This document shows, piece after piece, positions 1 to 64,000 of a stretch of DNA of 64,000 nt. Numbering within the stretch: the stretch's first letter is position 1; every line of letters begins with the position of its first letter. Made by a program: the position numbers and the translations under genes. This DNA comes from a virus, in the IMG/VR virus record IMGVR_UViG_3300001450_009970, positions 1 to 64,000 of that record; one strand, 5' to 3'. The notes below the pieces were generated by a model. It made no database searches. It saw only the letters and a list, made by a program, of their open reading frames with translations, and was not told where the DNA came from.

Positions 1-518
1 GTTGGAGAATCCTCAACAATAAGAGTTTCTTCTGGTAAATAATTCATTTTAGACATTGCAGTCCAATACATCTCTGGATGAGGTTTGCTGTTTTGAACAT
101 CCTCATTCGATATAATCAAATCCATATATTCAATTAAACCAATCTTAGCTAACATTACAATTACTGATCGTCTAATTGAATTAGAACAGCATGCTATTTT
201 ATATCCATCGGTTCTCAATTTTATGAAAGTTTCAATTAGATTATGATCAAACGTTAAACTTGAAATTGCTTCTATTGTTAACTGTTGTTTCATATCCCAA
301 ATAGCTGTATGAAAAGCTGCTCGGAGATTCTTTCGTTCAGTTAACATCTCTAATTTCTGATTAGTTTTTAAGCCATCATATAATGTCAAATGCTCATTTA
401 AGTTAATAGCAAACTCTGAACCTGCAATATGTTCAATTGCAGAATTTAGTGTAGTATAGTGAATATCTTTAGCTTCTACTAAGACTCCATCTAGATCAAA
501 TATTATTAGTTGTATCAT
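1..518 (-). CDS. HAD-superfamily hydrolase, beta-phosphoglucomutase-like (3' end outside window)
   Basis: Translating the minus strand from the ATG at 518 gives a protein that starts MIQLIIFDLDGVLVEAK. This is HAD motif I, with nucleophile D8 and acid/base D10. Further on come a CCSNS segment (motif II), NSKPHPEMY (motif III lysine) and IVEDSPT (motif IV acidic residues) at the window edge. About 172 residues are visible and the C-terminus lies before base 1. The cap domain is small and helical, as in the phosphoglucomutase/phosphatase branch. The substrate cannot be told. The next gene starts in an ATGA overlap with this start region, so the two are probably co-transcribed. Confidence 0.8.
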   Translation of the reverse strand, partial: MIQLIIFDLDGVLVEAKDIHYTTLNSAIEHIAGSEFAINLNEHLTLYDGLKTNQKLEMLTERKNLRAAFHTAIWDMKQQLTIEAISSLTFDHNLIETFIKLRTDGYKIACCSNSIRRSVIVMLAKIGLIEYMDLIISNEDVQNSKPHPEMYWTAMSKMNYLPEETLIVEDSP

Positions 519-1180
519 TTTCTTTTTATAATGAATTTTGTGAAATATTTGTACTTATCATTAATTAGCATTTCAAAATTATAATCACCTTCTAATGAAT
601 CTAATGTAATTCCATAAATATCAAACAATATTGCCCAACCTCGTTCCATTCCCATTTGCTGAATTTTATTGATTGGATATATTAAATGATCAGATTTTAT
701 TCGCTTAATATCTTCAACATGAATAGAAAACATAGGACCAAAAACACCTTTATTGTATTTTATCTGTCCGAACGAATTAAAACAAAAATCGACTTGTTCT
801 TGAGAATCATATAAATTAGTATTAAATTGAATTAAATTAACAGCTGTACCAGGTTTTAATTTTTCATCTATTGCTTTGAAAAAATCACTGCGTTTTATTC
901 TAATTGAATCTTGTATAAAAAAGAATTTATCTGATTTGATGTTATTTATCGCATAAATATATGCCCCAGTATCAAAACCCCTATATGGTGTTTTGTGAAC
1001 ATGTATTGTGTAATTATATGGATTTGTTTTTGCTATCGAATCTAAAAATTCTATAGTATCTAATTCATTTGATTGCGTATCAATAATAGCCACATCGTGA
1101 CCTAATAAATCAATGTCTTCTAAATTTACAAGAAGCTTGGATAAATGTAGCTTTCCGTTATGTGACGCTATTACTATCAT
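515..1180 (-). CDS. glycosyltransferase-like protein
   Basis: A 221-residue protein. The N-terminus MIVIASHNGK, a following VAIIDTQSNE strand, and GFDTGAYIYAI then FFFIQDSIRI resemble the nucleotide-sugar fold of small GT-A-like glycosyltransferases. The FIQDS element sits where a DxD-type metal site would be, but no clear DxD is present. It overlaps the HAD gene by 4 bp (ATGA), which suggests coupled translation. A role in modifying phage DNA or the host surface is possible, but nothing here decides it. Family assignment is by general pattern only. Confidence 0.45.
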   Translation of the reverse strand: MIVIASHNGKLHLSKLLVNLEDIDLLGHDVAIIDTQSNELDTIEFLDSIAKTNPYNYTIHVHKTPYRGFDTGAYIYAINNIKSDKFFFIQDSIRIKRSDFFKAIDEKLKPGTAVNLIQFNTNLYDSQEQVDFCFNSFGQIKYNKGVFGPMFSIHVEDIKRIKSDHLIYPINKIQQMGMERGWAILFDIYGITLDSLEGDYNFEMLINDKYKYFTKFIIKRK

Positions 1181-1906
1181 TTATTTTATTTTTGCATGAT
1201 AACCTTTAACATAAGATATAAATTTTGTATAGTATTCTTTTAATTCATCAAGATTCAATTTAAATATCTGTGGCACTTCATTTTGTTCATTACTAATCCA
1301 GATTTCTGCGGTCTGTGGCATTATATTATGTCTTTCATAATATGCAAATGCATAAGCAGAAGCCTGTAAAAAATAGTTTTCAATCCATTCTCGTTTCTTA
1401 GGTTTTCCTGAACTTTTAAAATCAATTACTACAAGATTTCCATTAATCATTTTTGCTATTAAATCTACTCGACCTGCATAACCACCACCGTTAATACTCC
1501 ATAGAGCAACTTCCTGAATTACAACATCGTCGATAGTATTAAATACGCCATCACGATGCATATTCATAAATAAATTTTTACCGCTAATAAGTTGTTCCCT
1601 GCTAAAATCTTTTACTTCTTTATCATCCATTGTTTCTATGAATGTATCCTTTAGCATATTTTCTTCAGGCAATTTTTCTTCATATTTTTTACGCAAATAA
1701 TTTTCACATAATAAATGCATGAATGTTCCTCTATTAGCAGCATTAGTAGAAATTCTATTTGCTTCTTTTTTACCGACTTTTTTAATCCAGTCATCAATGC
1801 CAGATTTATCTGACATTGAACCTAATATAGTTGTGACTGAGGGTAATTTTAAATCAGTTCCATCAGGAGTATAGAACCTTCCGTTAGGTGTTGTTACAGT
1901 TTTCAA
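1181..1906 (-). CDS. PD-(D/E)XK nuclease, RecB/Cas4-like exonuclease family
   Basis: A 241-residue protein. The core reads GGYAGRVDLIAKM followed by LVVIDFKSSGKPKK: the D in GRVDLI and the D-F-K lysine form the PD-(D/E)XK metal site, and the downstream YFLQASAYAFAYYE helix carries the Q-x3-Y of RecB-type exonucleases. The conserved N-terminus RFYTPDG...LPSVTTIL supports a real start at the TTG at 1906, which overlaps the upstream stop as TTGA; no in-frame ATG is available. Such enzymes process DNA ends during phage recombination or replication. The partner is unknown. Confidence 0.7.
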   Translation of the reverse strand: MKTVTTPNGRFYTPDGTDLKLPSVTTILGSMSDKSGIDDWIKKVGKKEANRISTNAANRGTFMHLLCENYLRKKYEEKLPEENMLKDTFIETMDDKEVKDFSREQLISGKNLFMNMHRDGVFNTIDDVVIQEVALWSINGGGYAGRVDLIAKMINGNLVVIDFKSSGKPKKREWIENYFLQASAYAFAYYERHNIMPQTAEIWISNEQNEVPQIFKLNLDELKEYYTKFISYVKGYHAKIK

Positions 1907-2418
1907 AATGGTAAATATGAGAAAATGTTACTAAAAAAGTTTGATATTGCACCTAAATAATCAAGACCTAAATAAGTCAATAATATATTATTTAGTGTTC
2001 CTATTAATAGCCAGTAAAATAACCATTTAATAATTTCATATGCTATTGCCTTTAAATTTAAGTAATCAAATTCAGGAGCTAAAGTAATTAAAAAATTTAT
2101 GTTATCTATGCGTTCAATTCTAGGATATACAATTTCCGAGCAACCTATTTTAGCCATTACCGTATCTAACGGCTTTAACTTTTCCATTATTGCTGGCCAG
2201 ATAGAATTTGGATTTTTAGATAAATCTTCATCTATAGAAATAACAGTATACATACGACTTATATTGTCTACTCGTATATTACTTTCTTTTAATAATTCCT
2301 TAACTTTAGTTTCTTTAACTGCTTTACGTACAATATTCCATTCATGAATATCATAATACATATTGTACGGCCATGACCATACATTAAAAATAGATAAAAT
2401 TTTCAATAGTCTTTTCAT
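1903..2418 (-). CDS. hypothetical protein with C-terminal membrane segment
   Basis: A 171-residue protein not recognised. The N-terminus is basic and aromatic (MKRLLKILSIFNVWSWPY). The middle is soluble, and the last 40 residues form one or two hydrophobic stretches (IKWLFYWLLIGTLNNILL and the FFSNIFSYLPF end), suggesting a membrane anchor. Its start is preceded by a TGAAACA-type promoter lying over the end of the sigma-factor gene, so it may open the transcript running to the left end of the window. Confidence 0.6.
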   Translation of the reverse strand: MKRLLKILSIFNVWSWPYNMYYDIHEWNIVRKAVKETKVKELLKESNIRVDNISRMYTVISIDEDLSKNPNSIWPAIMEKLKPLDTVMAKIGCSEIVYPRIERIDNINFLITLAPEFDYLNLKAIAYEIIKWLFYWLLIGTLNNILLTYLGLDYLGAISNFFSNIFSYLPF

Positions 2419-2420
2419 AT

Positions 2421-2453
2421 TCTTTATATTATGAAACTAGTTATTTGTTTCAG
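2421..2453 (-). promoter_or_regulatory. middle-class promoter (TGAAACA-N17-TATAAA)
   Basis: On the minus strand CTGAAACA is followed by TATAAA, with 17 bases between GAAACA and the -10. It sits across the stop of the sigma gene and just before the 171-residue membrane protein. It is one of nine matching sites in the window. Confidence 0.55.
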
Positions 2454-3057
2454 CTTCAATTGCGGCATTGATTCTTTGTTTACCGCGAGTTACACGATTT
2501 TTAATTGTCATTAACGGAACATCATATTTAGCAGCTAATTCTTTATATGATAATTCATTAACAAATCTATCTATCAAAATTTCCTTGAATGAAGGTTTCA
2601 TTTTTTCAATTACCGCGATTGTTTTATCATACATTTTTTTGATTTCAGTTTCTTCTTCCATCATGGCTTCATTAATTACATAATCATTTTCAACAGACAT
2701 TAATGCATCTAATTTACCGCTTAATGTTTTATTACCTGCATCATCAGTATATTCCATTGCTGAAAATAAAACATGACCATTTCTTTTCTTTTTTCTTAGA
2801 TATTGTCTTGCTTCGTTAGATGCAATTGTATAAATCCAAGTTGACATATTATACATAGGATCGAATTGATCGATCTTATTGTATACCTTAGTCATTGTCA
2901 TTGCAACTAGATCTTCAGATATATTGAAGTCTTTTACAAATCCATAAATGTGTTTTCTTAAGCCTGGGGTAATTCGATTATAAAGAACCGTGTAATCTTT
3001 GTCGGATCTAGTATTATAATAATTCAGTCCGATTTGCTTTAATGTGATTTTGCGCAT
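2437..3057 (-). CDS. RNA polymerase sigma factor, ECF type
   Basis: A 206-residue sigma-70-family protein with regions 2 and 4 only. Region 2 covers roughly residues 25-95, with the FDPMYNMSTWIYTIASNEAR helix and the basic RKKKR after it. Region 4 covers roughly 155-200, with the helix-turn-helix LSYKELAAKYDVPLMTIKNR. There is no region 1 or 3, as in ECF factors. It is preceded by an early-class promoter element also found before small early genes. ECF factors typically read an AAC-containing -35, and nine TGAAACA promoters occur in this phage, so it is a candidate middle-gene sigma. That regulatory role is inferred. Confidence 0.85.
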   Translation of the reverse strand: MRKITLKQIGLNYYNTRSDKDYTVLYNRITPGLRKHIYGFVKDFNISEDLVAMTMTKVYNKIDQFDPMYNMSTWIYTIASNEARQYLRKKKRNGHVLFSAMEYTDDAGNKTLSGKLDALMSVENDYVINEAMMEEETEIKKMYDKTIAVIEKMKPSFKEILIDRFVNELSYKELAAKYDVPLMTIKNRVTRGKQRINAAIEAETNN

Positions 3058-3080
3058 GTGCTATTAGTTTAGTTTATTGT

Positions 3081-3133
3081 TAATTAATTATAGTATAAAT
3101 ATAATCAAAATAATCGACAAAGTAAAATCCTGG
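3081..3133 (-). promoter_or_regulatory. early-class promoter upstream of the ECF sigma gene
   Basis: The minus strand carries AGGATTTTACTTTGTCGAT, then TTTTGATTATATT, then TATACTATAA. Near-identical stretches lie at 27801-27857, 28481-28536 and 28901-28955. A -35-like TTGTCG is 17 bases from a -10-like TATACT. The start codon is about 25 bases downstream. Confidence 0.7.
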
Positions 3134-3149
3134 AGCGGTTATTTTACAT

Positions 3150-3659
3150 TTATTTTATAAACATATCCATAGTAGCCTGTATAGTTTTTAATTCAACAGG
3201 CTTTAATTCCCATTTGTCAATATTACAATTTATATTAATGTGTTTATCTTTCATTGTTGTAAGAACCTTTGTTCCGCCATGAACATGAATAGTGTTTTTA
3301 GTTCTACCTGCCCAATCAGCTAAAGGCCAATATGATATTACTAGATCCTTTGTATCTACATATTGAATTGTATTATCCAGCAATACGTGATTTTCAAATT
3401 TTTCGATTGTTTCATAAATAGCACTATCCCATTCACTTGTCATGAAATTTATGTTACCATTTAATCTATTCATGGCATCTTCAGATGATAACGGATCCCA
3501 TGCAAAATCACCTAAATGATATACAATATCATTAGGCTTTACAACACTATTCCAGTTTTTTATTAAAGCATTATTCATTTCTTCAGCAGTTTCAAATCCT
3601 CTGGATTTTACTGCTTTAGGTCGTGATAGACATAGATTTGATGCAAAGAATATTTTCAT
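3150..3659 (-). CDS. calcineurin-like phosphoesterase homologue with degenerate active site
   Basis: A 169-residue protein whose length and order of elements match small phage and bacterial metallophosphoesterases: MKIFFASN start, YHLGDFAW, GNINF, then SYWPLADW...IHVHGGTK. The usual metal ligands are mostly changed. The first-strand D-x-H is N-L-C, the G-N-H-D/E motif is G-N-I-N, and the terminal G-H-T-H is G-G-T-K; only the GD of motif II remains. It is probably non-catalytic or repurposed. A middle-class promoter lies just upstream. Confidence 0.65.
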   Translation of the reverse strand: MKIFFASNLCLSRPKAVKSRGFETAEEMNNALIKNWNSVVKPNDIVYHLGDFAWDPLSSEDAMNRLNGNINFMTSEWDSAIYETIEKFENHVLLDNTIQYVDTKDLVISYWPLADWAGRTKNTIHVHGGTKVLTTMKDKHININCNIDKWELKPVELKTIQATMDMFIK

Positions 3660-3671
3660 AATTGTACACTA

Positions 3672-3710
3672 TTATATAAATTATATTCACGTATAATTAC
3701 TTTGTTTCAC
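3672..3710 (-). promoter_or_regulatory. middle-class promoter (TGAAACA-N17-TATAAT)
   Basis: GTGAAACA on the minus strand, then a perfect TATAAT 17 bases after GAAACA. It precedes the phosphoesterase-like gene and follows the PhoH stop. Confidence 0.65.
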
Positions 3711-3721
3711 AAAAATATAAA

Positions 3722-4450
3722 TTATTTTAGTTCTTCTAAATGAGCCAAGATTTTACCTACTAATTTGTTTCTTACAACATCGGAAACTCCTAATGTAATA
3801 GTACCAACACCATCAAAATCTATGAATGTTTTAATCATCCATTCCAATCCACTAGATCTTTTAGATTTTCTATCTATTTGATCTCTATCACCTAGAAATA
3901 TCATTCTTGAATCATGTCCTAATCGAGTTAAAATAGTTACAATATGATCCTGTGTAAGATTTTGTGCCTCATCAATAATTACAATAGAATTATCTAGGTT
4001 GATTCCACGCATATAGGCTATAGGAAGAACATCAATAGTTTTATTTGCTTTTAATGATTCTGTTAAACTAGGTCCTATTATTTTTTGAATGTTATGAATA
4101 AAAGAATAAATAAAAGGTTCCATCTTGTCTTCCATACCACCTTTAAGAAATCCTATTTCTTCATCTTTCAAAGTAGTTACAGATTTTACTAATATGATTT
4201 GTTTATATTTACCTGGATATGCCTTTAATAATTTTAATGCTTGATAGCATGCTAAATATGTTTTTCCAGTTCCAGCTAATCCAGAGCATATAGTTACTTC
4301 GTTTGTTTTTATTGAATTTACCAATAATTTTTGTCCTTCAGTCTTACACTTTAAATTAAGTGCGATATTAGATAGCATATGAGGTTTTGATTTAGATTGA
4401 TTTGAAGCGATATTAGCTTCATCTTCTTCGGTTAATTTATATTTTGGCAT
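3722..4450 (-). CDS. phoH: PhoH-family ATPase
   Basis: A 242-residue protein with Walker A GLAGTGKT (residues 57-64), Walker B SIVIIDEAQNLT and the sensor LGDRDQID, in the order typical of PhoH P-loop proteins. The conserved PIAYMRGINLDNS precedes Walker B as in bacterial PhoH. PhoH-like proteins are widespread in phages and resemble the helicase core of superfamily 1; their role in infection is unsettled. A GATATATACAC late-like element lies before the start, among virion genes. Confidence 0.85.
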   Translation of the reverse strand: MPKYKLTEEDEANIASNQSKSKPHMLSNIALNLKCKTEGQKLLVNSIKTNEVTICSGLAGTGKTYLACYQALKLLKAYPGKYKQIILVKSVTTLKDEEIGFLKGGMEDKMEPFIYSFIHNIQKIIGPSLTESLKANKTIDVLPIAYMRGINLDNSIVIIDEAQNLTQDHIVTILTRLGHDSRMIFLGDRDQIDRKSKRSSGLEWMIKTFIDFDGVGTITLGVSDVVRNKLVGKILAHLEELK

Positions 4451-4478
4451 AAGTAAAACGATTTATAGTGTATATATC

Positions 4479-7400
4479 TTACTGTAGTTCATCTATGTTT
4501 GAAACAGTTACATTAAGTCCACCCATCATAGAATTTTTAAGTGATTGAATTTCTTTTGCAAATGCTGGATCTAATTTAACTACCATTCCATTTGAATCTT
4601 CTTCAGAATCGTCATTACCACCCATAAATATTTCACCTAGTCCTTGTAATTTATCAGTAATACCTGATCCTGATTCTGATGTAGTAGAATTTAATTCTTC
4701 TAAAAATTCACCTAATCTACTAAATCCTGCATCTAATGATTCGGATATATTAGAACTAAGATTTTCTAAACCTGTATCAATTTCTGCAAGCTTTTGTAAG
4801 TTACAAAACATTTGATCCATAATAGTAAGTTTTTCAAGATCAATTCCATTTATTTCAGTTTTAAATATACCCATAGATTCACTCATATCATATAATGAAT
4901 CTGCTACACTTTCCATACCACTAGCACTTTCACCAATATTTTTAATATCCCAAGCAAAATAACCTAGATATTTCATTTGTTGATCTATATTTTTATTTGC
5001 AGATACATCAAATAATTTAAATATAGATCCGAATACCATTTTAATAGCATCTTCAGTTTTCTTTAAATCTATAGATTGAAATACTTCTAGACCTTTAGCA
5101 ATTTTTTCTAATTCCGCACCAGCACCTTTTACCTTGTCAATTCCTTCTTTAACTGGATTTTCTTCAATAGCAAATAATGTTCCCCAGAATCCGCCTTTCT
5201 TAACTTTTTTCTTTCTACCAATAGCAGCAAATGCCTCCTGAACAAATCCAATAGATCTTGAAATTGCTCTTCCTAATGCTGACCAATTAATATCTTTCTC
5301 TATCATTGCTTGGAATTTTGTAAGGCTAGACGCAATAAGATCTAATTCCTTACCAGCACCTGAAACAGATTTTATTCCTTCTTGAACTGCATTTTCTTTA
5401 ATACCGAGTAATGATCCCCAGAATCCTCCAGCTTCAACCTTTTCAGCTCCACCAACAGCAGCAAATGCTTCTCTAATAAATCCAATTGTTGTAGATATAG
5501 CTTTACCTACTTTATCAAAATCTACTTCAGCTTCGACTAATGCTTGGAATGCTGTAAGTCCTTTAGCAATTCCTGTAAGTGCATCACCAGCATTCATCAC
5601 AGAATCTATTCCTTCTTCAACTGCCGACTGTTTAATATCAAATAATGATCCAAGGAATCCACCTTGTGCAACTGGTTCACCAGAACCAATTTCAGCAAAG
5701 GCTGTATTAATAAATCCAATTGTTGTAGATATAGCTTGTCCAAGTACATCAAAATCTACCTCAGCATCAACTAATTCCTGAAATGCAATAAGCCCTTCAG
5801 CAATTCCAGTAAGAGCTTCACCCGCATCCATTACGGAATCTATTCCCTTTTCTGTAGCATTTGGACTAAATGTATTTCCAAATACAGCACCCATTAATCC
5901 ACCTGGATTAGCAGCTTCACCACCAGCTTGAGCAAATGCAGCAGTTATAGACGATAATGCTAATGCCATTTTAGCAGAATCTTCTTCAGTAAAATCGACA
6001 CCTTTAAATGCTTTAAGTCCTTTAGCTACCAGTATTAAAGCACCACCGGCTGCAGCATATCCTGCGGCAGTAGCAATCATTTTACCACTGTCTAAAGCAC
6101 CGCCTATCATTCCTTTAAATCCTTCCCATAATCCACCTTCCTTTTTTGGCGGACCCATAAATGCGAGCTTAACAGCTCCTAATGCAAATGTTAATTGTTT
6201 AGATTCCTCAGGACCAAATTTTACAGATGCAAACTTTTTTAATGCTTCCGCAATAATATAAATAGCTCCACCGGCTAAAATCATTGCAGCTGCACCGGCA
6301 GCAATAAATGGTGCGGCTAATCCAGCTAATCCCATTTCAACTCCAATTGCAGCTACCGTAGCAGATACAAATCCTAAGAATTCCCAGCCACCCATTCCAG
6401 CGGCTCCTTGAGCAACTGCTAAGGATTCAGCAAATAATTTCATAGAGAATCCGATAATTCCTACCGCAATTCCAGATAGTATCATGACTAATGCACCTTT
6501 AGCTATTGCTTTTGCAAATATACCAGCAATTCCAAATGCAGCACCTATAACAACTACTGTTAATGCAACTGTAAAAACTTCTGCTACTTTAATATTCATT
6601 TTTTGAAATGCATATATTGAACCACCTATAGCTAATATAGAAAGACTAGCAAAAATCATGGCTAACGATCCTTTCTTGATTGGCTTGTCAAATTTACCGA
6701 TAATAGCAAATCCACCACCTATTACAACTACCGCAAGAGCAACTGAAAAAATAGATCCTATATCAATATTCAGAGCTTGAAATATAAATATTCCTAGTCC
6801 GATAGCTGCAACTGCAGCACCAGCAAATACAAATGCTTTTGCTGATTCTTGCATTTCTTTACCACCGCCACCGAGTTTATTTAAAAGTATCATTGCACCA
6901 CCAACTAATGAGATAGCTAAAGTACCTTTTACTATATCTGAAATATCAACCATTTTAAATACTAAAAATCCAACTCCTAGAAAAAGCATTGCTTTACCTA
7001 GATGCTCTAATCCTTGAGTACCTTCTTGGAATTTTTTAACGTCTATTTCTTCAAATAATTTACCTAATAAATATACAGCACCACCAACAAGTAACATTGC
7101 AGGAATTCCTATTAATATTAATGGTGTTGCTATTGCAGCAGCAAATGCAAACTTAAGAATAGCCATTCCGAGACCGACTATATTTGCATTAAATTCCTTT
7201 GCATTTGCATTAAACTCTTTAGATTCATCATTAAGATTTCCTATTCCTTTTACAATTGAATCTATTACGCTATCGACCTTTTTATTATCAGCACCACCTA
7301 AAATCTTAACTAGTTCACCTATCCCAGAAAACATTTGATTGAATTCTTTACCGGAACCTTTACTTGCAGATATTTTAAGTTTACTACCTGAACTTTTGCC

Positions 7401-7520
7401 TACTTTTTTATCTATGCTTGTAAGTATTTCTACAGCATCATCTAATAGATTATTATTGTCCTCCATTAAGACAGTAAATCTGTCAAATCCTGATATTAAA
7501 GCGCCTAATCCTTTGAACAT
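4479..7520 (-). CDS. tape measure protein
   Basis: A 1013-residue protein, the longest tail-module gene beside the sheath. Residues about 110-480 are a series of Ala/Gly/Ile-rich hydrophobic segments. Residues about 505-830 hold five tandem repeats of about 79 residues (core form VDFDxxGxAISTTIGFIxxAF...GGFxGSL). A helical, Ser/Glu-rich tail follows. Length, internal repeats, hydrophobic segments and the position directly after a frameshifted chaperone pair fit a tape measure, which sets tail length and leaves during DNA ejection. Sequence similarity to T4 gp29 is not evident by eye. Confidence 0.7.
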   Translation of the reverse strand: MFKGLGALISGFDRFTVLMEDNNNLLDDAVEILTSIDKKVGKSSGSKLKISASKGSGKEFNQMFSGIGELVKILGGADNKKVDSVIDSIVKGIGNLNDESKEFNANAKEFNANIVGLGMAILKFAFAAAIATPLILIGIPAMLLVGGAVYLLGKLFEEIDVKKFQEGTQGLEHLGKAMLFLGVGFLVFKMVDISDIVKGTLAISLVGGAMILLNKLGGGGKEMQESAKAFVFAGAAVAAIGLGIFIFQALNIDIGSIFSVALAVVVIGGGFAIIGKFDKPIKKGSLAMIFASLSILAIGGSIYAFQKMNIKVAEVFTVALTVVVIGAAFGIAGIFAKAIAKGALVMILSGIAVGIIGFSMKLFAESLAVAQGAAGMGGWEFLGFVSATVAAIGVEMGLAGLAAPFIAAGAAAMILAGGAIYIIAEALKKFASVKFGPEESKQLTFALGAVKLAFMGPPKKEGGLWEGFKGMIGGALDSGKMIATAAGYAAAGGALILVAKGLKAFKGVDFTEEDSAKMALALSSITAAFAQAGGEAANPGGLMGAVFGNTFSPNATEKGIDSVMDAGEALTGIAEGLIAFQELVDAEVDFDVLGQAISTTIGFINTAFAEIGSGEPVAQGGFLGSLFDIKQSAVEEGIDSVMNAGDALTGIAKGLTAFQALVEAEVDFDKVGKAISTTIGFIREAFAAVGGAEKVEAGGFWGSLLGIKENAVQEGIKSVSGAGKELDLIASSLTKFQAMIEKDINWSALGRAISRSIGFVQEAFAAIGRKKKVKKGGFWGTLFAIEENPVKEGIDKVKGAGAELEKIAKGLEVFQSIDLKKTEDAIKMVFGSIFKLFDVSANKNIDQQMKYLGYFAWDIKNIGESASGMESVADSLYDMSESMGIFKTEINGIDLEKLTIMDQMFCNLQKLAEIDTGLENLSSNISESLDAGFSRLGEFLEELNSTTSESGSGITDKLQGLGEIFMGGNDDSEEDSNGMVVKLDPAFAKEIQSLKNSMMGGLNVTVSNIDELQ
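5030..6010 (-). repeat. five tandem repeats of about 237 bp inside the tape measure gene
   Basis: Units begin near 6005, 5765, 5525, 5300 and 5070 (minus strand). Each encodes a variant of V-D-F-D-x3-G-x-A-I-S-T-T-I-G-F, then A-F-A-x-I-G, a G-G-F-x-G-S-L segment, and G-I-D-S-V-x-x-A-G-x-A-L. Units two and three are closest; the fifth is shortened. Confidence 0.8.
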
Positions 7521-7527
7521 TCACGTA

Positions 7528-7779
7528 TTATAATTTTATATTGGGCATGCTTGGAAACTTAGGCATGCTCATACCAGGTAGCTTTGGTGCACCTTTAGTA
7601 TATTTATTCAACTGTGCCTGCGGATTTTGCATTTTATTTGCATTATATCCTTCAGACTGTTCTGATTCAGCATCAGACTTCTTTTTAAGAAGTTCAGTTA
7701 AATTTTGAACTATATAATAATATCGCCAATAAGATAGTCTATCGACCTCAGACGGTTGAAGTCTGAGGTGATAAAGCAA
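7528..7779 (-). CDS. tail assembly chaperone, downstream frame (probably expressed by frameshift)
   Basis: An 83-residue ORF whose only start is TTG. The open frame extends upstream to 7854, overlapping the end of the preceding gene in the +1 frame, and reads TNWYKTETYLLYHLRLQPSE then VDRLSYWRYYYIVQNL. The segment before the TTG looks like genuine protein. No ATG exists, so it is most likely made as a C-terminal extension of the 336-residue protein, like the G/GT chaperones placed just before tape measures. The C-terminus is Pro/Met-rich (KLPGMSMPKFPSMPNIKL). Confidence 0.6.
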   Translation of the reverse strand: MLYHLRLQPSEVDRLSYWRYYYIVQNLTELLKKKSDAESEQSEGYNANKMQNPQAQLNKYTKGAPKLPGMSMPKFPSMPNIKL

Positions 7780-7792
7780 ATAGGTTTCAGTT

Positions 7793-8803
7793 TTATACCA
7801 ATTCGTCAGAGAAATCTGAAATAACGAAAAGAGCTTTGATGCCTCCGGGAAACGTTATATCCGCTGAGATCTCCACACCACAGCTATTACATTTTGAATA
7901 CATTTTAGTTTCAATACCCACTCTAGAATCATCACATAATTTTAACATTAATGGAAATTTCTTCTTGGACCAGGTTGAATAATCTGCTTCTAATTGCTTA
8001 ATTTTTTTAGCATTTAATCCTCGCCAATCAAGGCAAATATATGATAGTATTTTAGCAAATGTTAAATCTAATTCTACACCTGCTTGACGTTGATCAGCAA
8101 TATATGTTGAAATAGCTTGCATTATTCCTATTGTTGGCGGCTTAATTTTTATTTCGCCGTAGGTTTTTGTCCTTACAACAAATAATTTTTCCTGTCCATC
8201 GTAATATTTTTTCATTGTAGAATTGATTTCAACAGACCTAAAATTATCATTACTTAATTTCATGTTATTTTCATGTCCGTCACTACAAGATACCTTAAAT
8301 GTTAATTCATTTTCAGGTTCAGGAAAAGTAAGCTTACGAATTTCTAAAAGTACATAGATTCTATCTTCTTCAAGAATATCTTTATATGATCCACCTCTGT
8401 CACCATAAGTAACTTTAGCACAAGATTTTAACATATTGTTAAAAGCTTCATCAATAGACATTCCATTAGATTCGTCAATTTCTGACCATTGTCTTACTTC
8501 CGGTGTATCACCGGCACGTATCATTAATTTAAATCCTGTATCGTAAAATAAAAATCCTTTACGAGCACTAGGTAAATTATTAACATCTATAAGTTGCCAA
8601 CCATATTTATCAACAACATCCATGTGAGTTTCTTGTCTATACTCATATTCTTTATTAGGCATTTTTCCAAATGATGTAACAGGTTCTTGTTCTTCAATCA
8701 CAACTTTATCGGATTCATTATTTACCCCTCCTTGATAAGCATTGCCTAGTTTAGCTTCTTGCTCTTCAATATGTTTTTTCATTGCTTCGTCTTCTGTACT
8801 CAT
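7793..8803 (-). CDS. T4 gp26/gp51-like baseplate hub or tail chaperone protein
   Basis: A 336-residue protein resembling the T4_baseplate family. It has an acidic N-terminus, a central all-beta region around FKVSCSDGHENNMK, a helical part with IGIMQAISTYIADQRQAG, and a C-terminal half zinc site (KCNSCGVEISADITFPGG). It sits immediately upstream of the overlapping small frame and the tape measure, the classic place of tail assembly chaperones. The last 20 codons overlap the +1 frame of the next ORF (7796-7854), so a share of ribosomes probably shifts frame. Family call is moderate. Confidence 0.55.
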   Translation of the reverse strand: MSTEDEAMKKHIEEQEAKLGNAYQGGVNNESDKVVIEEQEPVTSFGKMPNKEYEYRQETHMDVVDKYGWQLIDVNNLPSARKGFLFYDTGFKLMIRAGDTPEVRQWSEIDESNGMSIDEAFNNMLKSCAKVTYGDRGGSYKDILEEDRIYVLLEIRKLTFPEPENELTFKVSCSDGHENNMKLSNDNFRSVEINSTMKKYYDGQEKLFVVRTKTYGEIKIKPPTIGIMQAISTYIADQRQAGVELDLTFAKILSYICLDWRGLNAKKIKQLEADYSTWSKKKFPLMLKLCDDSRVGIETKMYSKCNSCGVEISADITFPGGIKALFVISDFSDELV

Positions 8804-9045
8804 TTCTTTGCTTTGTTTATTTTTAATTCTTCTAGATTTCGTATAAGTCTTTTTGCTTCTTCATCAACAAAAGATTTTTGATCTTCACCTTGATATTCTT
8901 TAATATGATTTAAAAGTAATTCTCTTATATATTGTGGTTGTGAAATATGGTCTCCTCTAGAATAAGCTACTAAGTGAATTATTCTATTTAGCTTTGTTTC
9001 TTCCTCAGCCGATAGCATAGTTTGTAATTTTCTATCTCGTGACAT
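8800..9045 (-). CDS. small protein, possible ribbon-helix-helix-like
   Basis: An 81-residue protein. The frame opens at a TTG at 9051, but an ATG two codons later (9045, MSRDRKLQTMLSAEEE) is the better start and lies about 20 bases after a GATATATAATT late-type element. The sequence (LSAEEETKLNRIIHLVAYSR, then SQPQYIRELLLNHIKEY) has the strand-helix-helix pattern of small DNA-binding or mobilisation proteins. No confident family. It overlaps the next gene start by 4 bp. Confidence 0.6.
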   Translation of the reverse strand: MSRDRKLQTMLSAEEETKLNRIIHLVAYSRGDHISQPQYIRELLLNHIKEYQGEDQKSFVDEEAKRLIRNLEELKINKAKK

Positions 9046-9059
9046 GATCAATTGTTTGA

Positions 9060-9071
9060 ATTATATATCAA
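9060..9071 (-). promoter_or_regulatory. late promoter element GATATATAATT
   Basis: T4-late-like AT box on the minus strand, about 20 bases before the ATG of the 81-residue protein. It matches the element before sheath and tube genes. Confidence 0.45.
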
Positions 9072-9162
9072 GAACAATATGATTATTTGATCAAATGAAC
9101 ATTATTTTATTGAGGCGTTTGAATCTTGTTATCTGATACTAACCTTTTCACTCATCTGATAA

Positions 9163-9196
9163 CTATTATATACTTACGTGACACGCAATGTTTCAA
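9163..9196 (-). promoter_or_regulatory. middle-class promoter (TTGAAACA-N18-TATAAT)
   Basis: TTGAAACA and a perfect TATAAT on the minus strand, the only member of the set with 18 rather than 17 bases between GAAACA and -10. It lies in a 328-base stretch (9046-9373) that holds no convincing gene. That stretch contains this promoter, a late element and the hairpin at 9325-9350. Confidence 0.55.
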
Positions 9197-9324
9197 AAAA
9201 ATCATCTTTTTTAAAGATAGTTTTAAGGCGAATGATGACACTTCAAAAATTATTAAATTACCTATTGTCATATTATTTATAAGTCCTTAGAAGCCATCTT
9301 ATAATACGTCATATATACCAGAAA

Positions 9325-9350
9325 GACCTGTACAAATAAATGTACAGGTC
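9325..9350 (-). terminator. hairpin after tail tube gene
   Basis: Perfect 9-bp inverted repeat GACCTGTAC / GTACAGGTC with an 8-base A/T loop, about 25 bases past the tube stop codon. The T run on the minus strand is short (TTTC), so termination may be weak. Confidence 0.6.
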
Positions 9351-9373
9351 AAAAAATAAAAGTAAAAAAAATA

Positions 9374-9925
9374 TTATACCATTGATTCTGACCACCAGTC
9401 AGCTCTAAAATTCATTTCCATTCCTACAGGCTCAGCTGCATCATAAGCTAATGCTAATTCAGGAACATCTCCAGTTGGAAAGCATTCATGGAAAGTACGT
9501 ACCCAAAAAATATCACCGGTTCTAGTATAGCATGTAACTATTATAGTTCCAATATAATCTTTTTTAAGTGATTGTTCACCCGTTAATGGATTCCAAATTA
9601 ATCTCTTCCAGTCTCTAATTTTCTTGTATGTGTATACTTCGTTTCCTGCATTAAGATTTAAACTAAATCCTATTGTTAAATCACAAGTAGTTTTAGTTGG
9701 TACACCAGATGCATAACTTCTTGTTGCTTGCTTGTATTTTTGCTCTGCAACCTCTTGTCCTGGTTCAGTAATCAATCCACCAATTGAAGTAACATGTTCT
9801 AGTAAAAAACTTCCGTCTCCTACAGATGCAGGCGGCAAAATATTTACTTCGAATAGGTTTCCATAAAATGGTTCATGTGCATTACGTGCAGCATTTGCGT
9901 TATTATAGTGTGGTAATCCAGCCAT
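9374..9925 (-). CDS. 19: tail tube protein (gp19-like)
   Basis: A 183-residue protein with the myovirus tube pattern: N-terminal NNANAARNAHEPFYGNLFEV, a beta-rich middle, the KKIRDWKRLIWNPLTGEQ loop, IIVTCYTRTGDIFWVRTFHE and a C-terminal EMNFRADWW strand. T4 gp19 is 163 residues. It polymerises around the tape measure to form the inner tube. It lies directly after the sheath gene, as in T4 (18 then 19). A GATATATAAATT late element precedes the ATG. Confidence 0.88.
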   Translation of the reverse strand: MAGLPHYNNANAARNAHEPFYGNLFEVNILPPASVGDGSFLLEHVTSIGGLITEPGQEVAEQKYKQATRSYASGVPTKTTCDLTIGFSLNLNAGNEVYTYKKIRDWKRLIWNPLTGEQSLKKDYIGTIIVTCYTRTGDIFWVRTFHECFPTGDVPELALAYDAAEPVGMEMNFRADWWSESMV

Positions 9926-9947
9926 ATTGTAAGTTTATTTTAATTAA

Positions 9948-9959
9948 TTTATATATCAA
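9948..9959 (-). promoter_or_regulatory. late promoter element GATATATAAATT
   Basis: About 25 bases before the tail tube ATG on the minus strand. It is one of the closest matches in the window to the T4 late box TATAAATA. Confidence 0.6.
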
Positions 9960-10005
9960 AAACTGGAAGTGATATTTCTATCACCTCCAGAATTTTAAGT
10001 ATTGT

Positions 10006-13000
10006 TTATATGAAATCTCCAGTTGAGATAGCTCCAGTTTTAAGAATAGTAGTTCTGTGAACCAATATTCCCATTCCTCTTGCAGGTTCTATGTAAGTAT
10101 CAAGAATACCCATATTAGAATCAATTATATCTGCAGTGTTATTTGTTGAATCCATTATATTTTGGAAGTCATAAACACCAGAATCATTAAGAATCTGTCC
10201 AAGGAATCCATCAGCTAAAGTTTTAATCTCTAATCGATTTTGAGCAGTATTGAATTCCCATCTGTAGTTTTTCAATATAGCTTCAATTCCATCTTGAATG
10301 TAAATTATTAATTCTCTTACGTGAGCTTGAGATAAAGCAGATTTAACTGATTGTTGTGCAGTTTGATTAGCGTTAATTACAAATCCTAATCCTTTCTTTG
10401 CAACAATTGCATTGATTCCAAATGGTTCAATGAAATCTAGATCAGCTCTATCAAAGTTGTATTCCAATCCAACAACTCCACCACCACCGATGACACCTCT
10501 TCTAGGTCCTGCAATGATTGACCAAGGCAGTGCAGAAGTAAATTTATCAATGTATAGGTTAGATACCCATGCAGCTTGTGGAACCGAGATATTTTTACCT
10601 CTTTCTCTTACTATTAAGTTAGGTCCGTAGAATGCACAGAAGTTACCACCTTCAGAATTTGGAGGCAATGAATATTGTACAGTCGGATTCAATGATTGAT
10701 TTCCACCGTCAGCAATAAATCTAGCATCAAATTTCTTAGTAACATCAGCCTTAAATAATGGATCCGTAGAATCTTTAAAGTTCTTAACCGACGGTGTATT
10801 TAATATTGCAAATGCGTTTTGTCTGTCTTTTGCAATTTTAGATAACTTTGATTTTGAACTTCCTTCAATACCACCATTAAATGTGTCTATGATGTATCTA
10901 AAGTTAATTACATCTCTATCAATTAATGCATTTTTAATGTTAGTAGTATACATAACATTAAGAATTTCATTTTGTCGATCATTTTGTCCATTAGGGATCT
11001 GTGCATCTCTCATAGTGAATCCTTTAAGGGATTTCATTTTATAATGAGTTGCAAAAGAATCTATTTCTTCATATTTTTCAATTGCGCCTGTAGCAGATGT
11101 TCTATAAATCGGTCCAAAAGCAGTAATAGTATAAATGTTCGTAGTAGAATTATAAGATACCGATTTTACTTTTGTTAATCTTGATTTACCGGTTATAGCA
11201 TCTATATTAGTTGTTGTCCCAGTTGAAGTTCCACTTACTAAGTAATCACCTTTCTTAATAACTCCAGCTGCTAGATTTGTACCAGAAACTCTAGCAACAT
11301 TTTCAGCATCCGTTGCATTGTCTAGTACTGGACTAATAGTTTGATTTAAGTTTCCAGTAAGTGTTTGTATAATCCACGGTCCGTTGGCATCAGTAGCAAA
11401 TCCTGTTGTCATAGGAGTAGTAAATGCAGCATCAGTATAAGGAATTAATTTTACATAATTTACTGGATGAGAAAATACTCCTAATGCTTCTCCGTCAGCT
11501 GTGCTTGCATTAGTACCTACAGCTAAAGTATATTGAGTAAATTTAATCGGATAATTTACACTTCCAGTTCGATAATTATCACCAGTTGTAATTCCACCAT
11601 TTGCCCAATCAGTATATAATCCTGAATCTTTAAATGCAATTAATTCTGTAGAATTGTCATCAACAAAATCTAATTGTGGAATAACATCAGGTAATGCATC
11701 TTCTGCAATAAATAGAAAGTTTGAACTAGAGCCAGCAATATAATTTCCAGCAGCACCTCCAGTAGTAATTTCAATTTGTATCGAGATTTTTTCCGTTGTT
11801 GCAGATACTGATTTTACTAATGCATGATTAGGAGCAGTTCCAGTTGCAGAAGTAGATAATGCAGAACATTCAACATAAGATTTACCAGCTGCTACTGCAT
11901 TTACAAATGCAGTATATGCTGCAGTCGTTGCAAATGGAGATAAAACTGAATTAGCAATAACTTCCGTAGAACCAGGTGCATAAAATGTAACAATATCAAA
12001 ATGAGCTACAGAAGAATAACCCGCAGCGCCTGCTAAAGTAGTTGATGCAGTTAATAAACCACCTTTTAATGAATTTAATGCAGATGAAACCGTTGCACCA
12101 GTTACCGCATTTGCAGTAGTATTAATAGCATTTTGTGTAGTATAAGAATTATCAGCCTTAATAGATCCTGAATAAGATAGGAAATTTAATGTGCTAATAG
12201 ATCCATTTTCTATTTGATGTCCAATGAAATCAATCTCATCACCAGAAACATAAGCTCCAGCATCATCAAATTTAGATTTATCAATAGTACATAAAGCACC
12301 AGTAATAATTGAATCTGCATTTACCATATCCTCAATAAATAGGTTTGTACCATTTTTATCAACGAAATCTGGAATTATAGATCCGATATATTTTCCAAGA
12401 ACTTTAACTTCTGGAAGATTTATAAATGAATCAATACCATCTATTTTAGTACCAAAATTATCTGTATATGTTTTCTTTAATCCTTTATCATCAAAATAAG
12501 GACCAAATACTGGATCATTTTGTAATGCGGCATTATTTGAATAATCACCTTCAATAATTAATGTTTCTAGCATGTAATCAGATATTACATCTGCACCATT
12601 TAGAAATTCAGGTAATTCAGCAACACCATACCATTCTTTAGCAGTTATATCAAAACCAGTTACATCTGCCTTTCTTACTAATACCGAAATATTTTTTCTA
12701 CCAACATTGGCAAAATTAAGTAAATTAGGTGTAGAATCTACTGATTTTATATTTGCAAAAGCATCTTCTTCATCCAAGAACCAGAATTTATCACTATTGT
12801 AATAACCAGCCAAAGGAGCAGATTGAATTGCTTTATTAGCTGTATCCGGTGCAGTAGAAAATGATATAAAATCAGTTTTATCTGTAGCGTCATTTAATGA
12901 TAATAGGTTTAATACAATGATCGGACCTCTGTCAAGACATTGCAATGCAGTTCTATGGAAGAACGAACCTTTTCTTTCTAATTTTCTATCAATATTTCCA

Positions 13001-13182
13001 AAAACTGATGTAAAAAATTCTGGGTCTGGAACAAATATTGGAGTATTGAAAGGACCTTTCTTTGAGAATCCTACAACTAACCTGATAGTCTCAGCTGGTA
13101 TACTAGCTGTTTGTGACTTATCAAAAGTTAACCTATATATGCCAGAGCTTTTAAATTGTTGTAAATTTGCGTCTATAGCCAT
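10006..13182 (-). CDS. 18: tail sheath protein (gp18-like), unusually long
   Basis: A 1058-residue protein against 659 in T4 gp18. The N-terminus (SSGIYRLTFDKSQ, then VGFSKKGPFNTPIFV) and the C-terminal third (FDARFIADGG, PQAAWVSNLYID, IIAGPRRGVIGGGGVVGLEY, ELIIYIQDGIEAILKNYRWE) are typical contractile sheath. The middle, roughly residues 330-690, is Thr/Ala/Ser-rich and not sheath-like: probably extra surface domains. The gene order sheath then tube matches T4. A GATATATAAAC late element is upstream. Confidence 0.9.
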   Translation of the reverse strand: MAIDANLQQFKSSGIYRLTFDKSQTASIPAETIRLVVGFSKKGPFNTPIFVPDPEFFTSVFGNIDRKLERKGSFFHRTALQCLDRGPIIVLNLLSLNDATDKTDFISFSTAPDTANKAIQSAPLAGYYNSDKFWFLDEEDAFANIKSVDSTPNLLNFANVGRKNISVLVRKADVTGFDITAKEWYGVAELPEFLNGADVISDYMLETLIIEGDYSNNAALQNDPVFGPYFDDKGLKKTYTDNFGTKIDGIDSFINLPEVKVLGKYIGSIIPDFVDKNGTNLFIEDMVNADSIITGALCTIDKSKFDDAGAYVSGDEIDFIGHQIENGSISTLNFLSYSGSIKADNSYTTQNAINTTANAVTGATVSSALNSLKGGLLTASTTLAGAAGYSSVAHFDIVTFYAPGSTEVIANSVLSPFATTAAYTAFVNAVAAGKSYVECSALSTSATGTAPNHALVKSVSATTEKISIQIEITTGGAAGNYIAGSSSNFLFIAEDALPDVIPQLDFVDDNSTELIAFKDSGLYTDWANGGITTGDNYRTGSVNYPIKFTQYTLAVGTNASTADGEALGVFSHPVNYVKLIPYTDAAFTTPMTTGFATDANGPWIIQTLTGNLNQTISPVLDNATDAENVARVSGTNLAAGVIKKGDYLVSGTSTGTTTNIDAITGKSRLTKVKSVSYNSTTNIYTITAFGPIYRTSATGAIEKYEEIDSFATHYKMKSLKGFTMRDAQIPNGQNDRQNEILNVMYTTNIKNALIDRDVINFRYIIDTFNGGIEGSSKSKLSKIAKDRQNAFAILNTPSVKNFKDSTDPLFKADVTKKFDARFIADGGNQSLNPTVQYSLPPNSEGGNFCAFYGPNLIVRERGKNISVPQAAWVSNLYIDKFTSALPWSIIAGPRRGVIGGGGVVGLEYNFDRADLDFIEPFGINAIVAKKGLGFVINANQTAQQSVKSALSQAHVRELIIYIQDGIEAILKNYRWEFNTAQNRLEIKTLADGFLGQILNDSGVYDFQNIMDSTNNTADIIDSNMGILDTYIEPARGMGILVHRTTILKTGAISTGDFI

Positions 13183-13200
13183 AATTTTATTGTTATTTTA

Positions 13201-13212
13201 GTTTATATATCA
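13201..13212 (-). promoter_or_regulatory. late promoter element GATATATAAAC
   Basis: About 20 bases before the sheath ATG on the minus strand. Confidence 0.6.
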
Positions 13213-13244
13213 TTTGTATGATTTGAAACTTTCATGTATGTGCA

Positions 13245-13272
13245 CAAAAAAGGTCGACAAAAATCGACCTTT
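13245..13272 (-). terminator. Rho-independent terminator
   Basis: AAAGGTCGA / TCGACCTTT with a 6-base loop, followed on the minus strand by a run of six T. It lies between the tagged 214-residue protein gene and the sheath gene. Confidence 0.8.
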
Positions 13273-13315
13273 AATATTTTATGATTATTTTATTATTTAA
13301 TATATCTGAGTCTTA

Positions 13316-13960
13316 TCAGTCTTCATTCATCTTTGGTTTTTCATGAACGTAACCTAATTTACTAAACTTTTCGTGATCTTCTTGAGTTTCTGCTTTATAT
13401 TCCTTTCCAGACTTAGGACAGTACATCATATGAGGTTCAAAATCTTTTCCTTCATTAGTTTCATCGTCATCACCATGTTTCTTACCACATGATTCATTTA
13501 CAAAAACACCTTTAGGTACATCCATTAAAGTAACAGTTTTTCCGTCCCATGATATTACACCTACAGTATTTTTTTTCTTATCTACAATATAATAAGTATC
13601 TTTGTCTTCATCACCACCTTCTAAATTATGATCATCGTTAGATAACATATCTTCTAGTTGATTAATGTCACCATCAAATTTGAAACTATTTTTACCTTCG
13701 TTAACTGATTCATTTGCTTTATACCATTTTGACAATTTTTTAACGTCTTTAGGCTTTAATTTGCTTGTTGAATCTGTTAATTCATAAGTAATCTTAGCAA
13801 TAAAGTCTTTCTCATTATTAGCAACCTTTAAGGTATCTTCTAATGAAGCTTCTATTTGATCGTAATCTAAGGTTACTGTTTTACCTTCATATTCTGAATC
13901 TATTGAAAATTCATGTGAACTTTCATTTAACCATTCTTCGTAGCTTTGTAAATTTTTCAT
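13316..13960 (-). CDS. capsid-targeted internal protein (214 aa, CTS-tagged)
   Basis: Begins MKNLQSYEEWLNES, the shared tag that resembles T4 capsid-targeting peptides and ends in L-N-E, a gp21-type cleavage signature. Further possible cut sites are ESVNEG near residue 87, VFVNES near 153 and ETNEG. The body is acidic. Its C-terminal part HMMYCPKSGKEYKAETQEDH resembles a short metal-binding or adaptor module. If processed, it would fall into about four pieces. Function unknown. It is flanked by a late element upstream and a strong terminator downstream, so it can be expressed on its own. Confidence 0.75.
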   Translation of the reverse strand: MKNLQSYEEWLNESSHEFSIDSEYEGKTVTLDYDQIEASLEDTLKVANNEKDFIAKITYELTDSTSKLKPKDVKKLSKWYKANESVNEGKNSFKFDGDINQLEDMLSNDDHNLEGGDEDKDTYYIVDKKKNTVGVISWDGKTVTLMDVPKGVFVNESCGKKHGDDDETNEGKDFEPHMMYCPKSGKEYKAETQEDHEKFSKLGYVHEKPKMNED

Positions 13961-13979
13961 TTGTATAATGCTTTTGTTT

Positions 13980-13990
13980 TATTATATATC
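13980..13990 (-). promoter_or_regulatory. late promoter element GATATATAATA
   Basis: About 22 bases before the ATG of the 214-residue tagged protein. It lies just before the terminase stop codon. Confidence 0.5.
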
Positions 13991-15799
13991 TTAGTCAACT
14001 ATTTCATATATGTTAAAAGTATCACCTCCGCCATCATGAATTTCTAATATTTGATTTATTGATTCAGATATTGCCGGATCAATATAATCCAGTAATTCTT
14101 CTACCATTTCAGAATAATCTGAAGTATCAAAAATAGAAGTTACAGTTACACATGTCATTATTGCATCGTCATTTCCAGACTGAGCTGCATAGGATCCATT
14201 TTTAGTTCGTGAAAAGGTTGTAGCTTCTTCAATAGTTTTTATTTCCTGTATTACTAATCTATTCTTTCTAATACTTTCTTTTAATGCTTGACAATAAAGT
14301 TTTTTATTTTCACCGTTTAATCTTACACCATGTGAAGTTTTTTTAGAATTTAATCTGTGTCTATATTTTACAATTATTTCTTCGTCAAATTCATTTCTTG
14401 CAGGATAAAGTGTTTGTAGATTTTTAATTAATTCAGATCCGTATGTATTATATTCCAATACAACTCGTAAATTTTCTGGTTCAAAAATTGATACACATAA
14501 TTCATAAATAATCTTAGATAAATCTGGGATTGACATTACATTGCATCTAAATATTCCAACCTGTTTTAATTGAAAGAATTCATAAATCGATCCTGGATTT
14601 GTAATTTCCTTATGATATTTAGGGTCTATAGGAACAACCTTGAATATGTTTAAAATAGAATAATCCAGTCCCACACCCTCAGCTAAATCAATAGACAATA
14701 CAAAGAAATTTTTATTGTCCTTTAATTCATCATCTACATTAAAATCTGGATGCCATTTTAAAAATGAATAATCTAATCCAAGATCGTCCAAATCATCAAA
14801 TTCATAAAACTTAAAATGAGTTTCATGCTTTTTAAGTTTCTTTATTTCATTAGATCCTAATAATAACGAATCCGCATTTATAAATTGACAACCATATTGC
14901 TTATTAAATTCTTCTACATCACCACCAAGATTTGAAATTTCTCTTGCTTTCCAGACTTCATCACGGCCAGGCACATCCCACCAGTCTACTTTAAATCCAA
15001 CATAATCTGAATCACCATCTAGAGCATCCTGCCATAAACGCTGAAATAAATTATAGCCGTTCGGTGTTGATGTAATAATTATTTTTGATATTTCTGATGA
15101 TGATAAAGTTGGATAAACGTTACCATAAAATTCTTCTGCTATATTAGCTTCTACGTGAGCAAATTCATCTAAAAATAATAAATGAATAGTAAAACCAATA
15201 CCGGCATTTTTTGTAGTATTTTGACCCATTATTCTACATTCATTATCAAACTTCATAGACATTACATCCTTTTTGATAACTCCTGGTTTCATGAAAAATG
15301 GAAGTCCTTCAACTACAGCTCTAATCTTATCTAGAATTTCTCTAGTAGTTGCGCCTTTATTTGCAAGTAACATTACATTCTTATCAAAGTTAAAAACTAA
15401 AAACCAGGTTAAAAATATTGCTGAACAAATAGTTTTACCTACCTGTCTAGGAGCAAGACAAATATTGAATCTATTTGCCTGAAAAGATCTAAGCATATCC
15501 TCCTGATAAGGTCGTAATTCAATTTTTGTATATCCTTCGTCAGTCATTACCTGACAATATTTATTTGCAAAATATACAATATCTCTAGCACATTTCTTTA
15601 ATTCTGACATCTCCATGTCAGTATATTCATATACTATATTTCCTTTCTTATATGCACTATGCCCCTCATAAAACGGATGTGGTACTTCATATCCATTTTC
15701 AATAGCTTCTATAGTTTGTTCAACCTTTTCAGTTGTCCATACTACCCTATTGTCCTGTTCTTCTTTTTCTGGTTTAAACTTTGGTATTTTAAAACTCAT
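13991..15799 (-). CDS. 17: terminase large subunit (gp17-like)
   Basis: A 602-residue packaging motor (T4 gp17 is 610). The N-terminal ATPase has Walker A APRQVGKT (116-123) and Walker B LLFLDEFAH with the catalytic Glu, followed by the coupling motif IIITSTPNG. The C-terminal RNase H-like nuclease has its first Asp in VLSIDLAEGVGLDYS and a later Asp in GNDDAIMTCV. The 4-bp overlap with the upstream 85-residue basic tagged protein suggests coupled translation. It cuts concatemers and translocates DNA into the prohead at the portal. Confidence 0.93.
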   Translation of the reverse strand: MSFKIPKFKPEKEEQDNRVVWTTEKVEQTIEAIENGYEVPHPFYEGHSAYKKGNIVYEYTDMEMSELKKCARDIVYFANKYCQVMTDEGYTKIELRPYQEDMLRSFQANRFNICLAPRQVGKTICSAIFLTWFLVFNFDKNVMLLANKGATTREILDKIRAVVEGLPFFMKPGVIKKDVMSMKFDNECRIMGQNTTKNAGIGFTIHLLFLDEFAHVEANIAEEFYGNVYPTLSSSEISKIIITSTPNGYNLFQRLWQDALDGDSDYVGFKVDWWDVPGRDEVWKAREISNLGGDVEEFNKQYGCQFINADSLLLGSNEIKKLKKHETHFKFYEFDDLDDLGLDYSFLKWHPDFNVDDELKDNKNFFVLSIDLAEGVGLDYSILNIFKVVPIDPKYHKEITNPGSIYEFFQLKQVGIFRCNVMSIPDLSKIIYELCVSIFEPENLRVVLEYNTYGSELIKNLQTLYPARNEFDEEIIVKYRHRLNSKKTSHGVRLNGENKKLYCQALKESIRKNRLVIQEIKTIEEATTFSRTKNGSYAAQSGNDDAIMTCVTVTSIFDTSDYSEMVEELLDYIDPAISESINQILEIHDGGGDTFNIYEIVD

Positions 15800-16053
15800 T
15801 TAGCCTTTTTTAAAGTAATACTATCAACATTGACTTTTGAAACATTAACTTTATCCTTCTTTGCGACCTTCTTGATTTCCATTTCGACCTTTTTGAATAT
15901 CTTGTTTTTAACGCCTTCAAGTTCGCCACCAGGACCTAATAATTTTCTAGTAGCCTGTCCTTTTACGGCATTAGCTTTACGCTCTTTAGATTTTAATTTT
16001 GGTGGTCTTGCTCTTTCATTTAAGAATTCTTCGTATGATTGTAGATTTTTCAT
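15796..16053 (-). CDS. small basic CTS-tagged internal protein (85 aa)
   Basis: MKNLQSYEEFLNER followed by about 70 residues that are strongly Lys/Arg-rich (RARPPKLKSKERKANAVKGQ and KKVAKKDKVNVSK). Removal of the tag after LNE would leave a small, very basic polypeptide, the profile of the T4 internal proteins that travel with packaged DNA. Its stop overlaps the start of the terminase gene. DNA binding is inferred from charge only. Confidence 0.75.
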   Translation of the reverse strand: MKNLQSYEEFLNERARPPKLKSKERKANAVKGQATRKLLGPGGELEGVKNKIFKKVEMEIKKVAKKDKVNVSKVNVDSITLKKAK

Positions 16054-16061
16054 ATTATATT

Positions 16062-16652
16062 TTATAGTTCAATTGATTTTATATCATATGCTGACGGACC
16101 CCAAAATAATACTTGTTCAACATCGTCACCAAAGTGATAATTTTTAATTGCATCAGTGGATTTAAATGTAATAGGATAAGATCCCCAATGCTTTGCGCCT
16201 TTTTGTAAAGTTCCGTATTTTTCTAACATATCATCATAATCAAGACCATAGTTGTATCCAATATCTCTTTTAGGCTTATGTCGTGAAGACCAATTCATAC
16301 CTAATTTAAGATAATCAGATTCACCGTAAATAAAGCCGTTTTTAACAATATTTTGTCGAATTTTTTCTGATGATACAAAATGTACAATTAGTTTATCTGA
16401 TGGATGATCTTCAGCAGGTGCATCAAAGAAATACATAGTTGGCAGTTTACTATAGTATTTTCGGTTATTAACTTTTGTAATTAGCTTAGCTGCATCAGAC
16501 TCAGAATCAAGTTTTTCTTGAGGTAATATATGATCTTTGATCCATTTTGCAAGTGACATATTGGTTCTATCAAAATGTTTCTTTAGAACATCAGTCCTTT
16601 TTCTACTAGCAGATTCATTCAAAAATTCATCGTATGACTGTAGATTTTTCAT
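16062..16652 (-). CDS. CTS-tagged internal protein, possible ADP-ribosyltransferase fold
   Basis: A 196-residue protein with tag MKNLQSYDEFLNES. Residues 88-109 (LIVHFVSSEKIRQNIVKNGF) follow the H-x2-S-x6-I-x3-G-F pattern at the start of H-Y-E-type ADP-ribosyltransferase folds. A Tyr-rich part follows (RDIGYNYGLDYDDM), and the end has VEQVLFWGPSAYDIKSIEL, where such enzymes carry the catalytic Glu strand. T4 packages the ADP-ribosyltransferase Alt by a cleaved N-terminal peptide, so the context fits. The fold call is by pattern and needs profile testing. Confidence 0.7.
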   Translation of the reverse strand: MKNLQSYDEFLNESASRKRTDVLKKHFDRTNMSLAKWIKDHILPQEKLDSESDAAKLITKVNNRKYYSKLPTMYFFDAPAEDHPSDKLIVHFVSSEKIRQNIVKNGFIYGESDYLKLGMNWSSRHKPKRDIGYNYGLDYDDMLEKYGTLQKGAKHWGSYPITFKSTDAIKNYHFGDDVEQVLFWGPSAYDIKSIEL

Positions 16653-16653
16653 G

Positions 16654-17025
16654 TTATTTCTTTTTTATGTCATCATGTTTAGGCTTTGGTCCTTTACCTT
16701 TTAACCAATCTGCAATATCTTTATCCGCAGTTTTATATGCAGTTCCTTTTTCTGTAAATACCGTCATTCTAGCATTACCCCATGCATTAAATGCAGCCGG
16801 CTTTCCTAGCTTTTTTATGTGTGGTCTTACAGCACCCCAGTTAGTAATTGCTGCACCATATCCTCTTAAAAATGCTGCCATTAATGCATATTCTAAATCT
16901 TTTGCATTTTTAGCTCCTAATGATTTTTGTAATTTTGGATCTTTTGAAAGTTTTTCTGCTCTTGATTCTGCTGCACTTTGCTTTGCTTCATTCAAGAATT
17001 CATCATACGATTGTAAATTTTTCAT
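16654..17025 (-). CDS. CTS-tagged internal protein (123 aa)
   Basis: Tag MKNLQSYDEFLNEA, then a helical Ala/Lys-rich body (SAAESRAEKLSKDPKLQKSL; DLEYALMAAFLRGYGAAITN) and a basic end ending in DDIKKK. One base separates it from the next gene, so it belongs to the same transcript as the two tagged neighbours. No family recognised. The processed form would be about 110 residues and basic. Confidence 0.72.
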   Translation of the reverse strand: MKNLQSYDEFLNEAKQSAAESRAEKLSKDPKLQKSLGAKNAKDLEYALMAAFLRGYGAAITNWGAVRPHIKKLGKPAAFNAWGNARMTVFTEKGTAYKTADKDIADWLKGKGPKPKHDDIKKK

Positions 17026-17687
17026 ATTGTATATTGTGCTTTTGGTAGATTTTTTTTAGCAAATGTAATCCAGGTTTTAAGTACCTTATTTCTTTCAGTT
17101 TTAGTCATTAATTTTTGATCGATAAAATAATCAAGATATTCATTAAATACATCATTTAACGGTCGCTTTTCTGTTTTTGCTTGACGATACATTCCGTTTG
17201 CCATTGCTGGAACTTCATCCTTTAATAGAAAGTATTTATATAGATTTCCTTTATCTCCGCTTATTTTATTTCTAATAATCGATCCAGTTATTTTAACCTT
17301 ACTTGGACGTCTATTTTCACCGCCTTGAGTTAAATGTTCTATTTCATGCCTAGCTGCATCCTGTAAAACTGCATTTAATTTTTGATAGCTTTGCGGTTCT
17401 TTAGCCGGATCCAAAGTAACAATAAATTCTATACCATTTACTGATGGATAAGCACCAGCATCAACAATAACTCCTCGAGAATTTGATACCGCTTCACGTT
17501 TTATAAATAATTGTGCGTCATCAATAAATACCTTATCATTAAATTCACCTAAATCAAATTGTAACATTTCATGCTCTCCTTTAGGACTTGTTAATTTGAT
17601 TATTGGCCAAATAGCATCTACTATTTCACCGGCAAGTTTATCATAACTTCCTTCATTTAAGAATTGATTGTAATTTTTATATCTCAT
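17022..17687 (-). CDS. CTS-tagged protein with HExxH metallopeptidase-like motif
   Basis: A 221-residue protein with tag MRYKNYNQFLNEG. DAARHEIEHLTQGG (HEIEH at 114-118) is an H-E-x-x-H zinc site in a predicted helix; a third ligand may lie downstream (the E of LKDEVPAMANG). The preceding FIVTLDP strand and later helices fit a compact metallopeptidase. It overlaps the next tagged gene by 4 bp. If packaged, it could act on host proteins after injection or within the head. Catalysis is inferred from the motif only. Confidence 0.7.
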   Translation of the reverse strand: MRYKNYNQFLNEGSYDKLAGEIVDAIWPIIKLTSPKGEHEMLQFDLGEFNDKVFIDDAQLFIKREAVSNSRGVIVDAGAYPSVNGIEFIVTLDPAKEPQSYQKLNAVLQDAARHEIEHLTQGGENRRPSKVKITGSIIRNKISGDKGNLYKYFLLKDEVPAMANGMYRQAKTEKRPLNDVFNEYLDYFIDQKLMTKTERNKVLKTWITFAKKNLPKAQYTI

Positions 17688-17691
17688 TTAA

Positions 17692-18516
17692 TTATTTATC
17701 TTCATCAGGATCAAAATCTACATCCTGAATATCTGCCTGAATTTGTTGCATCATATTTCTATTGCCACGATTAATATGACCGTCTGTTGATTTTGCCGGA
17801 GCATCACCTGTTTCAATAGCTTCTGATGGCGAATAAATATCTATATCATGTTTAAGCTTTTTAGCACCTTCTTCCATTGCATGTAAATGTAATGTTTGAT
17901 GCTTCATAATATCTAGCATTGTTTTTTGTAATCCTCCCAGAACTTCAAACATTCTTGGATGTAATTCACCACTATCAATAGTTCTTAATAAGGTTGTAAG
18001 TGCATGTTCAGCAGTTTGCATTTGAAACATTAATGATGCTAATGTCATTTCATCGACATGAGCTTTCATTTTAATATATTCGTTAGTTTCTATGACGTCA
18101 GCACTTAAATATAATTTAAGCAATGAGTTCATTAATTTTTTCCCTTTCTTTGCTGAATTAGATTTTACTTCCAGATAATCCATTTGTGGAAGGTCAATTC
18201 TTGCAGGAAGGTCTGAATCATTAGCTGTTTCCACCGGTAATGATGATGCTTCAGCCTGATCCAATAAATCTTTAATTGAATCTCTAGCTTCCTGTTTTGC
18301 CGGATCAACTTTATTTTCTTCTGGATTTTCCATAAGTTTTTGTTTTATATGTATTAATGCTAATTCCTGTGATTTGAATTCTATTGTTTCTAGATATGCA
18401 TTATCAGGCATATCAAATAAATCTACGGCCCAGTCCTTTCCGTCTTTATATGGCTTAGAATATCTTATCATTTTATCTACGACTATTTCTTGATAATCTA
18501 AGAGCTGGTAATGCAT
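17692..18516 (-). CDS. candidate terminase small subunit (gp16-like)
   Basis: A 274-residue protein. The N-terminal part is short and mixed, the middle is a long helical region, and residues about 150-230 (EYIKMKAHVDEMTLASLMFQ, then HPRMFEVLGGLQKTMLDIMK) match the central oligomerisation helices of T4-like small terminases as I know them. The C-terminus is acidic (DVDFDPDEDK). It lies upstream of the large terminase, separated by four tagged genes. The start overlaps the preceding gene by 44 bp. Confidence 0.55.
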   Translation of the reverse strand: MHYQLLDYQEIVVDKMIRYSKPYKDGKDWAVDLFDMPDNAYLETIEFKSQELALIHIKQKLMENPEENKVDPAKQEARDSIKDLLDQAEASSLPVETANDSDLPARIDLPQMDYLEVKSNSAKKGKKLMNSLLKLYLSADVIETNEYIKMKAHVDEMTLASLMFQMQTAEHALTTLLRTIDSGELHPRMFEVLGGLQKTMLDIMKHQTLHLHAMEEGAKKLKHDIDIYSPSEAIETGDAPAKSTDGHINRGNRNMMQQIQADIQDVDFDPDEDK

Positions 18517-20242
18517 TATCTACAAGTGTAGCTTTATGACTATCAACAACAACATATTGATTTAATATGAATGGTTGTTTTTCTTCTTCAATGCTTTCAG
18601 TAAATACTCTTAAATTTGTAAGTGAAATTTCACCACCATGCAATTCATAATATGTATTAGCTGGTTTTTGCGCACCTATTGAAATAGATTTTGTTTCACT
18701 AAATACTAATTTTAAATCTGTTGTTTGTGCTGTAGTTGGATTATTTTCATGTAAAGTCGGATTATATTTCATTTCCCATAAATATACAGATCCTTGAGAA
18801 TATTTATTTGATAGATTTACAACTAACCCATACCACTTATTTGTGCTTAATGCAGTAAACGGGCCGTATGAATATGATGTAGCACCTATTGTTACATTTA
18901 TTCCTGTAGTTCCTGTAGCACCAGCTCCTGTAGTATGTGCAAGATCGATTGAAATTCCTGTAGTACCGTCAGTTCCATTTATTATTTTTGATGATGTTGC
19001 CCCAGTAGCTCCCCATACAGTTTTAGAAATATTGAACCATCCAGTATAAGCTCTATTATCTGTAGCTTTTATGTCTACAGCTTTTTTATATTTTACAGCC
19101 AATGATCCGGTTGTAACAGTATTTAATTGATATCTGTATTTAGCTACAATTGTCCAATAGTTATTGATGTCCTCATTATCAATTTTAAGTAATGTGCTCA
19201 TCTCGGATCTAATAAAATCATATCCGCCTGTGCTAATAACATTATATTGTAACGGCTTTGTAACTTCTAGAAATTCATCATTGCGTTCAACACCTAATAT
19301 TTCTTCAAAGTCATTAGTCAGATCTTCTACTATGGTATCAACGGCATCTGTTCGTTTTACATTTTTTCTATCCTGCCATTTACGTAATGAAACTTTATAA
19401 TAGATTCCTTCCTGCATAAAATCTTTAAAAAGATATGCGGAATTTATTTCATACATTCTATCGGTCAATGGAAAGTATAAATAATCTCTTTCTTGTGGCC
19501 TTGCAACCTGACCGAATACAGTTTCAAATACTTCCTTTACAATATGAATTTCAAAGTCCTGTTCAAAATCCATGTCAAGCGGTCCAAAATTTATTGCATT
19601 TTCTGGAAATTCATTATCGGGTACAACTATTTTTATTTCTTTTACGTCAGTAACATCATATAATGAATATTCTCTAAGAATAACGTCTTTAGATCTTTGT
19701 TGTGGATCTACTTTAAAGTACTTTACACAATGTCCAAATAAATCAGAAATTCCTAATGCTAGCTGTTCCTGAAGACAGGCAGCTTTGGATGCAGTTTCAT
19801 AAGGATTCCATAGATTTTTATCACATTTTATTCGTACTCCAGCACAAAAATTTGGCTGTCCACAAGCTGTACCGACTGGCGGTAATTGAACAGTTTCAGT
19901 ATTATTTAAAGTTATATTTGTTGTAATAGATTCTACTGAAAGATTTCCTATTCCAGTTCCTCCACGAGTATATCGATATTCTACCCAGATATCAGTTCCA
20001 GCAACACCTGGAATTCCATTAAATGAAGTAGCACCAGTACCAACTAATGTACTCCAAGCCGAGAATGAAATTGAATCATCCGACCATCTAAATTCTTTAG
20101 TAAAAAATTTATCTGAAGTTTCACCGACAATAACATCACTATAAGAATCTATAGATAGTACATCTAAATATGCACTATCAAATGATATAATTATTACTTC
20201 GCCTGTGGTTGTGGTATTTGTAGTACCTGAGATTGTAGGCAT
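18473..20242 (-). CDS. neck protein (gp14-like) with extra glycine-rich/lectin-like domain
   Basis: A 589-residue protein. Residues about 150-300 (FEIHIVKEVFETVFG, PQERDYLYFPLTDRMYEINS, QEGIYYKVSLRKWQDR) resemble the T4-like neck protein gp14, which closes the head. The N-terminus is Thr/Ser-rich and beta-like. From about residue 340 there is a LamG/concanavalin-like stretch (YRYQLNTVTTGSLAVKY, WYGLVVNLSNKYSQGSVYLW) interrupted by Gly-Ala-Thr-Gly-rich runs. T4 gp14 has 256 residues, so more than half is additional. A GATATATAAAA late element is upstream. Confidence 0.5.
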   Translation of the reverse strand: MPTISGTTNTTTTGEVIIISFDSAYLDVLSIDSYSDVIVGETSDKFFTKEFRWSDDSISFSAWSTLVGTGATSFNGIPGVAGTDIWVEYRYTRGGTGIGNLSVESITTNITLNNTETVQLPPVGTACGQPNFCAGVRIKCDKNLWNPYETASKAACLQEQLALGISDLFGHCVKYFKVDPQQRSKDVILREYSLYDVTDVKEIKIVVPDNEFPENAINFGPLDMDFEQDFEIHIVKEVFETVFGQVARPQERDYLYFPLTDRMYEINSAYLFKDFMQEGIYYKVSLRKWQDRKNVKRTDAVDTIVEDLTNDFEEILGVERNDEFLEVTKPLQYNVISTGGYDFIRSEMSTLLKIDNEDINNYWTIVAKYRYQLNTVTTGSLAVKYKKAVDIKATDNRAYTGWFNISKTVWGATGATSSKIINGTDGTTGISIDLAHTTGAGATGTTGINVTIGATSYSYGPFTALSTNKWYGLVVNLSNKYSQGSVYLWEMKYNPTLHENNPTTAQTTDLKLVFSETKSISIGAQKPANTYYELHGGEISLTNLRVFTESIEEEKQPFILNQYVVVDSHKATLVDNALPALRLSRNSRR

Positions 20243-20256
20243 AGATATACTTTTAT

Positions 20257-20268
20257 TTTATATATCTA
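20257..20268 (-). promoter_or_regulatory. late promoter element GATATATAAAA
   Basis: About 18 bases before the neck protein ATG on the minus strand. Confidence 0.55.
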
Positions 20269-20283
20269 CGCCTATGAATGATG

Positions 20284-20871
20284 TTATTTTTTTTGAGCTA
20301 AATAACCTTTAATTGCATCTATTGCATTATCATCGCCCATTGTATATCCAAGGCCAACAAATTTTCCAGTATCAACTTTTTTACCGTTTAATGATAATGT
20401 CCACGTTGTGCGTTGACCCATTTCTTTATAGTGGTCACTCCAAGCCTCACCTCCAGATACTTCAGTATACTTCCATTTATCTCTACCCCATTTAGCTTCA
20501 AAATAATAATCAGTATCATCATAATCATCTTTTGTGATTTTGATTTTATCATGCTTAGGTTTTTCTTTATTAATTTTATCGACTTTACCATATTTTTTCT
20601 CTAGGCCTTCAATATATTCAACAAGTTCTTTTTCATATTCTATTGTTAACTGCATATTAGTATCCCAACGGTTTGGCTCGTTATTCAATAAATTAATACT
20701 AAATTCAACACCACGCTGATAATATTTGTAGACTTTAAGAATTTTATTTTTTTCTTTTTTAAAAGTAACATAAAGATCCTCATTGTAATTGGCATCTTTT
20801 AATGCTGCTAAAACTGAATTTATTTTAACAGCTTCATTTAAAAATTCATCGTATGATTGTAGATTCCTCAT
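20284..20871 (-). CDS. CTS-tagged internal protein (195 aa)
   Basis: Tag MRNLQSYDEFLNEA. The body has a helical first half (INSVLAALKDANYNEDLYVT; YEKELVEYIEGLEKKYGKVD), a Lys/Asp-rich linker and a Trp/Tyr-rich beta-like end (FEAKWGRDKWKYTEV; LGYTMGDDNAIDAIKGYL). No family recognised. It is the last of four adjacent tagged genes (20284-22486) with spacings of 2-9 bases, so one transcript is likely. Confidence 0.72.
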   Translation of the reverse strand: MRNLQSYDEFLNEAVKINSVLAALKDANYNEDLYVTFKKEKNKILKVYKYYQRGVEFSINLLNNEPNRWDTNMQLTIEYEKELVEYIEGLEKKYGKVDKINKEKPKHDKIKITKDDYDDTDYYFEAKWGRDKWKYTEVSGGEAWSDHYKEMGQRTTWTLSLNGKKVDTGKFVGLGYTMGDDNAIDAIKGYLAQKK

Positions 20872-20873
20872 AA

Positions 20874-21572
20874 TTATTTTGTTACTTTTCCTACGACTTT
20901 ATAGATATATCCTTTATGACCATCTCTCATTCGGGCTTCTCCTTCGTTTTTTCTTTCTGTTATTTTGAATTTTGCACTACCAAAAATATTTTTGAAATAT
21001 TCCATAGCAAGCTTTACTACATGGAATCCTTCTAATTCAGTTTCTATTTCTTTTTCGTTTTTCTTGATTTCTGAACTGGATTGTGTATCACCATGTCCTT
21101 TTTCGTAATGTATCCAGGTCAAGACAAAATCACTAATATTAAATATATATTCTTCCTTCTTTTCATCATATTTAAACATGACGTCATTACTATTGCCATA
21201 TTGATATTCCTTGTTTTTGATGCCTTCTATCATTTCAGCAATCTTTCTATCTAGGTCGATTGATTTGCCTTCTTTACCATCAGGTGACATGAAAAAAACT
21301 TTTCTTCCTTTCTTTGCTGCTATTAGCTCACCATGTTCAACCAATGAATCCACCCATTCATATCCATATTGAGTACCTCGATTAACCTTGAAATGATTTC
21401 TAGGAAGTTCTTTTACTTTACCTGAAAGAATATCTTTTACCGATTGAATCCAGCCTTCTAAATAAGTTGATCTTTTATGATTGCTTCTTAATGCATTATA
21501 ATAGTCATCCATACTGGATCTTTTATAATAGCTCTCGTTTAAAAATTCGTCGTACGATTTAAAATTTTTCAT
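20874..21572 (-). CDS. CTS-tagged internal protein (232 aa)
   Basis: Tag MKNFKSYDEFLNES. The body is charged with alternating helices and short strands (YLEGWIQSVKDILSG; YEWVDSLVEHGELIAAKKG; KIAEMIEGIKNKEYQYG), ending in a basic strand GHKGYIYKVVGKVTK. No motif recognised. Gene spacing of 2 bases on both sides places it in the tagged operon. Confidence 0.72.
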   Translation of the reverse strand: MKNFKSYDEFLNESYYKRSSMDDYYNALRSNHKRSTYLEGWIQSVKDILSGKVKELPRNHFKVNRGTQYGYEWVDSLVEHGELIAAKKGRKVFFMSPDGKEGKSIDLDRKIAEMIEGIKNKEYQYGNSNDVMFKYDEKKEEYIFNISDFVLTWIHYEKGHGDTQSSSEIKKNEKEIETELEGFHVVKLAMEYFKNIFGSAKFKITERKNEGEARMRDGHKGYIYKVVGKVTK

Positions 21573-21574
21573 TT

Positions 21575-22009
21575 TTATCTATGTATTTTATTTTCTTCAC
21601 CTTGAATTAATTTACCTTTTGATGTAAACACCATAGGTCCGTAAATATCATAAGATTTGCTTGAATTAAAAACAATCTTCATGTTAGCTACTACTTTACG
21701 CATAGCTGATAATGATTCCATGAAAAGAAAGTATTTACCATTTTCTCTTCTATCATCTAACAAATTAATGTGTCCAAATCGATTTAAATCCATCCCAGCT
21801 GTTATTTCTTCTATCATGTTAGATAATTCAAACCCTTTAGGTTTTTTTACTTTATCATCTTCACTTTGACCAAAATCTTCGCGATCAATAAACACACCAT
21901 AATAATCAGTAGCATTATTAACATTAAATCCTTCTAACCATGGTGAATAAATAGATTTAGGTTTTCTTGCTTCGTTTAGAAATTCATCGTATGATTGTAA
22001 ATTTTTCAT
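21575..22009 (-). CDS. CTS-tagged internal protein (144 aa)
   Basis: Tag MKNLQSYDEFLNEA followed by a basic RKPKS and then SPWLEGFNVNNATDYYGVFI. The rest is alpha/beta (ELSNMIEEITAGMDLNRFGH; FLFMESLSAMRKVVANMKIV) and ends with a basic EENKIHR. No family recognised. The processed product would be about 131 residues. Confidence 0.72.
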   Translation of the reverse strand: MKNLQSYDEFLNEARKPKSIYSPWLEGFNVNNATDYYGVFIDREDFGQSEDDKVKKPKGFELSNMIEEITAGMDLNRFGHINLLDDRRENGKYFLFMESLSAMRKVVANMKIVFNSSKSYDIYGPMVFTSKGKLIQGEENKIHR

Positions 22010-22018
22010 ATTATATTT

Positions 22019-22486
22019 TTATTTACGCCAGTCCCAAACACTGTCTTTGTTTTTAATTCTAGAAGAACTACCATAGTCAATTGATGTTCCTCGATTTATA
22101 AAAAGTACTTTATTATATAGCAAGGCATCACCAAAGTTAGTTCCAAAAAAATCAGACACTTGTCCATATTCTTTAGCACCTTTTTCTTTAAGAAACTTAA
22201 AAAATTTAGAAATCATTTCTAATTTTATGTTTTTATTAGGTTCAAGATTTCCTTTACGCGTTGGTTTAGGAACTATTGAATCCATTTCTTTGCTTTTTTT
22301 ACCATCACCCCTTTTATACCATTGATGTTTTACTTTTTGTTCAGGAACAATAACGAATCCACTTTCTATATATGAATCATCGCTTTCATCATTAAATTCC
22401 ATAGAAATAGTATAAGCTACTTTCATTAGTCTTTCTTCGACTTTACTTTCATTCAAGAATTCATTATATGAATGTATATTTTTCAT
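22019..22486 (-). CDS. CTS-tagged internal protein (155 aa)
   Basis: Tag MKNIHSYNEFLNES, then VEERLMKVAYTISMEF, a basic middle (YKRGDGKKSKEMDS; KPTRKGNLEPNKNIKLEM) and a C-terminal part with FKFLKEKGAKEYGQVSDFFG. No motif recognised. It is first in the four-gene tagged block, so a promoter for the block may lie in the A/T-rich 22487-22697 region, which also holds a 55-residue ORF. Confidence 0.72.
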   Translation of the reverse strand: MKNIHSYNEFLNESKVEERLMKVAYTISMEFNDESDDSYIESGFVIVPEQKVKHQWYKRGDGKKSKEMDSIVPKPTRKGNLEPNKNIKLEMISKFFKFLKEKGAKEYGQVSDFFGTNFGDALLYNKVLFINRGTSIDYGSSSRIKNKDSVWDWRK

Positions 22487-22491
22487 GAATA

Positions 22492-22659
22492 TTATTCGAT
22501 TTTTGTATTGGATTTTTTATTTTTTTTATCATCCAAAAGGCAGGTCGTCTTATTAAAAATGAAATTTTCGTTATCTCTATAATTTGGATTTCCTCCCATT
22601 ATAATATACATGTCTTGAAATTTAGGAGGTATTTTTGCTTTGTTTTTTCTTTTACTCAT
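22492..22659 (-). CDS. small hypothetical protein (55 aa)
   Basis: A short minus-strand ORF from the ATG at 22659: MSKRKNKAKIPPKFQDMYII, then MGGNPNYRDNENFIL and TTCLLDDKKNKK. The basic N-terminus and ordered composition look like a genuine small phage protein and it fills the gap between the tagged block and the membrane protein gene. The frame is open upstream without another ATG. No function assigned. Confidence 0.5.
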   Translation of the reverse strand: MSKRKNKAKIPPKFQDMYIIMGGNPNYRDNENFIFNKTTCLLDDKKNKKSNTKIE

Positions 22660-22697
22660 TGCTAAATCATCTCTTTTCCAGTATGTAACGGATGTAA

Positions 22698-22997
22698 TTA
22701 CGAATTTAATATTTCTTCTGGCGGTTTATTATCTTTAGGTTTTTTTATTTTTTTATATGCATCAATAAATTTTCCACCGAATACATAACCACCAAATAAG
22801 GTCATTGCATATTCCAATGCATTTATTATAATTTTAAATTTGTCGACCTGGACTTCAGACTTAAATATTCCTGCATAAAGTAATATTCCTAACGTTAAAT
22901 AATATGCAGCAACAGACCACAGCAAATATACCCTACCTTGAGAGTATTTATTATTTTCTGTTAGCATGTCCTTGAAAATATTCAAAACCTTGTTCAT
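22698..22997 (-). CDS. two-membrane-segment protein, candidate holin
   Basis: A 99-residue protein with two hydrophobic segments, about residues 22-44 (VYLLWSVAAYYLTLGILLYA) and about 58-78 (IINALEYAMTLFGGYVFGG), a short soluble N-terminus and a Lys/Pro-rich cytoplasmic-type tail (KKIKKPKDNKPPEEILNS). Size and topology fit class II holins, but no endolysin gene is next to it, so a virion or other membrane role is equally possible. A GATATATAATC late-like element precedes it. Confidence 0.5.
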   Translation of the reverse strand: MNKVLNIFKDMLTENNKYSQGRVYLLWSVAAYYLTLGILLYAGIFKSEVQVDKFKIIINALEYAMTLFGGYVFGGKFIDAYKKIKKPKDNKPPEEILNS

Positions 22998-23018
22998 TCT
23001 TTTTGCTTTAAAGTATAG

Positions 23019-23029
23019 ATTATATATCT
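23019..23029 (-). promoter_or_regulatory. late-like promoter element GATATATAATC
   Basis: About 20 bases before the start of the two-membrane-segment protein, overlapping the stop of the preceding gene. Confidence 0.45.
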
Positions 23030-23681
23030 ATTCTTCTAGCATCAAAAGTATCTTAGTATTGTCTCTTTCTAGTTTTTCATCAATAACTTCCAGAATTGGA
23101 ATCATTGTTTCATCGAAGTTTTCTTCAAACATACCTATTTGATCGTTATCACCAAAAATTGAAAATAATTGATCGACACTTAAGGTAACATAAGGAGTCT
23201 TGAAGATTTTAGATTTAGGAATAAAGTTTGATTTTCTTAATAGATTTTTAATTATCTCTAGATATTCTGTATCAACGGCTTCAACAAGATTTAATTTTGC
23301 ATAGCCAACAGTATATTCAAAGTTTATATTCTTTTTATTCTCGTCCAATCGCGTATAATTTCTTGTATTTGAAATTTTAACCTTGAAATACCGCAATTTA
23401 GAAAAATGAGATATCATTTGATTGATATGATAAATTGAACTGGAATTATCAAATAATTCATTTTGCGACATGGAATTTAATTCAGCTAATTGAGTGCTAA
23501 ATTTTGAATCTATTACGTTTGCCATGTCTCGCATAGAAAGATAATAAACTGAAGGCGCGCCAGGCAAATTAAACATTGCTGATGAATTTTTAAGAGCCGC
23601 TATAAGTTTATTATCACGCCAGTTATGACGATACAAAATTATTTCTATGACTATTGGATGTACGTGATTAATTTTTATCAT
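23028..23681 (-). CDS. hypothetical protein (217 aa)
   Basis: Not recognised. Alpha/beta, with VHPIVIEIILYRHNWRDNK at the start, an Asn/Ser-rich middle and an acidic helical end (MIPILEVIDEKLERDNTKIL). It overlaps the candidate clamp-loader small subunit gene by 14 bp, so it is probably part of the replication transcript. The position recalls T4 regA next to gene 62, but length and sequence do not match RegA. Confidence 0.6.
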   Translation of the reverse strand: MIKINHVHPIVIEIILYRHNWRDNKLIAALKNSSAMFNLPGAPSVYYLSMRDMANVIDSKFSTQLAELNSMSQNELFDNSSSIYHINQMISHFSKLRYFKVKISNTRNYTRLDENKKNINFEYTVGYAKLNLVEAVDTEYLEIIKNLLRKSNFIPKSKIFKTPYVTLSVDQLFSIFGDNDQIGMFEENFDETMIPILEVIDEKLERDNTKILLMLEE

Positions 23682-24105
23682 AAACCGCTAATTGTTGATC
23701 GATCATTTTAAGGTAATTATTTATCTCTACAGGAAATAATCTATTAGCTTCAAGAAATTGATCTTTGGAAATTTGATTTTTTTCAATATAGAATTCTATT
23801 GCTGCATCAGTAGGTTTGTATTTTAATTTCTTAACTGTTATTTTATCAGCCTTATTCATTTTTGTATACAACCAACCTGGTGAACGTTTTAATTGTTTTG
23901 CTATAGTTCGCCAGGTTTCAATAGTGGAAAGTGGATTCATGCCATTGACATTCATATATTGAGCCTGAATAGGAAATTGAATAGCCATCATACGATTTAA
24001 CATAAATGCATGTTTTGACTTATCATGATTTTTATGTGATCGCCATTGAATATCCGAGTCAGTAAAAATCTTAGTCATTATGCCATTCTTTCCAAATAAA
24101 TCCAT
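23668..24105 (-). CDS. candidate clamp-loader small subunit (gp62-like)
   Basis: A 145-residue protein. The pattern HAFMLNRMMAIQFPIQAQYMN, then SPGWLYTKMNKAD and KYKPTDAAIEFYIEKNQISK parallels small clamp-loader subunits of marine T4-like phages (FIINKxLS...A..MN; a W-x-x-K element; a C-terminal helical pair). It would partner the gp44-like ATPase encoded about 2 kb upstream. The ATG at 24105 is only 6 bases past a promoter -10, so an internal start at MTKIF (24078) should also be considered. Confidence 0.5.
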   Translation of the reverse strand: MDLFGKNGIMTKIFTDSDIQWRSHKNHDKSKHAFMLNRMMAIQFPIQAQYMNVNGMNPLSTIETWRTIAKQLKRSPGWLYTKMNKADKITVKKLKYKPTDAAIEFYIEKNQISKDQFLEANRLFPVEINNYLKMIDQQLAVYDKN

Positions 24106-24106
24106 A

Positions 24107-24140
24107 GTTATTTTATTATTGTAATTCTAATTTGTTTCAC
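24107..24140 (-). promoter_or_regulatory. middle-class promoter (TGAAACA-N17-TAAAAT)
   Basis: GTGAAACA and TAAAAT with exactly 17 bases between GAAACA and -10 on the minus strand, lying over the stop codon of the preceding gene. Confidence 0.5.
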
Positions 24141-24571
24141 ACATATATGTAATGTCTATCATTATATTGTGAAGGTATAGCATTTCTTTCCATATACTCT
24201 TTTGTTTTAGTATATAGATATTTGTATCCATCTGATGTTTCTTGCATTATAGCATATTCATCAGCATTTAAATAATTCATATTGATTGTAACAGTTTTAG
24301 CATCCACACCAATAGTTTTTACATCAATTTTAGTTCCTTCAACAGTTACAAAATCCCATCCGGGATCTGCATTTTTTGATATAGTTAAATCCGGCTCATT
24401 TTCTAGAAATCCTTCATGTAATCTATGGAATGCTACTTCACCGCATTTTCCTTGAACAATATTAGATTTTATTTTATCTAGTGTTCTTCCGTTTCGTTGA
24501 TGATATTTTGCAGTATTTTTTGCAAATTCACAACATTCGTTAATTTCCGCTTTCGTTAATCTTATTTTCAT
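24137..24571 (-). CDS. PD-(D/E)XK nuclease-like protein
   Basis: About 144 residues. The frame opens with a TTG at 24598, but the ATG at 24571 (MKIRLTKAEINECCEFAKNT) is preferred. The core is NIVQGKCGEVAFHRLHEG (helix with Glu), DPGWDFVTVEGTKIDVKTIG (Asp, then D-V-K), the restriction-endonuclease-like metal site. Many T4-like phages carry similar small nuclease-fold proteins of unknown target. It overlaps the upstream 61-residue gene by 32 bp. Confidence 0.6.
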   Translation of the reverse strand: MKIRLTKAEINECCEFAKNTAKYHQRNGRTLDKIKSNIVQGKCGEVAFHRLHEGFLENEPDLTISKNADPGWDFVTVEGTKIDVKTIGVDAKTVTINMNYLNADEYAIMQETSDGYKYLYTKTKEYMERNAIPSQYNDRHYIYV

Positions 24572-24725
24572 TTCTTTGTTTTTTAGCTTCAAGGACAATT
24601 TTTTTCTCCTCGATTTTAGTATAATTTTCTAATGCTTTGGCTAATCGATTGTTAGATTCGATTAACGCGGGTATGTCCTTTTGATAGTACTTTCTACCCA
24701 TTAATGATTTTTCAAAATCTGCCAT
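24540..24725 (-). CDS. small coiled-coil protein (61 aa)
   Basis: MADFEKSLMGRKYYQKDIPA, followed by a Glu/Lys/Asn-rich helical stretch (NNRLAKALENYTKIEEKKIV). No family recognised. The overlap with the nuclease-like gene and the 27-base gap after RNase H argue for a real gene in the same operon. Confidence 0.55.
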   Translation of the reverse strand: MADFEKSLMGRKYYQKDIPALIESNNRLAKALENYTKIEEKKIVLEAKKQRNENKINESGN

Positions 24726-24752
24726 AGTTTATGTTTATGTTTAGTTTAATTT

Positions 24753-25970
24753 TTAGTCAAGATTGAATGAATTAAAGAATCCACCTGAACTTTGTTTTTT
24801 CTTTTCTTTTTCTTCGTAGCTTGTTTCGTCTAGTATATTTTTGAAATCTTTAAGTGCATTTAATTCTGATTTATTTATTTCAAGATTTGAAAATACCGCA
24901 ATATTATTAGTCATTGATTCCATGATAGGAGTTGGTATAGCCTTTTCATGTAGAATCATAAGATTCCTATTATCTGCATAATTTTTTTCCAGTTGTTTCA
25001 TTGAAACATCATTATATTTGCAGGTCATTTTAACTAATCCACAGATTTCACTTATGATATCTTTATTCCAGAACATTACAGGATTTATAGTATCATATCT
25101 TTCATTGAATGTTTTCAATACTTCATTGATTTGTTTATCGCTTGGAGTTGAAAAATATTCTTGACCCTTTTTCTTACCTGATTTATATACTTTAGGTTGA
25201 GCATAAATCGGTGCAACATTATCACCTGAATCTCCTTTGATTATTTTTTTGAATTGAAATTCCGCTGTATTTACATCCGTAGAATCTAGAGATTTAACAA
25301 TAGATTTTAATCCGTCTTTAGAATTGTCTGTAATATCTATAGGTTGATTGAATATATCTATTGCCTGTATTTTAGTTTTAGAGACCCAATCAGTGAATCC
25401 TGGGGCTACATATAGGGTCTTTGCAAATTTATTATAGTATATAGTATTGGCATTATTAGTATCATCATGATTAACTAATTGGGTTAAATCGCCATCACCT
25501 GATATAACTAAAGCGTTACGACCTTTAGCATTTAAAACCGATGAATATGCAAATATTAAATCATCGGCTTCACATCCATCTAAACGAACAGTTTTAATTC
25601 CTAGCTTTTCAATACCTTTAGCAAATTCCTGATGAGTTTCATAGATTAATCCCCAGTCTATATCATTTGATTGTACGCGATTTGCTTTATATTTTATGTT
25701 TTCGCCTTGTTCAATATCCGCTTTAGGAAAGTAATGCTTTCGCCATGATGAGCCATCAATACAATAAATTACGTTTTCTATTATTGCATCAAACCTTTTT
25801 AATTCTGATGCAAAATCCATAGATAGTTTCCATAGCAATAAATTTTTATCCGCAGCCGGATCTTTAATAAAATCGAATTTTCCGTTTGAAATATGCTTAG
25901 CTACATGATAAGTTTTATGTAACAGAAAGTTTCCGTCTATTAAAATTGTGTACTTGTCGTTTTTAGTCAT
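24753..25970 (-). CDS. rnh: 5'-3' exonuclease / RNase H (T4 Rnh-like flap nuclease)
   Basis: A 405-residue protein of the FEN-1/T4 RNase H family. The metal-binding acidic clusters are visible: YTILIDGNFLLH at the N-terminus, VIYCIDGSS, RLDGCEADDLIFAYS, LVISGDGDLTQLV and KGDSGDNVAP (helix-hairpin-helix entry). T4 Rnh is 305 residues; the additional length is mainly a 60-residue insertion and a longer C-terminus. The end KKKQSSGGFFNSFNLD may bind gp32 or the clamp. It removes RNA primers from lagging-strand fragments. Confidence 0.85.
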   Translation of the reverse strand: MTKNDKYTILIDGNFLLHKTYHVAKHISNGKFDFIKDPAADKNLLLWKLSMDFASELKRFDAIIENVIYCIDGSSWRKHYFPKADIEQGENIKYKANRVQSNDIDWGLIYETHQEFAKGIEKLGIKTVRLDGCEADDLIFAYSSVLNAKGRNALVISGDGDLTQLVNHDDTNNANTIYYNKFAKTLYVAPGFTDWVSKTKIQAIDIFNQPIDITDNSKDGLKSIVKSLDSTDVNTAEFQFKKIIKGDSGDNVAPIYAQPKVYKSGKKKGQEYFSTPSDKQINEVLKTFNERYDTINPVMFWNKDIISEICGLVKMTCKYNDVSMKQLEKNYADNRNLMILHEKAIPTPIMESMTNNIAVFSNLEINKSELNALKDFKNILDETSYEEKEKKKQSSGGFFNSFNLD

Positions 25971-25981
25971 TTGTCTTTATT

Positions 25982-26016
25982 TTAATTATAGTTAAATATA
26001 ACAATAATAGTTGAAA
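25982..26016 (-). promoter_or_regulatory. early-class-like promoter
   Basis: TTGTTATATTTAACTATAATT on the minus strand matches the -10 half of the early elements at 28481 and 28901; the upstream half is less similar. It precedes the RNase H gene. Confidence 0.45.
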
Positions 26017-26040
26017 TAAAAAAATATTTTAACACTTATT

Positions 26041-26991
26041 TTATGTATTTATAATCGAATTTAATTTGAAAATTAATGAAAGTAAACAAACATAAGGGTC
26101 AATTACAAATCTGGATTGATATGAATGTTGATTGACTTCATATGCAATTAATGGTAATTTAGATGTTGCAGCTGGATATTCAGCCTGAATAAATTCTATA
26201 AATTCAGTTCCTAGTGATCCTATTACTTCATCGGTTTTAGATGAATATTTACCTAGTTCTTTATAGAAATCTTTAGGTGCTTTTTTGCTAAAGATTAATT
26301 GATAAACATCTTTATGAGCTCCATGAAATTTTACAACAGTATCTTTTGTAATTGATGTTGTGCCTTCCATTTTATAGCCATGCAATGCCTTTATTGTCGA
26401 TCTTAAATCTGGAAATTTTCTTCTTACTAATTCGACCAATGCATCATTTTGAATTGTAAGGCCTTCAACAGAACAAATCTTATGAACACGACGCATATAG
26501 GATTTTTCAACCTCTTTGATTTCATCTTCGTTAAAATCAAAATTAATACATTCAAATCTTGATTGTACGTTATCTGGTATTTTATTAAAGTAATTACAGG
26601 TTGCTATAAATCTTGTTGTCATGTGAAATTGTTCGATTGTTCCACGTAATGCTTTAAAATATGCATCGGACACACCATCAAGCTCATCAAGAATTATGAT
26701 TTTTAATTTGTCGGCACCACCCATAAGTGAATATGAAGATGCAAAATCAGTAATTTTATTTCTTACACTATCTACGCCTGTTTCGTTAGAACAGTTGATA
26801 TAAATGCTATCATGTGATTTTGCTAATACTTTGGCAGCCGATGTTTTACCTGAACCTGGAGGACCATGTAATAAAAAATGTGTATATGCGCCTTTGCGTA
26901 TTTTTTCATCCACTCGATCGGGTAAAATTAAATCATCGAATGATTGAGGGCGATATTTTTCTTCCCAAAGTAATGTTGAAATGTGGTCCAT
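26041..26991 (-). CDS. 44: clamp loader ATPase subunit (gp44-like)
   Basis: A 316-residue AAA+ protein (T4 gp44 is 319). WEEKYRPQSFDDLILP opens the family signature, then Walker A GPPGSGKT (43-50), Walker B KIIILDELDG, sensor 1 FIATCNY and the arginine-finger motif SRFECINF. It opens the gp45 clamp with a small subunit, possibly the 145-residue protein encoded downstream. A TGAAACA promoter precedes it. Confidence 0.93.
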   Translation of the reverse strand: MDHISTLLWEEKYRPQSFDDLILPDRVDEKIRKGAYTHFLLHGPPGSGKTSAAKVLAKSHDSIYINCSNETGVDSVRNKITDFASSYSLMGGADKLKIIILDELDGVSDAYFKALRGTIEQFHMTTRFIATCNYFNKIPDNVQSRFECINFDFNEDEIKEVEKSYMRRVHKICSVEGLTIQNDALVELVRRKFPDLRSTIKALHGYKMEGTTSITKDTVVKFHGAHKDVYQLIFSKKAPKDFYKELGKYSSKTDEVIGSLGTEFIEFIQAEYPAATSKLPLIAYEVNQHSYQSRFVIDPYVCLLSLIFKLNSIINT

Positions 26992-27000
26992 AAATGTTTA

Positions 27001-27035
27001 TTATTAATATTAAAATCTATTTAATTTGTTTCATT
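27001..27035 (-). promoter_or_regulatory. middle-class promoter (TGAAACA-N17-TATTAA)
   Basis: AATGAAACA, 17 bases, TATTAA on the minus strand, about 15 bases before the clamp loader ATG. It lies just past the stop of the 49-residue ORF. Confidence 0.5.
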
Positions 27036-27185
27036 TTAGTCAAAGCTTTTCATCCAAATAGATAATATTTCTCTAGCTTCTTTTTTGCTTATGTCGAATA
27101 CTCTTTCTAAGTAAGGTGCAGCACCTAACATATTAGTGATTCCTGAGTCTCTTAATTTATTTAAGTAATTGAAATATTCTATCAT
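27036..27185 (-). CDS. small conserved phage protein (49 aa)
   Basis: MIEYFNYLNKLRDSGITNML, then GAAPYLERVFDISKKEAREI and a LSIWMKSFD end. The N-N-M-L-G-A-A-P-Y-L pattern followed by a helix ending in W-M-K is one I associate with tiny proteins common in marine T4-like phages. Its ATG overlaps the preceding stop as ATGA. Function unknown. Confidence 0.7.
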   Translation of the reverse strand: MIEYFNYLNKLRDSGITNMLGAAPYLERVFDISKKEAREILSIWMKSFD

Positions 27186-27445
27186 GATTTTTGATTTTTA
27201 ATGTGTTCGATTATATCTCCTATTGTTTCTATTCCTTGAGCTGAATTATCTAATGCAACTACCTCAGTGTCTGGTGGTAACAGATTTGCAAGTTCATTTG
27301 TGAAGTGCATTTGAGCTCCGTTTTTTGTACCGACTCTTCTTGCTATTTCAACTTTTTCCATAAATGGTGCATTATCAAATGCAGTGTCATCTGTGGTACT
27401 TACTATATCATTTCCGATTTTGAATATTCCGAATGTTGTGCTCAT
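27182..27445 (-). CDS. hypothetical protein (87 aa)
   Basis: MSTTFGIFKIGNDIVSTTDD, then an EIARRVGTKNGAQMHFTNEL helix region, VVALDNSAQGIETIGDIIEH and an end in KNQKS. Not recognised. Overlaps of 4 bp with both neighbours place it in an early operon of small genes that starts at promoter 27801-27857. Confidence 0.65.
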   Translation of the reverse strand: MSTTFGIFKIGNDIVSTTDDTAFDNAPFMEKVEIARRVGTKNGAQMHFTNELANLLPPDTEVVALDNSAQGIETIGDIIEHIKNQKS

Positions 27446-27615
27446 GATTCTTTGTTTTTATGTTTTGGTTTCCGTGTATACGTCTTTTTACTTTTGTGAA
27501 CCTTGTGAGGAGGTTGACTACCACCTTGTTCTATCTCAATATTTCTTCGTGCAGCTCTATCCATTTTGTGGATTTGCTCTTTAGTAATTTTGAGTGATTT
27601 GATTTTCTTAGCCAT
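27442..27615 (-). CDS. small basic protein (57 aa)
   Basis: MAKKIKSLKITKEQIHKMDR then AARRNIEIEQGGSQPPHKVH and a Lys-rich tail. The ATG at 27615 overlaps the preceding stop within ATGGCTAA and is preferred to an upstream ATG at 27633. The helix followed by a basic disordered tail suggests nucleic-acid or host-protein binding. Unknown function. Confidence 0.65.
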   Translation of the reverse strand: MAKKIKSLKITKEQIHKMDRAARRNIEIEQGGSQPPHKVHKSKKTYTRKPKHKNKES

Positions 27616-27781
27616 TACAATAATCTTTTGCATCTTCTAAAAGACCGTTGAAATATCCGAGTAAATCGTATAGTTCCTCTTCGTTAATGAATTCTACGTT
27701 TGGAACTGTGAGAGTATCAAGACCGTTAACATCGATAAAATCTTGAACTTTTGCTGTTGGAATTGTTTTTGCGTTTGTCAT
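27608..27781 (-). CDS. small acidic protein (57 aa)
   Basis: An ORF from ATG 27781: MTNAKTIPTAKVQDFIDVNG, then LDTLTVPNVEFINEEELYDL and LGYFNGLLEDAKDYCNG. It is the first gene behind an early-class promoter and its stop overlaps the next start by 8 bp. Acidic, likely a small host-takeover protein by position; no family. Confidence 0.6.
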   Translation of the reverse strand: MTNAKTIPTAKVQDFIDVNGLDTLTVPNVEFINEEELYDLLGYFNGLLEDAKDYCNG

Positions 27782-27800
27782 GTGTATGTGTATTTGTGAG

Positions 27801-27857
27801 TTATTAATTAATTTATAGTATAAATATAATCAAAAGGATCGACAGTAAAAAATCCTG
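27801..27857 (-). promoter_or_regulatory. early-class promoter
   Basis: AGGATTTTTTACTGTCGAT, then TTTTGATTATATT and TATACTATAA on the minus strand. CTGTCG and TATACT are 17 bases apart. It is nearly identical to the element before the ECF sigma gene and opens the small-gene operon 27036-27781. Confidence 0.7.
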
Positions 27858-27874
27858 CCGAACCTTTTTTTTCA

Positions 27875-27964
27875 TTAAAAGTATTTTGATTTGTAATAAT
27901 CTTCAAGACTTTGACAGCTTACTCCTAGAGCAATTACTGATAGTATTATAAATGTTGTCCACAT
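27875..27964 (-). CDS. tiny lipoprotein-like peptide (29 aa)
   Basis: ATG at 27964 gives MWTTFIILSVIALGVSCQSL then EDYYKSKYF. The hydrophobic stretch followed by a Gly-Val-Ser-Cys lipobox-like end and a short polar tail looks like a prokaryotic lipoprotein signal with almost no mature domain. It fills the space between the ExoX-like gene and the early promoter. At this length chance cannot be excluded. Confidence 0.35.
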   Translation of the reverse strand: MWTTFIILSVIALGVSCQSLEDYYKSKYF

Positions 27965-27991
27965 AGTGCGTATATTTAGTGTTAGTTAAAA

Positions 27992-28456
27992 TTATTTTAT
28001 TTTGATTCTATTCATGTATGTGATCTTGTGTCCCATCTGTTCGTAATGTTTAGTTGGGGTTCCGTCGATAGTAATTTCTTCACCTAACTCAGCAGAGATG
28101 TAAAGTTTGATTTTGTTGCCATCGGCAGTTTCAGCTATCACACCTTCATATTGCGTTTTTGTGATAGTTAATTTTAAATCTTTAATTCGCTTCTTAAGAG
28201 TTCCAAAGAATTCGCTTGTAGAATTTTCTTTGTTTCTTTTTGCGATTGAATCGAAGTATTCAGAAACCTTTGCTTTTGCAGCACTCAACAAATTTAATTT
28301 TTTGTTGATTGTTGCTTGACCAACTCGCCAACCAGATTGAGAGTAATATGGATCGTAATTTTTAGTGAACCAGATTAGCCAATTGATATCACTTAATGCG
28401 ATTTCAGCGATTGTTCTTCCTGTGTGTTTTCCGAATGTAATTGTCAAATTTTCCAT
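27992..28456 (-). CDS. protein with ExoX C-terminal-like domain
   Basis: A 154-residue protein. Residues 6-32 (ITFGKHTGRTIAEIALSDIN then WLIWFTKNY) match the small F-G-K-x-x-G-x-x-I-x-x-I...Y-L-x-W module found at the C-terminus of exodeoxyribonuclease X and in related short proteins. A Lys-rich helix and a beta end (GVIAETADGNKIKLYISAEL) follow. No nuclease domain is present. It is preceded by its own early promoter, so probably an early single-gene unit. Confidence 0.6.
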   Translation of the reverse strand: MENLTITFGKHTGRTIAEIALSDINWLIWFTKNYDPYYSQSGWRVGQATINKKLNLLSAAKAKVSEYFDSIAKRNKENSTSEFFGTLKKRIKDLKLTITKTQYEGVIAETADGNKIKLYISAELGEEITIDGTPTKHYEQMGHKITYMNRIKIK

Positions 28457-28480
28457 GTGTGTGTATTTATGTGTTATCAG

Positions 28481-28536
28481 TTATTAATTATTTATAGTTA
28501 AATATAATCAAAAAAATCGACAGTAAAAAATCCTGG
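28481..28536 (-). promoter_or_regulatory. early-class promoter
   Basis: CAGGATTTTTTACTGTCGAT, then TTTTTTTGATTATATT and TAACTATAAAT on the minus strand. It shares over 70 bases of near identity, including the leader, with the copy at 28901. Confidence 0.7.
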
Positions 28537-28545
28537 TGAACTTTT

Positions 28546-28875
28546 TTAAAAATCTTTATTTTTAAGCTCTGCTATTTCGTATTCCCAGTTCTTATCGAGT
28601 TGTAGTAATGCAAATACCAGATCCTTTTTGCGTTCATAGCTATTGTAATCTTCGAAGTATTCATATAGATTTTCATCTACATTATCATCAAGTATTGCAA
28701 CTTCCCACCAGGTAGTTTCGCAACTATCTTCGTTGAAATTAACTGTGAAATTTTTTCCTGTGTATGTGTAGTAACCGGGAAGTTTAGTAATTTTGTCGTT
28801 AATAAGAAGTTCGGCTTTAGTAACTCTACTTCCGAAATCTCTTACTTGTTGTGCAACTGTACGATATTTTTTCAT
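28546..28875 (-). CDS. hypothetical early protein (109 aa)
   Basis: MKKYRTVAQQVRDFGSRVTK, then a beta-rich region (GYYTYTGKNFTVNFNED) with ETTWWEVAILDD and an acidic helical end (ENLYEYFEDYNSYERKKD). Not recognised. It sits between two copies of the early promoter as a single-gene unit, typical of host-takeover genes. Confidence 0.6.
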   Translation of the reverse strand: MKKYRTVAQQVRDFGSRVTKAELLINDKITKLPGYYTYTGKNFTVNFNEDSCETTWWEVAILDDNVDENLYEYFEDYNSYERKKDLVFALLQLDKNWEYEIAELKNKDF

Positions 28876-28900
28876 GATGTGTGTATTTATGTGTTATCAG

Positions 28901-28955
28901 TTATTAATTATTTATAGTTAAATATAAACAAAATAATTGACAATAAAAAATCCTG
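28901..28955 (-). promoter_or_regulatory. early-class promoter
   Basis: AGGATTTTTTATTGTCAAT, then TATTTTGTTTATATT and TAACTATAAAT on the minus strand; TTGTCA and TAACTA are 17 bases apart. The leader up to the start codon is almost identical to that of the 28481 copy. Confidence 0.7.
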
Positions 28956-28961
28956 ATGAAC

Positions 28962-29459
28962 TTATTTTTTGGATTTTTTCAAATACTCCATGAATGCCTT
29001 CTGGTCTTTACGTAATAAGGCTTTACAGTAATGTGTGAATGCTAATGAATCTTCAAGTATTAAATTAGGCACCATTTTTGCATCCTTGACATAACGCTCG
29101 TTACATGATTCACACACAAAATTATCAGGCTTAAAATAATCCATCTGTGATTCTATCGGAATTTTACAGTATGCACAATCCCATTTTACTAGTTTAAGAT
29201 TTCTATTCATCTCAACCAGATTAGTAATTTCTTTTGTGTGCGGATCTACATAAACTTTTCTAAACATTGGATTGTCTAGAATTTGATCCTCCATTTTAAA
29301 TATGATTTTTAATGCGGCATCATCGGGTGAGATTTCATCCAACAATTTATCTTGTGTTAATAGCTTTACGTGCCTAGGCAAAAGAAGGTCCAGAATAATT
29401 CTGAACCTTGTTTTTCTTCTTCCTTTATTTTGTCTTTTTATAATAGACTTTCTAGCCAT
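28962..29459 (-). CDS. zinc-ribbon protein (165 aa)
   Basis: The basic N-terminus (MARKSIIKRQNKGRRKTRFR) is followed by a helical part. A treble-clef/ribbon-like pair follows, WDCAYCKIPIESQMDYFK then NFVCESCNERYV (C-x2-C ... C-x2-C), near residues 95-122. Likely DNA or RNA binding. No family name can be given. Seven bases after the Lys/Glu-rich coiled-coil gene, so it may share that late transcript. Confidence 0.6.
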   Translation of the reverse strand: MARKSIIKRQNKGRRKTRFRIILDLLLPRHVKLLTQDKLLDEISPDDAALKIIFKMEDQILDNPMFRKVYVDPHTKEITNLVEMNRNLKLVKWDCAYCKIPIESQMDYFKPDNFVCESCNERYVKDAKMVPNLILEDSLAFTHYCKALLRKDQKAFMEYLKKSKK

Positions 29460-29466
29460 TTATTAA

Positions 29467-30348
29467 TTAACCTTTAAGTTCCTTAATTTTTGCTTTAAGC
29501 TTTTTAAGAGCCGTTGCAGAAGTTGCAAGTTCCTTTTCAGCTTTATTTCTTTCAGAACCAGCTTCTATATCTGCAAGTTCTTTCTTTTGGAAATCTATAT
29601 CTATCTGAGTTTCGTCAGCTTGATCTTGCAGTTTTTCAATTTTTTCCTTGTTTTCCTTGTCACCTTCAGATTTCTTTTCATCATCTTCAGATTTCTTACC
29701 TTCGTCTTCTTTAGCTTTTTTAGCTTTTTCTGCTTTTGCTAATTTATCAAGTTCCGCAGATGCTTCTTCTTCACGTTTTTGTGTTTTATTTATTTGAGCT
29801 TTTAAAGATGTTCTTTCTGCATCACTTGCAGATTCTAGATCCGCTTCTAAAGCAGCTAATGTACCTTTAATTCTTAATTTAGCCGTAAATTTTTTCAAAA
29901 ACGGCGTCGTAGCCTTTTCATCTGCGACAGATTCTAATTCACTTACTTTTGATGAAATAACTTTTTGTTTTTTAGTTACCATGTCATCAATCTTTTTCTT
30001 TTGATCAGATCTTGAAGTTCTATCTAGATTTTTATTATCATCAAGCTTTTGCTTTCTTTTATCACCAGAAGATTCTACTTCAACAGAATCTAGCTTAGCC
30101 TTATTAGCTTTTTTCTGAGTCTTTTTAATTTTTCTTGCCTTTAATAAAGTACCAACAACCTCATTAAGTTCATCAAAATTTTCCATTGATTCGGTAATAC
30201 CACCGTCATGGCCATTAAAATAAATTGCCTTTATATAATGTTGCAATTCCTTTTCAGTTAATCCTGGATGTTGCATTTTTAACTCATCCAATAAACTATT
30301 ACTGGTTTCAGTTAATTCTATATGCTCATTTAAGCTATGTAATTTCAT
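29467..30348 (-). CDS. Lys/Glu-rich coiled-coil head or core protein
   Basis: About 293 residues. The frame opens at a TTG at 30378, but the ATG at 30348 (MKLHSLNEHIELTETSNSLL) is the better start because a TATATAAAT late element lies between the two. SLNE near the start and DELNEV near residue 75 are possible prohead protease sites. Residues 90-290 are an almost continuous charged coiled coil. Following the major capsid gene and two tagged genes, it may be a core or internal head protein. Confidence 0.6.
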   Translation of the reverse strand: MKLHSLNEHIELTETSNSLLDELKMQHPGLTEKELQHYIKAIYFNGHDGGITESMENFDELNEVVGTLLKARKIKKTQKKANKAKLDSVEVESSGDKRKQKLDDNKNLDRTSRSDQKKKIDDMVTKKQKVISSKVSELESVADEKATTPFLKKFTAKLRIKGTLAALEADLESASDAERTSLKAQINKTQKREEEASAELDKLAKAEKAKKAKEDEGKKSEDDEKKSEGDKENKEKIEKLQDQADETQIDIDFQKKELADIEAGSERNKAEKELATSATALKKLKAKIKELKG

Positions 30349-30363
30349 AATATTATTTGTTTT

Positions 30364-30376
30364 ATTTATATATTTC
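30364..30376 (-). promoter_or_regulatory. late promoter element AATATATAAAT
   Basis: On the minus strand about 20 bases before ATG 30348. It overlaps the TTG-start extension, arguing against that longer start. Confidence 0.55.
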
Positions 30377-30399
30377 AATTTTTTTAATTATCTATAGAA

Positions 30400-31116
30400 T
30401 TAACTAAAACTATCTTCATCCCAGTCGTCTTCGTTATTAATCCAACCTTGATCTGGATCGCTTTCAGCAGATGTAGTAAAATCATGACGCTTCCAGTTAA
30501 AATTACTTTTAGCTACTAAAGCAGGATATAAAATTTTTCCTCTTGGTGCTTTTGTTTTTTTCTTACCAAATTCAATATCTATTCCAATTGATCTGTCTGC
30601 ATCAGGATATCCGTTCATTTTAGCAAGTAATTCATAGTAATCCATACCACCAAATTCACCGTATCCTTCATATTTATTTTCAGCCCATTTATTACCTTCA
30701 TTATCAAACATAAACATTTTGATTCTATTTCCAGGCATGTTACCTATTTGCTGACCTGTGTCCTGAGTAAACCAAGAATATTGTCCTTCGTTTAATTCAT
30801 TAGATTCATTTACAGGTTCCATACCTGTTCGGCGTTTAACATATTCCATTATTTCTGTATAAGAAACAGATTCAGGATATTCAGGTTTTCCAGTAGTAGT
30901 TAAAGATTTCTTTTTAAAATCTGCAGTTATTGTAAAGCTTCCTGATGCTGGTGTAATTTCTAAAATATCACCGCTTACTGAGGCAGTAAATCTTTTAGGC
31001 TTTAAAAATGAACTAAAATGTTTAGATTCTTTATTTAAGAAATCTGCAAGAGTCGATGGAGATTCATCATGTTTAGATTCATTAACGAATTCGTCAAATG
31101 ACTGTATATTTTTCAT
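30400..31116 (-). CDS. CTS-tagged internal protein (238 aa)
   Basis: Tag MKNIQSFDEFVNES. Internal EPVNESNELNEGQYSWF near residues 101-116 gives two further possible cut sites and divides the protein into two domains: an N-terminal beta domain (FTASVSGDILEITPASGSFT) and a C-terminal domain rich in aromatic and charged residues ending DDWDEDSFS. Probably a two-part internal protein. It lies directly after the major capsid gene cluster and its start is followed by a second tagged gene. Confidence 0.73.
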   Translation of the reverse strand: MKNIQSFDEFVNESKHDESPSTLADFLNKESKHFSSFLKPKRFTASVSGDILEITPASGSFTITADFKKKSLTTTGKPEYPESVSYTEIMEYVKRRTGMEPVNESNELNEGQYSWFTQDTGQQIGNMPGNRIKMFMFDNEGNKWAENKYEGYGEFGGMDYYELLAKMNGYPDADRSIGIDIEFGKKKTKAPRGKILYPALVAKSNFNWKRHDFTTSAESDPDQGWINNEDDWDEDSFS

Positions 31117-31135
31117 GTTATAATATTGTTTTTAA

Positions 31136-31543
31136 TTAGTATGCAAGTTTAATTTCTAATGCTTGTCTTTTTTTGATAGCTTTTTCTATTTTATCGTCTA
31201 TGGCATTTAATTCATTACCATATCTATTTGCATCATCATCGGTCCAATCGTCTCCTTTTTGACCAGCTTCATTTTCCATGTCTGAAAAAATTTCACTTTT
31301 GTTAGAATATAATTCTTTGAGGTCTGCAATAATATCATCAAGCTCATCTTCAATAGCTTGTCTTTTCTTACCATATACTCTCTTTTTCATTCGTTGCTTA
31401 TAGTATTGCTTATAGTCTGCCATTTTCTTTTCACGTTCCATTTTAGCGGCACGAATAGCAATAAGTACTGGATCATTATTTGATATTTCATTTAATTCAT
31501 AAGATTCATTTATGAAATCATCAAAAGACTCAAAGTTTTTCAT
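31136..31543 (-). CDS. CTS-tagged small coiled-coil internal protein (135 aa)
   Basis: Tag MKNFESFDDFINES followed at once by YELNEIS, a second possible cut site. The body is Lys/Arg/Glu-rich helix (AAKMEREKKMADYKQYYKQR; ELDDIIADLKELYSNKSEIF), which may form a coiled coil. First gene after the major capsid terminator, with its own late element. Confidence 0.73.
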   Translation of the reverse strand: MKNFESFDDFINESYELNEISNNDPVLIAIRAAKMEREKKMADYKQYYKQRMKKRVYGKKRQAIEDELDDIIADLKELYSNKSEIFSDMENEAGQKGDDWTDDDANRYGNELNAIDDKIEKAIKKRQALEIKLAY

Positions 31544-31559
31544 ATTGATTTTATTTATT

Positions 31560-31572
31560 TATTTATATATCT
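31560..31572 (-). promoter_or_regulatory. late promoter element GATATATAAAT
   Basis: About 18 bases before ATG 31543 on the minus strand, right after the capsid terminator, so tagged genes here start a new late transcript. Confidence 0.6.
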
Positions 31573-31584
31573 TTTAATAGAGCA

Positions 31585-31617
31585 CAAAAAAAGGTCAGGA
31601 CAAAGTCCTGACCTTTT
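31585..31617 (-). terminator. strong Rho-independent terminator after major capsid gene
   Basis: A 13-bp perfect stem (AAAAGGTCAGGAC / GTCCTGACCTTTT) with a 3-base loop and T-run on the minus strand, about 20 bases after the capsid stop codon. Confidence 0.88.
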
Positions 31618-31637
31618 AAATATTAAAAAACTATTGA

Positions 31638-33314
31638 TTAATATATTCCGTATTGAGAGAATATACCAAAAGTAATATAGTTTGTTTCTGGGTGATGTCC
31701 AGCTTCAACTAATGCGAATCTAGATTTAACCGCAATTTTAGGAGCCATTGTTCCTTCAGCGATAGTTTCTACTGATTCAGCCATTAAGTAAGGCATGAAT
31801 ACCAATCCAGGTGAATTACCATCTCCTTTTCTTCCAACTAATACTCTGTTGTCAGACCAAGCCATGTTAGGATCAACATAAACAGCTACACCTCCAATTG
31901 TTCCAACTGGGTAAAGTGAACCACCTACTTGATTTAAAGTATTTGCCATTGGCGCAGCGATAAAACCAGCACTATCTTGTAAAGCAGTAGCGATTTGACC
32001 GTTTGTTACCATGAAGTTAGCATTACCTCTTCTTCCTCTGATAGCAATCATGTTAGCACAAGCAAGAACCTTACTAAAGATCTTTCTTTGTCTTGTATGA
32101 ATGTTTTCTGAAGTAGATATAGTAGTACCTTCAGTTGCAGGAACAGGAGTAGTAAAATCACCTACTCTGTTAGCTCCAGTAGAATCAATTGCAGATCCAA
32201 AAGAACCAATTGCAGTTGTAGTATTAGATAAGTTCAAGTGGAAATGAACATTTTGAGTTTTAGAAATATTTGCATGGTTTTTAACACCTAATTTAAACAA
32301 TCTTTCTAAGATGTTTTTGTTGATTGATTGAGTCAATTCATTTGCAAGAACAGCTTCAACCTGAGCAACAGCATCAACACCAAATTGTTTTAAATCTTGA
32401 ACTTGTTCTCTTGTAACTGCAGCAGCAACTTGGAAAGTTTTAGCTTCAACAGATTGATTGAACAATGTCAAGTTCATGATATTATCTTGAGTTGTTTCAC
32501 CAGCATCTCTTGAATAAGGATCATTAGATCCATAAGAATTACCAGAGAATCCAGTAATATGATCTTCTAGAGATTTTACTAATGAAGCAGCAGAAGTTTG
32601 ATCAGCTCCGTCTTGAACACCAACTGCGGTTGCAGAAGTAGCAGCATAAACAGCCCATGAACCATCAATACAATCAGCAATTGAAGGAGCAGTAGTAGTA
32701 TTACCTACACTATAAACATTACCAGTAGCAATAGTACCAGTAGAAATTACTTCAAAGATACTAAATCCATCAATTCTAGAAGTTCCTAAGAATTTAGAAT
32801 AAATTGCGTTAGCATTGTTACCAGTTGTTCCAGCAGAAGCTAAGAAGTGATTATCATTAACAACAAGAGTTGAATCAGTAGTATCAACCTTGATTATAGC
32901 AGGATTATTATCAGTTCCTTTAGCATCCAATTTTCCACCTCCGTAAACGAAGTCTAAATAAGTTAAAACACCCATTGGTCCAGGCATTGGTATAACTGGT
33001 ACTAGGTCTAAACCTACAGTATTTGCAGCAACTTGCATTGCTAAAGGTAATAAAGTGTGAGCTTTATCTCCTGATCCTTTTACACCACCGGCAAAACCGT
33101 CTTGTGATCCTGGGGGTCCAGGGAATTTTGTTGCTCCCATTCCGTTTACACCACCTAAAGTTGCGTAAGCGTTGTTTTCGTAAAGCTCATGGTTATGACA
33201 GTATTTTGACATCCATTCAACAGTATTACGGTCTTTAATTCCCGTAGTAGACTCGATGATCGGTGCCCATTTACTCATAACCTCAGCTTCGTTAATCATT
33301 TTATGTCCGTACAT
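31638..33314 (-). CDS. 23: major capsid protein (gp23-like)
   Basis: A 558-residue protein (T4 gp23 is 521). NGMGATKFPGPPG, GSGDKAHTLLPLAMQVAANT and GLDLVPVIPMPGPMGVLTYL are the family hallmark. Later come VAAAVTREQVQDLKQFGVDA and the C-terminal NYITFGIFSQYGIY. The N-terminal delta region should be removed by the prohead protease; LYE at residues 44-46 just before NNAYATL is the likely cut. A second in-frame ATG (MINEAEVM, residue 6) is possible. Strong terminator downstream. Confidence 0.95.
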   Translation of the reverse strand: MYGHKMINEAEVMSKWAPIIESTTGIKDRNTVEWMSKYCHNHELYENNAYATLGGVNGMGATKFPGPPGSQDGFAGGVKGSGDKAHTLLPLAMQVAANTVGLDLVPVIPMPGPMGVLTYLDFVYGGGKLDAKGTDNNPAIIKVDTTDSTLVVNDNHFLASAGTTGNNANAIYSKFLGTSRIDGFSIFEVISTGTIATGNVYSVGNTTTAPSIADCIDGSWAVYAATSATAVGVQDGADQTSAASLVKSLEDHITGFSGNSYGSNDPYSRDAGETTQDNIMNLTLFNQSVEAKTFQVAAAVTREQVQDLKQFGVDAVAQVEAVLANELTQSINKNILERLFKLGVKNHANISKTQNVHFHLNLSNTTTAIGSFGSAIDSTGANRVGDFTTPVPATEGTTISTSENIHTRQRKIFSKVLACANMIAIRGRRGNANFMVTNGQIATALQDSAGFIAAPMANTLNQVGGSLYPVGTIGGVAVYVDPNMAWSDNRVLVGRKGDGNSPGLVFMPYLMAESVETIAEGTMAPKIAVKSRFALVEAGHHPETNYITFGIFSQYGIY

Positions 33315-33342
33315 AATATTTTGATTTTTTTAAGTTTGGTTT

Positions 33343-35181
33343 TTAAATTTTGTTTGTTTTGAATCGTTTTGCTAATCCTTCAGTAACTGCATCCATATAA
33401 GAACTTGTAACTTTAACTTCGTTTATCGATTCAGAATTTGCAATTGCAGATTCATTAATCGGTTGAATTATTTCAGATCTCAAATCTCTTGTCGACCAAA
33501 AATGATCGATTTGATATTGTGATTCTAAAACACTAACAGAAGCTTGTAATTTAATTTCTTCTTGTTTGCTTTCACTTAAAGAATCATAAGACTCTTTATA
33601 TTTAGCTGGGATATTTTCCAACCAATTTAAAACTTTAGGTTCGGGTGTTGTTGCTGATTCCCATATTCTTTCAACATCTCTAGTTCCGAAGTATTTGTTA
33701 TTTTTAAATGCAAGTATCAAGTCACCTTGAGAGCTTTCATTTAATTTTGCAAATTCACTTCTCTTAGATTCCGTTACAAAATGTAGGAAATGCAAGTCCT
33801 TATCTTCAGTTACTGCTTTTTGCTTCTTAGCAGATTCAAGTAAAGTATTTATCTTAGTACTGATATCATTCTTAAAGTTATCATTACTTTCTATAATTAA
33901 ATTTTCTTTAGGTTCCGATTGCTTACTTATTCTACCATTACCTTCATTAATTAATTTTGCACCGTTAAGTTCAGCAAAATTTTCATTAATATCGTTAATA
34001 GAATGTTCGGTATATGAACCTAGAGTTTCTAGATTTTCTTTAATATATTCAGTAAAATTAGCAACATGTTCCATGTTCTCAACAATATAATCGTTATGAG
34101 AAATAAGAGTATCTACTGATTCATTAATTGTAGTTTGATATTCAAATCTTGAATTAACTTCTTCACTAATGTGTTTAGAATATTCAATTGAATTATCAAC
34201 TGATTCAGCAACCATTTTACTATATTCGATTGAATTATCAAGGTTTTCAGCCAATGATTTACTATATTCAATTCCTTGATCGGTCTTAAGAGCAACCAAT
34301 TCACTATAATCTTTAACTGATTCAAGACCTTCAACAATATAATCATTATGTGCAATTAGGTTGTCTGTATTTTCTTCAACCTTATTGATTTTTGAATTCA
34401 TTGAATTTACTTCCTTAGCAATAGTTTCAACCCACTCTACAATTTGTGATTGTTCCTTTGTATTATTAGAAGGTATATCAGATTCGTTTATAGATTTGAT
34501 TGATTCCTGGATCTTATTGAATTGTTCAGTGATATATTTTGAATATTTATCGAACTGATCCATTGAGATGAATGATTCACCTTTAGTTTCGTTTATTGCA
34601 ACTTCTGGTGCGTCAACTTGAGTTAAACCGTTATTTGTGTTATCCATTTCAAATATTTGTATTGTATCGTCGTTTTGTAAGCCAAATGATTCATTGACTC
34701 TGTTTAATTGTGCATTTTCAAATCCTGGATCTGCAACCAAATCATAAGTAAATAATCTTTTAACTTTTACATGATTATTTGATTCAACAACACCAGCTGC
34801 TCTAGATGAAATATGTATTGGAACTCCTGCATCAACTAATGCCTTTGCTTGTTTTCCAGCATCAGTATCAAGTAGCTTAATTCTACCTCTTACTTGTTTT
34901 GAAGATTTATCGTAAGATATTTCTTCTATAACATGTGATACATTTTTTAATGATACTTCGAATTGTTTTGGATGATCCAGTTCTCCTAGAATTTTTCTAT
35001 CTTTAACTTTTTTAGCTAATTCTTCCACATGAGGAACAAATTCAGCTTCATCGTAAATTCGATTGTTTTTATTTTTTGTGCCTATTTCCGAAAAAATTCC
35101 TTCCAGTATATAATCGCCATTAGCGGTTTTCTGGAATTCTGCCTCAGAAACTGATCTTTCAAGAATCAGTAAGTTTTTCAT
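33343..35181 (-). CDS. 21/22: prohead protease fused to scaffold core (gp21+gp22-like)
   Basis: About 612 residues from ATG 35181; the frame continues to a GTG at 35232 across a late element. Residues 1-165 are a prohead protease: YILEGIFSEIG, catalytic His70 in LGELDHP, Ser at 125-126 in HISSRA, and DLVADPGFENAQL. The remaining 450 residues are coiled-coil with repeated segments (SHNDYIVE..., EYSKxxAExxDNSI). Internal NESF, SINES, TINES, LINEG and AINE sites suit self-processing. It lies between portal and major capsid genes, where T4 has separate genes 21 and 22. Confidence 0.85.
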   Translation of the reverse strand: MKNLLILERSVSEAEFQKTANGDYILEGIFSEIGTKNKNNRIYDEAEFVPHVEELAKKVKDRKILGELDHPKQFEVSLKNVSHVIEEISYDKSSKQVRGRIKLLDTDAGKQAKALVDAGVPIHISSRAAGVVESNNHVKVKRLFTYDLVADPGFENAQLNRVNESFGLQNDDTIQIFEMDNTNNGLTQVDAPEVAINETKGESFISMDQFDKYSKYITEQFNKIQESIKSINESDIPSNNTKEQSQIVEWVETIAKEVNSMNSKINKVEENTDNLIAHNDYIVEGLESVKDYSELVALKTDQGIEYSKSLAENLDNSIEYSKMVAESVDNSIEYSKHISEEVNSRFEYQTTINESVDTLISHNDYIVENMEHVANFTEYIKENLETLGSYTEHSINDINENFAELNGAKLINEGNGRISKQSEPKENLIIESNDNFKNDISTKINTLLESAKKQKAVTEDKDLHFLHFVTESKRSEFAKLNESSQGDLILAFKNNKYFGTRDVERIWESATTPEPKVLNWLENIPAKYKESYDSLSESKQEEIKLQASVSVLESQYQIDHFWSTRDLRSEIIQPINESAIANSESINEVKVTSSYMDAVTEGLAKRFKTNKI

Positions 35182-35217
35182 ATTTGTAGGTTTATTTTTA
35201 GCTTGGCTATTTGTTAT

Positions 35218-35229
35218 ATATATCAAGTT
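35218..35229 (-). promoter_or_regulatory. late promoter element GATATATATAAC
   Basis: On the minus strand, 37 bases before ATG 35181 and inside the GTG-start extension, supporting the ATG start. Confidence 0.5.
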
Positions 35230-35264
35230 CACATTTACAAATGTGGTATCATTTTATAATACTT

Positions 35265-36863
35265 TTAAAAACCATCGTCATCCGATGTTAATTTTGCTTT
35301 CTCTGCCATTTCTTTCTCCTCTCTCTCTTTTAATTTAGCATTTAATTTCAAATCATCCGCGGATAATCCAAGATATTTTCTAACTAAGAATTCAGATGAA
35401 AAGAATTTTGATTCATTCATATCAGCATCAGTATCAACTAATCCGTCTTTCATTGTTTGAATAAAATTGATTTCTTTCTCTAATACTTCCATTTCCTGCA
35501 TCTTAATAAACATATTATTCTTCTGATATACTATACCTATTTGCTGTTTAAAATTATCATCATTGGCTAATTCTGGAAAGTCTAAGGCCATTTGTTGCCA
35601 TAAAGGTTTTACAAGTATTTCTTGGAATTGTGTTCTCATACGATCAATAAAACGACCAAATTTTAACTCATCTCTAGTAGCACCTTCAGCCTGCATTTCC
35701 CATGATGGCGGCGATTCCTGATCAAATCTAGATAAAGGAATCTTAGTAACTTTATGAAATTCTTCTCTAAAATATCTAATTGCATCCGTATCACTTAAAT
35801 CAGGACCATCATTTGCAAGTGTTTCAATTTCTGGTTGACCTGCATCATTAGATGGTAACCAGTATTCCTTATTGAAAGGCATCATAGGTTTTCCATTTAC
35901 CTGCAATTCACCAGATTCTACATCAAAATCCATTACTTCACGATAAGATTGCATTAGTACTCCTAATGATTGTTTTGCTCTAGTTTTTGATTTACCTCCT
36001 ACTGGAATTATAAATTTAGTTTTAAATGATGAATTTACAACAGACCATATAATTCTGGAATGTTCCATGATTCGTAAGATATTAAATGTTCTTACTAATC
36101 GTTCTACATAACTTACACGTCCAGGTGAATTAATTTGAGAATAAGAAAGATAAATTACTTGAGAATCATATAGTTCTCTTTGTTTTCTTACGTCACCTTT
36201 AAATTGAGTCCACATTTTCTTACCATCACTGTCTAGACCAGGCTCAATTGATGAGGGGTCTATTTCTTTGAATCCAATGATGTTTCTCATGTTCTTATCA
36301 TAAATGATTTCAAACGCAAGATATCCATCAATCAACCATTTTCTAAAAAAGTTCCATGCAGAAATATCGTTATTGAATCCAAAATATTGATAGATTTTTT
36401 TGAAATTAGTTTGTACTGCATCAGAGATTTTCTTGTTAACATCAACGGTAATTAATTCATCATCAAATATTTTTGGATATGCAAAGAAATTGGTTGCATC
36501 ATATACAATAGCTTCATCCGCAAGTACATCCAATACATCTTCAATTTTATCCTGAACAGAAAAGCGTCTTAAGTCTTCTCTTTTCTTTACATAGTTTCTA
36601 TCATAAATAGAAATATTTTTACGAAGATTTATATCTGCCATTGAAAGATTAGCAAACATTCGATATTCATCATATTCGCCACCCATAAGGTTTGCCTGAT
36701 CATATCGCCAACCATATTCATCTTCAGTAATACCGATAGATCTGGAATTTCTTAATACCATATCGTCATACTTCATTCCAAATGAACTAAGCTTCTTAAT
36801 GAATTTTGTTACTGGATTTTTACTTTCCAAATAACTACCATTCCTATTTACAAATCCTGACAT
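35265..36863 (-). CDS. 20: portal protein (gp20-like)
   Basis: A 532-residue protein (T4 gp20 is 524). YRMFANLSMADINLRKNISI leads to the KIEDVLDVLADEAIVYDATN segment, then VEFEI-type core elements FRKWLIDGYLAFEIIYDK, GFKEIDPSSIEPGL, IIWSVVNSSFKTKFIIPVGG, the KIPLSRFDQESPP tunnel/crown region and FGRFIDRMRTQFQEILVKPL. The order and length match T4-like portals. It forms the dodecameric vertex through which DNA enters. A TATATAAAT late element precedes the ATG. Confidence 0.93.
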   Translation of the reverse strand: MSGFVNRNGSYLESKNPVTKFIKKLSSFGMKYDDMVLRNSRSIGITEDEYGWRYDQANLMGGEYDEYRMFANLSMADINLRKNISIYDRNYVKKREDLRRFSVQDKIEDVLDVLADEAIVYDATNFFAYPKIFDDELITVDVNKKISDAVQTNFKKIYQYFGFNNDISAWNFFRKWLIDGYLAFEIIYDKNMRNIIGFKEIDPSSIEPGLDSDGKKMWTQFKGDVRKQRELYDSQVIYLSYSQINSPGRVSYVERLVRTFNILRIMEHSRIIWSVVNSSFKTKFIIPVGGKSKTRAKQSLGVLMQSYREVMDFDVESGELQVNGKPMMPFNKEYWLPSNDAGQPEIETLANDGPDLSDTDAIRYFREEFHKVTKIPLSRFDQESPPSWEMQAEGATRDELKFGRFIDRMRTQFQEILVKPLWQQMALDFPELANDDNFKQQIGIVYQKNNMFIKMQEMEVLEKEINFIQTMKDGLVDTDADMNESKFFSSEFLVRKYLGLSADDLKLNAKLKEREEKEMAEKAKLTSDDDGF

Positions 36864-36865
36864 TA

Positions 36866-37459
36866 TTATCTTGTTTTATTTATATATTCAATAAATAATT
36901 TGTCTCTTTCGGCTTCTCCGAGCTTGACAAAATTAGGGTTATTAATTAACATTGCGCTTGCCCAAACATCTATATTATTTGAAAAAACGTATGAATTACT
37001 TATTCTTTTATTTATGTATTTTCTTGTTGCAAATCCAATACCATATTGTTTATATGTCGCCATAAATGATTTAGGTGAAAATTTATTATATGACTGATCT
37101 CTTGCTGGGGTGTTTCTTTTGCTGTTATAAGCACTTCCATATCGTGTCCAGAATGCATCTATAAATTGATACTTTATTTTTTCTGGAAAAAAGTTTAAAT
37201 TAACACCAATATCCATAAAACCTTCAGCTGACATTAATTCATCAATCTTTATTATGAGTGGGTTAGTATTCCAATATGCTAATTTATCTCGAGTCTTTGG
37301 GTCATAATAATTAAACGAATATAATCTACCATATTGCATACGACCATTAGTTGATCCAATTATTTTACCTCTCGCACCGTCGCCTTTAGCTTTAGATGCC
37401 CAACCAGAAGCATCAAATTTTGAGCCTTTAAGATCGTTAATTTTTCTAGCCATTTCCAT
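36866..37459 (-). CDS. conserved phage protein of unknown function (197 aa)
   Basis: ARKINDLKGSKFDASGWASK opens the protein, then GRMQYGRLYSFNYYDPKTRD, KLAYWNTNPLIIKIDEL and GFMDIGVNLNFFPEKIKY. The Y-x-P-K-x-x-x-x-L-x-Y-W...P-L-I pattern is familiar from T4-like phages, but I cannot name the family. Between gp4-like and portal genes, so a head or neck role is likely. Alternative ATGs at 37459 and 37453 (MARK) are both possible. Confidence 0.6.
   Translation of the reverse strand: MEMARKINDLKGSKFDASGWASKAKGDGARGKIIGSTNGRMQYGRLYSFNYYDPKTRDKLAYWNTNPLIIKIDELMSAEGFMDIGVNLNFFPEKIKYQFIDAFWTRYGSAYNSKRNTPARDQSYNKFSPKSFMATYKQYGIGFATRKYINKRISNSYVFSNNIDVWASAMLINNPNFVKLGEAERDKLFIEYINKTR
36879..36890 (-). 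promoter_or_regulatory. late promoter element AATATATAAAT
   Basis: About 18 bases before the portal ATG on the minus strand. Confidence 0.55.
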
Positions 37460-37467
37460 ATTATCAA

Positions 37468-37941
37468 CTATTTGAATCCATTAAAAAATCCTTCAGTAAC
37501 AATCTTAAAAATATATCCGCGACTATCACACCATTTTTTAGCTGCGGCAAACTTTGCCATATTTAGAATATATTGTTCAGACAAATATTTAAAGTTTTTA
37601 ATTGTTTTAGGAGTTTTTCTTTTAGGTTGTTTAGGTTTTTTAATTTGAGCTTCCGGCTTTACTTCTATTACAAGTTTCTTACCATCATCCAATAACATAA
37701 AGAAATCTGGATGATATTTAGAATACTTTTCTCTTAGTGGATTCCAATATTTTATTTCAAACGGTTCAGATGACCATTTAATTACTTTAGCATTTGATTC
37801 ACAATAAATACAAAATTTTTGTTCCCAGCTACTTCTATAAATAATAGGACCGTTACCAATATATTTAGCACATTCATTCAACGGAAAATATCCTTGTTTG
37901 AATCTGGATTTTTTGGTTGGCTTATTATTCTTTATGCTCAT
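37468..37941 (-). CDS. 4: head completion nuclease (gp4-like)
   Basis: A 157-residue protein (T4 gp4 is about 150). Family pattern clear: IYRSSWEQKFCIYCESNAKV, IKWSSEPFEIKYWNPLREKY, SKYHPDFFMLLDDGKKLVIE and VKPEAQ: Glu of SSWE, Asp of HPDF, Glu-x-Lys of IEVKP form a TnsA-like PD-(D/E)XK site. gp4 acts on the filled head before tail joining. It overlaps the upstream tagged nuclease-like gene by 4 bp. Confidence 0.85.
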   Translation of the reverse strand: MSIKNNKPTKKSRFKQGYFPLNECAKYIGNGPIIYRSSWEQKFCIYCESNAKVIKWSSEPFEIKYWNPLREKYSKYHPDFFMLLDDGKKLVIEVKPEAQIKKPKQPKRKTPKTIKNFKYLSEQYILNMAKFAAAKKWCDSRGYIFKIVTEGFFNGFK

Positions 37942-39023
37942 ATTTTAATATCACCTATTGACGCACCAACTCGAGTTTGAGCTGCATCTCCCCATTCAAT
38001 TTGATTATTAAAATATGTGCTTGTAAATTTGTGTATTTGTTCAAAATTTGAATCTTTACAATTTAATGTACACAAATGTTTTCTGTCATTAGTAGTAGTA
38101 AATAGCCAATCAAATCTTTCTTCTCTATAATATCCGTCTAAATGAATAGCGGTTATAATTGCTTTAAGTTTATTACTTGCCTTTGATGAATTCGCTTCGT
38201 TTATGAATACAGTACTAATATAATTTACAGTTGTTTTTGATAATAATTCGTTACTAGCGGTATAATTAGATAATGCTACTATAAGTTTTTTAGTAAGGAG
38301 CTTTGTTTGATTTATATCTAATTTTTGAATTGTATCTGAAAAAGTTTTGGCTAAATCAAGTAATGCACCTGGCCCAAATGATTTAGTTTTAGATTTCCAA
38401 GAAACACCATGAGGTTTAAATGCCTTCTGTATTTCTGATTCAGATTTAGACCAGTTTTTAGTATTTTTTGTTCCGCCAAGACGACCTCTACGTTGCTTAA
38501 CTTCGATCAATTCATTATTTGGACCTTTTATATCACCACCAGTTGTAGAATTACTAAAATGTGATAGCATACAATAATATAATTCTGTACGACCGACTAC
38601 TGGTAATCCAAGCCCTGATAATTCTATTAATTTTTCAAAGAATTTTTTATCAAATAAATGAGCAAAATGATTTTCTATTTCTGCTAACGGTATATGACCG
38701 CCATTAGTTGGATTTAATTTAAATTCATTTTTTGATGGATTAGCTAACCAATTTAATAAGTCATTATCATTACCAATAAAATGTTTTTCCATAAGATTTA
38801 ATATAACAGGTATATTAGATTTAGGAATTTTTTTATCATCCAAAAAATTACCTATTGGTCCTTTTAGATCTGGTATCAGTATATTTTTAATTTGAGTAAT
38901 CTTATTAGAATCTTTAGTTGTATCTAATTGTCCTAATGTTATTTGATCGTTTTTTATTGTATCTAAATTAACATAATTCAATGCCTCGGATAAAAACTCA
39001 CTATAATTTTTGTATCTTCCCAT
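37938..39023 (-). CDS. CTS-tagged protein with PD-(D/E)XK nuclease motif
   Basis: A 361-residue protein with tag variant MGRYKNYSEFLSEA. Residues 140-180 hold a candidate restriction-endonuclease site: GRTELYYCMLS (Glu147), GGDIKGPNNELIEVKQRRGR with Asp164, nine residues, Glu174-Val-Lys176. The C-terminal half is helical plus a mixed domain around DWLFTTTNDRKHLCTLN. The tag and the site suggest a nuclease packaged in the head and delivered with DNA. It overlaps gp4 and has a late element upstream. Confidence 0.7.
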   Translation of the reverse strand: MGRYKNYSEFLSEALNYVNLDTIKNDQITLGQLDTTKDSNKITQIKNILIPDLKGPIGNFLDDKKIPKSNIPVILNLMEKHFIGNDNDLLNWLANPSKNEFKLNPTNGGHIPLAEIENHFAHLFDKKFFEKLIELSGLGLPVVGRTELYYCMLSHFSNSTTGGDIKGPNNELIEVKQRRGRLGGTKNTKNWSKSESEIQKAFKPHGVSWKSKTKSFGPGALLDLAKTFSDTIQKLDINQTKLLTKKLIVALSNYTASNELLSKTTVNYISTVFINEANSSKASNKLKAIITAIHLDGYYREERFDWLFTTTNDRKHLCTLNCKDSNFEQIHKFTSTYFNNQIEWGDAAQTRVGASIGDIKI

Positions 39024-39037
39024 ATTAAGGATTTATT

Positions 39038-39048
39038 TTATATATCAA
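39038..39048 (-). promoter_or_regulatory. late promoter element GATATATAAAAT
   Basis: About 18 bases before the ATG of the 361-residue tagged protein, at the end of the gp55-like gene. Confidence 0.55.
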
Positions 39049-39413
39049 ATTGAATAGATGCCATCACCATTAGAATTACTCAATGATATAGTTCCTTTAT
39101 ATTTCTTTGGATGTAATTTATGCCAGCCTTTTGCATATCCGTTCATACACATTGATGTAAAATATGAGAATGCATTTGTAGTTTTTTCTGGCTTAAAACT
39201 TCTCCAATATTTCATTAAATCTAAAATAGCAAATGATAAGCAATCTTCTTGATCCTGTGGATTAGCATATTTTAATTTTCTTTGCGCTCGTTCGGCTAAC
39301 ATTGTTAACATTTTAACTGCTGTTCGAGTTAATTCATCCTGCTCTTTTGATAAAACAATTTGATCATATAAATCTCTATTGTTTAAATAATTCTTTGATT
39401 TTCTTCGTGCCAT
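39045..39413 (-). CDS. 55: late-transcription sigma factor (gp55-like)
   Basis: A 122-residue protein (T4 gp55 is 185). NYLNNRDLYDQIVLSKEQDE at the start parallels the N-Y-V-N-N-K-E-L-L start of T4 gp55. RKLKYANPQDQEDCLSFAIL and the FKPEKTTNAFSYFTSMCMNG core (T4: F-D-E-T-K-Y-K-N-P-H-A-Y-I-T-Q-A-C-F-N) match sigma region 2. The C-terminus is shorter than in T4. It should direct host core polymerase to the TATA-like late boxes. Its own gene is preceded by a perfect TGAAACA-N17-TATAAT promoter. Confidence 0.85.
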   Translation of the reverse strand: MARRKSKNYLNNRDLYDQIVLSKEQDELTRTAVKMLTMLAERAQRKLKYANPQDQEDCLSFAILDLMKYWRSFKPEKTTNAFSYFTSMCMNGYAKGWHKLHPKKYKGTISLSNSNGDGIYSI

Positions 39414-39444
39414 AATAATTGTTATCTTTGATTTGTTTATACTT

Positions 39445-39475
39445 CATTATATACCAGTCACATGTTATTGTTTCA
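39445..39475 (-). promoter_or_regulatory. middle-class promoter of the gp55-like gene (TTGAAACA-N17-TATAAT)
   Basis: One of the best matches in the set: TTGAAACA, 17 bases between GAAACA and a perfect TATAAT, and about 30 bases to the ATG. Confidence 0.7.
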
Positions 39476-39483
39476 AAACCCCT

Positions 39484-39508
39484 AAAAAGCCTAGACGAAT
39501 CTAGGCTT
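39484..39508 (-). terminator. Rho-independent terminator
   Basis: AAGCCTAGA / TCTAGGCTT with a 4-base loop and TTTTT on the minus strand, just upstream of the gp55 promoter. It ends the transcript of the 420-residue protein. Confidence 0.82.
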
Positions 39509-39521
39509 CTTGAGTATTTAA

Positions 39522-39818
39522 TTATTTTTTCCAAATATAATATTCAGCACCGTAATCTTCAAAGTAAATTATTTTGTTTTTAGCATCATAATCGGCTATA
39601 CGTCCAGGAAAACCAAATGCTATATCATTTTCAGTTGCATTAAACATTTTTTTAACTTTGTTATATGTAGCTATTTCATCGTCATCTTCATCTTGCGAAC
39701 TAGCAATAAATGCTTGATTAGCTGATTTGATATTCAATTTTTTTAGAACATACTTTATCTCACTGGGAAGAAAACTAGCATCATTTAATGTATAATTTCC
39801 TTTCAATGCTTCATTCAA
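39522..39818 (-). CDS. 98-aa ORF without ATG, probable frameshift extension of the upstream gene
   Basis: The only start is TTG at 39818. The frame stays open upstream, and a -1 shift on nine consecutive A (39821-39829) would join the last codons of the 420-residue gene (LLKKK) to SLNEALKGNYTLNDASF. The join creates an S-L-N-E-A prohead protease site. The body FLPSEIKYVLKKLNIKSANQ and a beta end (IYFEDYGAEYYIWKK) look like a genuine domain. A programmed shift, an old indel or a homopolymer error could all explain it. Confidence 0.55.
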   Translation of the reverse strand: MNEALKGNYTLNDASFLPSEIKYVLKKLNIKSANQAFIASSQDEDDDEIATYNKVKKMFNATENDIAFGFPGRIADYDAKNKIIYFEDYGAEYYIWKK

Positions 39819-41077
39819 GCTTTTTTTTTGAGTAAAGTAGATAAAGAAGCTTGTTCATTATCTAAAGATTCCTTAATAATTACTTTAGCTTGATTCAATT
39901 CATCCGATTGTCCTATTTCTGTTTCAGCAGCATAAATATTACCAAGTTGCTCATTTAAAAATGCAATTCTATCATTGATCAATTGTTTTGATTCGGAAAT
40001 TTGTTCTTCAAATTTTTCTTCAGTTCCAAGTAATCCAACTACAAAGTTAGAAACATCATAACATACAAATTCCTTTACCATTGCAACTGCATCAGTAGCT
40101 GTAGCTGAATCTAATGTATTAGACATCATTGATCTGTTAATTTTATTAACAAATATTGATTCATCCAATTTAACAACATTAGCTGTAACACCTTCATAAT
40201 GATTAGATTTAATTGTAGTAATATTATCCATTTCTACAATTTTATTTGCATGTTGAGATGCAAAATCTATCATTTCTAAAATATGCATTTCATTAAGATA
40301 GAATGCACCAGATGCAGTAAGTGTGGATCTAACAGATCCTTCATCAACTTTAGCACCATTAATAAAAGTTTCACAATTGTCTTCGTTTATAGCGATTTCT
40401 ATTGCTTGATTTTTATGATTATATTTTAATCTATTGTCAACTATATCAAATTTTTCACAGATCTGAACTAATTTATTGAATATTGGCGATGTAGCTTTAT
40501 CACTTACAGTAATACCGTAATCATCCATTTCATATAAAGTTCCATCCATTGCAAAAACAAAAGATTCGTCTTCATTAATTTCTACAGGACTATAAACCTT
40601 TCCAACTGTTACATCAGGATTTAATGAATCTACAGAATTTGTAGAAGATTCAACAACTGAAATTAGATTTTTAATTGCAGGAATCCATGTAGATTCTTGT
40701 AATGATATAATCAATTTGTCGGTATTTAATTCCTCAGCCATTAATCCTTCTAGAATTGAAATAGCACCGTCGTAAGAATTGAATTTGTTATCCATTTTCA
40801 TTCCTAATAATGTACTTTCTAATGTTAATTCAACATGATTAGAATTAACATCGTTTCTTATTGAAGTACAGAATTCATTAATAGCATCGATCCAATCGTA
40901 TACTTTAAATTCTCTTAACATGTTAGAGATTAATGAAGTTGTGTCTACATCATTTCTAAATTTAAATGCATTAGCATATTTCTTTATAATGTTATTTGAA
41001 GAATGATTCTCATCTAACATAGACTTTAAAACTTCTAGCTTGTTAACTACATCTAGTTTTGTTCTGATATTTGTCAT
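39815..41077 (-). CDS. virion or core protein with many protease-type sites (420 aa)
   Basis: Not recognised. The N-terminal 150 residues are helical. A beta domain follows around SFVFAMDGTLYEMDDYGI and AIEIAINEDNCETFINGAKV, and then helices with repeated [L/I]NE sequences (FYLNEMH, FLNEQLG, EINEDES). Position between acidic tagged core protein and gp55-like gene suggests a head component. The last codons lie on A9, the likely frameshift site. Confidence 0.6.
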   Translation of the reverse strand: MTNIRTKLDVVNKLEVLKSMLDENHSSNNIIKKYANAFKFRNDVDTTSLISNMLREFKVYDWIDAINEFCTSIRNDVNSNHVELTLESTLLGMKMDNKFNSYDGAISILEGLMAEELNTDKLIISLQESTWIPAIKNLISVVESSTNSVDSLNPDVTVGKVYSPVEINEDESFVFAMDGTLYEMDDYGITVSDKATSPIFNKLVQICEKFDIVDNRLKYNHKNQAIEIAINEDNCETFINGAKVDEGSVRSTLTASGAFYLNEMHILEMIDFASQHANKIVEMDNITTIKSNHYEGVTANVVKLDESIFVNKINRSMMSNTLDSATATDAVAMVKEFVCYDVSNFVVGLLGTEEKFEEQISESKQLINDRIAFLNEQLGNIYAAETEIGQSDELNQAKVIIKESLDNEQASLSTLLKKKA

Positions 41078-41125
41078 TTTATATTGTTTTTATTTTAATT
41101 ATTTATCTATTGTTTGAGTGGTAAT

Positions 41126-41605
41126 TTATATGTCTAGTTCATCAGAATCCTCTTCCTCGTCTTCCTTTTCATCAGATTTTTTAGATTTTTCTGCATCTTC
41201 TTCATCATCTTTCTTTACGATACCTTTGATTTTTGCCATCTTTTCAATGTCATTGACTGCGTTTTGTAATGCAGTCTTTTTAGCTTCTGTGTCCGCTTCT
41301 GGAGCATCATCAGATTCTTTTTCATCTTCGGTTGGATCTTCCTTTTCCTTTTCATCTTCAGTATCATCATCAGCACCACTTAATAAATCATCTAATGATT
41401 CTTCATCCTCGTTTAATGATTCTTGGATACATCCACATGATGCTAATGCTCCCATAATTTTAGCTTTAGGAATATTTAATATATCCAAATATGCATAAAT
41501 TGCTTCATTAGTTTTACCTTCAGATTTTAGCTTGTTTACAATAGCAACTAGGTAATCTGCGGTAAAGCTTTCGTTTAAGAAATCCTTATAATTTTTAAGC
41601 TTCAT
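41126..41605 (-). CDS. CTS-tagged acidic head-core-like protein (159 aa)
   Basis: Tag MKLKNYKDFLNES, then SFTADYLVAIVNKLKSEGKT (helical), a second site IQESLNEDEESLDDL near residues 70-85, and a C-terminal half that is almost entirely Asp/Glu/Lys/Ser. Composition recalls the acidic prohead core proteins of T4 (gp67/gp68), which are cut to small peptides. It is preceded by an AATATATAAAC late element. Confidence 0.72.
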   Translation of the reverse strand: MKLKNYKDFLNESFTADYLVAIVNKLKSEGKTNEAIYAYLDILNIPKAKIMGALASCGCIQESLNEDEESLDDLLSGADDDTEDEKEKEDPTEDEKESDDAPEADTEAKKTALQNAVNDIEKMAKIKGIVKKDDEEDAEKSKKSDEKEDEEEDSDELDI

Positions 41606-41625
41606 CGTGTAATTGTTTTATTTAG

Positions 41626-41637
41626 TTTATATATTTA
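41626..41637 (-). promoter_or_regulatory. late promoter element AATATATAAAC
   Basis: About 25 bases before ATG 41605 on the minus strand. Confidence 0.5.
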
Positions 41638-41652
41638 AGTTGTTCAGTCTTT

Positions 41653-42567
41653 TTATTGGGGTGCAGCACCACCTTTTGATTGTGAATTTGGCCAAGTCCC
41701 ATTATCAATTTCTGGATCGTCAATTGAACTATTTGTAGATTTTTGATTGCTTGTAACAGATTCAGATCCCATTTTAAATGTAGGATCTATATAAACTCCT
41801 GCGGCTGCTGTAGCTCCTAGTCCAGTAGCACCAATATTATCAAAGACCGATATATGAACCATACGATTTCCATTAAACATTTCAGTATTCTCAGCACCAG
41901 TGAATCCATTTTTAGCATTTTTAAATACTGGATATGTTACATCGACTTCAGTACTAAAGGTAATTTTAAATTCTTTTTTGTCTGATGCTCCTTCACTAAA
42001 TTCAATATTTCTTTCTAACGCATTTGAATCAGACATACTAAACGAACAAGGTAATCTAATACCCGCAACATTTATTTGAAAATTATTTGTTTTATATGTA
42101 TTTCTTATTATTGATTCCAGCGCTTTAAATTGATCTAGAACAGTATCAACAACAATAGTAACATCCATTGAAAGTTTAATTGGAATAGGAATAAATTCTG
42201 CATTATAGGTTTTAAGAACACCATTTTCAACCTGCTTATCATAGGTTCCGCGAACATATTGACTTGTATTTTTTGATGGATCAATATCAACACCACTCAT
42301 ATCTACGTGAGCTCGAGGAATTTGATTATAAACGGTTTCTGCTACAGTACAATCTGGATCTGTCAAGATATCCTTTAAAAATATATCTTGCATAAATCTT
42401 TCATCTCCTGTAGTAGTAAAGAAAAAGGGAATATCAACTATTTCAGTTTCCGTATTTGATATTTTTTGTTCCCAACATATTCTATTTTGTAAATGTGCTA
42501 GAAATCCAACTATTATGTTTCTTAATAATACATCGTCTTTATTAAATTCTAAATCGTATACTGACAT
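41653..42567 (-). CDS. 15: tail terminator / sheath stabiliser (gp15-like)
   Basis: A 304-residue protein (T4 gp15 is 272). The pattern VGFLAHLQNRICWEQK, then IPFFFTTTGDERFMQDIF, a PRAHVDMSGVDIDPSKNTSQ loop, IPIPIKLSMDVTIVVDTVLD-type strand-helix and FKITFSTEVDVTYPVF parallels T4 gp15 (P-R-I-N, then S-P-I-K-M-x-Y-E-L-x-I-F-T-R...). The tail is Ser/Gly-rich. It caps the tube and sheath for head joining. Confidence 0.65.
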   Translation of the reverse strand: MSVYDLEFNKDDVLLRNIIVGFLAHLQNRICWEQKISNTETEIVDIPFFFTTTGDERFMQDIFLKDILTDPDCTVAETVYNQIPRAHVDMSGVDIDPSKNTSQYVRGTYDKQVENGVLKTYNAEFIPIPIKLSMDVTIVVDTVLDQFKALESIIRNTYKTNNFQINVAGIRLPCSFSMSDSNALERNIEFSEGASDKKEFKITFSTEVDVTYPVFKNAKNGFTGAENTEMFNGNRMVHISVFDNIGATGLGATAAAGVYIDPTFKMGSESVTSNQKSTNSSIDDPEIDNGTWPNSQSKGGAAPQ

Positions 42568-42579
42568 TAAATTGTTTAT

Positions 42580-42590
42580 GTTATTTATCT
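42580..42590 (-). promoter_or_regulatory. late promoter element AGATAAATAAC
   Basis: Variant late box about 18 bases before the gp15-like ATG. Confidence 0.4.
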
Positions 42591-44257
42591 TAATTCAATA
42601 ATTCAATATCTAATTGTGAGAATCCACTGTCAAAATATACTTCACCTCTACGATCAAATAATTCTATAGGTAATTCTGAATGATTAATAACCCATGAAAT
42701 TAAATTAGATTCTCGTACAGTTTCTCTTAGAATTTTTAATATTTCATGTCTTCCACTAGCATCTACAGATGATAATAATTCATCTAAGAAAAGTAGATTT
42801 AATTCAGGGTATCTTAATTTCATCAGCCTAATTAGTGCAATAATAATGATAAAGTCAGACTTTTTTCTTTGACCACTGCTTAAGGTTTTTGCAGAAATTC
42901 GTGTTCCTAAATGTGTAATTATACAATCAAATTTTTCATCAAAATAAATAGAATAAGGAAGATGCATTTGAGCCGCCATTTTTGTTATATTGGCATTTAA
43001 TGAAGGTAATATAGATTTAACTGCTAAATTTTTAACTCCGTCATCACCAAGAATAGATTCCAGAATTACTAGGAATGAATCTTCATTTGCATCTTTACCT
43101 TTTAATATATTTTTAGATTCTTTACTTTTTTCATTTTCTAATAACAATTCATTTAAATGCTTAAATTTTGTATCATCATTCTCAACAGAATATTTTTTAA
43201 GATCAGCTATAACGGATTGTAACTTACGATTTAATTCAGCTAATTGAATTCTAAACTTTGATTCGAACTGCCTAAATTTTTGAATTTGTGATGTTGAATC
43301 TGTAAGTTCTTTATTTAAATCATCTTTCTTGACCTTACATTTCGTTAATGATTTACTGGTTTCATCTTTATTTTTAAGGTCATGTGTATCCCATGCTCGT
43401 TCACATGTTGGACAACAGTCATTATCATATAAATCAATCATTCGTTGTTTTTGACTTATTTCAGTATTTAATTTACCTAACGATGAATTGACTTCTTTAT
43501 ATTTTTCCTGTATTAATGCTTCTTTAGTTTTTAGCTTTTCTAGATTTTCATTTACTAGTTTCTTATCTTCTACAAGCTTGGTTGCATCAATTTTTAATTG
43601 CGATATTAAAGACTTTTTATCTTCTTTTTGTTCTTCATTTAATGATAATAATTTAGCTGAAATAGAATCTATTGATTGATTTATTATATTTAATTCATCA
43701 TCATAAGTCTTAATAGAAGCCTTTAATTCGCGCCTTTCTAGCTTCACAGAGTCTTTCATTTGATTTATAATACTGAATCCAAATAATCTATCAATAATAT
43801 TTCGCTTATCACCAGGTGTCATTGTAAGAAATGATTTGAAATCTTCTATTGATAAAACAATAATATTTTTAAATACTTGAAACGGAATATCGTAGAATTC
43901 TGTTTCCAGATATTCTTGAACATTGCTTTTACCAGCTTGATCGTATGGCTCGCCATCAATAAAAACATCAAATATTCCAGGTGATATTCCTCGAATAATT
44001 GTAAGCTTTCTACCTTTACATATAATATTAATTTGAACCCATAATTCTTTATTGATTCTATTTGGAAGATCACTCATCTTCTTTCCATCAACTTTACCAT
44101 AAAGAGCAAATGTAATTGCTTCAGCAATAGTAGATTTTCCATGGCCGTTTTCACCTATCAACAAATTTAATTCACCACCGGCCTGATTAAATTTAAGTGT
44201 TTGTGTATTATTACCGTAGCTGTTAAAATTTCTCCAGCTAATATCAAGAATTTTCAT
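42590..44257 (-). CDS. 46: recombination nuclease ATPase subunit (gp46-like, SbcC/Rad50 family)
   Basis: A 555-residue protein (T4 gp46 is 560). Walker A GENGHGKS (35-42), a coiled coil with a zinc-hook CPTC near residue 280, the ABC signature LSSGQRKKSDFIIII and Walker B LLFLDELLSSVDASG. It forms the end-resection complex with the gp47-like product, whose gene overlaps this one by 4 bp. Used in recombination-dependent replication and DNA end processing. Confidence 0.93.
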   Translation of the reverse strand: MKILDISWRNFNSYGNNTQTLKFNQAGGELNLLIGENGHGKSTIAEAITFALYGKVDGKKMSDLPNRINKELWVQINIICKGRKLTIIRGISPGIFDVFIDGEPYDQAGKSNVQEYLETEFYDIPFQVFKNIIVLSIEDFKSFLTMTPGDKRNIIDRLFGFSIINQMKDSVKLERRELKASIKTYDDELNIINQSIDSISAKLLSLNEEQKEDKKSLISQLKIDATKLVEDKKLVNENLEKLKTKEALIQEKYKEVNSSLGKLNTEISQKQRMIDLYDNDCCPTCERAWDTHDLKNKDETSKSLTKCKVKKDDLNKELTDSTSQIQKFRQFESKFRIQLAELNRKLQSVIADLKKYSVENDDTKFKHLNELLLENEKSKESKNILKGKDANEDSFLVILESILGDDGVKNLAVKSILPSLNANITKMAAQMHLPYSIYFDEKFDCIITHLGTRISAKTLSSGQRKKSDFIIIIALIRLMKLRYPELNLLFLDELLSSVDASGRHEILKILRETVRESNLISWVINHSELPIELFDRRGEVYFDSGFSQLDIELLN

Positions 44258-45324
44258 ATTCGATCAGTTATTGTTTTATTGTAAAGACTAAATAATTTAC
44301 TATTCAGCTTTTTCTTGGTTTCATCATCAACAGATAATTGTTCTACATATTTCTCACATAAAGAGTAAATATTTAATGATTTGTCATAATCAACATTTAT
44401 GTCTAATTCTTCTTCTTCATAAGCAACTACTTCCAATTTACTTGCAATATCATTTAGCTCATTAATTAAGCCGTTGATAGGATACTTTACAAGATATTCA
44501 GATTTAACATAAACATCAACAAAATTATTTTTACATTTTTCTTTTAGTTGTCCTATTGTTAGTTCATGACATTTATCAAGATATAATCTAATAAATTTAG
44601 GTGAATAATTATTTTCATAAAATTCAGTTTCGCTGGTTTCAAGATTTAAACAGTGAATTCCTTTTCTGTTACCCGCATCGGATCTTGTCATTTGATATGG
44701 ATTTCCAACAAATGTTACATTACCATTAGTTTGTGCATAATGAATATGACCAGAAAATACCCTTCGCAATTTTGAATATGCATTAATATCTGATCCATGT
44801 TCTATTAACCTTCTAGCATCAAATCGCATTCCAGAAATATTAGCATGACAAAAACAATAATGTGCTTCAGTATATTCAAGTATGCAATCAACTTCATCCT
44901 GATGACTTTTTCTCCATGGCATTAATAGGATATTATGTTCATCAATTTCAAGAATTGTAGGCTCTTTATGAATTGTAATATTTGGAAGATATTTTAAAAC
45001 ATCGATCGATGTAATATCATTAGAATTTTTTCTTAAGATATCATGATTTCCTGCAATAATATGAATACCATCTTCAAATATTGCAGAAAGCTCTTCAAAA
45101 ACTCGTAAACCTTTATTCATTACCAGTAGATTTAATGATTGTCTATTATCAAATACATCACCACTATGAATAAGTATATCTCCCTTTTTATAATGTTTCT
45201 TGACTAGAGGAATAAAGAAATTATCAAAATAATTTATCATTCGATCTAGCCATTCAATAGAATTATTTCTAGCACCTAAATGCGTGTCAGAAATAATCCA
45301 GATTTTAGGTTTATGATTTGTCAT
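44254..45324 (-). CDS. 47: recombination nuclease subunit (gp47-like, SbcD/Mre11 family)
   Basis: A 356-residue metallophosphoesterase (T4 gp47 is 339). All metal motifs are intact: WIISDTHLGARN, GDILIHSGDVFDNR, HIIAGNHDI, FCHANISG and RVFSGHIHYAQ. This contrasts with the degenerate phosphoesterase homologue at 3150-3659. Paired with the gp46-like ATPase. Confidence 0.93.
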   Translation of the reverse strand: MTNHKPKIWIISDTHLGARNNSIEWLDRMINYFDNFFIPLVKKHYKKGDILIHSGDVFDNRQSLNLLVMNKGLRVFEELSAIFEDGIHIIAGNHDILRKNSNDITSIDVLKYLPNITIHKEPTILEIDEHNILLMPWRKSHQDEVDCILEYTEAHYCFCHANISGMRFDARRLIEHGSDINAYSKLRRVFSGHIHYAQTNGNVTFVGNPYQMTRSDAGNRKGIHCLNLETSETEFYENNYSPKFIRLYLDKCHELTIGQLKEKCKNNFVDVYVKSEYLVKYPINGLINELNDIASKLEVVAYEEEELDINVDYDKSLNIYSLCEKYVEQLSVDDETKKKLNSKLFSLYNKTITDRI

Positions 45325-45338
45325 TATAATTTGTTATT

Positions 45339-45800
45339 TTAAAATAATTTACCGCCTATTTTTTTAGTTACGGTATCATCACCATATTCCAATTCTTCAA
45401 TTAATTTTTGTTTAAATGTATTGGAAAGTGAATCATAAAACTTATGATAATTAATATCAAAATATTCAGATAACATTGAAAAAATTTGAATTTTGGATAC
45501 TTTTGGAATTTTATTTACTACAAAAGAATATAGTTTATTGATTTCTGCTTTACTTAATTTTTTGTATTTTCCTTCATCATTAGGTTTATTTAAAGATTCA
45601 AAATCCGATCCAAGTATACAATTTTCAATTTTAGTATAAATTAAATCATGATCAATTTGATCTTCCATTGACATTTCAGTATCTACACTTGAGTCAATAA
45701 CAAAATCAATTTTTGTTGTGCTAATATCCGTAGATTCATATGAATTATCGAATATTTTTTTAACATTTACTTCACTTGTACCCTTTTTCTTTTTTGCCAT
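45339..45800 (-). CDS. hypothetical protein, possible late co-activator (gp33 position)
   Basis: A 153-residue protein. The basic start MAKKKKGTSEVNVKKIFDNS is followed by a charged region, YTKIENCILGSDFESL and a C-terminal helical part SEYFDINYHKFYDSLSNTFK then QKLIEELEYGDD. The C-terminal helices loosely recall small gp33-like proteins of marine T4-like phages. Similarity is weak; the label is a suggestion. It lies between helicase and gp47 genes with short gaps. Confidence 0.4.
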   Translation of the reverse strand: MAKKKKGTSEVNVKKIFDNSYESTDISTTKIDFVIDSSVDTEMSMEDQIDHDLIYTKIENCILGSDFESLNKPNDEGKYKKLSKAEINKLYSFVVNKIPKVSKIQIFSMLSEYFDINYHKFYDSLSNTFKQKLIEELEYGDDTVTKKIGGKLF

Positions 45801-45802
45801 TT

Positions 45803-47107
45803 TTATGCGTCGTTATCATCTGTTATTAATGAGTCGGTTTCAATTAATCGCATATATTCATATAGAATATTATACATTTTGCGATAACCTCGACCATGAC
45901 CATCCCTGATTTTCAGGATTTTTAGCCAGTAAATTCGATCCCTATGTTGATCCGATGTTTGAATAATTCCATAAATCATATCAGCCGTATGAGATAATCC
46001 AGCGGATTCAGCAATATGAGAAAGTGTAAGTTCAGAAGAATCATAACCACCACGAGTAATTTGAGTTGCAGTAATTATTAACCAATCATTTCTTACAGCC
46101 ATTGCACGTAAATCTTCCGCAATTTGTTTAATTTTCATGTAAGTATTTTCCGTATTAGGGTTACGGTAATTAGCTAAAATATTGATGTAATCAATTACAA
46201 TTGCTTTTAATTTTATTCCTTTAGTATCTTCAAGGTCTTTTAAATAGGATTCAATATCAGGAACCGTAGCTTGTGATGTAGGATATTCTTTAACAAATAA
46301 TTGACCTGGTGGAATTATTCCACCACCAACAGCTTGTAATCGTGATTTCATATAAGCTGTATCAACAGATTTCTTATCATAATCATCCATTGAAATATTA
46401 AGAAGATTAGATCCGATTCTTTTCATTACTTTTCTATCAGCCATTTCAGCAGATATAAAAGCAACATTATGACCTGCTTTTACAAAGTTAGATGCATCAT
46501 TAGCAAGCCAAATAGATTTTCCTATATTTTGTTCACCTGCATATACAATTAATGTTTTTGCATCGTATCCACCACCAGTACAATTATTTATGAATTCATG
46601 GCCTGAATCTATTTTTGGATATTTTCTTTGAGTATGTGAATCTATATCAAAGAAAGATAAGCCAAGATTATTATCAAAATTGACATTGTTTCGTGTTAAA
46701 ATAATATCTTTAACCTTAGCAATAATGCTATGAACATTATCTGGATTTACTTTTGTTGTTTTAACAAATTCAATTGTATCAATTAATGATGCATCAAGAT
46801 TTTTCCAAAGAATCCATGATTCAGCTGTTTCCTGTAACCAATTGTCATCATAATCAGATAATTTACTATCAAAGATTAAATCTACAATATTGTCTTTTAT
46901 TTTGTCAGGATATTTACTTTTAACAATAGCTTTTACTTGTTCTCGTGTAGGAGTTTCTTTAAATCTTTCGTAAAATGCTTTTGTAATATATGATAGTGTT
47001 TCTAGATCAGGATTGTCGTAAAATGATTTCTTTACGGATTTAAGATACTTTGGATTTTTAATAGTGTATATGTAAAATATTTTTTCAAAGTCGTTAGATT
47101 GTATCAT
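45803..47107 (-). CDS. 41: replicative DNA helicase (gp41-like, DnaB family)
   Basis: A 434-residue protein (T4 gp41 is 475). A helical N-terminal domain is followed by Walker A GEQNIGKS (191-198), FISAEMADRKVMKRI, Walker B LKAIVIDYINILAN and the IITATQITRGGYDSSELT H4-like motif. It unwinds DNA ahead of the fork. A TGAAACA promoter lies before its start and the UvsX gene lies upstream, so recombination and replication genes are linked. Confidence 0.92.
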   Translation of the reverse strand: MIQSNDFEKIFYIYTIKNPKYLKSVKKSFYDNPDLETLSYITKAFYERFKETPTREQVKAIVKSKYPDKIKDNIVDLIFDSKLSDYDDNWLQETAESWILWKNLDASLIDTIEFVKTTKVNPDNVHSIIAKVKDIILTRNNVNFDNNLGLSFFDIDSHTQRKYPKIDSGHEFINNCTGGGYDAKTLIVYAGEQNIGKSIWLANDASNFVKAGHNVAFISAEMADRKVMKRIGSNLLNISMDDYDKKSVDTAYMKSRLQAVGGGIIPPGQLFVKEYPTSQATVPDIESYLKDLEDTKGIKLKAIVIDYINILANYRNPNTENTYMKIKQIAEDLRAMAVRNDWLIITATQITRGGYDSSELTLSHIAESAGLSHTADMIYGIIQTSDQHRDRIYWLKILKIRDGHGRGYRKMYNILYEYMRLIETDSLITDDNDA

Positions 47108-47121
47108 ATAATTTGAATTTA

Positions 47122-47156
47122 ATTATTTTATTTCATAAATAGTCATTTGTTTCAAA
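47122..47156 (-). promoter_or_regulatory. middle-class promoter (TTGAAACA-N17-TAAAAT)
   Basis: TTTGAAACA, 17 bases, TAAAAT on the minus strand, about 15 bases before the helicase ATG. The GAAACA box lies inside the end of the preceding ORF. Confidence 0.5.
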
Positions 47157-47456
47157 TCGAAGATATCTATTATGTTGTGTTTCCTTTGGAACTGTAAGTA
47201 TGCCATCAATTAACATTTTTTCAATTATAGGTTCAAGCTTGCTAGCTTTTAATCCTGTTAAAGCTTCCGCATTTTGAATTGTAAAAACTGGATTTGAAAT
47301 ATCATCTATTGAAGTATGATTTTTTATATGAGCCCGACCACCATCTTGATAGTACCATTTTGAGACCTCATAGCAAAGATCTTCCGGTGTTGGATATTCC
47401 GGAAGATCTTTATACATTGAGATTAAATGTTTGACTTTAATCTTGTCTTTATTCAT
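47133..47456 (-). CDS. hypothetical protein, winged-helix-like (107 aa)
   Basis: MNKDKIKVKHLISMYKDLPE, PTPEDLCYEVSKWYYQDGG, then TIQNAEALTGLKASKLEPII and MLIDGILTVPKE. The last part looks like a winged helix with its recognition helix and wing. Overlaps UvsX by 8 bp, so made with the recombination proteins. A helicase-loading or regulatory role would fit the position, but nothing shows it. Confidence 0.6.
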   Translation of the reverse strand: MNKDKIKVKHLISMYKDLPEYPTPEDLCYEVSKWYYQDGGRAHIKNHTSIDDISNPVFTIQNAEALTGLKASKLEPIIEKMLIDGILTVPKETQHNRYLRFETNDYL

Positions 47457-48672
47457 TATTATCGTCTATTTCTTCGTTTAGCATTGCATCTATTTCAGTA
47501 CCAAGGTGATCGTCCAGATGACCAAATTCAAACATTGGCTTTATTACTTTTTCATCTAGTTCATCAATTATAGGTTCCCATACTTCAGGCTTAAATAATT
47601 CTGATGCTTTACGAGCTTCACCTAAATGACGAATAACATATTTTTGTGCTGTTGCTTTTGGATAGAAATAAAAGATTTCACCTTTATGTTCAAATTTATA
47701 GTTGTTTTCTTCAGCTTGAATTTTTTCCGCATCAGTCCATTTAGCATATTGTTTTTCTGTAAAGATATTTCCTCTACCTATTCCACAATTTTCCCATGAC
47801 ATAAATTCATGAAGACCGATATATGGATTCATACCTTTCTTAAAATCAATATGAATCTTAACATTATGTGGTTGAGCAAATCGATTCTTCCAGCATTTAG
47901 ATGTTAAAATCATACCAGTTTGTCTTTTTGCATCATCTTTATCTTCTTTTAATTTTGCTTTTGAATAGCAAGAAATAATAGAAGCAGAATATTTTAATCC
48001 TTCACCACCACCCATAACGACTGGATCACCATAGCCACCGATGTTTACACCAATGTGATTAGTTAACACAAATGGCACTTTACAACCAGTCAAATCATTT
48101 GTAATAATTCTAAATAAGGATCTAATTTTCTTAGCTCTTGTCATGTCGGATTTATCAGATCCACTCATGGCATCTTCTATTTCCTTTGTAGTTGCTAACA
48201 TTCCAAGTGAATCTAATGCAATAAATATTTTAGGTAATTCACCACCACTCATTTTTACATCAATCAATGTTTTAGTTACAGTAGTAATTGATGTTCTAAA
48301 TTTATCAATATCAGAAATAGGTTCATGCTGGAATTTATTAGGGTCTATGCCAAATGTTTTTGCCATATCTCTATCCACTGCACCTTCCGTGTCATAATAA
48401 ATTATTGTATATCCCATGTCCTGTGCCTGCTTACATAGATTTAATAAAACAAAAGTTTTACCTGCACCGGATTCACCAGCAAGACATATTGATCGATTAT
48501 TTGGTATTCCTTTTCTTAAGCTTCCAGTTAAAGTTGCATTAAGAATATAATTACCGGTACTAATAAATTCAGAAGGTAATGCAAAATCCGATGTAGCAAG
48601 TGAATCACCAAATGGATTTATTTTTTTCATCTCTTTAAAAAGATCTGTTACTGTTATGTTTTTCTTTGCCAT
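47449..48672 (-). CDS. uvsX: UvsX recombinase (RecA family)
   Basis: A 407-residue protein (T4 UvsX is 391). Walker A AGESGAGKT (65-73), YYDTEGAVD with the catalytic Glu, Walker B KIFIALDSLGMLAT and the loop region GSDKSDMTRAKKIRSLFR, then FVLTNHIG. The end is acidic (ETDAMLNEEIDDNNE-like). It pairs homologous strands for recombination-dependent replication together with gp46/47. Confidence 0.93.
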   Translation of the reverse strand: MAKKNITVTDLFKEMKKINPFGDSLATSDFALPSEFISTGNYILNATLTGSLRKGIPNNRSICLAGESGAGKTFVLLNLCKQAQDMGYTIIYYDTEGAVDRDMAKTFGIDPNKFQHEPISDIDKFRTSITTVTKTLIDVKMSGGELPKIFIALDSLGMLATTKEIEDAMSGSDKSDMTRAKKIRSLFRIITNDLTGCKVPFVLTNHIGVNIGGYGDPVVMGGGEGLKYSASIISCYSKAKLKEDKDDAKRQTGMILTSKCWKNRFAQPHNVKIHIDFKKGMNPYIGLHEFMSWENCGIGRGNIFTEKQYAKWTDAEKIQAEENNYKFEHKGEIFYFYPKATAQKYVIRHLGEARKASELFKPEVWEPIIDELDEKVIKPMFEFGHLDDHLGTEIDAMLNEEIDDNNE

Positions 48673-48691
48673 AATTTAATTTAATTTAGAT

Positions 48692-49864
48692 TTAAAAAAG
48701 TGCTGTTGTATAAACAAGATTTCTATTTAATTGTGGTAATCCAGAAGGGACTATTATTCGATTAAGAGGTTCAAGAATAAATTTTTCAAATTGCTTTTCA
48801 TATGATATTTGTGCAGCAAATTCATAAGGATAATCCCCAGCTATATAAGCAAAGACATTACAAAATGGATCATCTGTATGATAGAATCTAATCTTTTGGC
48901 CTGACGTAATTAACTGATATTTATTTTTGTATTTTGAATTATTTAATAGATAATTGTAGTATCCACCAGCCCTAACATGAAAAGGACATTTTGATGCTAT
49001 TTGAAATTCTGTTTTATCATCAATTATGTATTTCTTATAGTTTGATATTGACCGATTTGCGCTTATATCTTCAATGTTAGCCATCTTAAATTCATCTTTA
49101 ATATCCTTTAGAACTCCTATAAGCTTATCGGATCTTAATTCATCCTGAGCAAATATCCAGGAAACAAGATCTTTTAGTTTTTTACGAGCAAATGACGGTG
49201 TAGAAGATTGAATTAATTCCAGACCTTTTGCTTTTATTGAAGATAAATTATCATAATGCTTACCATCTTTCCAGATTATATTTTGAACATATTTCTTTTT
49301 AGCTACCCATATTCCGTTAGTTGCTATAGTTTCAAGTTCAAAATTTAAGAAGTTTTCTGAATTATGCTTGTTTGCATAAATTTCAAAACATTTATTTAAG
49401 TAAGGACCTAAACGATATTCATTAAGCTTTAGAATAAAATCGATAATGCCACCAGACCAGTTAACCGCTTTCATTGCTTCATTAAAAACTAAATAACCTG
49501 AATCCGTATCTGTATAAATCCATACAGATTCTTTCATCGACGGTAATGGCTTATCATTATCTAATCCTAATATTTTATGCAATTTATAATCAGTTGGCCA
49601 AAAGTCCTTGAAATATCGTTGAACACATTTTTCAGAATATTTAATAGCATCTTGACCTTGTAATGTAATTGCTTCAGCAATATTTAAATTAAAGAAGTGA
49701 AAATATTCATTAGCAAAGGCTCCATAAATACTGTTAATTATAAGTTTTATGGCTTGTTCCTGTGTAGAGCAATCTAAAGATTCATTTTCTAGTTGAATAA
49801 TATATTCCGATAATTCAGCTTTAGTCATTCCACTAACATCCAAGATATTAGCAAATTCAGTCAT
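48692..49864 (-). CDS. 43B: DNA polymerase, C-terminal part (split gp43, palm/thumb)
   Basis: A 390-residue protein with family B polymerase motif B (AIKLIINSIYGAFANEYF, near residues 38-55) and motif C (WIYTDTDSGYLVF), followed by the KKYVQNIIWKDGKHYDNLSS and KAKGLELIQSS region and the thumb. It has its own ATG one base after the clamp stop. Motif A and the exonuclease are encoded separately at 54381-55790. The two parts total 859 residues, close to the 898 of T4 gp43, so together they should form one enzyme. Confidence 0.92.
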   Translation of the reverse strand: MTEFANILDVSGMTKAELSEYIIQLENESLDCSTQEQAIKLIINSIYGAFANEYFHFFNLNIAEAITLQGQDAIKYSEKCVQRYFKDFWPTDYKLHKILGLDNDKPLPSMKESVWIYTDTDSGYLVFNEAMKAVNWSGGIIDFILKLNEYRLGPYLNKCFEIYANKHNSENFLNFELETIATNGIWVAKKKYVQNIIWKDGKHYDNLSSIKAKGLELIQSSTPSFARKKLKDLVSWIFAQDELRSDKLIGVLKDIKDEFKMANIEDISANRSISNYKKYIIDDKTEFQIASKCPFHVRAGGYYNYLLNNSKYKNKYQLITSGQKIRFYHTDDPFCNVFAYIAGDYPYEFAAQISYEKQFEKFILEPLNRIIVPSGLPQLNRNLVYTTALF

Positions 49865-49865
49865 A

Positions 49866-50633
49866 TTAATCTGGGGTATTTGAATCTACACCTAATGCCA
49901 AGTTAATAGCAACTTTAGTATCCGTAGATATTGAATTACAAATTATTTTATTTTGAGCACCTGAACATACAGTTACAACATAACTTTCAGCATCGATTCT
50001 TTCTAGCTGTTTATTATGAACATGAACTTTTTCATGTACTTCAGTTACAGAATCATCAATAATATAATCGTAAGTGGATCCTTTAATATGAATTCCTTGT
50101 TCATCACCATGAATAGAAAAGATATCTGAATTACCTATTGTATTTAACGATATGATTTTCTTTAAATCGGTTTCAGTCATTTGAAATTCAAATTTCTTAG
50201 CAGTATCACTAAATGCTATATCCTGTTGAGCACTTGTCATGGAAATAAATCCTAAATCGTGATGTAAGCAATTTAATTTGATTTTTAATGTATTGTCTTG
50301 TAATTCAAGATATTGTACAAAATTTTCATCATTAAGTGTTTCATAAACAATATGGCCATGAATAGCCGACATGTCAAAATAATTTAATGCTTCAATAATC
50401 TTTTTGCCATTAAAGAATCCCATTTTTAAAGGAGATTCTAAATCTTGATCCAGATCAAATACATCCGCAATATTGACAGTTGTAGATTTTACAACATCTT
50501 TAGTTGGTAGATATACATTGGAAGTTACTACTTCATTAGATAAAGTTAAATAGACCTGTGGATCCATTCGTAACATTTTTGTTAAAAGGTTGCTTAATGC
50601 ATTTCCTTTTATTCTGTTGATTTTTACTTTCAT
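49866..50633 (-). CDS. 45: sliding clamp (gp45-like)
   Basis: A 255-residue protein (T4 gp45 is 228). The NALSNLLTKMLRMDPQVYLT-type start, DVFDLDQDLESPLKMGFFNG, TETDLKKIISLNTIGNSDIF and a beta-rich C-terminus (YVVTCSGAQ-like) match T4-like clamps. It raises polymerase processivity and, in T4, also activates late transcription with gp33/gp55. A TGAAACA promoter precedes it. Its stop is one base from the start of the polymerase C-part. Confidence 0.85.
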   Translation of the reverse strand: MKVKINRIKGNALSNLLTKMLRMDPQVYLTLSNEVVTSNVYLPTKDVVKSTTVNIADVFDLDQDLESPLKMGFFNGKKIIEALNYFDMSAIHGHIVYETLNDENFVQYLELQDNTLKIKLNCLHHDLGFISMTSAQQDIAFSDTAKKFEFQMTETDLKKIISLNTIGNSDIFSIHGDEQGIHIKGSTYDYIIDDSVTEVHEKVHVHNKQLERIDAESYVVTVCSGAQNKIICNSISTDTKVAINLALGVDSNTPD

Positions 50634-50653
50634 TTATTACAATTTAGTTAATT

Positions 50654-50689
50654 TATTAGTTATATTACTTTTTATTATTATTGTTTCAC
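50654..50689 (-). promoter_or_regulatory. middle-class promoter (TGAAACA-N17-TATAAC)
   Basis: GTGAAACA, 17 bases, TATAAC on the minus strand, about 25 bases before the sliding clamp ATG in the 94-base gap after nrdA. Confidence 0.6.
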
Positions 50690-50727
50690 TCTTTATAACA
50701 CTTACGCATTATATATCTTAATCAATA

Positions 50728-52896
50728 TTATGCGTCGCATCCACCACCCGCACAAGTAAACATTGAATTTTCTGGCCTTTTTGGTGTAGCCTTTGAAGTA
50801 TTTTCCGATGCAGATAACTTTTTATTTTTATCGATTTTTGATTTTGTTCGAGTATAGTAAACACCGGTTTTTAGTCCTTTCTTCCAGGCATAAGTTAATG
50901 CACTTGATATTTTGCTATATTTAGCATCTTTATGATAAACATTCATGCTTTGAGATTGATCAACATATTGGTTTCTAATAATTGCTAAATCTAAAAGAAT
51001 TTTCTGTGGAATTTCCCAAACAGTTTTATATCTATATCTAATATCATCAGGAATTTCCTGAATATTTTGAACACTACCACCATGAGCAATTACCTTATCC
51101 CTAATATCCTGATTCCATAATCCAAGTTCATCTAATTCATTTACTAGATATTTGTTTATAACTATAAATTCACCATCACCAACCATTCTTGTAAAAATAT
51201 TAGAAGTTACAGGTTCAAAACATTCAAATGCTCCTAGTAAAATAGCACTTGATGCAGTTGGCATTAACGCAATTAATAATGAATTACGCATAGGAATAGG
51301 TTCTCCTGCGGGTGCCGGCGACCATCCTTCTATATATGTTTCTCCTTTGCTATATTTACTTCCTTCCCAAGCTGGGTAATTTTTATCTTCTTCTATTGCT
51401 AATATCATGCTTTCTTCGGCTGCAGCTTTATACATTGTTGAAAATATTTCATCGTTATATTTTTTAGCTTCTTCTGATTCAAACGATATTTTCCTTAACG
51501 CAAGAAAATCAGCCATACCAGCAACACCTATTGCAATTGCTCGTTGATCTTCTCCTGCATTTTTACTCCATTCATCAGACCATTTGTTTTTATCAATTAC
51601 ACGATTCAAAGCTCTTACTAAAACCTTTGTAGATTTTGCAATAGATTTCATTGTTTTATGTTCCGCTAAATTTACAGATGCTAATGTACATTGTGGTGTA
51701 TAGCCAGGTTTACTAGCTTGCATGATTTCAATGCATAAATTAGATTGTCCAATAACGCCTATGTTATCTTGCATATTTACTTTATTGGCATTATCCTTGT
51801 AGAACACGTATGGCGTACCAGATTCAACACAGGATCTAATAATTGCATCCCATATTCTTTTAGCTGGTAATTCAGTTCCTAATCCTAGCTCAACCGCTTT
51901 ATTATATTCATCTTTTAGTTCCGATCCATGTAAATCGTAGAATGGTTTTAATCCGGCTAATTTAATATCATTAGGACAAAACACATAATACGGCGTTTCA
52001 TTTGTTAAAGATTCCATAAATATATCATCAACTGAAACCGCCGTAAATAAATCTCTAGCTCTATTTAATTCTTCACCTATTGGCAATCTTAATTCTAAGA
52101 ATTCTAAAATATCCGCATGCCAAGTTGAAAGATAAAGAGCACAACTACCAGATCTATTTCCTTGTTTATAGAATCTCATGTGCGATTGAACCATATCAGA
52201 AAATCTTACAACACCACCAGCAAATCCTTTGAAACTTGACACCATACTTTTTGAGCTTCGTAATCTATCGATACAAAGTCCTATCCCTGATCCTTCTTTA
52301 GATCCGTGTGAAATTTTATCTAGGGTTTCATTGATTCCTTCTATACTATCATCTTTTAATGTAGTCAAGTTACAGCTAATCATTCCATTTCGTCCTTCAA
52401 TACCAGAATTAGATAATGTAGGCGTAGCAAAATTTATTTGCTTTGCATACAATTGATCGAGTAATTTTCTTCTTTCTTTAAATGACTCAGGATAAAGATG
52501 ATTAGCAACTCTATTATGCATCATAGATGGTATTTCAACTGGAACACCATCATCATTCTTTTTTGAATATTTTGTAAGAAACGTCGAAGCCGCAAATGAA
52601 TCAAATTTTTCATCTACAGCTTTTGTTTCAACTTCCAGTATTTTTGCCTGCCTCGTAATTAAAATTCTACCACCAAGAGTTGAATAATCTTGATGTTCGA
52701 TTTGTAAATCCGCTGCTTGAAAAGCAATAATCTCATCAATATCAGTTGCAGTCATTTCATCTTTAATGTGCGGTACAACTCTTTGAAAAAGCTTGTCCGG
52801 ATTAACATTAAGACCTTTTGATTGTCTTTTTAATCTTGTGAGAATTTTATTTGGCATGAACGATTGTCTCGTTCCATCACGTTTAATTATCTTCAT
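50728..52896 (-). CDS. nrdA: ribonucleotide reductase large subunit (class I)
   Basis: A 722-residue protein. An ATP-cone starts the protein (MKIIKRDGTRQSFMPNKILT). The active-site region has ATPTLSNSGIEGRNGMISCN, GSGIGLCIDRLRSSKS, the SGSCALYLSTWHADILEFLE loop, SNLCIEIMQAS (N-x-C-x-E) and MPTASSAILLGAFECFEP. The C-terminal redox tail ends TCAGGGCDA with two Cys. It reduces ribonucleotides together with the NrdB-like product encoded just upstream. Confidence 0.93.
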   Translation of the reverse strand: MKIIKRDGTRQSFMPNKILTRLKRQSKGLNVNPDKLFQRVVPHIKDEMTATDIDEIIAFQAADLQIEHQDYSTLGGRILITRQAKILEVETKAVDEKFDSFAASTFLTKYSKKNDDGVPVEIPSMMHNRVANHLYPESFKERRKLLDQLYAKQINFATPTLSNSGIEGRNGMISCNLTTLKDDSIEGINETLDKISHGSKEGSGIGLCIDRLRSSKSMVSSFKGFAGGVVRFSDMVQSHMRFYKQGNRSGSCALYLSTWHADILEFLELRLPIGEELNRARDLFTAVSVDDIFMESLTNETPYYVFCPNDIKLAGLKPFYDLHGSELKDEYNKAVELGLGTELPAKRIWDAIIRSCVESGTPYVFYKDNANKVNMQDNIGVIGQSNLCIEIMQASKPGYTPQCTLASVNLAEHKTMKSIAKSTKVLVRALNRVIDKNKWSDEWSKNAGEDQRAIAIGVAGMADFLALRKISFESEEAKKYNDEIFSTMYKAAAEESMILAIEEDKNYPAWEGSKYSKGETYIEGWSPAPAGEPIPMRNSLLIALMPTASSAILLGAFECFEPVTSNIFTRMVGDGEFIVINKYLVNELDELGLWNQDIRDKVIAHGGSVQNIQEIPDDIRYRYKTVWEIPQKILLDLAIIRNQYVDQSQSMNVYHKDAKYSKISSALTYAWKKGLKTGVYYTRTKSKIDKNKKLSASENTSKATPKRPENSMFTCAGGGCDA

Positions 52897-52906
52897 GTTT
52901 TATATT

Positions 52907-53866
52907 TTAAAATTCTTCGTCGTCAAATATTCCTTCGTTTGATACTGGTACATCTACTCGTGTATATCCACCACCTGTTCTTCTTTCAAAGAAATTATTC
53001 TTTGAATCTAATCCTATCTTTTTCATAAAGTCTAAAGGATTTCTTGTATTAAAATGTGTTTCGCCAGTAAAGTCATTTAAAACTATGTCTGTTACAAATT
53101 CAACATATTCTATCATCATTTCTTTTGTCATTCCTTGTAATCCACTAGGCAAACTTTCATTTACAAATGTCTTTTCAGTTTCTGAACAGGATAAAATAAT
53201 TTCTGTAATTCTTTCTTTAGATGGCTTATATTCATCTTTAACATAATCCTTAAATAGCTGTAATGCAAATTCATAATGAAATGATTCATCACTTAATATT
53301 AATTCATTCATTTCAGCAAGTCCAGGCATTTTTTGTCTGCTTCTAAACCAGAATACACCAGCAAAAACAGATGAAAATGCAATTCCTTCAACACAAGCAA
53401 AAGCAATTAATTTTTCTATAAATGTACCATTATCTAACCAATGTTCAGCCCATGATGCTTTTGCATTTACAGATTTATTGGTTGACATAGAATCAAATAA
53501 TTCCTTCTTTTCATGCGGATCAGTAATATAGGTATCAATAAGCAATGCATATCCATTAGCATGTACTTGTTCTATAAACATTTGATGATTATAATAGTAT
53601 TTAGCCTCGGATATATCTATATTGTCTATTACATTTTTTGAAAGATTATCAATAACCAATCCGTCAGATATAGTAAAAAATGCCAATATGTTTTTTAAAT
53701 AAAACTTCTCGTCATCATTTAATTCATCATAATTATCTTGTGCTAAACTTACTTCTTCAGCCACCCAAGTTTGTTTTTCTGCAGATTTATAAGCATCCCA
53801 TAAATCTTGATTCTTAATAGGAAATATTGAATATCGCTTTTCGATATCGGCGTTTTTTAGATACAT
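52907..53866 (-). CDS. nrdB: ribonucleotide reductase small subunit (class I)
   Basis: A 319-residue protein with the diiron ligands of R2: VAEEVSLAQDNYD (D/E region), YYNHQMFIEQVHANGYALLI (E and H), FACVEGIAFSSVFAGVFWFR and LILSDESFHYEFALQLF (E-x2-H). The C-terminal DFMKKIGLDSKNNFFERRTG then TRVDV precedes an acidic tail, FDDEEF, that should dock to the large subunit. Confidence 0.93.
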   Translation of the reverse strand: MYLKNADIEKRYSIFPIKNQDLWDAYKSAEKQTWVAEEVSLAQDNYDELNDDEKFYLKNILAFFTISDGLVIDNLSKNVIDNIDISEAKYYYNHQMFIEQVHANGYALLIDTYITDPHEKKELFDSMSTNKSVNAKASWAEHWLDNGTFIEKLIAFACVEGIAFSSVFAGVFWFRSRQKMPGLAEMNELILSDESFHYEFALQLFKDYVKDEYKPSKERITEIILSCSETEKTFVNESLPSGLQGMTKEMMIEYVEFVTDIVLNDFTGETHFNTRNPLDFMKKIGLDSKNNFFERRTGGGYTRVDVPVSNEGIFDDEEF

Positions 53867-53897
53867 CTTGTTAATTTATTTTGTTAGTTTATGTTAA

Positions 53898-54377
53898 TTA
53901 ATAATTACGTGCTTGGCGATCTTTATTTTCAGCCGCTTTAGCAAAATAAAATGAAAAAATTTCTTCAGGCGTAAATCCAATTGATATAGGAAAGTTAAGC
54001 ATGAAATGTAGAATATCTATCCATTCCATAAACAATTCCTTACGATCTCCGTCACTTAAATCACTTATTTTTTTATCTTTATATGAATCATGTTTTGATT
54101 TCCAATATTTCCAAACTGCATTACCATCACCATCTTTAATTCCTCCTAAAGCATCCATCATTTCATGCATTTCATCCTGAACTGCAAATGTATTAGTCAT
54201 CCAGAAATCTTTTATTTCTCGAATTGTCATGTTTTCAAAATCAAATCCGTATGTATTTTCTTGCATTTCCTTTTGATGATTATAAATTGCAGCAAAAGTA
54301 TCTACGCCATTTTTCATTGCCTCAGTATGTAATTCGTTTACTTTAAGGTCTTTGCATTCATTATCAATATTCGCCAT
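53898..54377 (-). CDS. dimeric dUTPase-like pyrophosphatase (all-alpha NTP-PPase fold)
   Basis: A 159-residue protein. NTFAVQDEMHEMMDALGGIK gives the E-x2-E of the all-alpha NTP pyrophosphatase fold, and RKELFMEWIDILHFMLNFPI the second E-x2-D pair; FYFAKAAENKDRQARNY matches the C-terminal motif of dimeric dUTPases. It would remove dUTP and supply dUMP. It sits between polymerase N-part and NrdB, so a nucleotide-supply role fits. Confidence 0.8.
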   Translation of the reverse strand: MANIDNECKDLKVNELHTEAMKNGVDTFAAIYNHQKEMQENTYGFDFENMTIREIKDFWMTNTFAVQDEMHEMMDALGGIKDGDGNAVWKYWKSKHDSYKDKKISDLSDGDRKELFMEWIDILHFMLNFPISIGFTPEEIFSFYFAKAAENKDRQARNY

Positions 54378-54380
54378 AAT

Positions 54381-55790
54381 TTACTTGTTTTTAAGTTGTT
54401 CTTTTAATTTTACTAATTCAATTTCTAAAAATAAATGTCGTTTCTTAAGTGTTTTTCTTTGACCATATAATTCACCTAGCACCTGTTTTAATATAGAATC
54501 TCCTTCATTTTTAAATACTGCACCAGTGGATGACACAATTAAAGATTTATCTTTTCGTTTTTCTTCAATTTCATTTTGATCGCTTAATTTTTCAACAAAT
54601 ACTTCAGGAGATATATTTATTTGGCGCATTACGGAAGGATATAGTGAAGCAAAATCAAAGCATGCCACTGCATCATAAAGACCAGGTACTGGTTGCTTTA
54701 CATAAGCACCTTCATAAGCACCTGTTACTTTAGATGTATATTCATCCGCAATAACCATATTATTTTGATAAAACTTTTTAAACATTAATGCTTCAGTAAG
54801 ATTTACTGCAGAACTCGCTTTATAGATAGTTAGATTATTTAATGCCGCTACAGAAAGAATTGTATTAACAGTCTTTAGTTTTCTATGAATCAATGTTACT
54901 AATCCTGCATCAGCAGCATTATAAGCAACATATTTTAAATAGTCATTTTCATACATATCCTGTATCGATCCTTGATATTTTACTTTATTAATACCAAGAA
55001 CCTGTCGGCCTGCAGTATCTAATGAATGATTTTCTTTTGGTGAAACAGTCCTATCGTATGACTTATAAATTTCCATGTAATCTATCATTCCTAGATGAAT
55101 AGGCAGATCTCCGCGATATGATAATTCATTTACTGGTGATGCAATTGCTGGATCGATTCCAAGATTTCTAGCTCGTTTAGTTAAATAGGCCCAGTCAAAT
55201 CTAAACCAGTTCCAACCTGTTACAAGTGCAAATTTAGGAAGCATCTTTGAAAAGAATGTATATAACATATCAAATTCAGTTTCAAAGCAAATATATTTAA
55301 ATTTAAATGTAAGGCCTAATTTAGCAAAATGTTCATCAATCATAACTTGAACTCGTGATTGATCCGCTTGACTCATTGGTTTCCAACCTAATACAATAGC
55401 TTGTAAATCATCAGTTGTTACAGCAATAGTAGTAACACGTTCTTTAGCTATTTCAGTATTCGGGAATCCATCAATTACTTCGGTTTCAATATCAATAGAA
55501 CTCATCTTAGGAAAATTGACAGCCGTAATTACATCTTTATCTTCTTTAGGAAGGTTTTCAATAATTTCATAGATATCAAATTTAGATAATTTACCTTTGA
55601 CTGGCCTTACTTTCTTAACTGATTTACCATCCCAGTTTTTAAATTCATCAGATTTATTTGGATCTGTATCTGCACATACTTTCCAGGATTTGAAATTAGA
55701 AATATCGAATTTTTTAATTTGCTTATTTCCTTTAGCATCAAAAAATGAAATATTCAATGCGCCATATTGTTTTTGAATATCTAATATCAT
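54381..55790 (-). CDS. 43A: DNA polymerase, N-terminal part (split gp43, exonuclease and motif A)
   Basis: A 469-residue protein with exonuclease motifs SSIDIETEV (Exo I), TGWNWFRFDWAYLTKRA (Exo II) and YVAYNAADAGLV (Exo III), followed by polymerase motif A VACFDFASLYPSVMRQINIS. It ends in a basic coiled-coil-like tail (LKKRHLFLEIELVKLKEQLK) that corresponds to part of the fingers. Motifs B and C are in the gene at 48692-49864, about 4.5 kb downstream. Starts in an ATGA overlap with a zinc-ribbon gene. Confidence 0.92.
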   Translation of the reverse strand: MILDIQKQYGALNISFFDAKGNKQIKKFDISNFKSWKVCADTDPNKSDEFKNWDGKSVKKVRPVKGKLSKFDIYEIIENLPKEDKDVITAVNFPKMSSIDIETEVIDGFPNTEIAKERVTTIAVTTDDLQAIVLGWKPMSQADQSRVQVMIDEHFAKLGLTFKFKYICFETEFDMLYTFFSKMLPKFALVTGWNWFRFDWAYLTKRARNLGIDPAIASPVNELSYRGDLPIHLGMIDYMEIYKSYDRTVSPKENHSLDTAGRQVLGINKVKYQGSIQDMYENDYLKYVAYNAADAGLVTLIHRKLKTVNTILSVAALNNLTIYKASSAVNLTEALMFKKFYQNNMVIADEYTSKVTGAYEGAYVKQPVPGLYDAVACFDFASLYPSVMRQINISPEVFVEKLSDQNEIEEKRKDKSLIVSSTGAVFKNEGDSILKQVLGELYGQRKTLKKRHLFLEIELVKLKEQLKNK

Positions 55791-56017
55791 ATATCTTCTA
55801 ATTTATCGTTAGGAAATTTAGGAGTAAATTCATCATTTATGTGACCACAGGATGCACATGCGAGTACAGGCATAGGAACAATTTGATCTTTATCGGATGC
55901 CATTATTATTTTTGAAATTCTTCGTAAAAACGTTTTATTCTCAAATACATCATGGCTGCATTCATCACAAGTAACAGGTGTTGACATCATGATGTGTTGC
56001 ATTGGATTGTCTATCAT
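55787..56017 (-). CDS. small zinc-ribbon protein (76 aa)
   Basis: PVTCDECSHDVFENKTFLRR and VLACASCGHINDEFTPKFPN form a C-x2-C ... C-x2-C ribbon. Overlaps the polymerase N-part gene by 4 bp and is the first gene behind a TGAAACA promoter. Small ribbon proteins of this type are common in T4-like phages; function unknown. Confidence 0.7.
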   Translation of the reverse strand: MIDNPMQHIMMSTPVTCDECSHDVFENKTFLRRISKIIMASDKDQIVPMPVLACASCGHINDEFTPKFPNDKLEDI

Positions 56018-56032
56018 ATAATTTTGATTTAA

Positions 56033-56064
56033 TTATTATATTCCTAGCAAGCTTCTATGTTTCA
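56033..56064 (-). promoter_or_regulatory. middle-class promoter (TGAAACA-N17-TATAAT)
   Basis: TGAAACA, 17 bases after GAAACA, perfect TATAAT, about 18 bases before the zinc-ribbon ATG. It probably drives the zinc-ribbon, polymerase N-part and nucleotide-metabolism genes. Confidence 0.65.
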
Positions 56065-56074
56065 TCTAGACTAT

Positions 56075-56101
56075 CAATCCTGAATAAAAAATTCAGGATT
56101 G
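56075..56101 (-). terminator. hairpin between late and replication blocks
   Basis: Perfect 11-bp stem CAATCCTGAAT / ATTCAGGATTG with a 5-base A loop, about 65 bases after the stop of the 212-residue gene. No T-run on the minus strand, so it may act as a processing or pause structure. Confidence 0.55.
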
Positions 56102-56164
56102 TAGTTACTATATTAAGTTTATAAAAGTGTATTAGATTGTATCAGATGTCTTCATGTTACTTCA

Positions 56165-56803
56165 TTAATCAATACCCATTACGTTATTAAAACCTTGCTG
56201 TTTCAAAGCTTTTATTCCGTTATCTTGATGTCTTTTATTTTCACCTTCAACTTCGTAATATCCGCCATTTGCATCAACATGAGCTTTAATTTTTTTAGAT
56301 GCAAAGTATTTTTCAATATATAATAATTGTTGAGACCTATTAAAATCTCTAAATTCATTATGATCGAATTCCATTGATTCATTTACGAATCTTGAGAATT
56401 TCATAAATGCTGATTCATCTACTTCATCCTCGTCTTCATCATCAATATCGCCATTTAAGCTATGAATTTTATCACCACTTCCGTTAGGTAATCCACCGTC
56501 GGCTCCAGGCATTGAAGTAGGACCCATTCCATTTACATTTCCTGGAGTTACTTCTTCTATCAATTGATCATTATCAAATTTTATGGCTGAAGTTGTATTA
56601 TAATCACTAATTCTTGATTTAATACCATAAAGATCCATCATCATTTTAACAACAGTAGAACCTTTCTTTTTATCTTTCAATTGAAAGTAAGTTACTTTAT
56701 CATTTGATTGAGATATTATTTGACTCACATATTGACTCAACTCTTTAGAAATATCTAATGCTGAATCACCTGATAATTGTCCTTTAAAGTTTGATTCGTT
56801 CAT
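56165..56803 (-). CDS. protein with major-capsid-like NGMG...GSGDK motif and internal CTS-like core
   Basis: A 212-residue protein. Residues 85-115 read PGNVNGMGPTSMPGADGG then NGSGDKIHSL, closely paralleling the mature N-terminus of the major capsid protein encoded here (GGVNGMGATKFPGPPG, GSGDKAHTLL). An internal FMKFSRFVNESM resembles the CTS tag. An acidic linker (DIDDEDEDEVDES) separates the two. The C-terminus is a small alpha/beta domain ending QQGFNNVMGID. Probably a head protein; which one is unclear. Confidence 0.6.
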   Translation of the reverse strand: MNESNFKGQLSGDSALDISKELSQYVSQIISQSNDKVTYFQLKDKKKGSTVVKMMMDLYGIKSRISDYNTTSAIKFDNDQLIEEVTPGNVNGMGPTSMPGADGGLPNGSGDKIHSLNGDIDDEDEDEVDESAFMKFSRFVNESMEFDHNEFRDFNRSQQLLYIEKYFASKKIKAHVDANGGYYEVEGENKRHQDNGIKALKQQGFNNVMGID

Positions 56804-56809
56804 ATTGAT

Positions 56810-57547
56810 TTATTTTTTATAAGGAGCTCTAACATCGATTTTACCGCCACTTAATTCTTTTGCAACTTTATCAACCTGTTCTGGTTCAATCTTTGGCATA
56901 TCCGCTCTTGGTGGTGCACCTTCTGGTGGTCCAACTCTTTGAATAGCAGCTAAGGCTTTTGCAATTGTAGCTTCACCTCTTTTTTCAAACCAAGCAATAG
57001 CTTTTTCTTTATTATAGAATTTTTTATCCATTCCTTCACCGTCATAGATTGCAGCTTTAACATTATCCATAGTTGATGTGAAAATATTAGCATCTCCAGC
57101 AACAGCTAGACCTCTTTTATTTCCTAATGCATCTCCGGCAGCTCTAAGAACTGGAACTAAATCACCAATATTTAATTCAGATTGTACTCCTGTTACTTTT
57201 GCAGAAGGATTGTTGAACATTGTAGCAGCCCATCTATGATGACCATCTAGAATTCTGTTATCTTGTGAAATAACAGCACCAAGATCTCCACCTTCAACTC
57301 CTACAATAGCCATACTTAATGCCTTAGCTAAATAAACTGCATCCTGTGATGGCTTTAATGATTTAGCTGGAATAGAAGCTTTTTTAGTTACTACTACATC
57401 GTCTTGAGTATCTCCATCTTTTTTACCAGCTTTAAAAAATTCCTTGTCATTTTTATTTCCAGGATTTGGAAATTTTGATGGATCGATTTCTTTAGTTTTT
57501 AAGCTTTCATTAATAACGAATTGCTCAAATGATATTAATTTTTTCAT
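56810..57547 (-). CDS. CTS-tagged protein with ParB/sulfiredoxin-like domain
   Basis: A 245-residue protein with tag MKKLISFEQFVINES. Residues about 70-125 (LKPSQDAVYLAKALSMAIVG, GDLGAVISQDNRILDGHHRW) match the ParB N-terminal fold, whose G-H-H-R loop binds nucleotide. Later GLAVAGDANIFTSTMDNVKA and helices follow. ParB-like nuclease or CTPase activity in a packaged protein would be unusual; only the fold motif is visible. A GATAAATAAAAT late-like box precedes the start. Confidence 0.72.
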   Translation of the reverse strand: MKKLISFEQFVINESLKTKEIDPSKFPNPGNKNDKEFFKAGKKDGDTQDDVVVTKKASIPAKSLKPSQDAVYLAKALSMAIVGVEGGDLGAVISQDNRILDGHHRWAATMFNNPSAKVTGVQSELNIGDLVPVLRAAGDALGNKRGLAVAGDANIFTSTMDNVKAAIYDGEGMDKKFYNKEKAIAWFEKRGEATIAKALAAIQRVGPPEGAPPRADMPKIEPEQVDKVAKELSGGKIDVRAPYKK

Positions 57548-57565
57548 GTTTAAAAGTATTTATTT

Positions 57566-57577
57566 TATTTATCTTGT
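57566..57577 (-). promoter_or_regulatory. late promoter element AGATAAATAAAAT
   Basis: About 20 bases before ATG 57547 on the minus strand; variant with AAATAAA in place of TATAAA. Confidence 0.4.
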
Positions 57578-57589
57578 TCTATATGTAGT

Positions 57590-57904
57590 TTAGTCATAAA
57601 CTACTGCACCATCATCACCATAAGTAAATACTGCGGTTTCACCTTCTAGATCTAAAGCAATTACATCTTCATCAGGCTCTAAAAAATCTCCGGCAGTTCC
57701 AGAATCGTCATATTTTTTAAGGTCTTTCATCTTGCCTTTAGCAATAACATTATAGACATCTCCATGATAATCCTCAGCTTTATCACCAACCTTTACTTTA
57801 TTAAAAGGCTTTATTTTTTTAGCTTCATTAACTTCATCGTTAGTTGATTCTTTTAAATTATAAGATTCATTTACAAAATCTTCAAATGATTCAATATTTC
57901 TCAT
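57590..57904 (-). CDS. CTS-tagged internal protein (104 aa)
   Basis: Tag MRNIESFEDFVNES followed by YNLKESTNDEVNEAKKIKPF, where VNE is a second possible cut. The body is a small beta domain (VKVGDKAEDYHGDVYNVIAK; EDVIALDLEGETAVFTYGDD), SH3/KOW-like in appearance. The same kind of small beta domain recurs inside the 741-residue polyprotein gene immediately upstream. Confidence 0.72.
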   Translation of the reverse strand: MRNIESFEDFVNESYNLKESTNDEVNEAKKIKPFNKVKVGDKAEDYHGDVYNVIAKGKMKDLKKYDDSGTAGDFLEPDEDVIALDLEGETAVFTYGDDGAVVYD

Positions 57905-57923
57905 ATTTATTTATTTATTTGTT

Positions 57924-57935
57924 TTATTTATCTTA
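57924..57935 (-). promoter_or_regulatory. late promoter element AGATAAATAAAAC
   Basis: About 20 bases before ATG 57904 on the minus strand. Confidence 0.4.
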
Positions 57936-60158
57936 AAGTGATCTATATTTCTTTTGAATAGCCTGCCAAACTTTTTCTGGTGTAGTATTTCTACCGGTAG
58001 CAAATTTATTAACGCTAGTAGAACCACGTTTATTAGGTGAAGTTATTGATAATTGAATGAAAGGTTTGTCACCAATTTCGTTATATTGGAATGCCCATAT
58101 TAATGCTAATTCATCAACTTTAACAGTGAATTCTACTGCACCATAAAAGTTTTCTTTTACATCTTCAACCTTCATATTTCCTAAATATTTGTCACCCTTT
58201 AATAAAAATTCCGTAAAAGATTTATACCAGTCGTTCGATCTTTTTTCAAATTCTGACAACGGCCATGCTTCATTAACAGATTCAAATTTCAGATTTTGAG
58301 TAACTTCTGGTGGAAGATCGTTATATTCAGAATCAATATATTTTTCTACATTATCTGGGTCTTTAACTGCTGTTAATAGTGCTGATTCTCTTTCGTCATC
58401 ACTTAATTCATCCCATTTAATTGATTTTTGAGATTTCTCGTTTAAAAATTCGTCTAGTGATTCCGCAACTAATTTCATGTTTGGCTTTGATTTTGTCTGA
58501 TTAATATTATCAAATATTCGTTGTCCAAATTTAGAAAGTTGATATGTTTTTTCACCGCTTTCATTTTTTGATACTTTAAAGTAATTCATGTTTGATTTGA
58601 ACCATCGAGTTTGATTAACTGATTTTCCTAAATCTTCTTCAACACGAATTAACATATCCTTGATTTGTTCTTCGGTCATTATATTGTTACCAATATATTT
58701 GATAATTGAATTACGTAAGGGTGCTTTTTCATTTATACGTCTAGCATCATAAATTCCATATTTACGTTTAATAGTATGTTTAGCTTCATTAACACTAACT
58801 ATCTTAGCTTGTTTTATACGTGATTTATTTACTAATTCTTTTTCTTTCGTTTCAGCTTCTTCTTTAGTTTTAAATATTCCAGATTTAGCATTTTCCCCAT
58901 CTTGGGTTTTATATTCAACTCTAAAACCTTCCCCTGATTGATTAACTGATTCAGTTATAGAATTCAACATTTCCTGTTTACTAAATACTAAGCTTTTTGG
59001 ATGACTTGAAAGTTCAAATGTAGTACTATACATAGCACTAAGTTTAGCACCAATTTCTTTACCATTTTTATCTGTTACGATATATTCATTGAAAGCGTTT
59101 GACTTTCTACCATAATCAGTAACAGTATAAACATTAGTATCTGTATTAAATTTAGATCCGATTTCTATTTTATTGAAAATTTTAGTACCTAGCATACTGA
59201 TTTTACTTCCAGAAATAGTTCCCTCATTTAAGTCATAAGATTCACTAAATAATCTTCTACCTGTTTTATCTTCTAGATGTAATTTTGCTTTAGGATATTT
59301 CTCTTGCATTACATTAAATGTAGCAGGAGCAACATCTGGAGTAGAAACTGGTTCTTGATGAATTACTTTGCCATCTTGTATAACTACAATTACTGCTGGA
59401 TAGCTTCCTTGAGTTGCAGCTTTATATACTTTACGTCTAGATGCTTCAGTAACTAATGATTCATCCATTACCATATATTTAGATGGAACTATAAATTCTC
59501 CTTGTCCACTTTTTACAATCATTCCTTTATTACCACGAGTCATCTTAATAACTTTATAAACATCGTCATAATCTAAAGAAACACCTTCCTTATCTAGAAT
59601 TTCTTCAACAAAATGTGGAGCTCCCAGAACTACAAAATCACCTTTCTTGAATTTAGATTCGTTAATTTCTTTATTTTCCTCATTTGCTAAAGGATTAGGA
59701 ATAGTAATTGATTTACCTTGATAAAATCTCTTTTTTAGTTTATCAATAGTATCATTCTTCTTTAAATAGTAAGGATGCTCATATTGATCTGAATCATCTC
59801 CTACAATAAGAATAATATGTTCTCCTTCATCAGAACTATATATTTTAAAGTCTGAACCTAATACTTTACCTTTTATATTCTTTTTAGCCTCATTTACAGA
59901 TTCGGTATATAATATTTCAGAATCAAAATTATATTTAGGACCATCTTGTTCAGCATCTTGTACATCTATAGTTCCGTTTTTATTAATATTGATAACTCTG
60001 AATTCAGTTCCAACTGAGGCACCTTTATGCATTTCTTCATCTCTATCATCGTCACCAGTTTGATATATTACAACAATATCACCGACTTTTGATCGTTCGC
60101 CATTGTAATATTTTGCAGATGCCTCATTCAAGAAGTCTTCAAATTTTTCTATTGCCAT
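57933..60158 (-). CDS. CTS-tagged polyprotein-like internal protein (741 aa)
   Basis: Tag MAIEKFEDFLNEA. Small domains are separated by sequences ending in [L/I/V]-x-E: ESVNEAKK (about 88), KEINESKF (about 165), ESLVTEASR (about 235), YDLNEG (about 311), VSVNEAKH (about 455), RINEKAP (about 472), a full internal tag-like MKLVAESLDEFLNEK (about 560-575) and FESVNEAW (about 630). Domains include KOW/SH3-like beta modules (KVGDIVVIYQTGDDD; FKKGDFVVLGAPHFV). If the prohead protease cuts these, eight or nine peptides would be released inside the head. Confidence 0.75.
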   Translation of the reverse strand: MAIEKFEDFLNEASAKYYNGERSKVGDIVVIYQTGDDDRDEEMHKGASVGTEFRVININKNGTIDVQDAEQDGPKYNFDSEILYTESVNEAKKNIKGKVLGSDFKIYSSDEGEHIILIVGDDSDQYEHPYYLKKNDTIDKLKKRFYQGKSITIPNPLANEENKEINESKFKKGDFVVLGAPHFVEEILDKEGVSLDYDDVYKVIKMTRGNKGMIVKSGQGEFIVPSKYMVMDESLVTEASRRKVYKAATQGSYPAVIVVIQDGKVIHQEPVSTPDVAPATFNVMQEKYPKAKLHLEDKTGRRLFSESYDLNEGTISGSKISMLGTKIFNKIEIGSKFNTDTNVYTVTDYGRKSNAFNEYIVTDKNGKEIGAKLSAMYSTTFELSSHPKSLVFSKQEMLNSITESVNQSGEGFRVEYKTQDGENAKSGIFKTKEEAETKEKELVNKSRIKQAKIVSVNEAKHTIKRKYGIYDARRINEKAPLRNSIIKYIGNNIMTEEQIKDMLIRVEEDLGKSVNQTRWFKSNMNYFKVSKNESGEKTYQLSKFGQRIFDNINQTKSKPNMKLVAESLDEFLNEKSQKSIKWDELSDDERESALLTAVKDPDNVEKYIDSEYNDLPPEVTQNLKFESVNEAWPLSEFEKRSNDWYKSFTEFLLKGDKYLGNMKVEDVKENFYGAVEFTVKVDELALIWAFQYNEIGDKPFIQLSITSPNKRGSTSVNKFATGRNTTPEKVWQAIQKKYRSL

Positions 60159-60175
60159 AATATAATTTTCTTTTA

Positions 60176-61030
60176 TTATTTATCTTCAGATAGTTCGTCT
60201 TTTAATTGAGGATAATATTGATGTGTAGTTGTATCAGTCATGGATTTGAATGATTTTATATCATCTTCTATTAAAGCTTTACGAACTTTAGATGCACTAA
60301 TATTATCATCAGTACGTTTTATTTCATGAGCTTTAAATTCTGGATCTACATTTAAATCCAATCTATAAGAATCTTTTTGAATTTGACCGCTATAGGCTTT
60401 TAATCTATCTGATCCAGTACCCCACAAAATAGGCTCATATTCAGGACGTAATTCATTATAAATTGTATCTATACCCGCTCTTGAAATAGTTCTGAATCCT
60501 TCTATAAATTTATGTTTCTTTGCAAGATCGTTAAATATTTGCTCTATTAAACCTTCACTAAACGGTGTTTTTTCCTTGTTAATTTTCTTTGCACGCACCA
60601 TAAGTACTATTACAGGATATCCATTTTCTTCGGACAAAGATTTAAGAACTTTTATATGTCCTAGCGTCGGAGGTTGAAAACGTCCCGCAATAATATTAAC
60701 TTTTTTATTGCCAGGTTCTGTTGAATCTACCTTTAAAGCTTCATTTAAAGATTCAGATATTTTTCCGGTTTTAGATACTTTATAATATGTAGGTATTTTA
60801 TCCCAATCTTTACCGTTAGTTTTTATGCCTGAATACATTTGATTTTTATCACTTTTCCATGCACCACCAGTTCCATCTTTATATTTGATCATGGTTGGTG
60901 TTTCTTCATAAAACCACCAATCGCCATCAGAATGCTGTGCTAAATATCTTGCCCAATCTGGGATATTTTTAAATTTAGGAAATTGTTTTCCTTCATTTAT
61001 GAAATCAAAAAATCTTTTGAATCTATTCAT
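60176..61030 (-). CDS. CTS-tagged nucleotidyltransferase (NMN adenylyltransferase-like)
   Basis: A 284-residue protein with tag MNRFKRFFDFINEG. An N-terminal Trp/Tyr-rich domain (DWARYLAQHSDGDWWFYEET) is followed by a second cleavage-type site SESLNEA (93-99), then a nucleotidyltransferase: VNIIAGRFQPPTLGHIKVLK (T-x-G-H at 122-125) and DDNISASKVRKAL (I-S-x-x-x-x-R near 245). It resembles archaeal-type NadM. It may act in NAD repair together with the adjacent ligase-like protein. Probably packaged as tag plus two mature parts. Confidence 0.8.
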   Translation of the reverse strand: MNRFKRFFDFINEGKQFPKFKNIPDWARYLAQHSDGDWWFYEETPTMIKYKDGTGGAWKSDKNQMYSGIKTNGKDWDKIPTYYKVSKTGKISESLNEALKVDSTEPGNKKVNIIAGRFQPPTLGHIKVLKSLSEENGYPVIVLMVRAKKINKEKTPFSEGLIEQIFNDLAKKHKFIEGFRTISRAGIDTIYNELRPEYEPILWGTGSDRLKAYSGQIQKDSYRLDLNVDPEFKAHEIKRTDDNISASKVRKALIEDDIKSFKSMTDTTTHQYYPQLKDELSEDK

Positions 61031-61031
61031 G

Positions 61032-62261
61032 TTAATTGTTTAATTTTAGAAATTCAGAAAATGATAAAGTAACATCAGATTCATTTGTATTTTTAGCTAT
61101 TGTAACATTATCAATATTTGTAATGATTTGATTGATGTCATTAATCATAGCCTTATCTATAACCTGTGTTGCTCGTTTACGTAATTTTTTAAATGTTCCA
61201 ATAAGAACTTTAAAAGTATCATGATAAAGCGGCTTAGACTTTATTAATTTTAATGCTTCTTTATTATCTATAAATTTATAGTTAACTTTGAATTCAGGTA
61301 TTTTTGCAAAATCTGGAGTATCAAATTCAAATCCATCTATGACAGATTTCTTTTTAGATACAAAGTCTACAAATATCTGTGACATTAAATCGATATATCT
61401 ATCGTCTTTTGTATTACCCGATATTGAATAAGAATCAACACCATTAATTCTCATAAATTCAACCATTTGCATAATAGCAATTGCCGTTGAATCCGGTGTT
61501 TGTCTTGGCTTTTGTCTGTCTTTTGATTTTAATCTAGCATTTGCAGTAAAAAGTGGATCGACCATTTTAGCACTAAATTCTTCTTTAGGACCGCTTATGA
61601 ATTTAAAAACAATTCCTTCAATAGGCTTGTCTAGATCATTTTGTAATGCAGTTTTTTTAAGCTTTGGATTAATTATAGATAGAATATATCTTACAAATGA
61701 AGTAGTTTCAAATTTCTTAACTAGATCTTCAAATGGTGTTTGAATAAATTCCAATAGGTCTTCTCTTTGTTGTGGTTTTAATTTGCCACTAAAATATACA
61801 GGCGGTTCATCAACATTAATTATATTAGCCCATTTACTAAGAACCTTTGGATCGGTAATAACTTTCTTGGTTCTTCCACCTGAATCAACAATTTTTATAT
61901 CTGTAAGAACTAAAGAATTTTTAGGCATTTTATCATATAACGTATTGACTGGCTTCTTGTTTACAAAATATTCAAATCCAAATCTAAAATCTGTTGGCAA
62001 TAATTTCTTTTTAGAATCTGCAATAGCCTCAATAAATTCAATAGGCCTTTCAAATACAGACATCATAGTTCTTTCAACCTTACTAATAGGATTTTTAGGA
62101 TCTCTTTTATAGAATAAAATTGATTGATCCGATTGCTTTTGAAATTCAAATCTAGTACCATCCAATTTCTCAGATACTAATACATAATTATTTAAAAGTG
62201 ACTTAACAAATTCTTCTCCTTTTTTAGAAGATATATCAAATAAGTGTGGTAATCCGGCCAT
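61032..62261 (-). CDS. nucleotidyltransferase/ligase-like protein
   Basis: A 409-residue protein. VLVSEKLDGTRFEF gives the K-x-D-G motif I (Lys32), FRFGFEYFV motif III (93-100) and IEGIVFKF motif IV (214-221) of covalent nucleotidyltransferases (DNA and RNA ligases). The C-terminus is helical, ending VTLSFSEFLKLNN. It lacks the N-terminal tag, although its C-terminal SFSEFLKLN is reminiscent of it. Sits one base from the nucleotidyltransferase gene, as often seen in marine phages. DNA versus RNA ligase cannot be decided. Confidence 0.7.
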   Translation of the reverse strand: MAGLPHLFDISSKKGEEFVKSLLNNYVLVSEKLDGTRFEFQKQSDQSILFYKRDPKNPISKVERTMMSVFERPIEFIEAIADSKKKLLPTDFRFGFEYFVNKKPVNTLYDKMPKNSLVLTDIKIVDSGGRTKKVITDPKVLSKWANIINVDEPPVYFSGKLKPQQREDLLEFIQTPFEDLVKKFETTSFVRYILSIINPKLKKTALQNDLDKPIEGIVFKFISGPKEEFSAKMVDPLFTANARLKSKDRQKPRQTPDSTAIAIMQMVEFMRINGVDSYSISGNTKDDRYIDLMSQIFVDFVSKKKSVIDGFEFDTPDFAKIPEFKVNYKFIDNKEALKLIKSKPLYHDTFKVLIGTFKKLRKRATQVIDKAMINDINQIITNIDNVTIAKNTNESDVTLSFSEFLKLNN

Positions 62262-62280
62262 TGTTTTTGTTTATGTTGTA

Positions 62281-63435
62281 TTATTTTATTTTCATTCCAA
62301 TCATCATATTCTTATCGGAAATACCAATAACAATACCATCTCTTTCATATTCAGTTCCGTCAGCATAAGCACCAATTGGCTTAACATATTTAAATCCAAG
62401 ATTTTTAATAAGTTTTGAAGTAATATCAAATCCTAGACTGGATTCAAATCCAGTAACTTTACCAAATCCAGTAACAAATCCTGTTTTAGCTGCAATTATA
62501 CCTTTAGGATTTTTTTGAAATGCTTCAGGAGCAACAGTCTTAAATTCTTTTACAAATGCTTTCCATATTGGATCACTAGATAATGTTTTTCTGTCCCAAG
62601 TAAAATCACGAATCATTGAAAAACTATCCGATTCAAATACTTCTATTCCATTATCACCATAGAATTTTTTAATTATATCGTAAAGATCGTCCTTTGCATC
62701 TTGATTATTTTTTATAAAAACTTTTAACGGTCTTATTAGATTTAAAAAGTTTTTTCTACTAAGCTTCATTTCTTCATCTATAAATTCAGACTCATTAATA
62801 GATTTAAGATTTAATTCAATTAAAGTATTAACACCATCTCTATGAACCTCAGAAAATTTGACATCACCAAAATCAGATAAAATATCTTTTAAAATTGTTG
62901 TATCTAATTCTATTATCTCATCTTTTAAATGTTCATAAGCAGAAGTATAAAATTGTAATTTGCCACTTCTTAATCGTGCTATTAATATTCCAATATTTTC
63001 AACTGCTAGCCAGGCATGCCTATTTCTTTTGCCTCTTCGACTTACTTTACGAGCCATTAATTCTTCTATTAAAAGCGCTTGAAATCTAGAACTAGCCTGA
63101 TCAACACCACTATAAGTAATATTATCTGTTACAAAAAAATCATATAGTGTATCAGCTTTAAAAGTTTCATTTAATGGAAATGACCATTGTCTTGATGACA
63201 TTGGTGCATAAGGAGCTAATTTCTTCCATGCCTTTTCAGCATCTTTACGTTTACCAGCTTTATCCAGATCCTGTATCATTTGATTAGTTGTTTCCCAATC
63301 AGCAATACCAGCCTTATAAGCTCTCGGATCATCACTCATCATATAAGTCCAATCCATAGATTTTAATTGTGCCTCAAGATCCTTGATAGTAACTCTTTCA
63401 TTTAAGAAATCGTCAAACTTTTTAAATTGTCCCAT
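62281..63435 (-). CDS. CTS-tagged internal protein (384 aa)
   Basis: Tag MGQFKKFDDFLNER. Possible cut sites are WSFPLNET near residue 90 and LKSINESEF near 215. The middle is basic (MARKVSRRGKRNRHAWLAVE) and the C-terminus is alpha/beta, with FVTGFGKVTGFESSLGFDIT then ERDGIVIGISDKNMMIGMKI. Three mature parts are possible. No family recognised. Confidence 0.72.
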   Translation of the reverse strand: MGQFKKFDDFLNERVTIKDLEAQLKSMDWTYMMSDDPRAYKAGIADWETTNQMIQDLDKAGKRKDAEKAWKKLAPYAPMSSRQWSFPLNETFKADTLYDFFVTDNITYSGVDQASSRFQALLIEELMARKVSRRGKRNRHAWLAVENIGILIARLRSGKLQFYTSAYEHLKDEIIELDTTILKDILSDFGDVKFSEVHRDGVNTLIELNLKSINESEFIDEEMKLSRKNFLNLIRPLKVFIKNNQDAKDDLYDIIKKFYGDNGIEVFESDSFSMIRDFTWDRKTLSSDPIWKAFVKEFKTVAPEAFQKNPKGIIAAKTGFVTGFGKVTGFESSLGFDITSKLIKNLGFKYVKPIGAYADGTEYERDGIVIGISDKNMMIGMKIK

Positions 63436-63449
63436 TGTAATTTATAATT

Positions 63450-64000
63450 TTAATTCCATCCGCCAGAATAGTAATCACTACCACCTGAAACTTTTGGTAT
63501 TTTGAATGTTTTTCCGTTTATTGTAAATGTAGCTGTGTAAAAATATGTAGTAGAAAATGAAGAACTAACAACTGCGCTATGCTCACTTCCTAGCATCTTG
63601 ATTTCTTTTACATCTATTTTATCCCACTTAACATCATCACCTTTTAGTATAATTTCTTTAATGTATGCAAATGGTTTAGCCATTGGAGGTTGAACCCATG
63701 CCAATTTACCAAGATTAGTTCCGTTTCCACCAGGTCTATCTGCAACTTTATACATGTCTGTCTTATATTCTATTAGTTCTCTGATATTGAAATCCGTCCA
63801 CCAACTTCTTGCAAATTGAGCCATCTTTGGAATTCCAAATTTTAATATATGAGCCTTCTCAACATCAGTAAAAGTTTTAATTATATCATAAAGCTTGTAT
63901 TTTTTGTTAAGTTCACGTCTATCTTTACTTGCAAGACCAGACCATAATGCATATATAATCTCATCATCGTCATTATCTTCAATTAGCTTAGTATATGAAG
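63450..64000 (-). CDS. hypothetical protein, 5' end beyond the window
   Basis: The frame stays open from the stop at 63450 to base 64000. An internal ATG at 63824 is unlikely to be the start, since the upstream codons read as ordinary protein (DEIIYALWSGLASKDRRELN, KTFTDVEKAHILKFGIPKMA). The visible part has FARSWWTDFNIRELIEYKTD, a beta region (YFYTATFTINGKTFKIPKVS) and a Gly/Ser/Tyr end. Given neighbours, it may also carry the tag, but its N-terminus is not visible. Confidence 0.6.
   Translation of the reverse strand, partial: SYTKLIEDNDDDEIIYALWSGLASKDRRELNKKYKLYDIIKTFTDVEKAHILKFGIPKMAQFARSWWTDFNIRELIEYKTDMYKVADRPGGNGTNLGKLAWVQPPMAKPFAYIKEIILKGDDVKWDKIDVKEIKMLGSEHSAVVSSSFSTTYFYTATFTINGKTFKIPKVSGGSDYYSGGWN

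What the first reader, a model, noticed from the sequence alone, without database searches (positions are those of the whole stretch)
16062..16652. Tagged protein with ADP-ribosyltransferase-like pattern
LIVHFVSSEKIRQNIVKNGF and the C-terminal VEQVLFWGPSAYDIKSIEL parallel the first and last core strands of H-Y-E ADP-ribosyltransferases. T4 packages the ADP-ribosyltransferase Alt with a cleaved N-terminal peptide and injects it to modify host polymerase.
Basis: inference. Interest (0 to 1): 0.7.

Follow-up and report, generated by a model that had tools for sequence, protein, structure and literature searches.

The report
Head-packaged phage ADP-ribosyltransferase-like protein
A T4-like virus of bacteria carries a gene for an enzyme-like protein with a predicted ADP-ribosyltransferase fold, addressed into the virus head by a short removable tag, and nearly the same gene sits in otherwise very different viruses, each with the front of its tag in that virus's own style.

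Summary
The ORF at 16062-16652(-) is real: 196 aa, with an N-terminal tag (MKNLQSYDEFLNE|S) shared by 17 window ORFs and about 29 in a longer contig of the same phage. The tag resembles the T4 capsid-targeting sequence plus a prohead-protease site; a T4-type head protease is present. The body matches no Pfam, PHROGs, NCBIfam or PDB sequence, but belongs to an unannotated phage family found here in about 44 viral ORFs and two Pseudomonas megaplasmids. A deep alignment gives a confident core model (pLDDT above 90 over most of it); nearly all its closest solved structures are ADP-ribosyltransferase (ART) or related NAD-using folds. Family members are fused to ART-PolyVal, PARP, NUDIX and Acb1 domains in giant polyvalent proteins. 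Unexpectedly, the body and protease-site codons are 98.6% identical in DNA to a gene in a phage whose terminase is only 41% identical, and 90% in a third lineage; in each, the front of the tag follows the resident phage. Probably an injected ART-fold effector traded as a cassette. Activity and target are untested.

The parts
16062..16652 (-). Whole ORF, 196 aa, tagged ART-fold protein
16614..16652 (-). N-terminal tag MKNLQSYDEFLNE (residues 1-13): capsid-targeting-like peptide ending in a predicted prohead-protease site FLNE|S
   Evidence: Shared by 17 window ORFs; T4 CTS described in PMC9026906
16057..16628 (-). DNA block shared at 98.6% (572 nt) with a phage whose terminase is 41% identical; starts at the EFLNE codons of the tag and ends just past the stop codon
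16065..16433 (-). ART-fold domain, residues 74-196 (model range matched by solved ART structures)
16380..16382 (-). His91, strand 1, invariant in the family (the H of H-Y-E ARTs)
   Evidence: also in unascertained plasmid homologues
16254..16256 (-). Tyr133 in the GYNFAF strand; Y in 26/30 and F in 4/30 family members
16113..16139 (-). YHxGDxxxQ loop, residues 172-180: His173, Asp176 and Gln180 (Gln in the position of the ART catalytic Glu)
   Evidence: H, D and Q also kept in plasmid homologues that were not found through the motif
17022..17687 (-). Tagged protein with a RHEIEH zincin-like motif; a 34-35% identical tagged homologue lies directly upstream of the same ART-fold gene in L003/L004
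16654..17025 (-). Tagged neighbour, 123 aa, no family match
15796..16053 (-). Tagged neighbour, 85 aa, basic, no family match
33343..35181 (-). Head maturation (prohead) protease, phrog_207 E 4.5e-37, the likely tag-cleaving enzyme
13991..15799 (-). Terminase large subunit, next to the tagged cluster

Best explanation
The gene encodes a head-packaged effector of a T4-like phage. Its N-terminal tag recruits it into the prohead core; the phage's gp21-type protease cuts after FLNE (inferred); the freed protein, a short helical region plus an ADP-ribosyltransferase-fold domain, is ejected with the DNA and uses NAD+ to modify a host or defence component at the start of infection (inferred). The domain is a new ART-superfamily family whose conserved site is H91, Y133, H173, D176 and Q180 rather than H-Y-E. 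The body with its protease site moves as a one-gene cassette between distant phages and is joined to each phage's own targeting residues. Shown by computation: the tag, the family, the predicted fold, the domain fusions and the tag/body mosaic. Inferred: packaging, cleavage, injection, NAD use and target.
For: Tag on 17 window ORFs and about 29 ORFs in the longer contig, far above shuffles. T4-type head protease, major head protein, portal and tail sheath in the window. Family found by motif in about 44 viral ORFs, with homology outside the motif at about 5e-13 and domain scores of 109-210 bits in other members. AF2 with 34 sequences: mean pLDDT 78.7, most core blocks 92-95, against 43.9 with 5 near-identical sequences. 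VIA-align: essentially all 50 listed chains are ART-superfamily or ART-like NAD-using proteins (Scabin Z 5.7, TreX 5.6, PltA 5.2, KptA 5.2, pierisin, tankyrase). BFVD top matches: phage ADP-ribosyltransferase, probability 0.99, and RNA 2'-phosphotransferase, 0.92. The domain is fused with ART-PolyVal, PARP, NUDIX, DUF3990, RES and Acb1 domains in polyvalent proteins. Mosaic: 98.6% DNA identity over 572 nt starting at the tag's EFLNE codons against 41% aa identity in the terminase. Purifying selection on the core: dS 0.33, dN 0.019 against L003.
Against: No sequence-level match to any named ART family, even by profile, and hhalign against ART-PolyVal segments fails. Best Z of 5.7 is middling, and no Foldseek hit in PDB or BFVD reaches E<0.001. 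The catalytic Glu is replaced by Gln, so activity could be altered or lost. No virion proteomics; packaging rests on likeness to T4. Y172, H173, D176, Q180, F183 and G185 look invariant partly because the search pattern required them.
Confidence: 0.62

Rival explanations
1. It has the ART fold but is not a protein-modifying transferase: an NAD+ glycohydrolase, a nucleic-acid-modifying ART, or a catalytically dead ART fold that acts by binding, like T4 IPI, which inhibits a restriction enzyme after injection.
For: Gln in place of the catalytic Glu. Structural neighbours include KptA, Tne2 and the DNA-targeting pierisin. T4 internal proteins Ip1-3 act as specific inhibitors of GmrSD nucleases (PMC12373910).
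Against: Strong conservation of H91, Y133, H173, D176 and Q180 across deeply divergent members suggests an active site. The phage ART AcrIF11 is reported to have H-F-H-D residues instead of H-Y-Y-E (PMC12421852), so loss of the Glu need not mean loss of activity.
Confidence: 0.25
2. It is an ordinary internal structural or core protein of the phage head with no role in the host cell.
For: Tagged internal proteins and core proteins share cleavage signals in T4 (PMC9026906).
Against: The body is traded almost unchanged between phages with diverged core genes, which is unlike a structural part; relatives lie in effector-type polyvalent proteins.
Confidence: 0.07
3. The ART resemblance is a modelling artefact and the fold is something else.
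For: Middling Z scores and no profile-level sequence match.
Against: High core pLDDT; essentially all 50 rows of the structural list are of one superfamily or its NAD-using relatives; BFVD independently ranks an ART and an RNA 2'-phosphotransferase first; the fusion partners are ARTs.
Confidence: 0.06

Closest known systems
Phage T4 Alt (packaged, injected mono-ADP-ribosyltransferase)
   Same: Predicted ART fold, short N-terminal propeptide ending in a LxE-type site, T4-like head with gp21-type protease, predicted delivery with DNA.
   Different: No sequence relation was found; H...Q-type site instead of Alt's R-S-E type (Alt class from own knowledge); 196 aa instead of a large protein with both ends processed; tag shared with many other proteins of the phage.
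T4 internal proteins IPI, IPII, IPIII with capsid targeting sequence
   Same: Short N-terminal targeting peptide with a protease site; unrelated bodies behind one tag; diverse, exchangeable cargo (PMC3012670, PMC9026906, PMC12373910).
   Different: About 29 tagged ORFs in one phage; the cargo is ART-fold; the junction within the tag is visible at DNA level between distant phages.
ART domains of polyvalent proteins (PF18760, Tox-ART-HYD2 clade; PMC5512222)
   Same: Same superfamily by structure, physically fused in L054, L063 and L072, predicted injected effectors.
   Different: Not alignable by profile; the H-Y-D site of that clade is replaced by H, Y, H, D and Q; here a stand-alone tagged protein.
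AcrIF11 (phage ART anti-CRISPR, PMC12421852)
   Same: Small phage ART with a non-canonical catalytic set (H-F-H-D).
   Different: Sequence relation not tested; not described as packaged in the head; known target Csy1.

Membership tests
ADP-ribosyltransferase superfamily (fold) | Split beta-sheet core seen in ARTs | tested here: met
   AF2 core pLDDT mostly 92-95; essentially all 50 VIA-align rows are ART or ART-like NAD-using proteins, best Z 5.7; BFVD top hits ART and RNA 2'-PT. Predicted model only.
H-Y-E class ART (diphtheria toxin/PARP type) | His in strand 1 | tested here: met
   H91 invariant, 30/30 family members and both plasmid homologues
H-Y-E class ART (diphtheria toxin/PARP type) | Tyr in strand 2 | tested here: met
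   Y133, Y 26/30 and F 4/30; position assigned from secondary structure, not from coordinates
H-Y-E class ART (diphtheria toxin/PARP type) | Glu (or Asp) at the start of strand 5 | tested here: not met
   Invariant Gln180 there; E179 varies among the members
ART superfamily (activity) | NAD+-dependent transfer of ADP-ribose | not testable with these tools
   Needs purified protein
Known ART Pfam/NCBIfam families (ART, DarT, RES, KptA, ART-PolyVal) | Match to the family profile | tested here: not met
   No ART hits for the target or for 34 aligned members
T4-type capsid-targeted internal protein | N-terminal CTS-like peptide shared with other proteins of the phage | tested here: met
   17 window ORFs, about 29 in the longer contig
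T4-type capsid-targeted internal protein | Prohead protease and LxE-type cleavage site | tested here: met
   FLNE present in all copies; phrog_207 protease E 4.5e-37. Cleavage itself not tested.
T4-type capsid-targeted internal protein | Presence in the virion and ejection into the host | not testable with these tools
   Needs virion proteomics

The most novel reading that the evidence does not exclude
A new clade of phage ART enzymes with a non-canonical H/Y/H/D/Q site is circulated among distant T4-like phages as a one-gene cassette whose junction lies inside the capsid-targeting tag: the protease site travels with the cargo, while the targeting residues stay with the resident phage. The tag would then be a phage-specific packaging address, and each genome an interchangeable arsenal of up to tens of head-loaded effectors.
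Probability: 0.5. Interest if true: 0.78.

Novelty: new variant of a known kind. Interest (0 to 1): 0.62.

Why it matters
It adds an unannotated ART-fold family that Pfam and PHROGs miss and that sits beside anti-CBASS and NAD-related domains in phage polyvalent proteins, so it is a good place to look for counter-defence enzymes. The tag/body mosaic gives a direct handle on an open question: how phages acquire new head-packaged proteins. It predicts that the first eight or so residues alone decide into which phage's head a cargo goes, which can be tested by tag swaps in a laboratory phage.

Tried and rejected
Close-relative scans with the target, its core and two narrow alignments gave only the same four viral loci. 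tblastn in isolate phages gave two hits at E=4 in Microbacterium phages, rejected as chance in short overlapping ORFs. Plasmids with the target: none. A tight C-terminal DNA motif gave one new locus, rejected because its frame shows no homologous protein. First AF2 model with five near-identical sequences had pLDDT 43.9 and was not used. Profile comparison with ART-PolyVal segments failed. Two genome-contig scans found no relatives, so bacterial chromosomes could not be surveyed. A chimeric assembly as the source of the mosaic was considered and rejected: four other contigs carry the gene, the tag styles match their own genomes, and the block ends at the gene's ends. Foldseek on the PDB gave no hit under E 0.001, so the structural claim rests on VIA-align and BFVD. 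Recalled sequence patterns were used only to design the motif scan; nothing is claimed from memory beyond that except where marked.

Full report
Observation. The ORF at 16062-16652 on the minus strand is as described: 196 aa starting MKNLQSYDEFLNES and ending VEQVLFWGPSAYDIKSIEL. The window is part of a 108,411-base IMG/VR virus record; a 166,532-base contig in IMG/VR contains the same region at 100% identity. The terminase is closest to huge uncultured phages, Sphingomonas phage PAU and Tenacibaculum phages, and the window holds a T4-type head maturation protease, major head protein, portal and tail sheath.

The tag. Seventeen of 106 window ORFs and 33 of 296 in the longer contig match the tag pattern, against means of 1.0 and 2.8 in shuffles; about 29 of the 33 look genuine by eye. 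The bodies behind the tag differ. In T4, ten residues suffice to target IPIII into the head, residues 4 and 7 matter most for targeting and 8 and 10 for cutting, and the IPs and Alt lose short propeptides to gp21 (PMC9026906; PMC5694885). FLNE|S fits such a site. Packaging and cutting are inferred from this likeness.

The family. No Pfam, PHROGs or NCBIfam model matched the target; the PADLOC matches at E 0.003-0.008 were weak and not followed. Close-relative scans gave only four loci. A degenerate DNA scan for the motif YHxxDxxxQ[VI]xFxG gave 50 stretches, of which about 44 contain a clear new relative. Because the motif was required by the scan, I built an HMM from the region upstream of it alone: the target scores about 5e-13, shuffles 0.2 or worse. 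Two Pseudomonas megaplasmids hold distant members found without the motif. Pfam and PHROGs have no model for the family among the members scanned.

The fold. With five near-identical sequences AlphaFold2 gave pLDDT 43.9. With 34 diverse sequences it gave 78.7 overall and 92-95 over most of the core; a loop around residues 110-131 is weaker (model numbering is one less than protein numbering). VIA-align on Foldseek's candidates listed 50 chains, essentially all ART-superfamily or ART-like NAD-using proteins, with Z up to 5.7, covering model residues 74-195. Z of this size alone could be a common arrangement; the uniformity of the list and the independent BFVD result, a phage ADP-ribosyltransferase at probability 0.99 and an RNA 2'-phosphotransferase at 0.92, make the ART reading likely. 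Foldseek on the PDB gave nothing under E 0.001.

The site. H91 is invariant in strand 1, Y133 is Y or F in the GYNFAF strand, and the last core strands start with an invariant Gln180 where H-Y-E enzymes have Glu; E179 is not conserved. The plasmid members, free of motif bias, keep the strand-1 His, H173, D176 and Q180 but not Y172. Phage ART AcrIF11 is reported to use H-F-H-D (PMC12421852), so a non-canonical set can be active. Without coordinates I could not measure the geometry.

Domain company. In L063 the domain precedes ART-PolyVal, a zincin-like HELFH motif, DUF3990, RES-like and Acb1 anti-CBASS domains. In L054 it lies between a PARP-like and an ART-PolyVal domain with NUDIX and GNAT; in L072 it follows 2'-5' ligase/Acb1-like, ART-PolyVal and PARP domains; in L058 it follows NUDIX. 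Such polyvalent proteins are predicted to be injected, and ARTs are their commonest protein-modifying enzymes (PMC5512222, PMC9503650). Some stand-alone members have CTS-like N-termini, for example MIKFKDFLLE and MKFIKDWKQFLE; this is suggestive only.

The mosaic. In contig L002/G002 the body is 98.6% identical in DNA over 572 nt, from the EFLNE codons of the tag to just past the stop, although the terminases are 41% identical and the other shared proteins mostly 25-77%. In L003 and L004 it is 90%, where other shared proteins are about 25-57%. The front of each tag is local: MKNLQSYDEFLNE here, MKRLNEFLNE where neighbours read MKSLNEFLNE, MKYINTYxSFLNE where neighbours read MKHIKAYESFINE. The codons TTTTTGAATGAA for FLNE are identical in all four phages although other tags in the same genomes use other codons. 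So the protease site seems to travel with the cargo and the targeting residues stay. The core is under purifying selection (dS 0.33, dN 0.019 against L003). T-even internal proteins are known to be diverse behind a conserved tag (PMC3012670, PMC12373910); I found no description of this junction in the papers read, which is not proof that none exists.

Conclusion. The most likely account is a head-packaged, injected ART-fold effector of a new family, traded between phages as a cassette. The fold, family and mosaic rest on computed results; packaging, cleavage, NAD use and the target are inferred.

Noticed in passing
window 60176-61030 (-): A tagged protein (MNRFKRFFDFINEG) with a nucleotidyltransferase domain matching cytidyltransferase and, weakly, nicotinamide-nucleotide adenylyltransferase families; a packaged NAD-related enzyme would be an odd partner for an ART.
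   Followed up: partly
window 17022-17687 (-); L003 3110-3808; L004 3755-4453: Tagged proteins with a zincin-like RHExEH motif, 34-35% identical, next to or near the ART-fold gene in two phage lineages with different tags; the pair may travel together.
   Followed up: partly
window 56810-57547 (-): Tagged-looking protein (MKKLISFEQFVINES) with a 63% identical counterpart in the G002 phage behind a different tag (MKSFNEFLNEK): perhaps a second case of cargo sharing with a changed tag.
   Followed up: no
window 57933-60158 (-): Tagged 741-aa protein with several internal SVNEA/LNEG-like sites, as if it were cut into several peptides by the head protease.
   Followed up: no
L063 8326-14676 (-): 2117-aa open-ended polyvalent protein combining the new domain, two YHGT-type ARTs, a zincin motif and an Acb1 anti-CBASS domain.
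   Followed up: partly
L085 4417-10314 (-): 1966-aa open-ended protein with two copies of the new domain and a weak SprT-like match.
   Followed up: no
window 61032-62261 (-): Weak RNA ligase match (E 3.7e-05, below the curated cut-off), between tagged genes.
   Followed up: no

Follow-up and report, generated by a model that had tools for sequence, protein, structure and literature searches.

A predicted PD-(D/E)XK-type protein with a capsid-targeting-like tag in a T4-type phage: a candidate for a nuclease delivered with the phage DNA

The window, the whole 64,000-nucleotide stretch of viral DNA analysed here, encodes on its minus strand the protein P0001, which is most likely a PD-(D/E)XK nuclease that is packaged in the phage head, trimmed by the prohead protease and ejected together with the DNA; we put the probability of this reading at roughly one half. 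The tag and the active site of P0001 are well supported by sequence, and from these we infer packaging, cleavage, ejection, nuclease activity, target and self-protection. The first-pass annotation had suggested a tagged nuclease delivered with the phage DNA. A PD-(D/E)XK-type site and a T4-type tag with a cleavage motif, in a phage encoding an S77 protease, were borne out by the present analysis, and the subsequent steps are presented as a conditional proposal.

The window belongs to a virus record of 108 kb, and a 100% identical copy of the P0001 gene occurs in the 166.5 kb record IMGVR_UViG_3300025168_000033. The best matches of the portal among annotated records were uncultured phages, Sphingomonas phage PAU and Prevotella Lak phages, and the phage is therefore considered a T4-type myovirus. 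P0001 and its surroundings comprise the following genes:

37938..39023, minus strand: P0001, tagged PD-(D/E)XK-like protein of 361 aa, from the ORF reading of the window
39045..39413, minus strand: gp55-like late sigma factor (phrog_234, E 1.5e-12)
37468..37941, minus strand: gp4-like head completion protein (phrog_218 head closure, E 2.8e-40)
36866..37459, minus strand: gp2-like DNA end protector (phrog_429, E 2.4e-12)
33343..35232, minus strand: gp21-type (S77) prohead protease with a long C-terminal extension (phrog_207, E 1.4e-37)

The coordinates 37938-39023 proposed earlier for P0001 are right and the gene is read from the minus strand, as the plus strand of this interval contains stops throughout. 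The N-terminus of the protein is MGRYKNYSEFLSEALNYV. The gene for the late sigma factor lies 21 bases upstream of the P0001 start, and the end of P0001 overlaps the gp4-like gene by ATGA. The gp2, portal and S77 protease genes are located downstream of gp4. P0001 lies within the morphogenesis gene cluster. The PF03420 match in the protease covers 34771-35124 (E 4.6e-13), and this gp21-type enzyme is predicted to process the tags described below. The T4-type late promoter TATAAATA was not enriched in the window and has no perfect copy before P0001, nor is there a clear late promoter directly upstream of the gene. Recent acquisition of P0001 was rejected on the basis of base composition (GC 0.279 as compared to 0.277-0.313 in the neighbouring genes).

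With P0001 as query, no match was obtained in Pfam, PHROG, PADLOC, PDB sequences or cultured phages, and the missing PADLOC match also led to the rejection of P0001 as a defence gene. Searches of phage records and viral contigs returned the same phage only, and tblastn at E 10 yielded only unrelated weak matches, as did DNA similarity. A family was instead reached when viral contigs were searched for the motif GGD...IE(V/I)K; scanning for the exact GGD-x9-IE(V/I)K spacing recovered only unrelated proteins, none of them with the upstream Glu context. A scan with a four-member alignment identified 101 related loci in viral contigs, of which 80 were retained; the 84,980 prokaryote genomes scanned yielded none. 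The collected loci contain 119 matching ORFs, 74 of them distinct, that share the signature G-P-G-E-x-A-L-A ... G-G-D-(I/L) ... (I/V)-E-(V/I/L)-K ... G-G-R. Family branches are often <30% identical, and ordinary BLAST joins two divergent branches at about 1e-15. The family gave no match at a meaningful score in Pfam or PHROG, and tblastn detected none in 50,697 phage records, nor any in cultured phages. The family thus appears to be restricted to phages and, as far as the searched libraries show, to be previously undescribed.

In other phages, the family genes are often found near uvsX or gp41 homologues and otherwise among unrelated genes. Among 25 family-bearing records tested, many of which are fragments, a T4-type portal was present in G048, G050 and G052 and an S77 protease in G047, G048 and G050, all four records being >200 kb; the protease was thus found in three of the five family-bearing records over 200 kb, in addition to the record of the window. 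The S77 frames of the family-bearing records comprise 213-220 aa, far shorter than the 629-aa ORF of the window with its long repetitive extension (repeats like NSIEYSK), which perhaps carries protease and scaffold on one chain.

P0001 was missed by a first profile restricted to close members. Using broader profiles built without P0001, it was the best non-family match (13.9 bits, E 0.01, residues 123-256), while motif-only decoy proteins reached at most 10.3 bits. hhalign placed the right residues opposite each other, with an E value of 0.002 in one comparison and a probability of only 14%. The link between P0001 and the family extends over about 50-130 residues at E 0.01; the D-x9-E spacing of P0001 is shared by the ORFs L293 and L294. 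These weak scores, together with the fact that the family itself was found by way of the GGD-IEVK motif, are what would be expected if P0001 were non-homologous to the family, an orphan of unrelated function with a coincidental GGD-IEVK. This is very unlikely, as the similarity includes elements outside the search pattern, namely E147 in a G-x-x-E...MLS context, GRL after the hairpin, and the tag. In addition, none of 1,000 shuffles that kept residues 162-176 in place reached the P0001 score (largest 13.2, mean 0.8), and the chance matches to GGD-x9-IE(V/I)K were all without the upstream Glu context. In our judgement, P0001 is very probably a remote member of the family.

The predicted active site of P0001 is laid out as G144-R-T-E147 ... 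GGD164-x9-E174-V-K176, and E147, D164, E174 and K176 are indeed located at the residue numbers given in the first-pass annotation. The elements, with conservation counted over the 74 distinct family members, are:

38583..38585, minus strand: E147, in predicted helix H145-153; 73/73 in the family, helix in the model
38532..38534, minus strand: D164 of GGDI, predicted metal ligand; 72/72 in the family, short strand in the model
38496..38504, minus strand: E174-V175-K176, the (D/E)XK element, in predicted strand 172-176; E 72/72 and K 72/72 in the family, strand in the model
38130..38132, minus strand: Y298, invariant Tyr in the long C-terminal helix 282-302; 68/68 in the family, helix in the model

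An alignment of P0001 with 41 family representatives contains nine invariant columns, G108, G144, E147, G163, D164, E174, K176, G183 and Y298, of which the invariance of G108 and Y298 depends on the alignment. Because four of the nine columns are E147, D164, E174 and K176, the conservation of these residues goes beyond chance, and E147 was absent from the search pattern through which the family was found. DUF4420 (PF14390, 'putative PD-(D/E)XK') gave weak matches in 7 of 42 members (best E 0.024), which cover the catalytic motif in those cases with positions given and score 11-13 bits in the members shown, as compared to a curated cut-off of 27 bits; P0001 itself did not match DUF4420. The invariance across a diverse family, the placement in helix and strands in the models and the weak DUF4420 matches together support the PD-(D/E)XK-type site claimed earlier, and it is highly probable that P0001 possesses such a site.

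AlphaFold2 modelling of a family member (L111, 41 sequences) resulted in a pLDDT of 85.9 and a pTM of 0.83, and that of P0001 in 70.5 and 0.66; as the family alignment also underlies the P0001 model, the agreement between the two models is not independent. The L111 model contains a helix at 144-150 (E144), strands at 154-156, 163-165 (after D162) and 168-175 (E171, K173), a helix at 265-284 and a strand at 288-293. Both models put the first Glu on a helix; the Asp falls at a short strand and ExK within the strand after it, beyond which come a helical insertion, the long helix containing the invariant Tyr, and one more strand. In terms of secondary structure, the models thus display the alpha-beta-beta-beta-alpha-beta core order of PD-(D/E)XK enzymes. 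A Foldseek search against the PDB returned no solved structure at E <1 for either model (best E 1.1 and 2.2), with the restriction enzyme 3ndh and Dom3Z (3fqj) appearing only among the noise. As regards the earlier question of a fold that brings the residues together, the order of secondary-structure elements is right, but Foldseek finds no solved PD-(D/E)XK structure. A profile search of PDB sequences gave a weak match to the helical N-terminal part only. The family model did match three proteins of uncultured Caudovirales phages in BFVD, A0A6J5L5I7, A0A6J5TDS8 and A0A6J7WGY6 (E 1.9e-15 to 7.9e-8), which are uncharacterised and share its fold. The order alpha(E)-beta-beta(D)-beta(ExK) is common to the P0001 family and the PD-(D/E)XK superfamily, in which DUF4420 is the nearest named model; in contrast, the long helical N-terminal part and the helical insertion set the family apart, and it has no overall likeness to solved structures.

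The second element of P0001 is its N-terminal tag:

38985..39023, minus strand: capsid-targeting-like tag, codons 1-13, MGRYKNYSEFLSE; residue spacing as in T4 IPII/IPIII

T4 IPII and IPIII, as read from NC_000866, both begin with MKTYQEFIAE|A. Ten residues of the T4 CTS are enough for packaging, with residues 4 and 7 serving in targeting and residues 8 and 10 in processing (PMC9026906). Y7, F10, L11, E13 and A14 of P0001 agree in spacing and residue class with the CTS of IPII and IPIII at all functionally tested positions, and the prohead protease is predicted to cut P0001 after E13 (LSE|A). Of the window's 67 minus-strand ORFs, 14 (P0001 among them) begin with the strict tag pattern, and a few others fit it loosely; tagged ORFs occur on this strand only. 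A DNA pattern representing the most frequent tag was found at 13 places in the record of the window and at 20 in a longer sister record, on one strand in each case, and the reversed control pattern had no match in either. The tag noted at first pass is thus real, given its recurrence on other ORFs of the window and the restriction of the DNA pattern to one strand. As in the T4 internal proteins, it is common to otherwise unrelated proteins. Within the family, the column of E13 holds Glu in 93% of the members, and [L/I]xE is found within residues 6-20 in 23 of 27 representatives as compared to 76 of 504 control ORFs from these loci (Fisher p 1.6e-14, an optimistic value, since shared descent makes the representatives non-independent). 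At one locus (L154:4061-5693, minus strand), a family gene starting with MLSFKNFLTEA... adjoins a HAD-like gene starting with MLSFKEFLTEA..., so that the two share their start.

Such a frequent tag could mean that P0001 acts as a nuclease in the infected cell, in host DNA breakdown or superinfection exclusion, and that its N-terminal segment is no packaging signal here: a fifth or more of the window ORFs are many for a packaging signal, and CTS function is proven in T4 and inferred in the phage of P0001. As every tested CTS position is matched, the cleavage motif is kept across the family and an S77 protease is encoded, we consider this explanation distinctly unlikely and packaging of P0001 into the head, as judged from its sequence, probable.

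Several further observations concern the tagged genes. A predicted cytidylyltransferase (window 60176-61030, minus strand) bears the tag MNRFKRFFDFINEG, and the head may thus receive further enzymes as well. Tagged genes are clustered at window positions 13316-22486 (minus strand) and at G043:C1:1531-5655, with very similar tags and different remainders, and these clusters look like a bank of cargo genes. Just beyond the window, two near-identical tag starts are located 441 bases apart (G000:C1:64350-64388 and 64791-64829), which suggests a tagged gene that was probably duplicated in tandem recently.

In relatives of the phage, the interval between gp55 and gp4 is often occupied by unrelated proteins, most of which begin with MKN(L/I)xx(F/Y)xEFxxE, and no P0001 homologue was present in 42 other records that carry related portals, many of which are fragmentary. 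The intervals of L003-L067 hold several different tagged proteins, among them a recurrent family of about 100 aa starting with MKNLxSFDEFVNE... and a 270-aa protein with WWEVTKGILAAD. As different tagged proteins are found in this interval in relatives, P0001 is concluded to lie in a variable cargo slot. The location also raises the possibility that P0001, whether packaged or bound to the scaffold, acts in head assembly and is not injected: together with gp4, gp2 or the terminase, it would trim or resolve the packaged DNA as a structure-specific nuclease. The translational overlap with gp4 and the proximity of gp2 and the late sigma factor would be in line with such a role, as would the GGD-x-E-V-K hairpin, which is also typical of resolvase-like enzymes. 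The location varies, however, with family members elsewhere near uvsX or among unrelated genes, and the unrelated proteins filling the slot in relatives suggest that P0001 is dispensable for head completion. An assembly function is thus unlikely.

The most likely reading, a head-packaged nuclease, can be outlined as follows. P0001 would be an internal head protein of the T4 type whose cargo domain is a PD-(D/E)XK nuclease. Residues 1-13 would dock on the prohead scaffold, and cleavage by the gp21-type protease behind LSE13 would yield a basic protein (about 348 residues, pI about 9.1) that stays in the head. The trimmed protein would be ejected with the DNA and act as a DNA-cutting enzyme in the newly infected cell, most plausibly on the DNA of the host, of plasmids or of rival phages. 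Given the active site and packaging, an active nuclease is probable; action on non-phage DNA after ejection has about an even chance overall.

Ejection does not necessarily imply cutting. P0001 may be an injected anti-defence protein resembling T4 IPI, which inhibits a restriction enzyme (PMC9026906), with a nuclease-like fold that binds DNA or a host enzyme as decoy or competitor and cuts little or not at all. This would agree with the T-even internal proteins being a highly diverse defence set with only the CTS in common (PMC3012670). As all four catalytic residues are invariant across branches that are often <30% identical, which points to catalysis being kept, this variant is unlikely.

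A head-packaged nuclease would have to spare the phage's own DNA, which could be achieved by base modification or by the lack of a free metal ion in the head. EcoRI and staphylococcal nuclease were packaged by T4 when fused to the CTS, and the packaged staphylococcal nuclease digested the phage DNA in the head only upon addition of Ca2+ (PMC9026906). A sister record of the same phage encodes an ordinary thymidylate synthase (L295) and a second homologue, L296. The latter (L296:1480-2175, minus strand; record G043, about 150.5 kb) is located next to a nucleotide kinase-like gene at 947-1480 (minus strand) and, when aligned with T4 gp42, has an Asp at the position where thymidylate synthase has the Asn of PFN (three sequences). 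An Asn to Asp exchange at this substrate position marks dCMP hydroxymethylases. Judging from these three sequences, the DNA of the phage may therefore carry modified cytosine, and the dCMP-hydroxymethylase-like L296 and the kinase-like gene are candidates for self-protection. More tentatively, and less probably than not, a widespread class of T4-like and jumbo phages could naturally package a CTS-tagged PD-(D/E)XK nuclease and eject it with the genome for a first strike on unmodified DNA (host chromosome, plasmids, competing phages), their own DNA being base-modified.

P0001 shares with T4 IPI, IPII, IPIII and Alt the N-terminal YxEF(I/L)xE|A tag, an S77 protease encoded in the same genome and the T4-type phage background. 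Among the natural T4 internal proteins named in the cited sources, one is an ADP-ribosyltransferase, one inhibits restriction, two have unclear roles and none is a nuclease, and the mature part of P0001 showed no similarity to T4 internal proteins. The engineered T4 heads with CTS-EcoRI or CTS-staphylococcal nuclease demonstrate that a nuclease can be loaded by the same kind of tag and that its packaging is tolerable (PMC9026906); these heads are man-made, whereas P0001 would be a natural case. Nucleases were engineered into the T4 head decades ago, and the sequence evidence suggests that nature may do likewise, in about a hundred environmental relatives among which no cultured representative was found. 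If this is true, a pre-made nuclease that acts instantly would join the repertoire of phage-injected proteins, with a clear problem of self-protection for the phage DNA. The proposal is not categorically new, as delivery system and enzyme superfamily are each already known; new, as far as the searched libraries show, are the family and the T4-type variant of injected cargo.

The concept of injected effectors is shared with the polyvalent injected phage proteins (PMC5512222), and the family domain in L293 and L294 ends a protein of multiple segments with a tag-like start, while P0001 is compact, with 361 aa and one recognisable catalytic part. The nuclease-like domain is C-terminal in both L293:5975-11068 (1698 aa) and L294:8381-11083 (901 aa), which have a tag-like start, MKFKDVRTIKSLIKEY; L293 in addition gave a weak amidoligase match. 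Internal LxE-like motifs in L293 and L294 suggest a polyprotein that is cut in the head.
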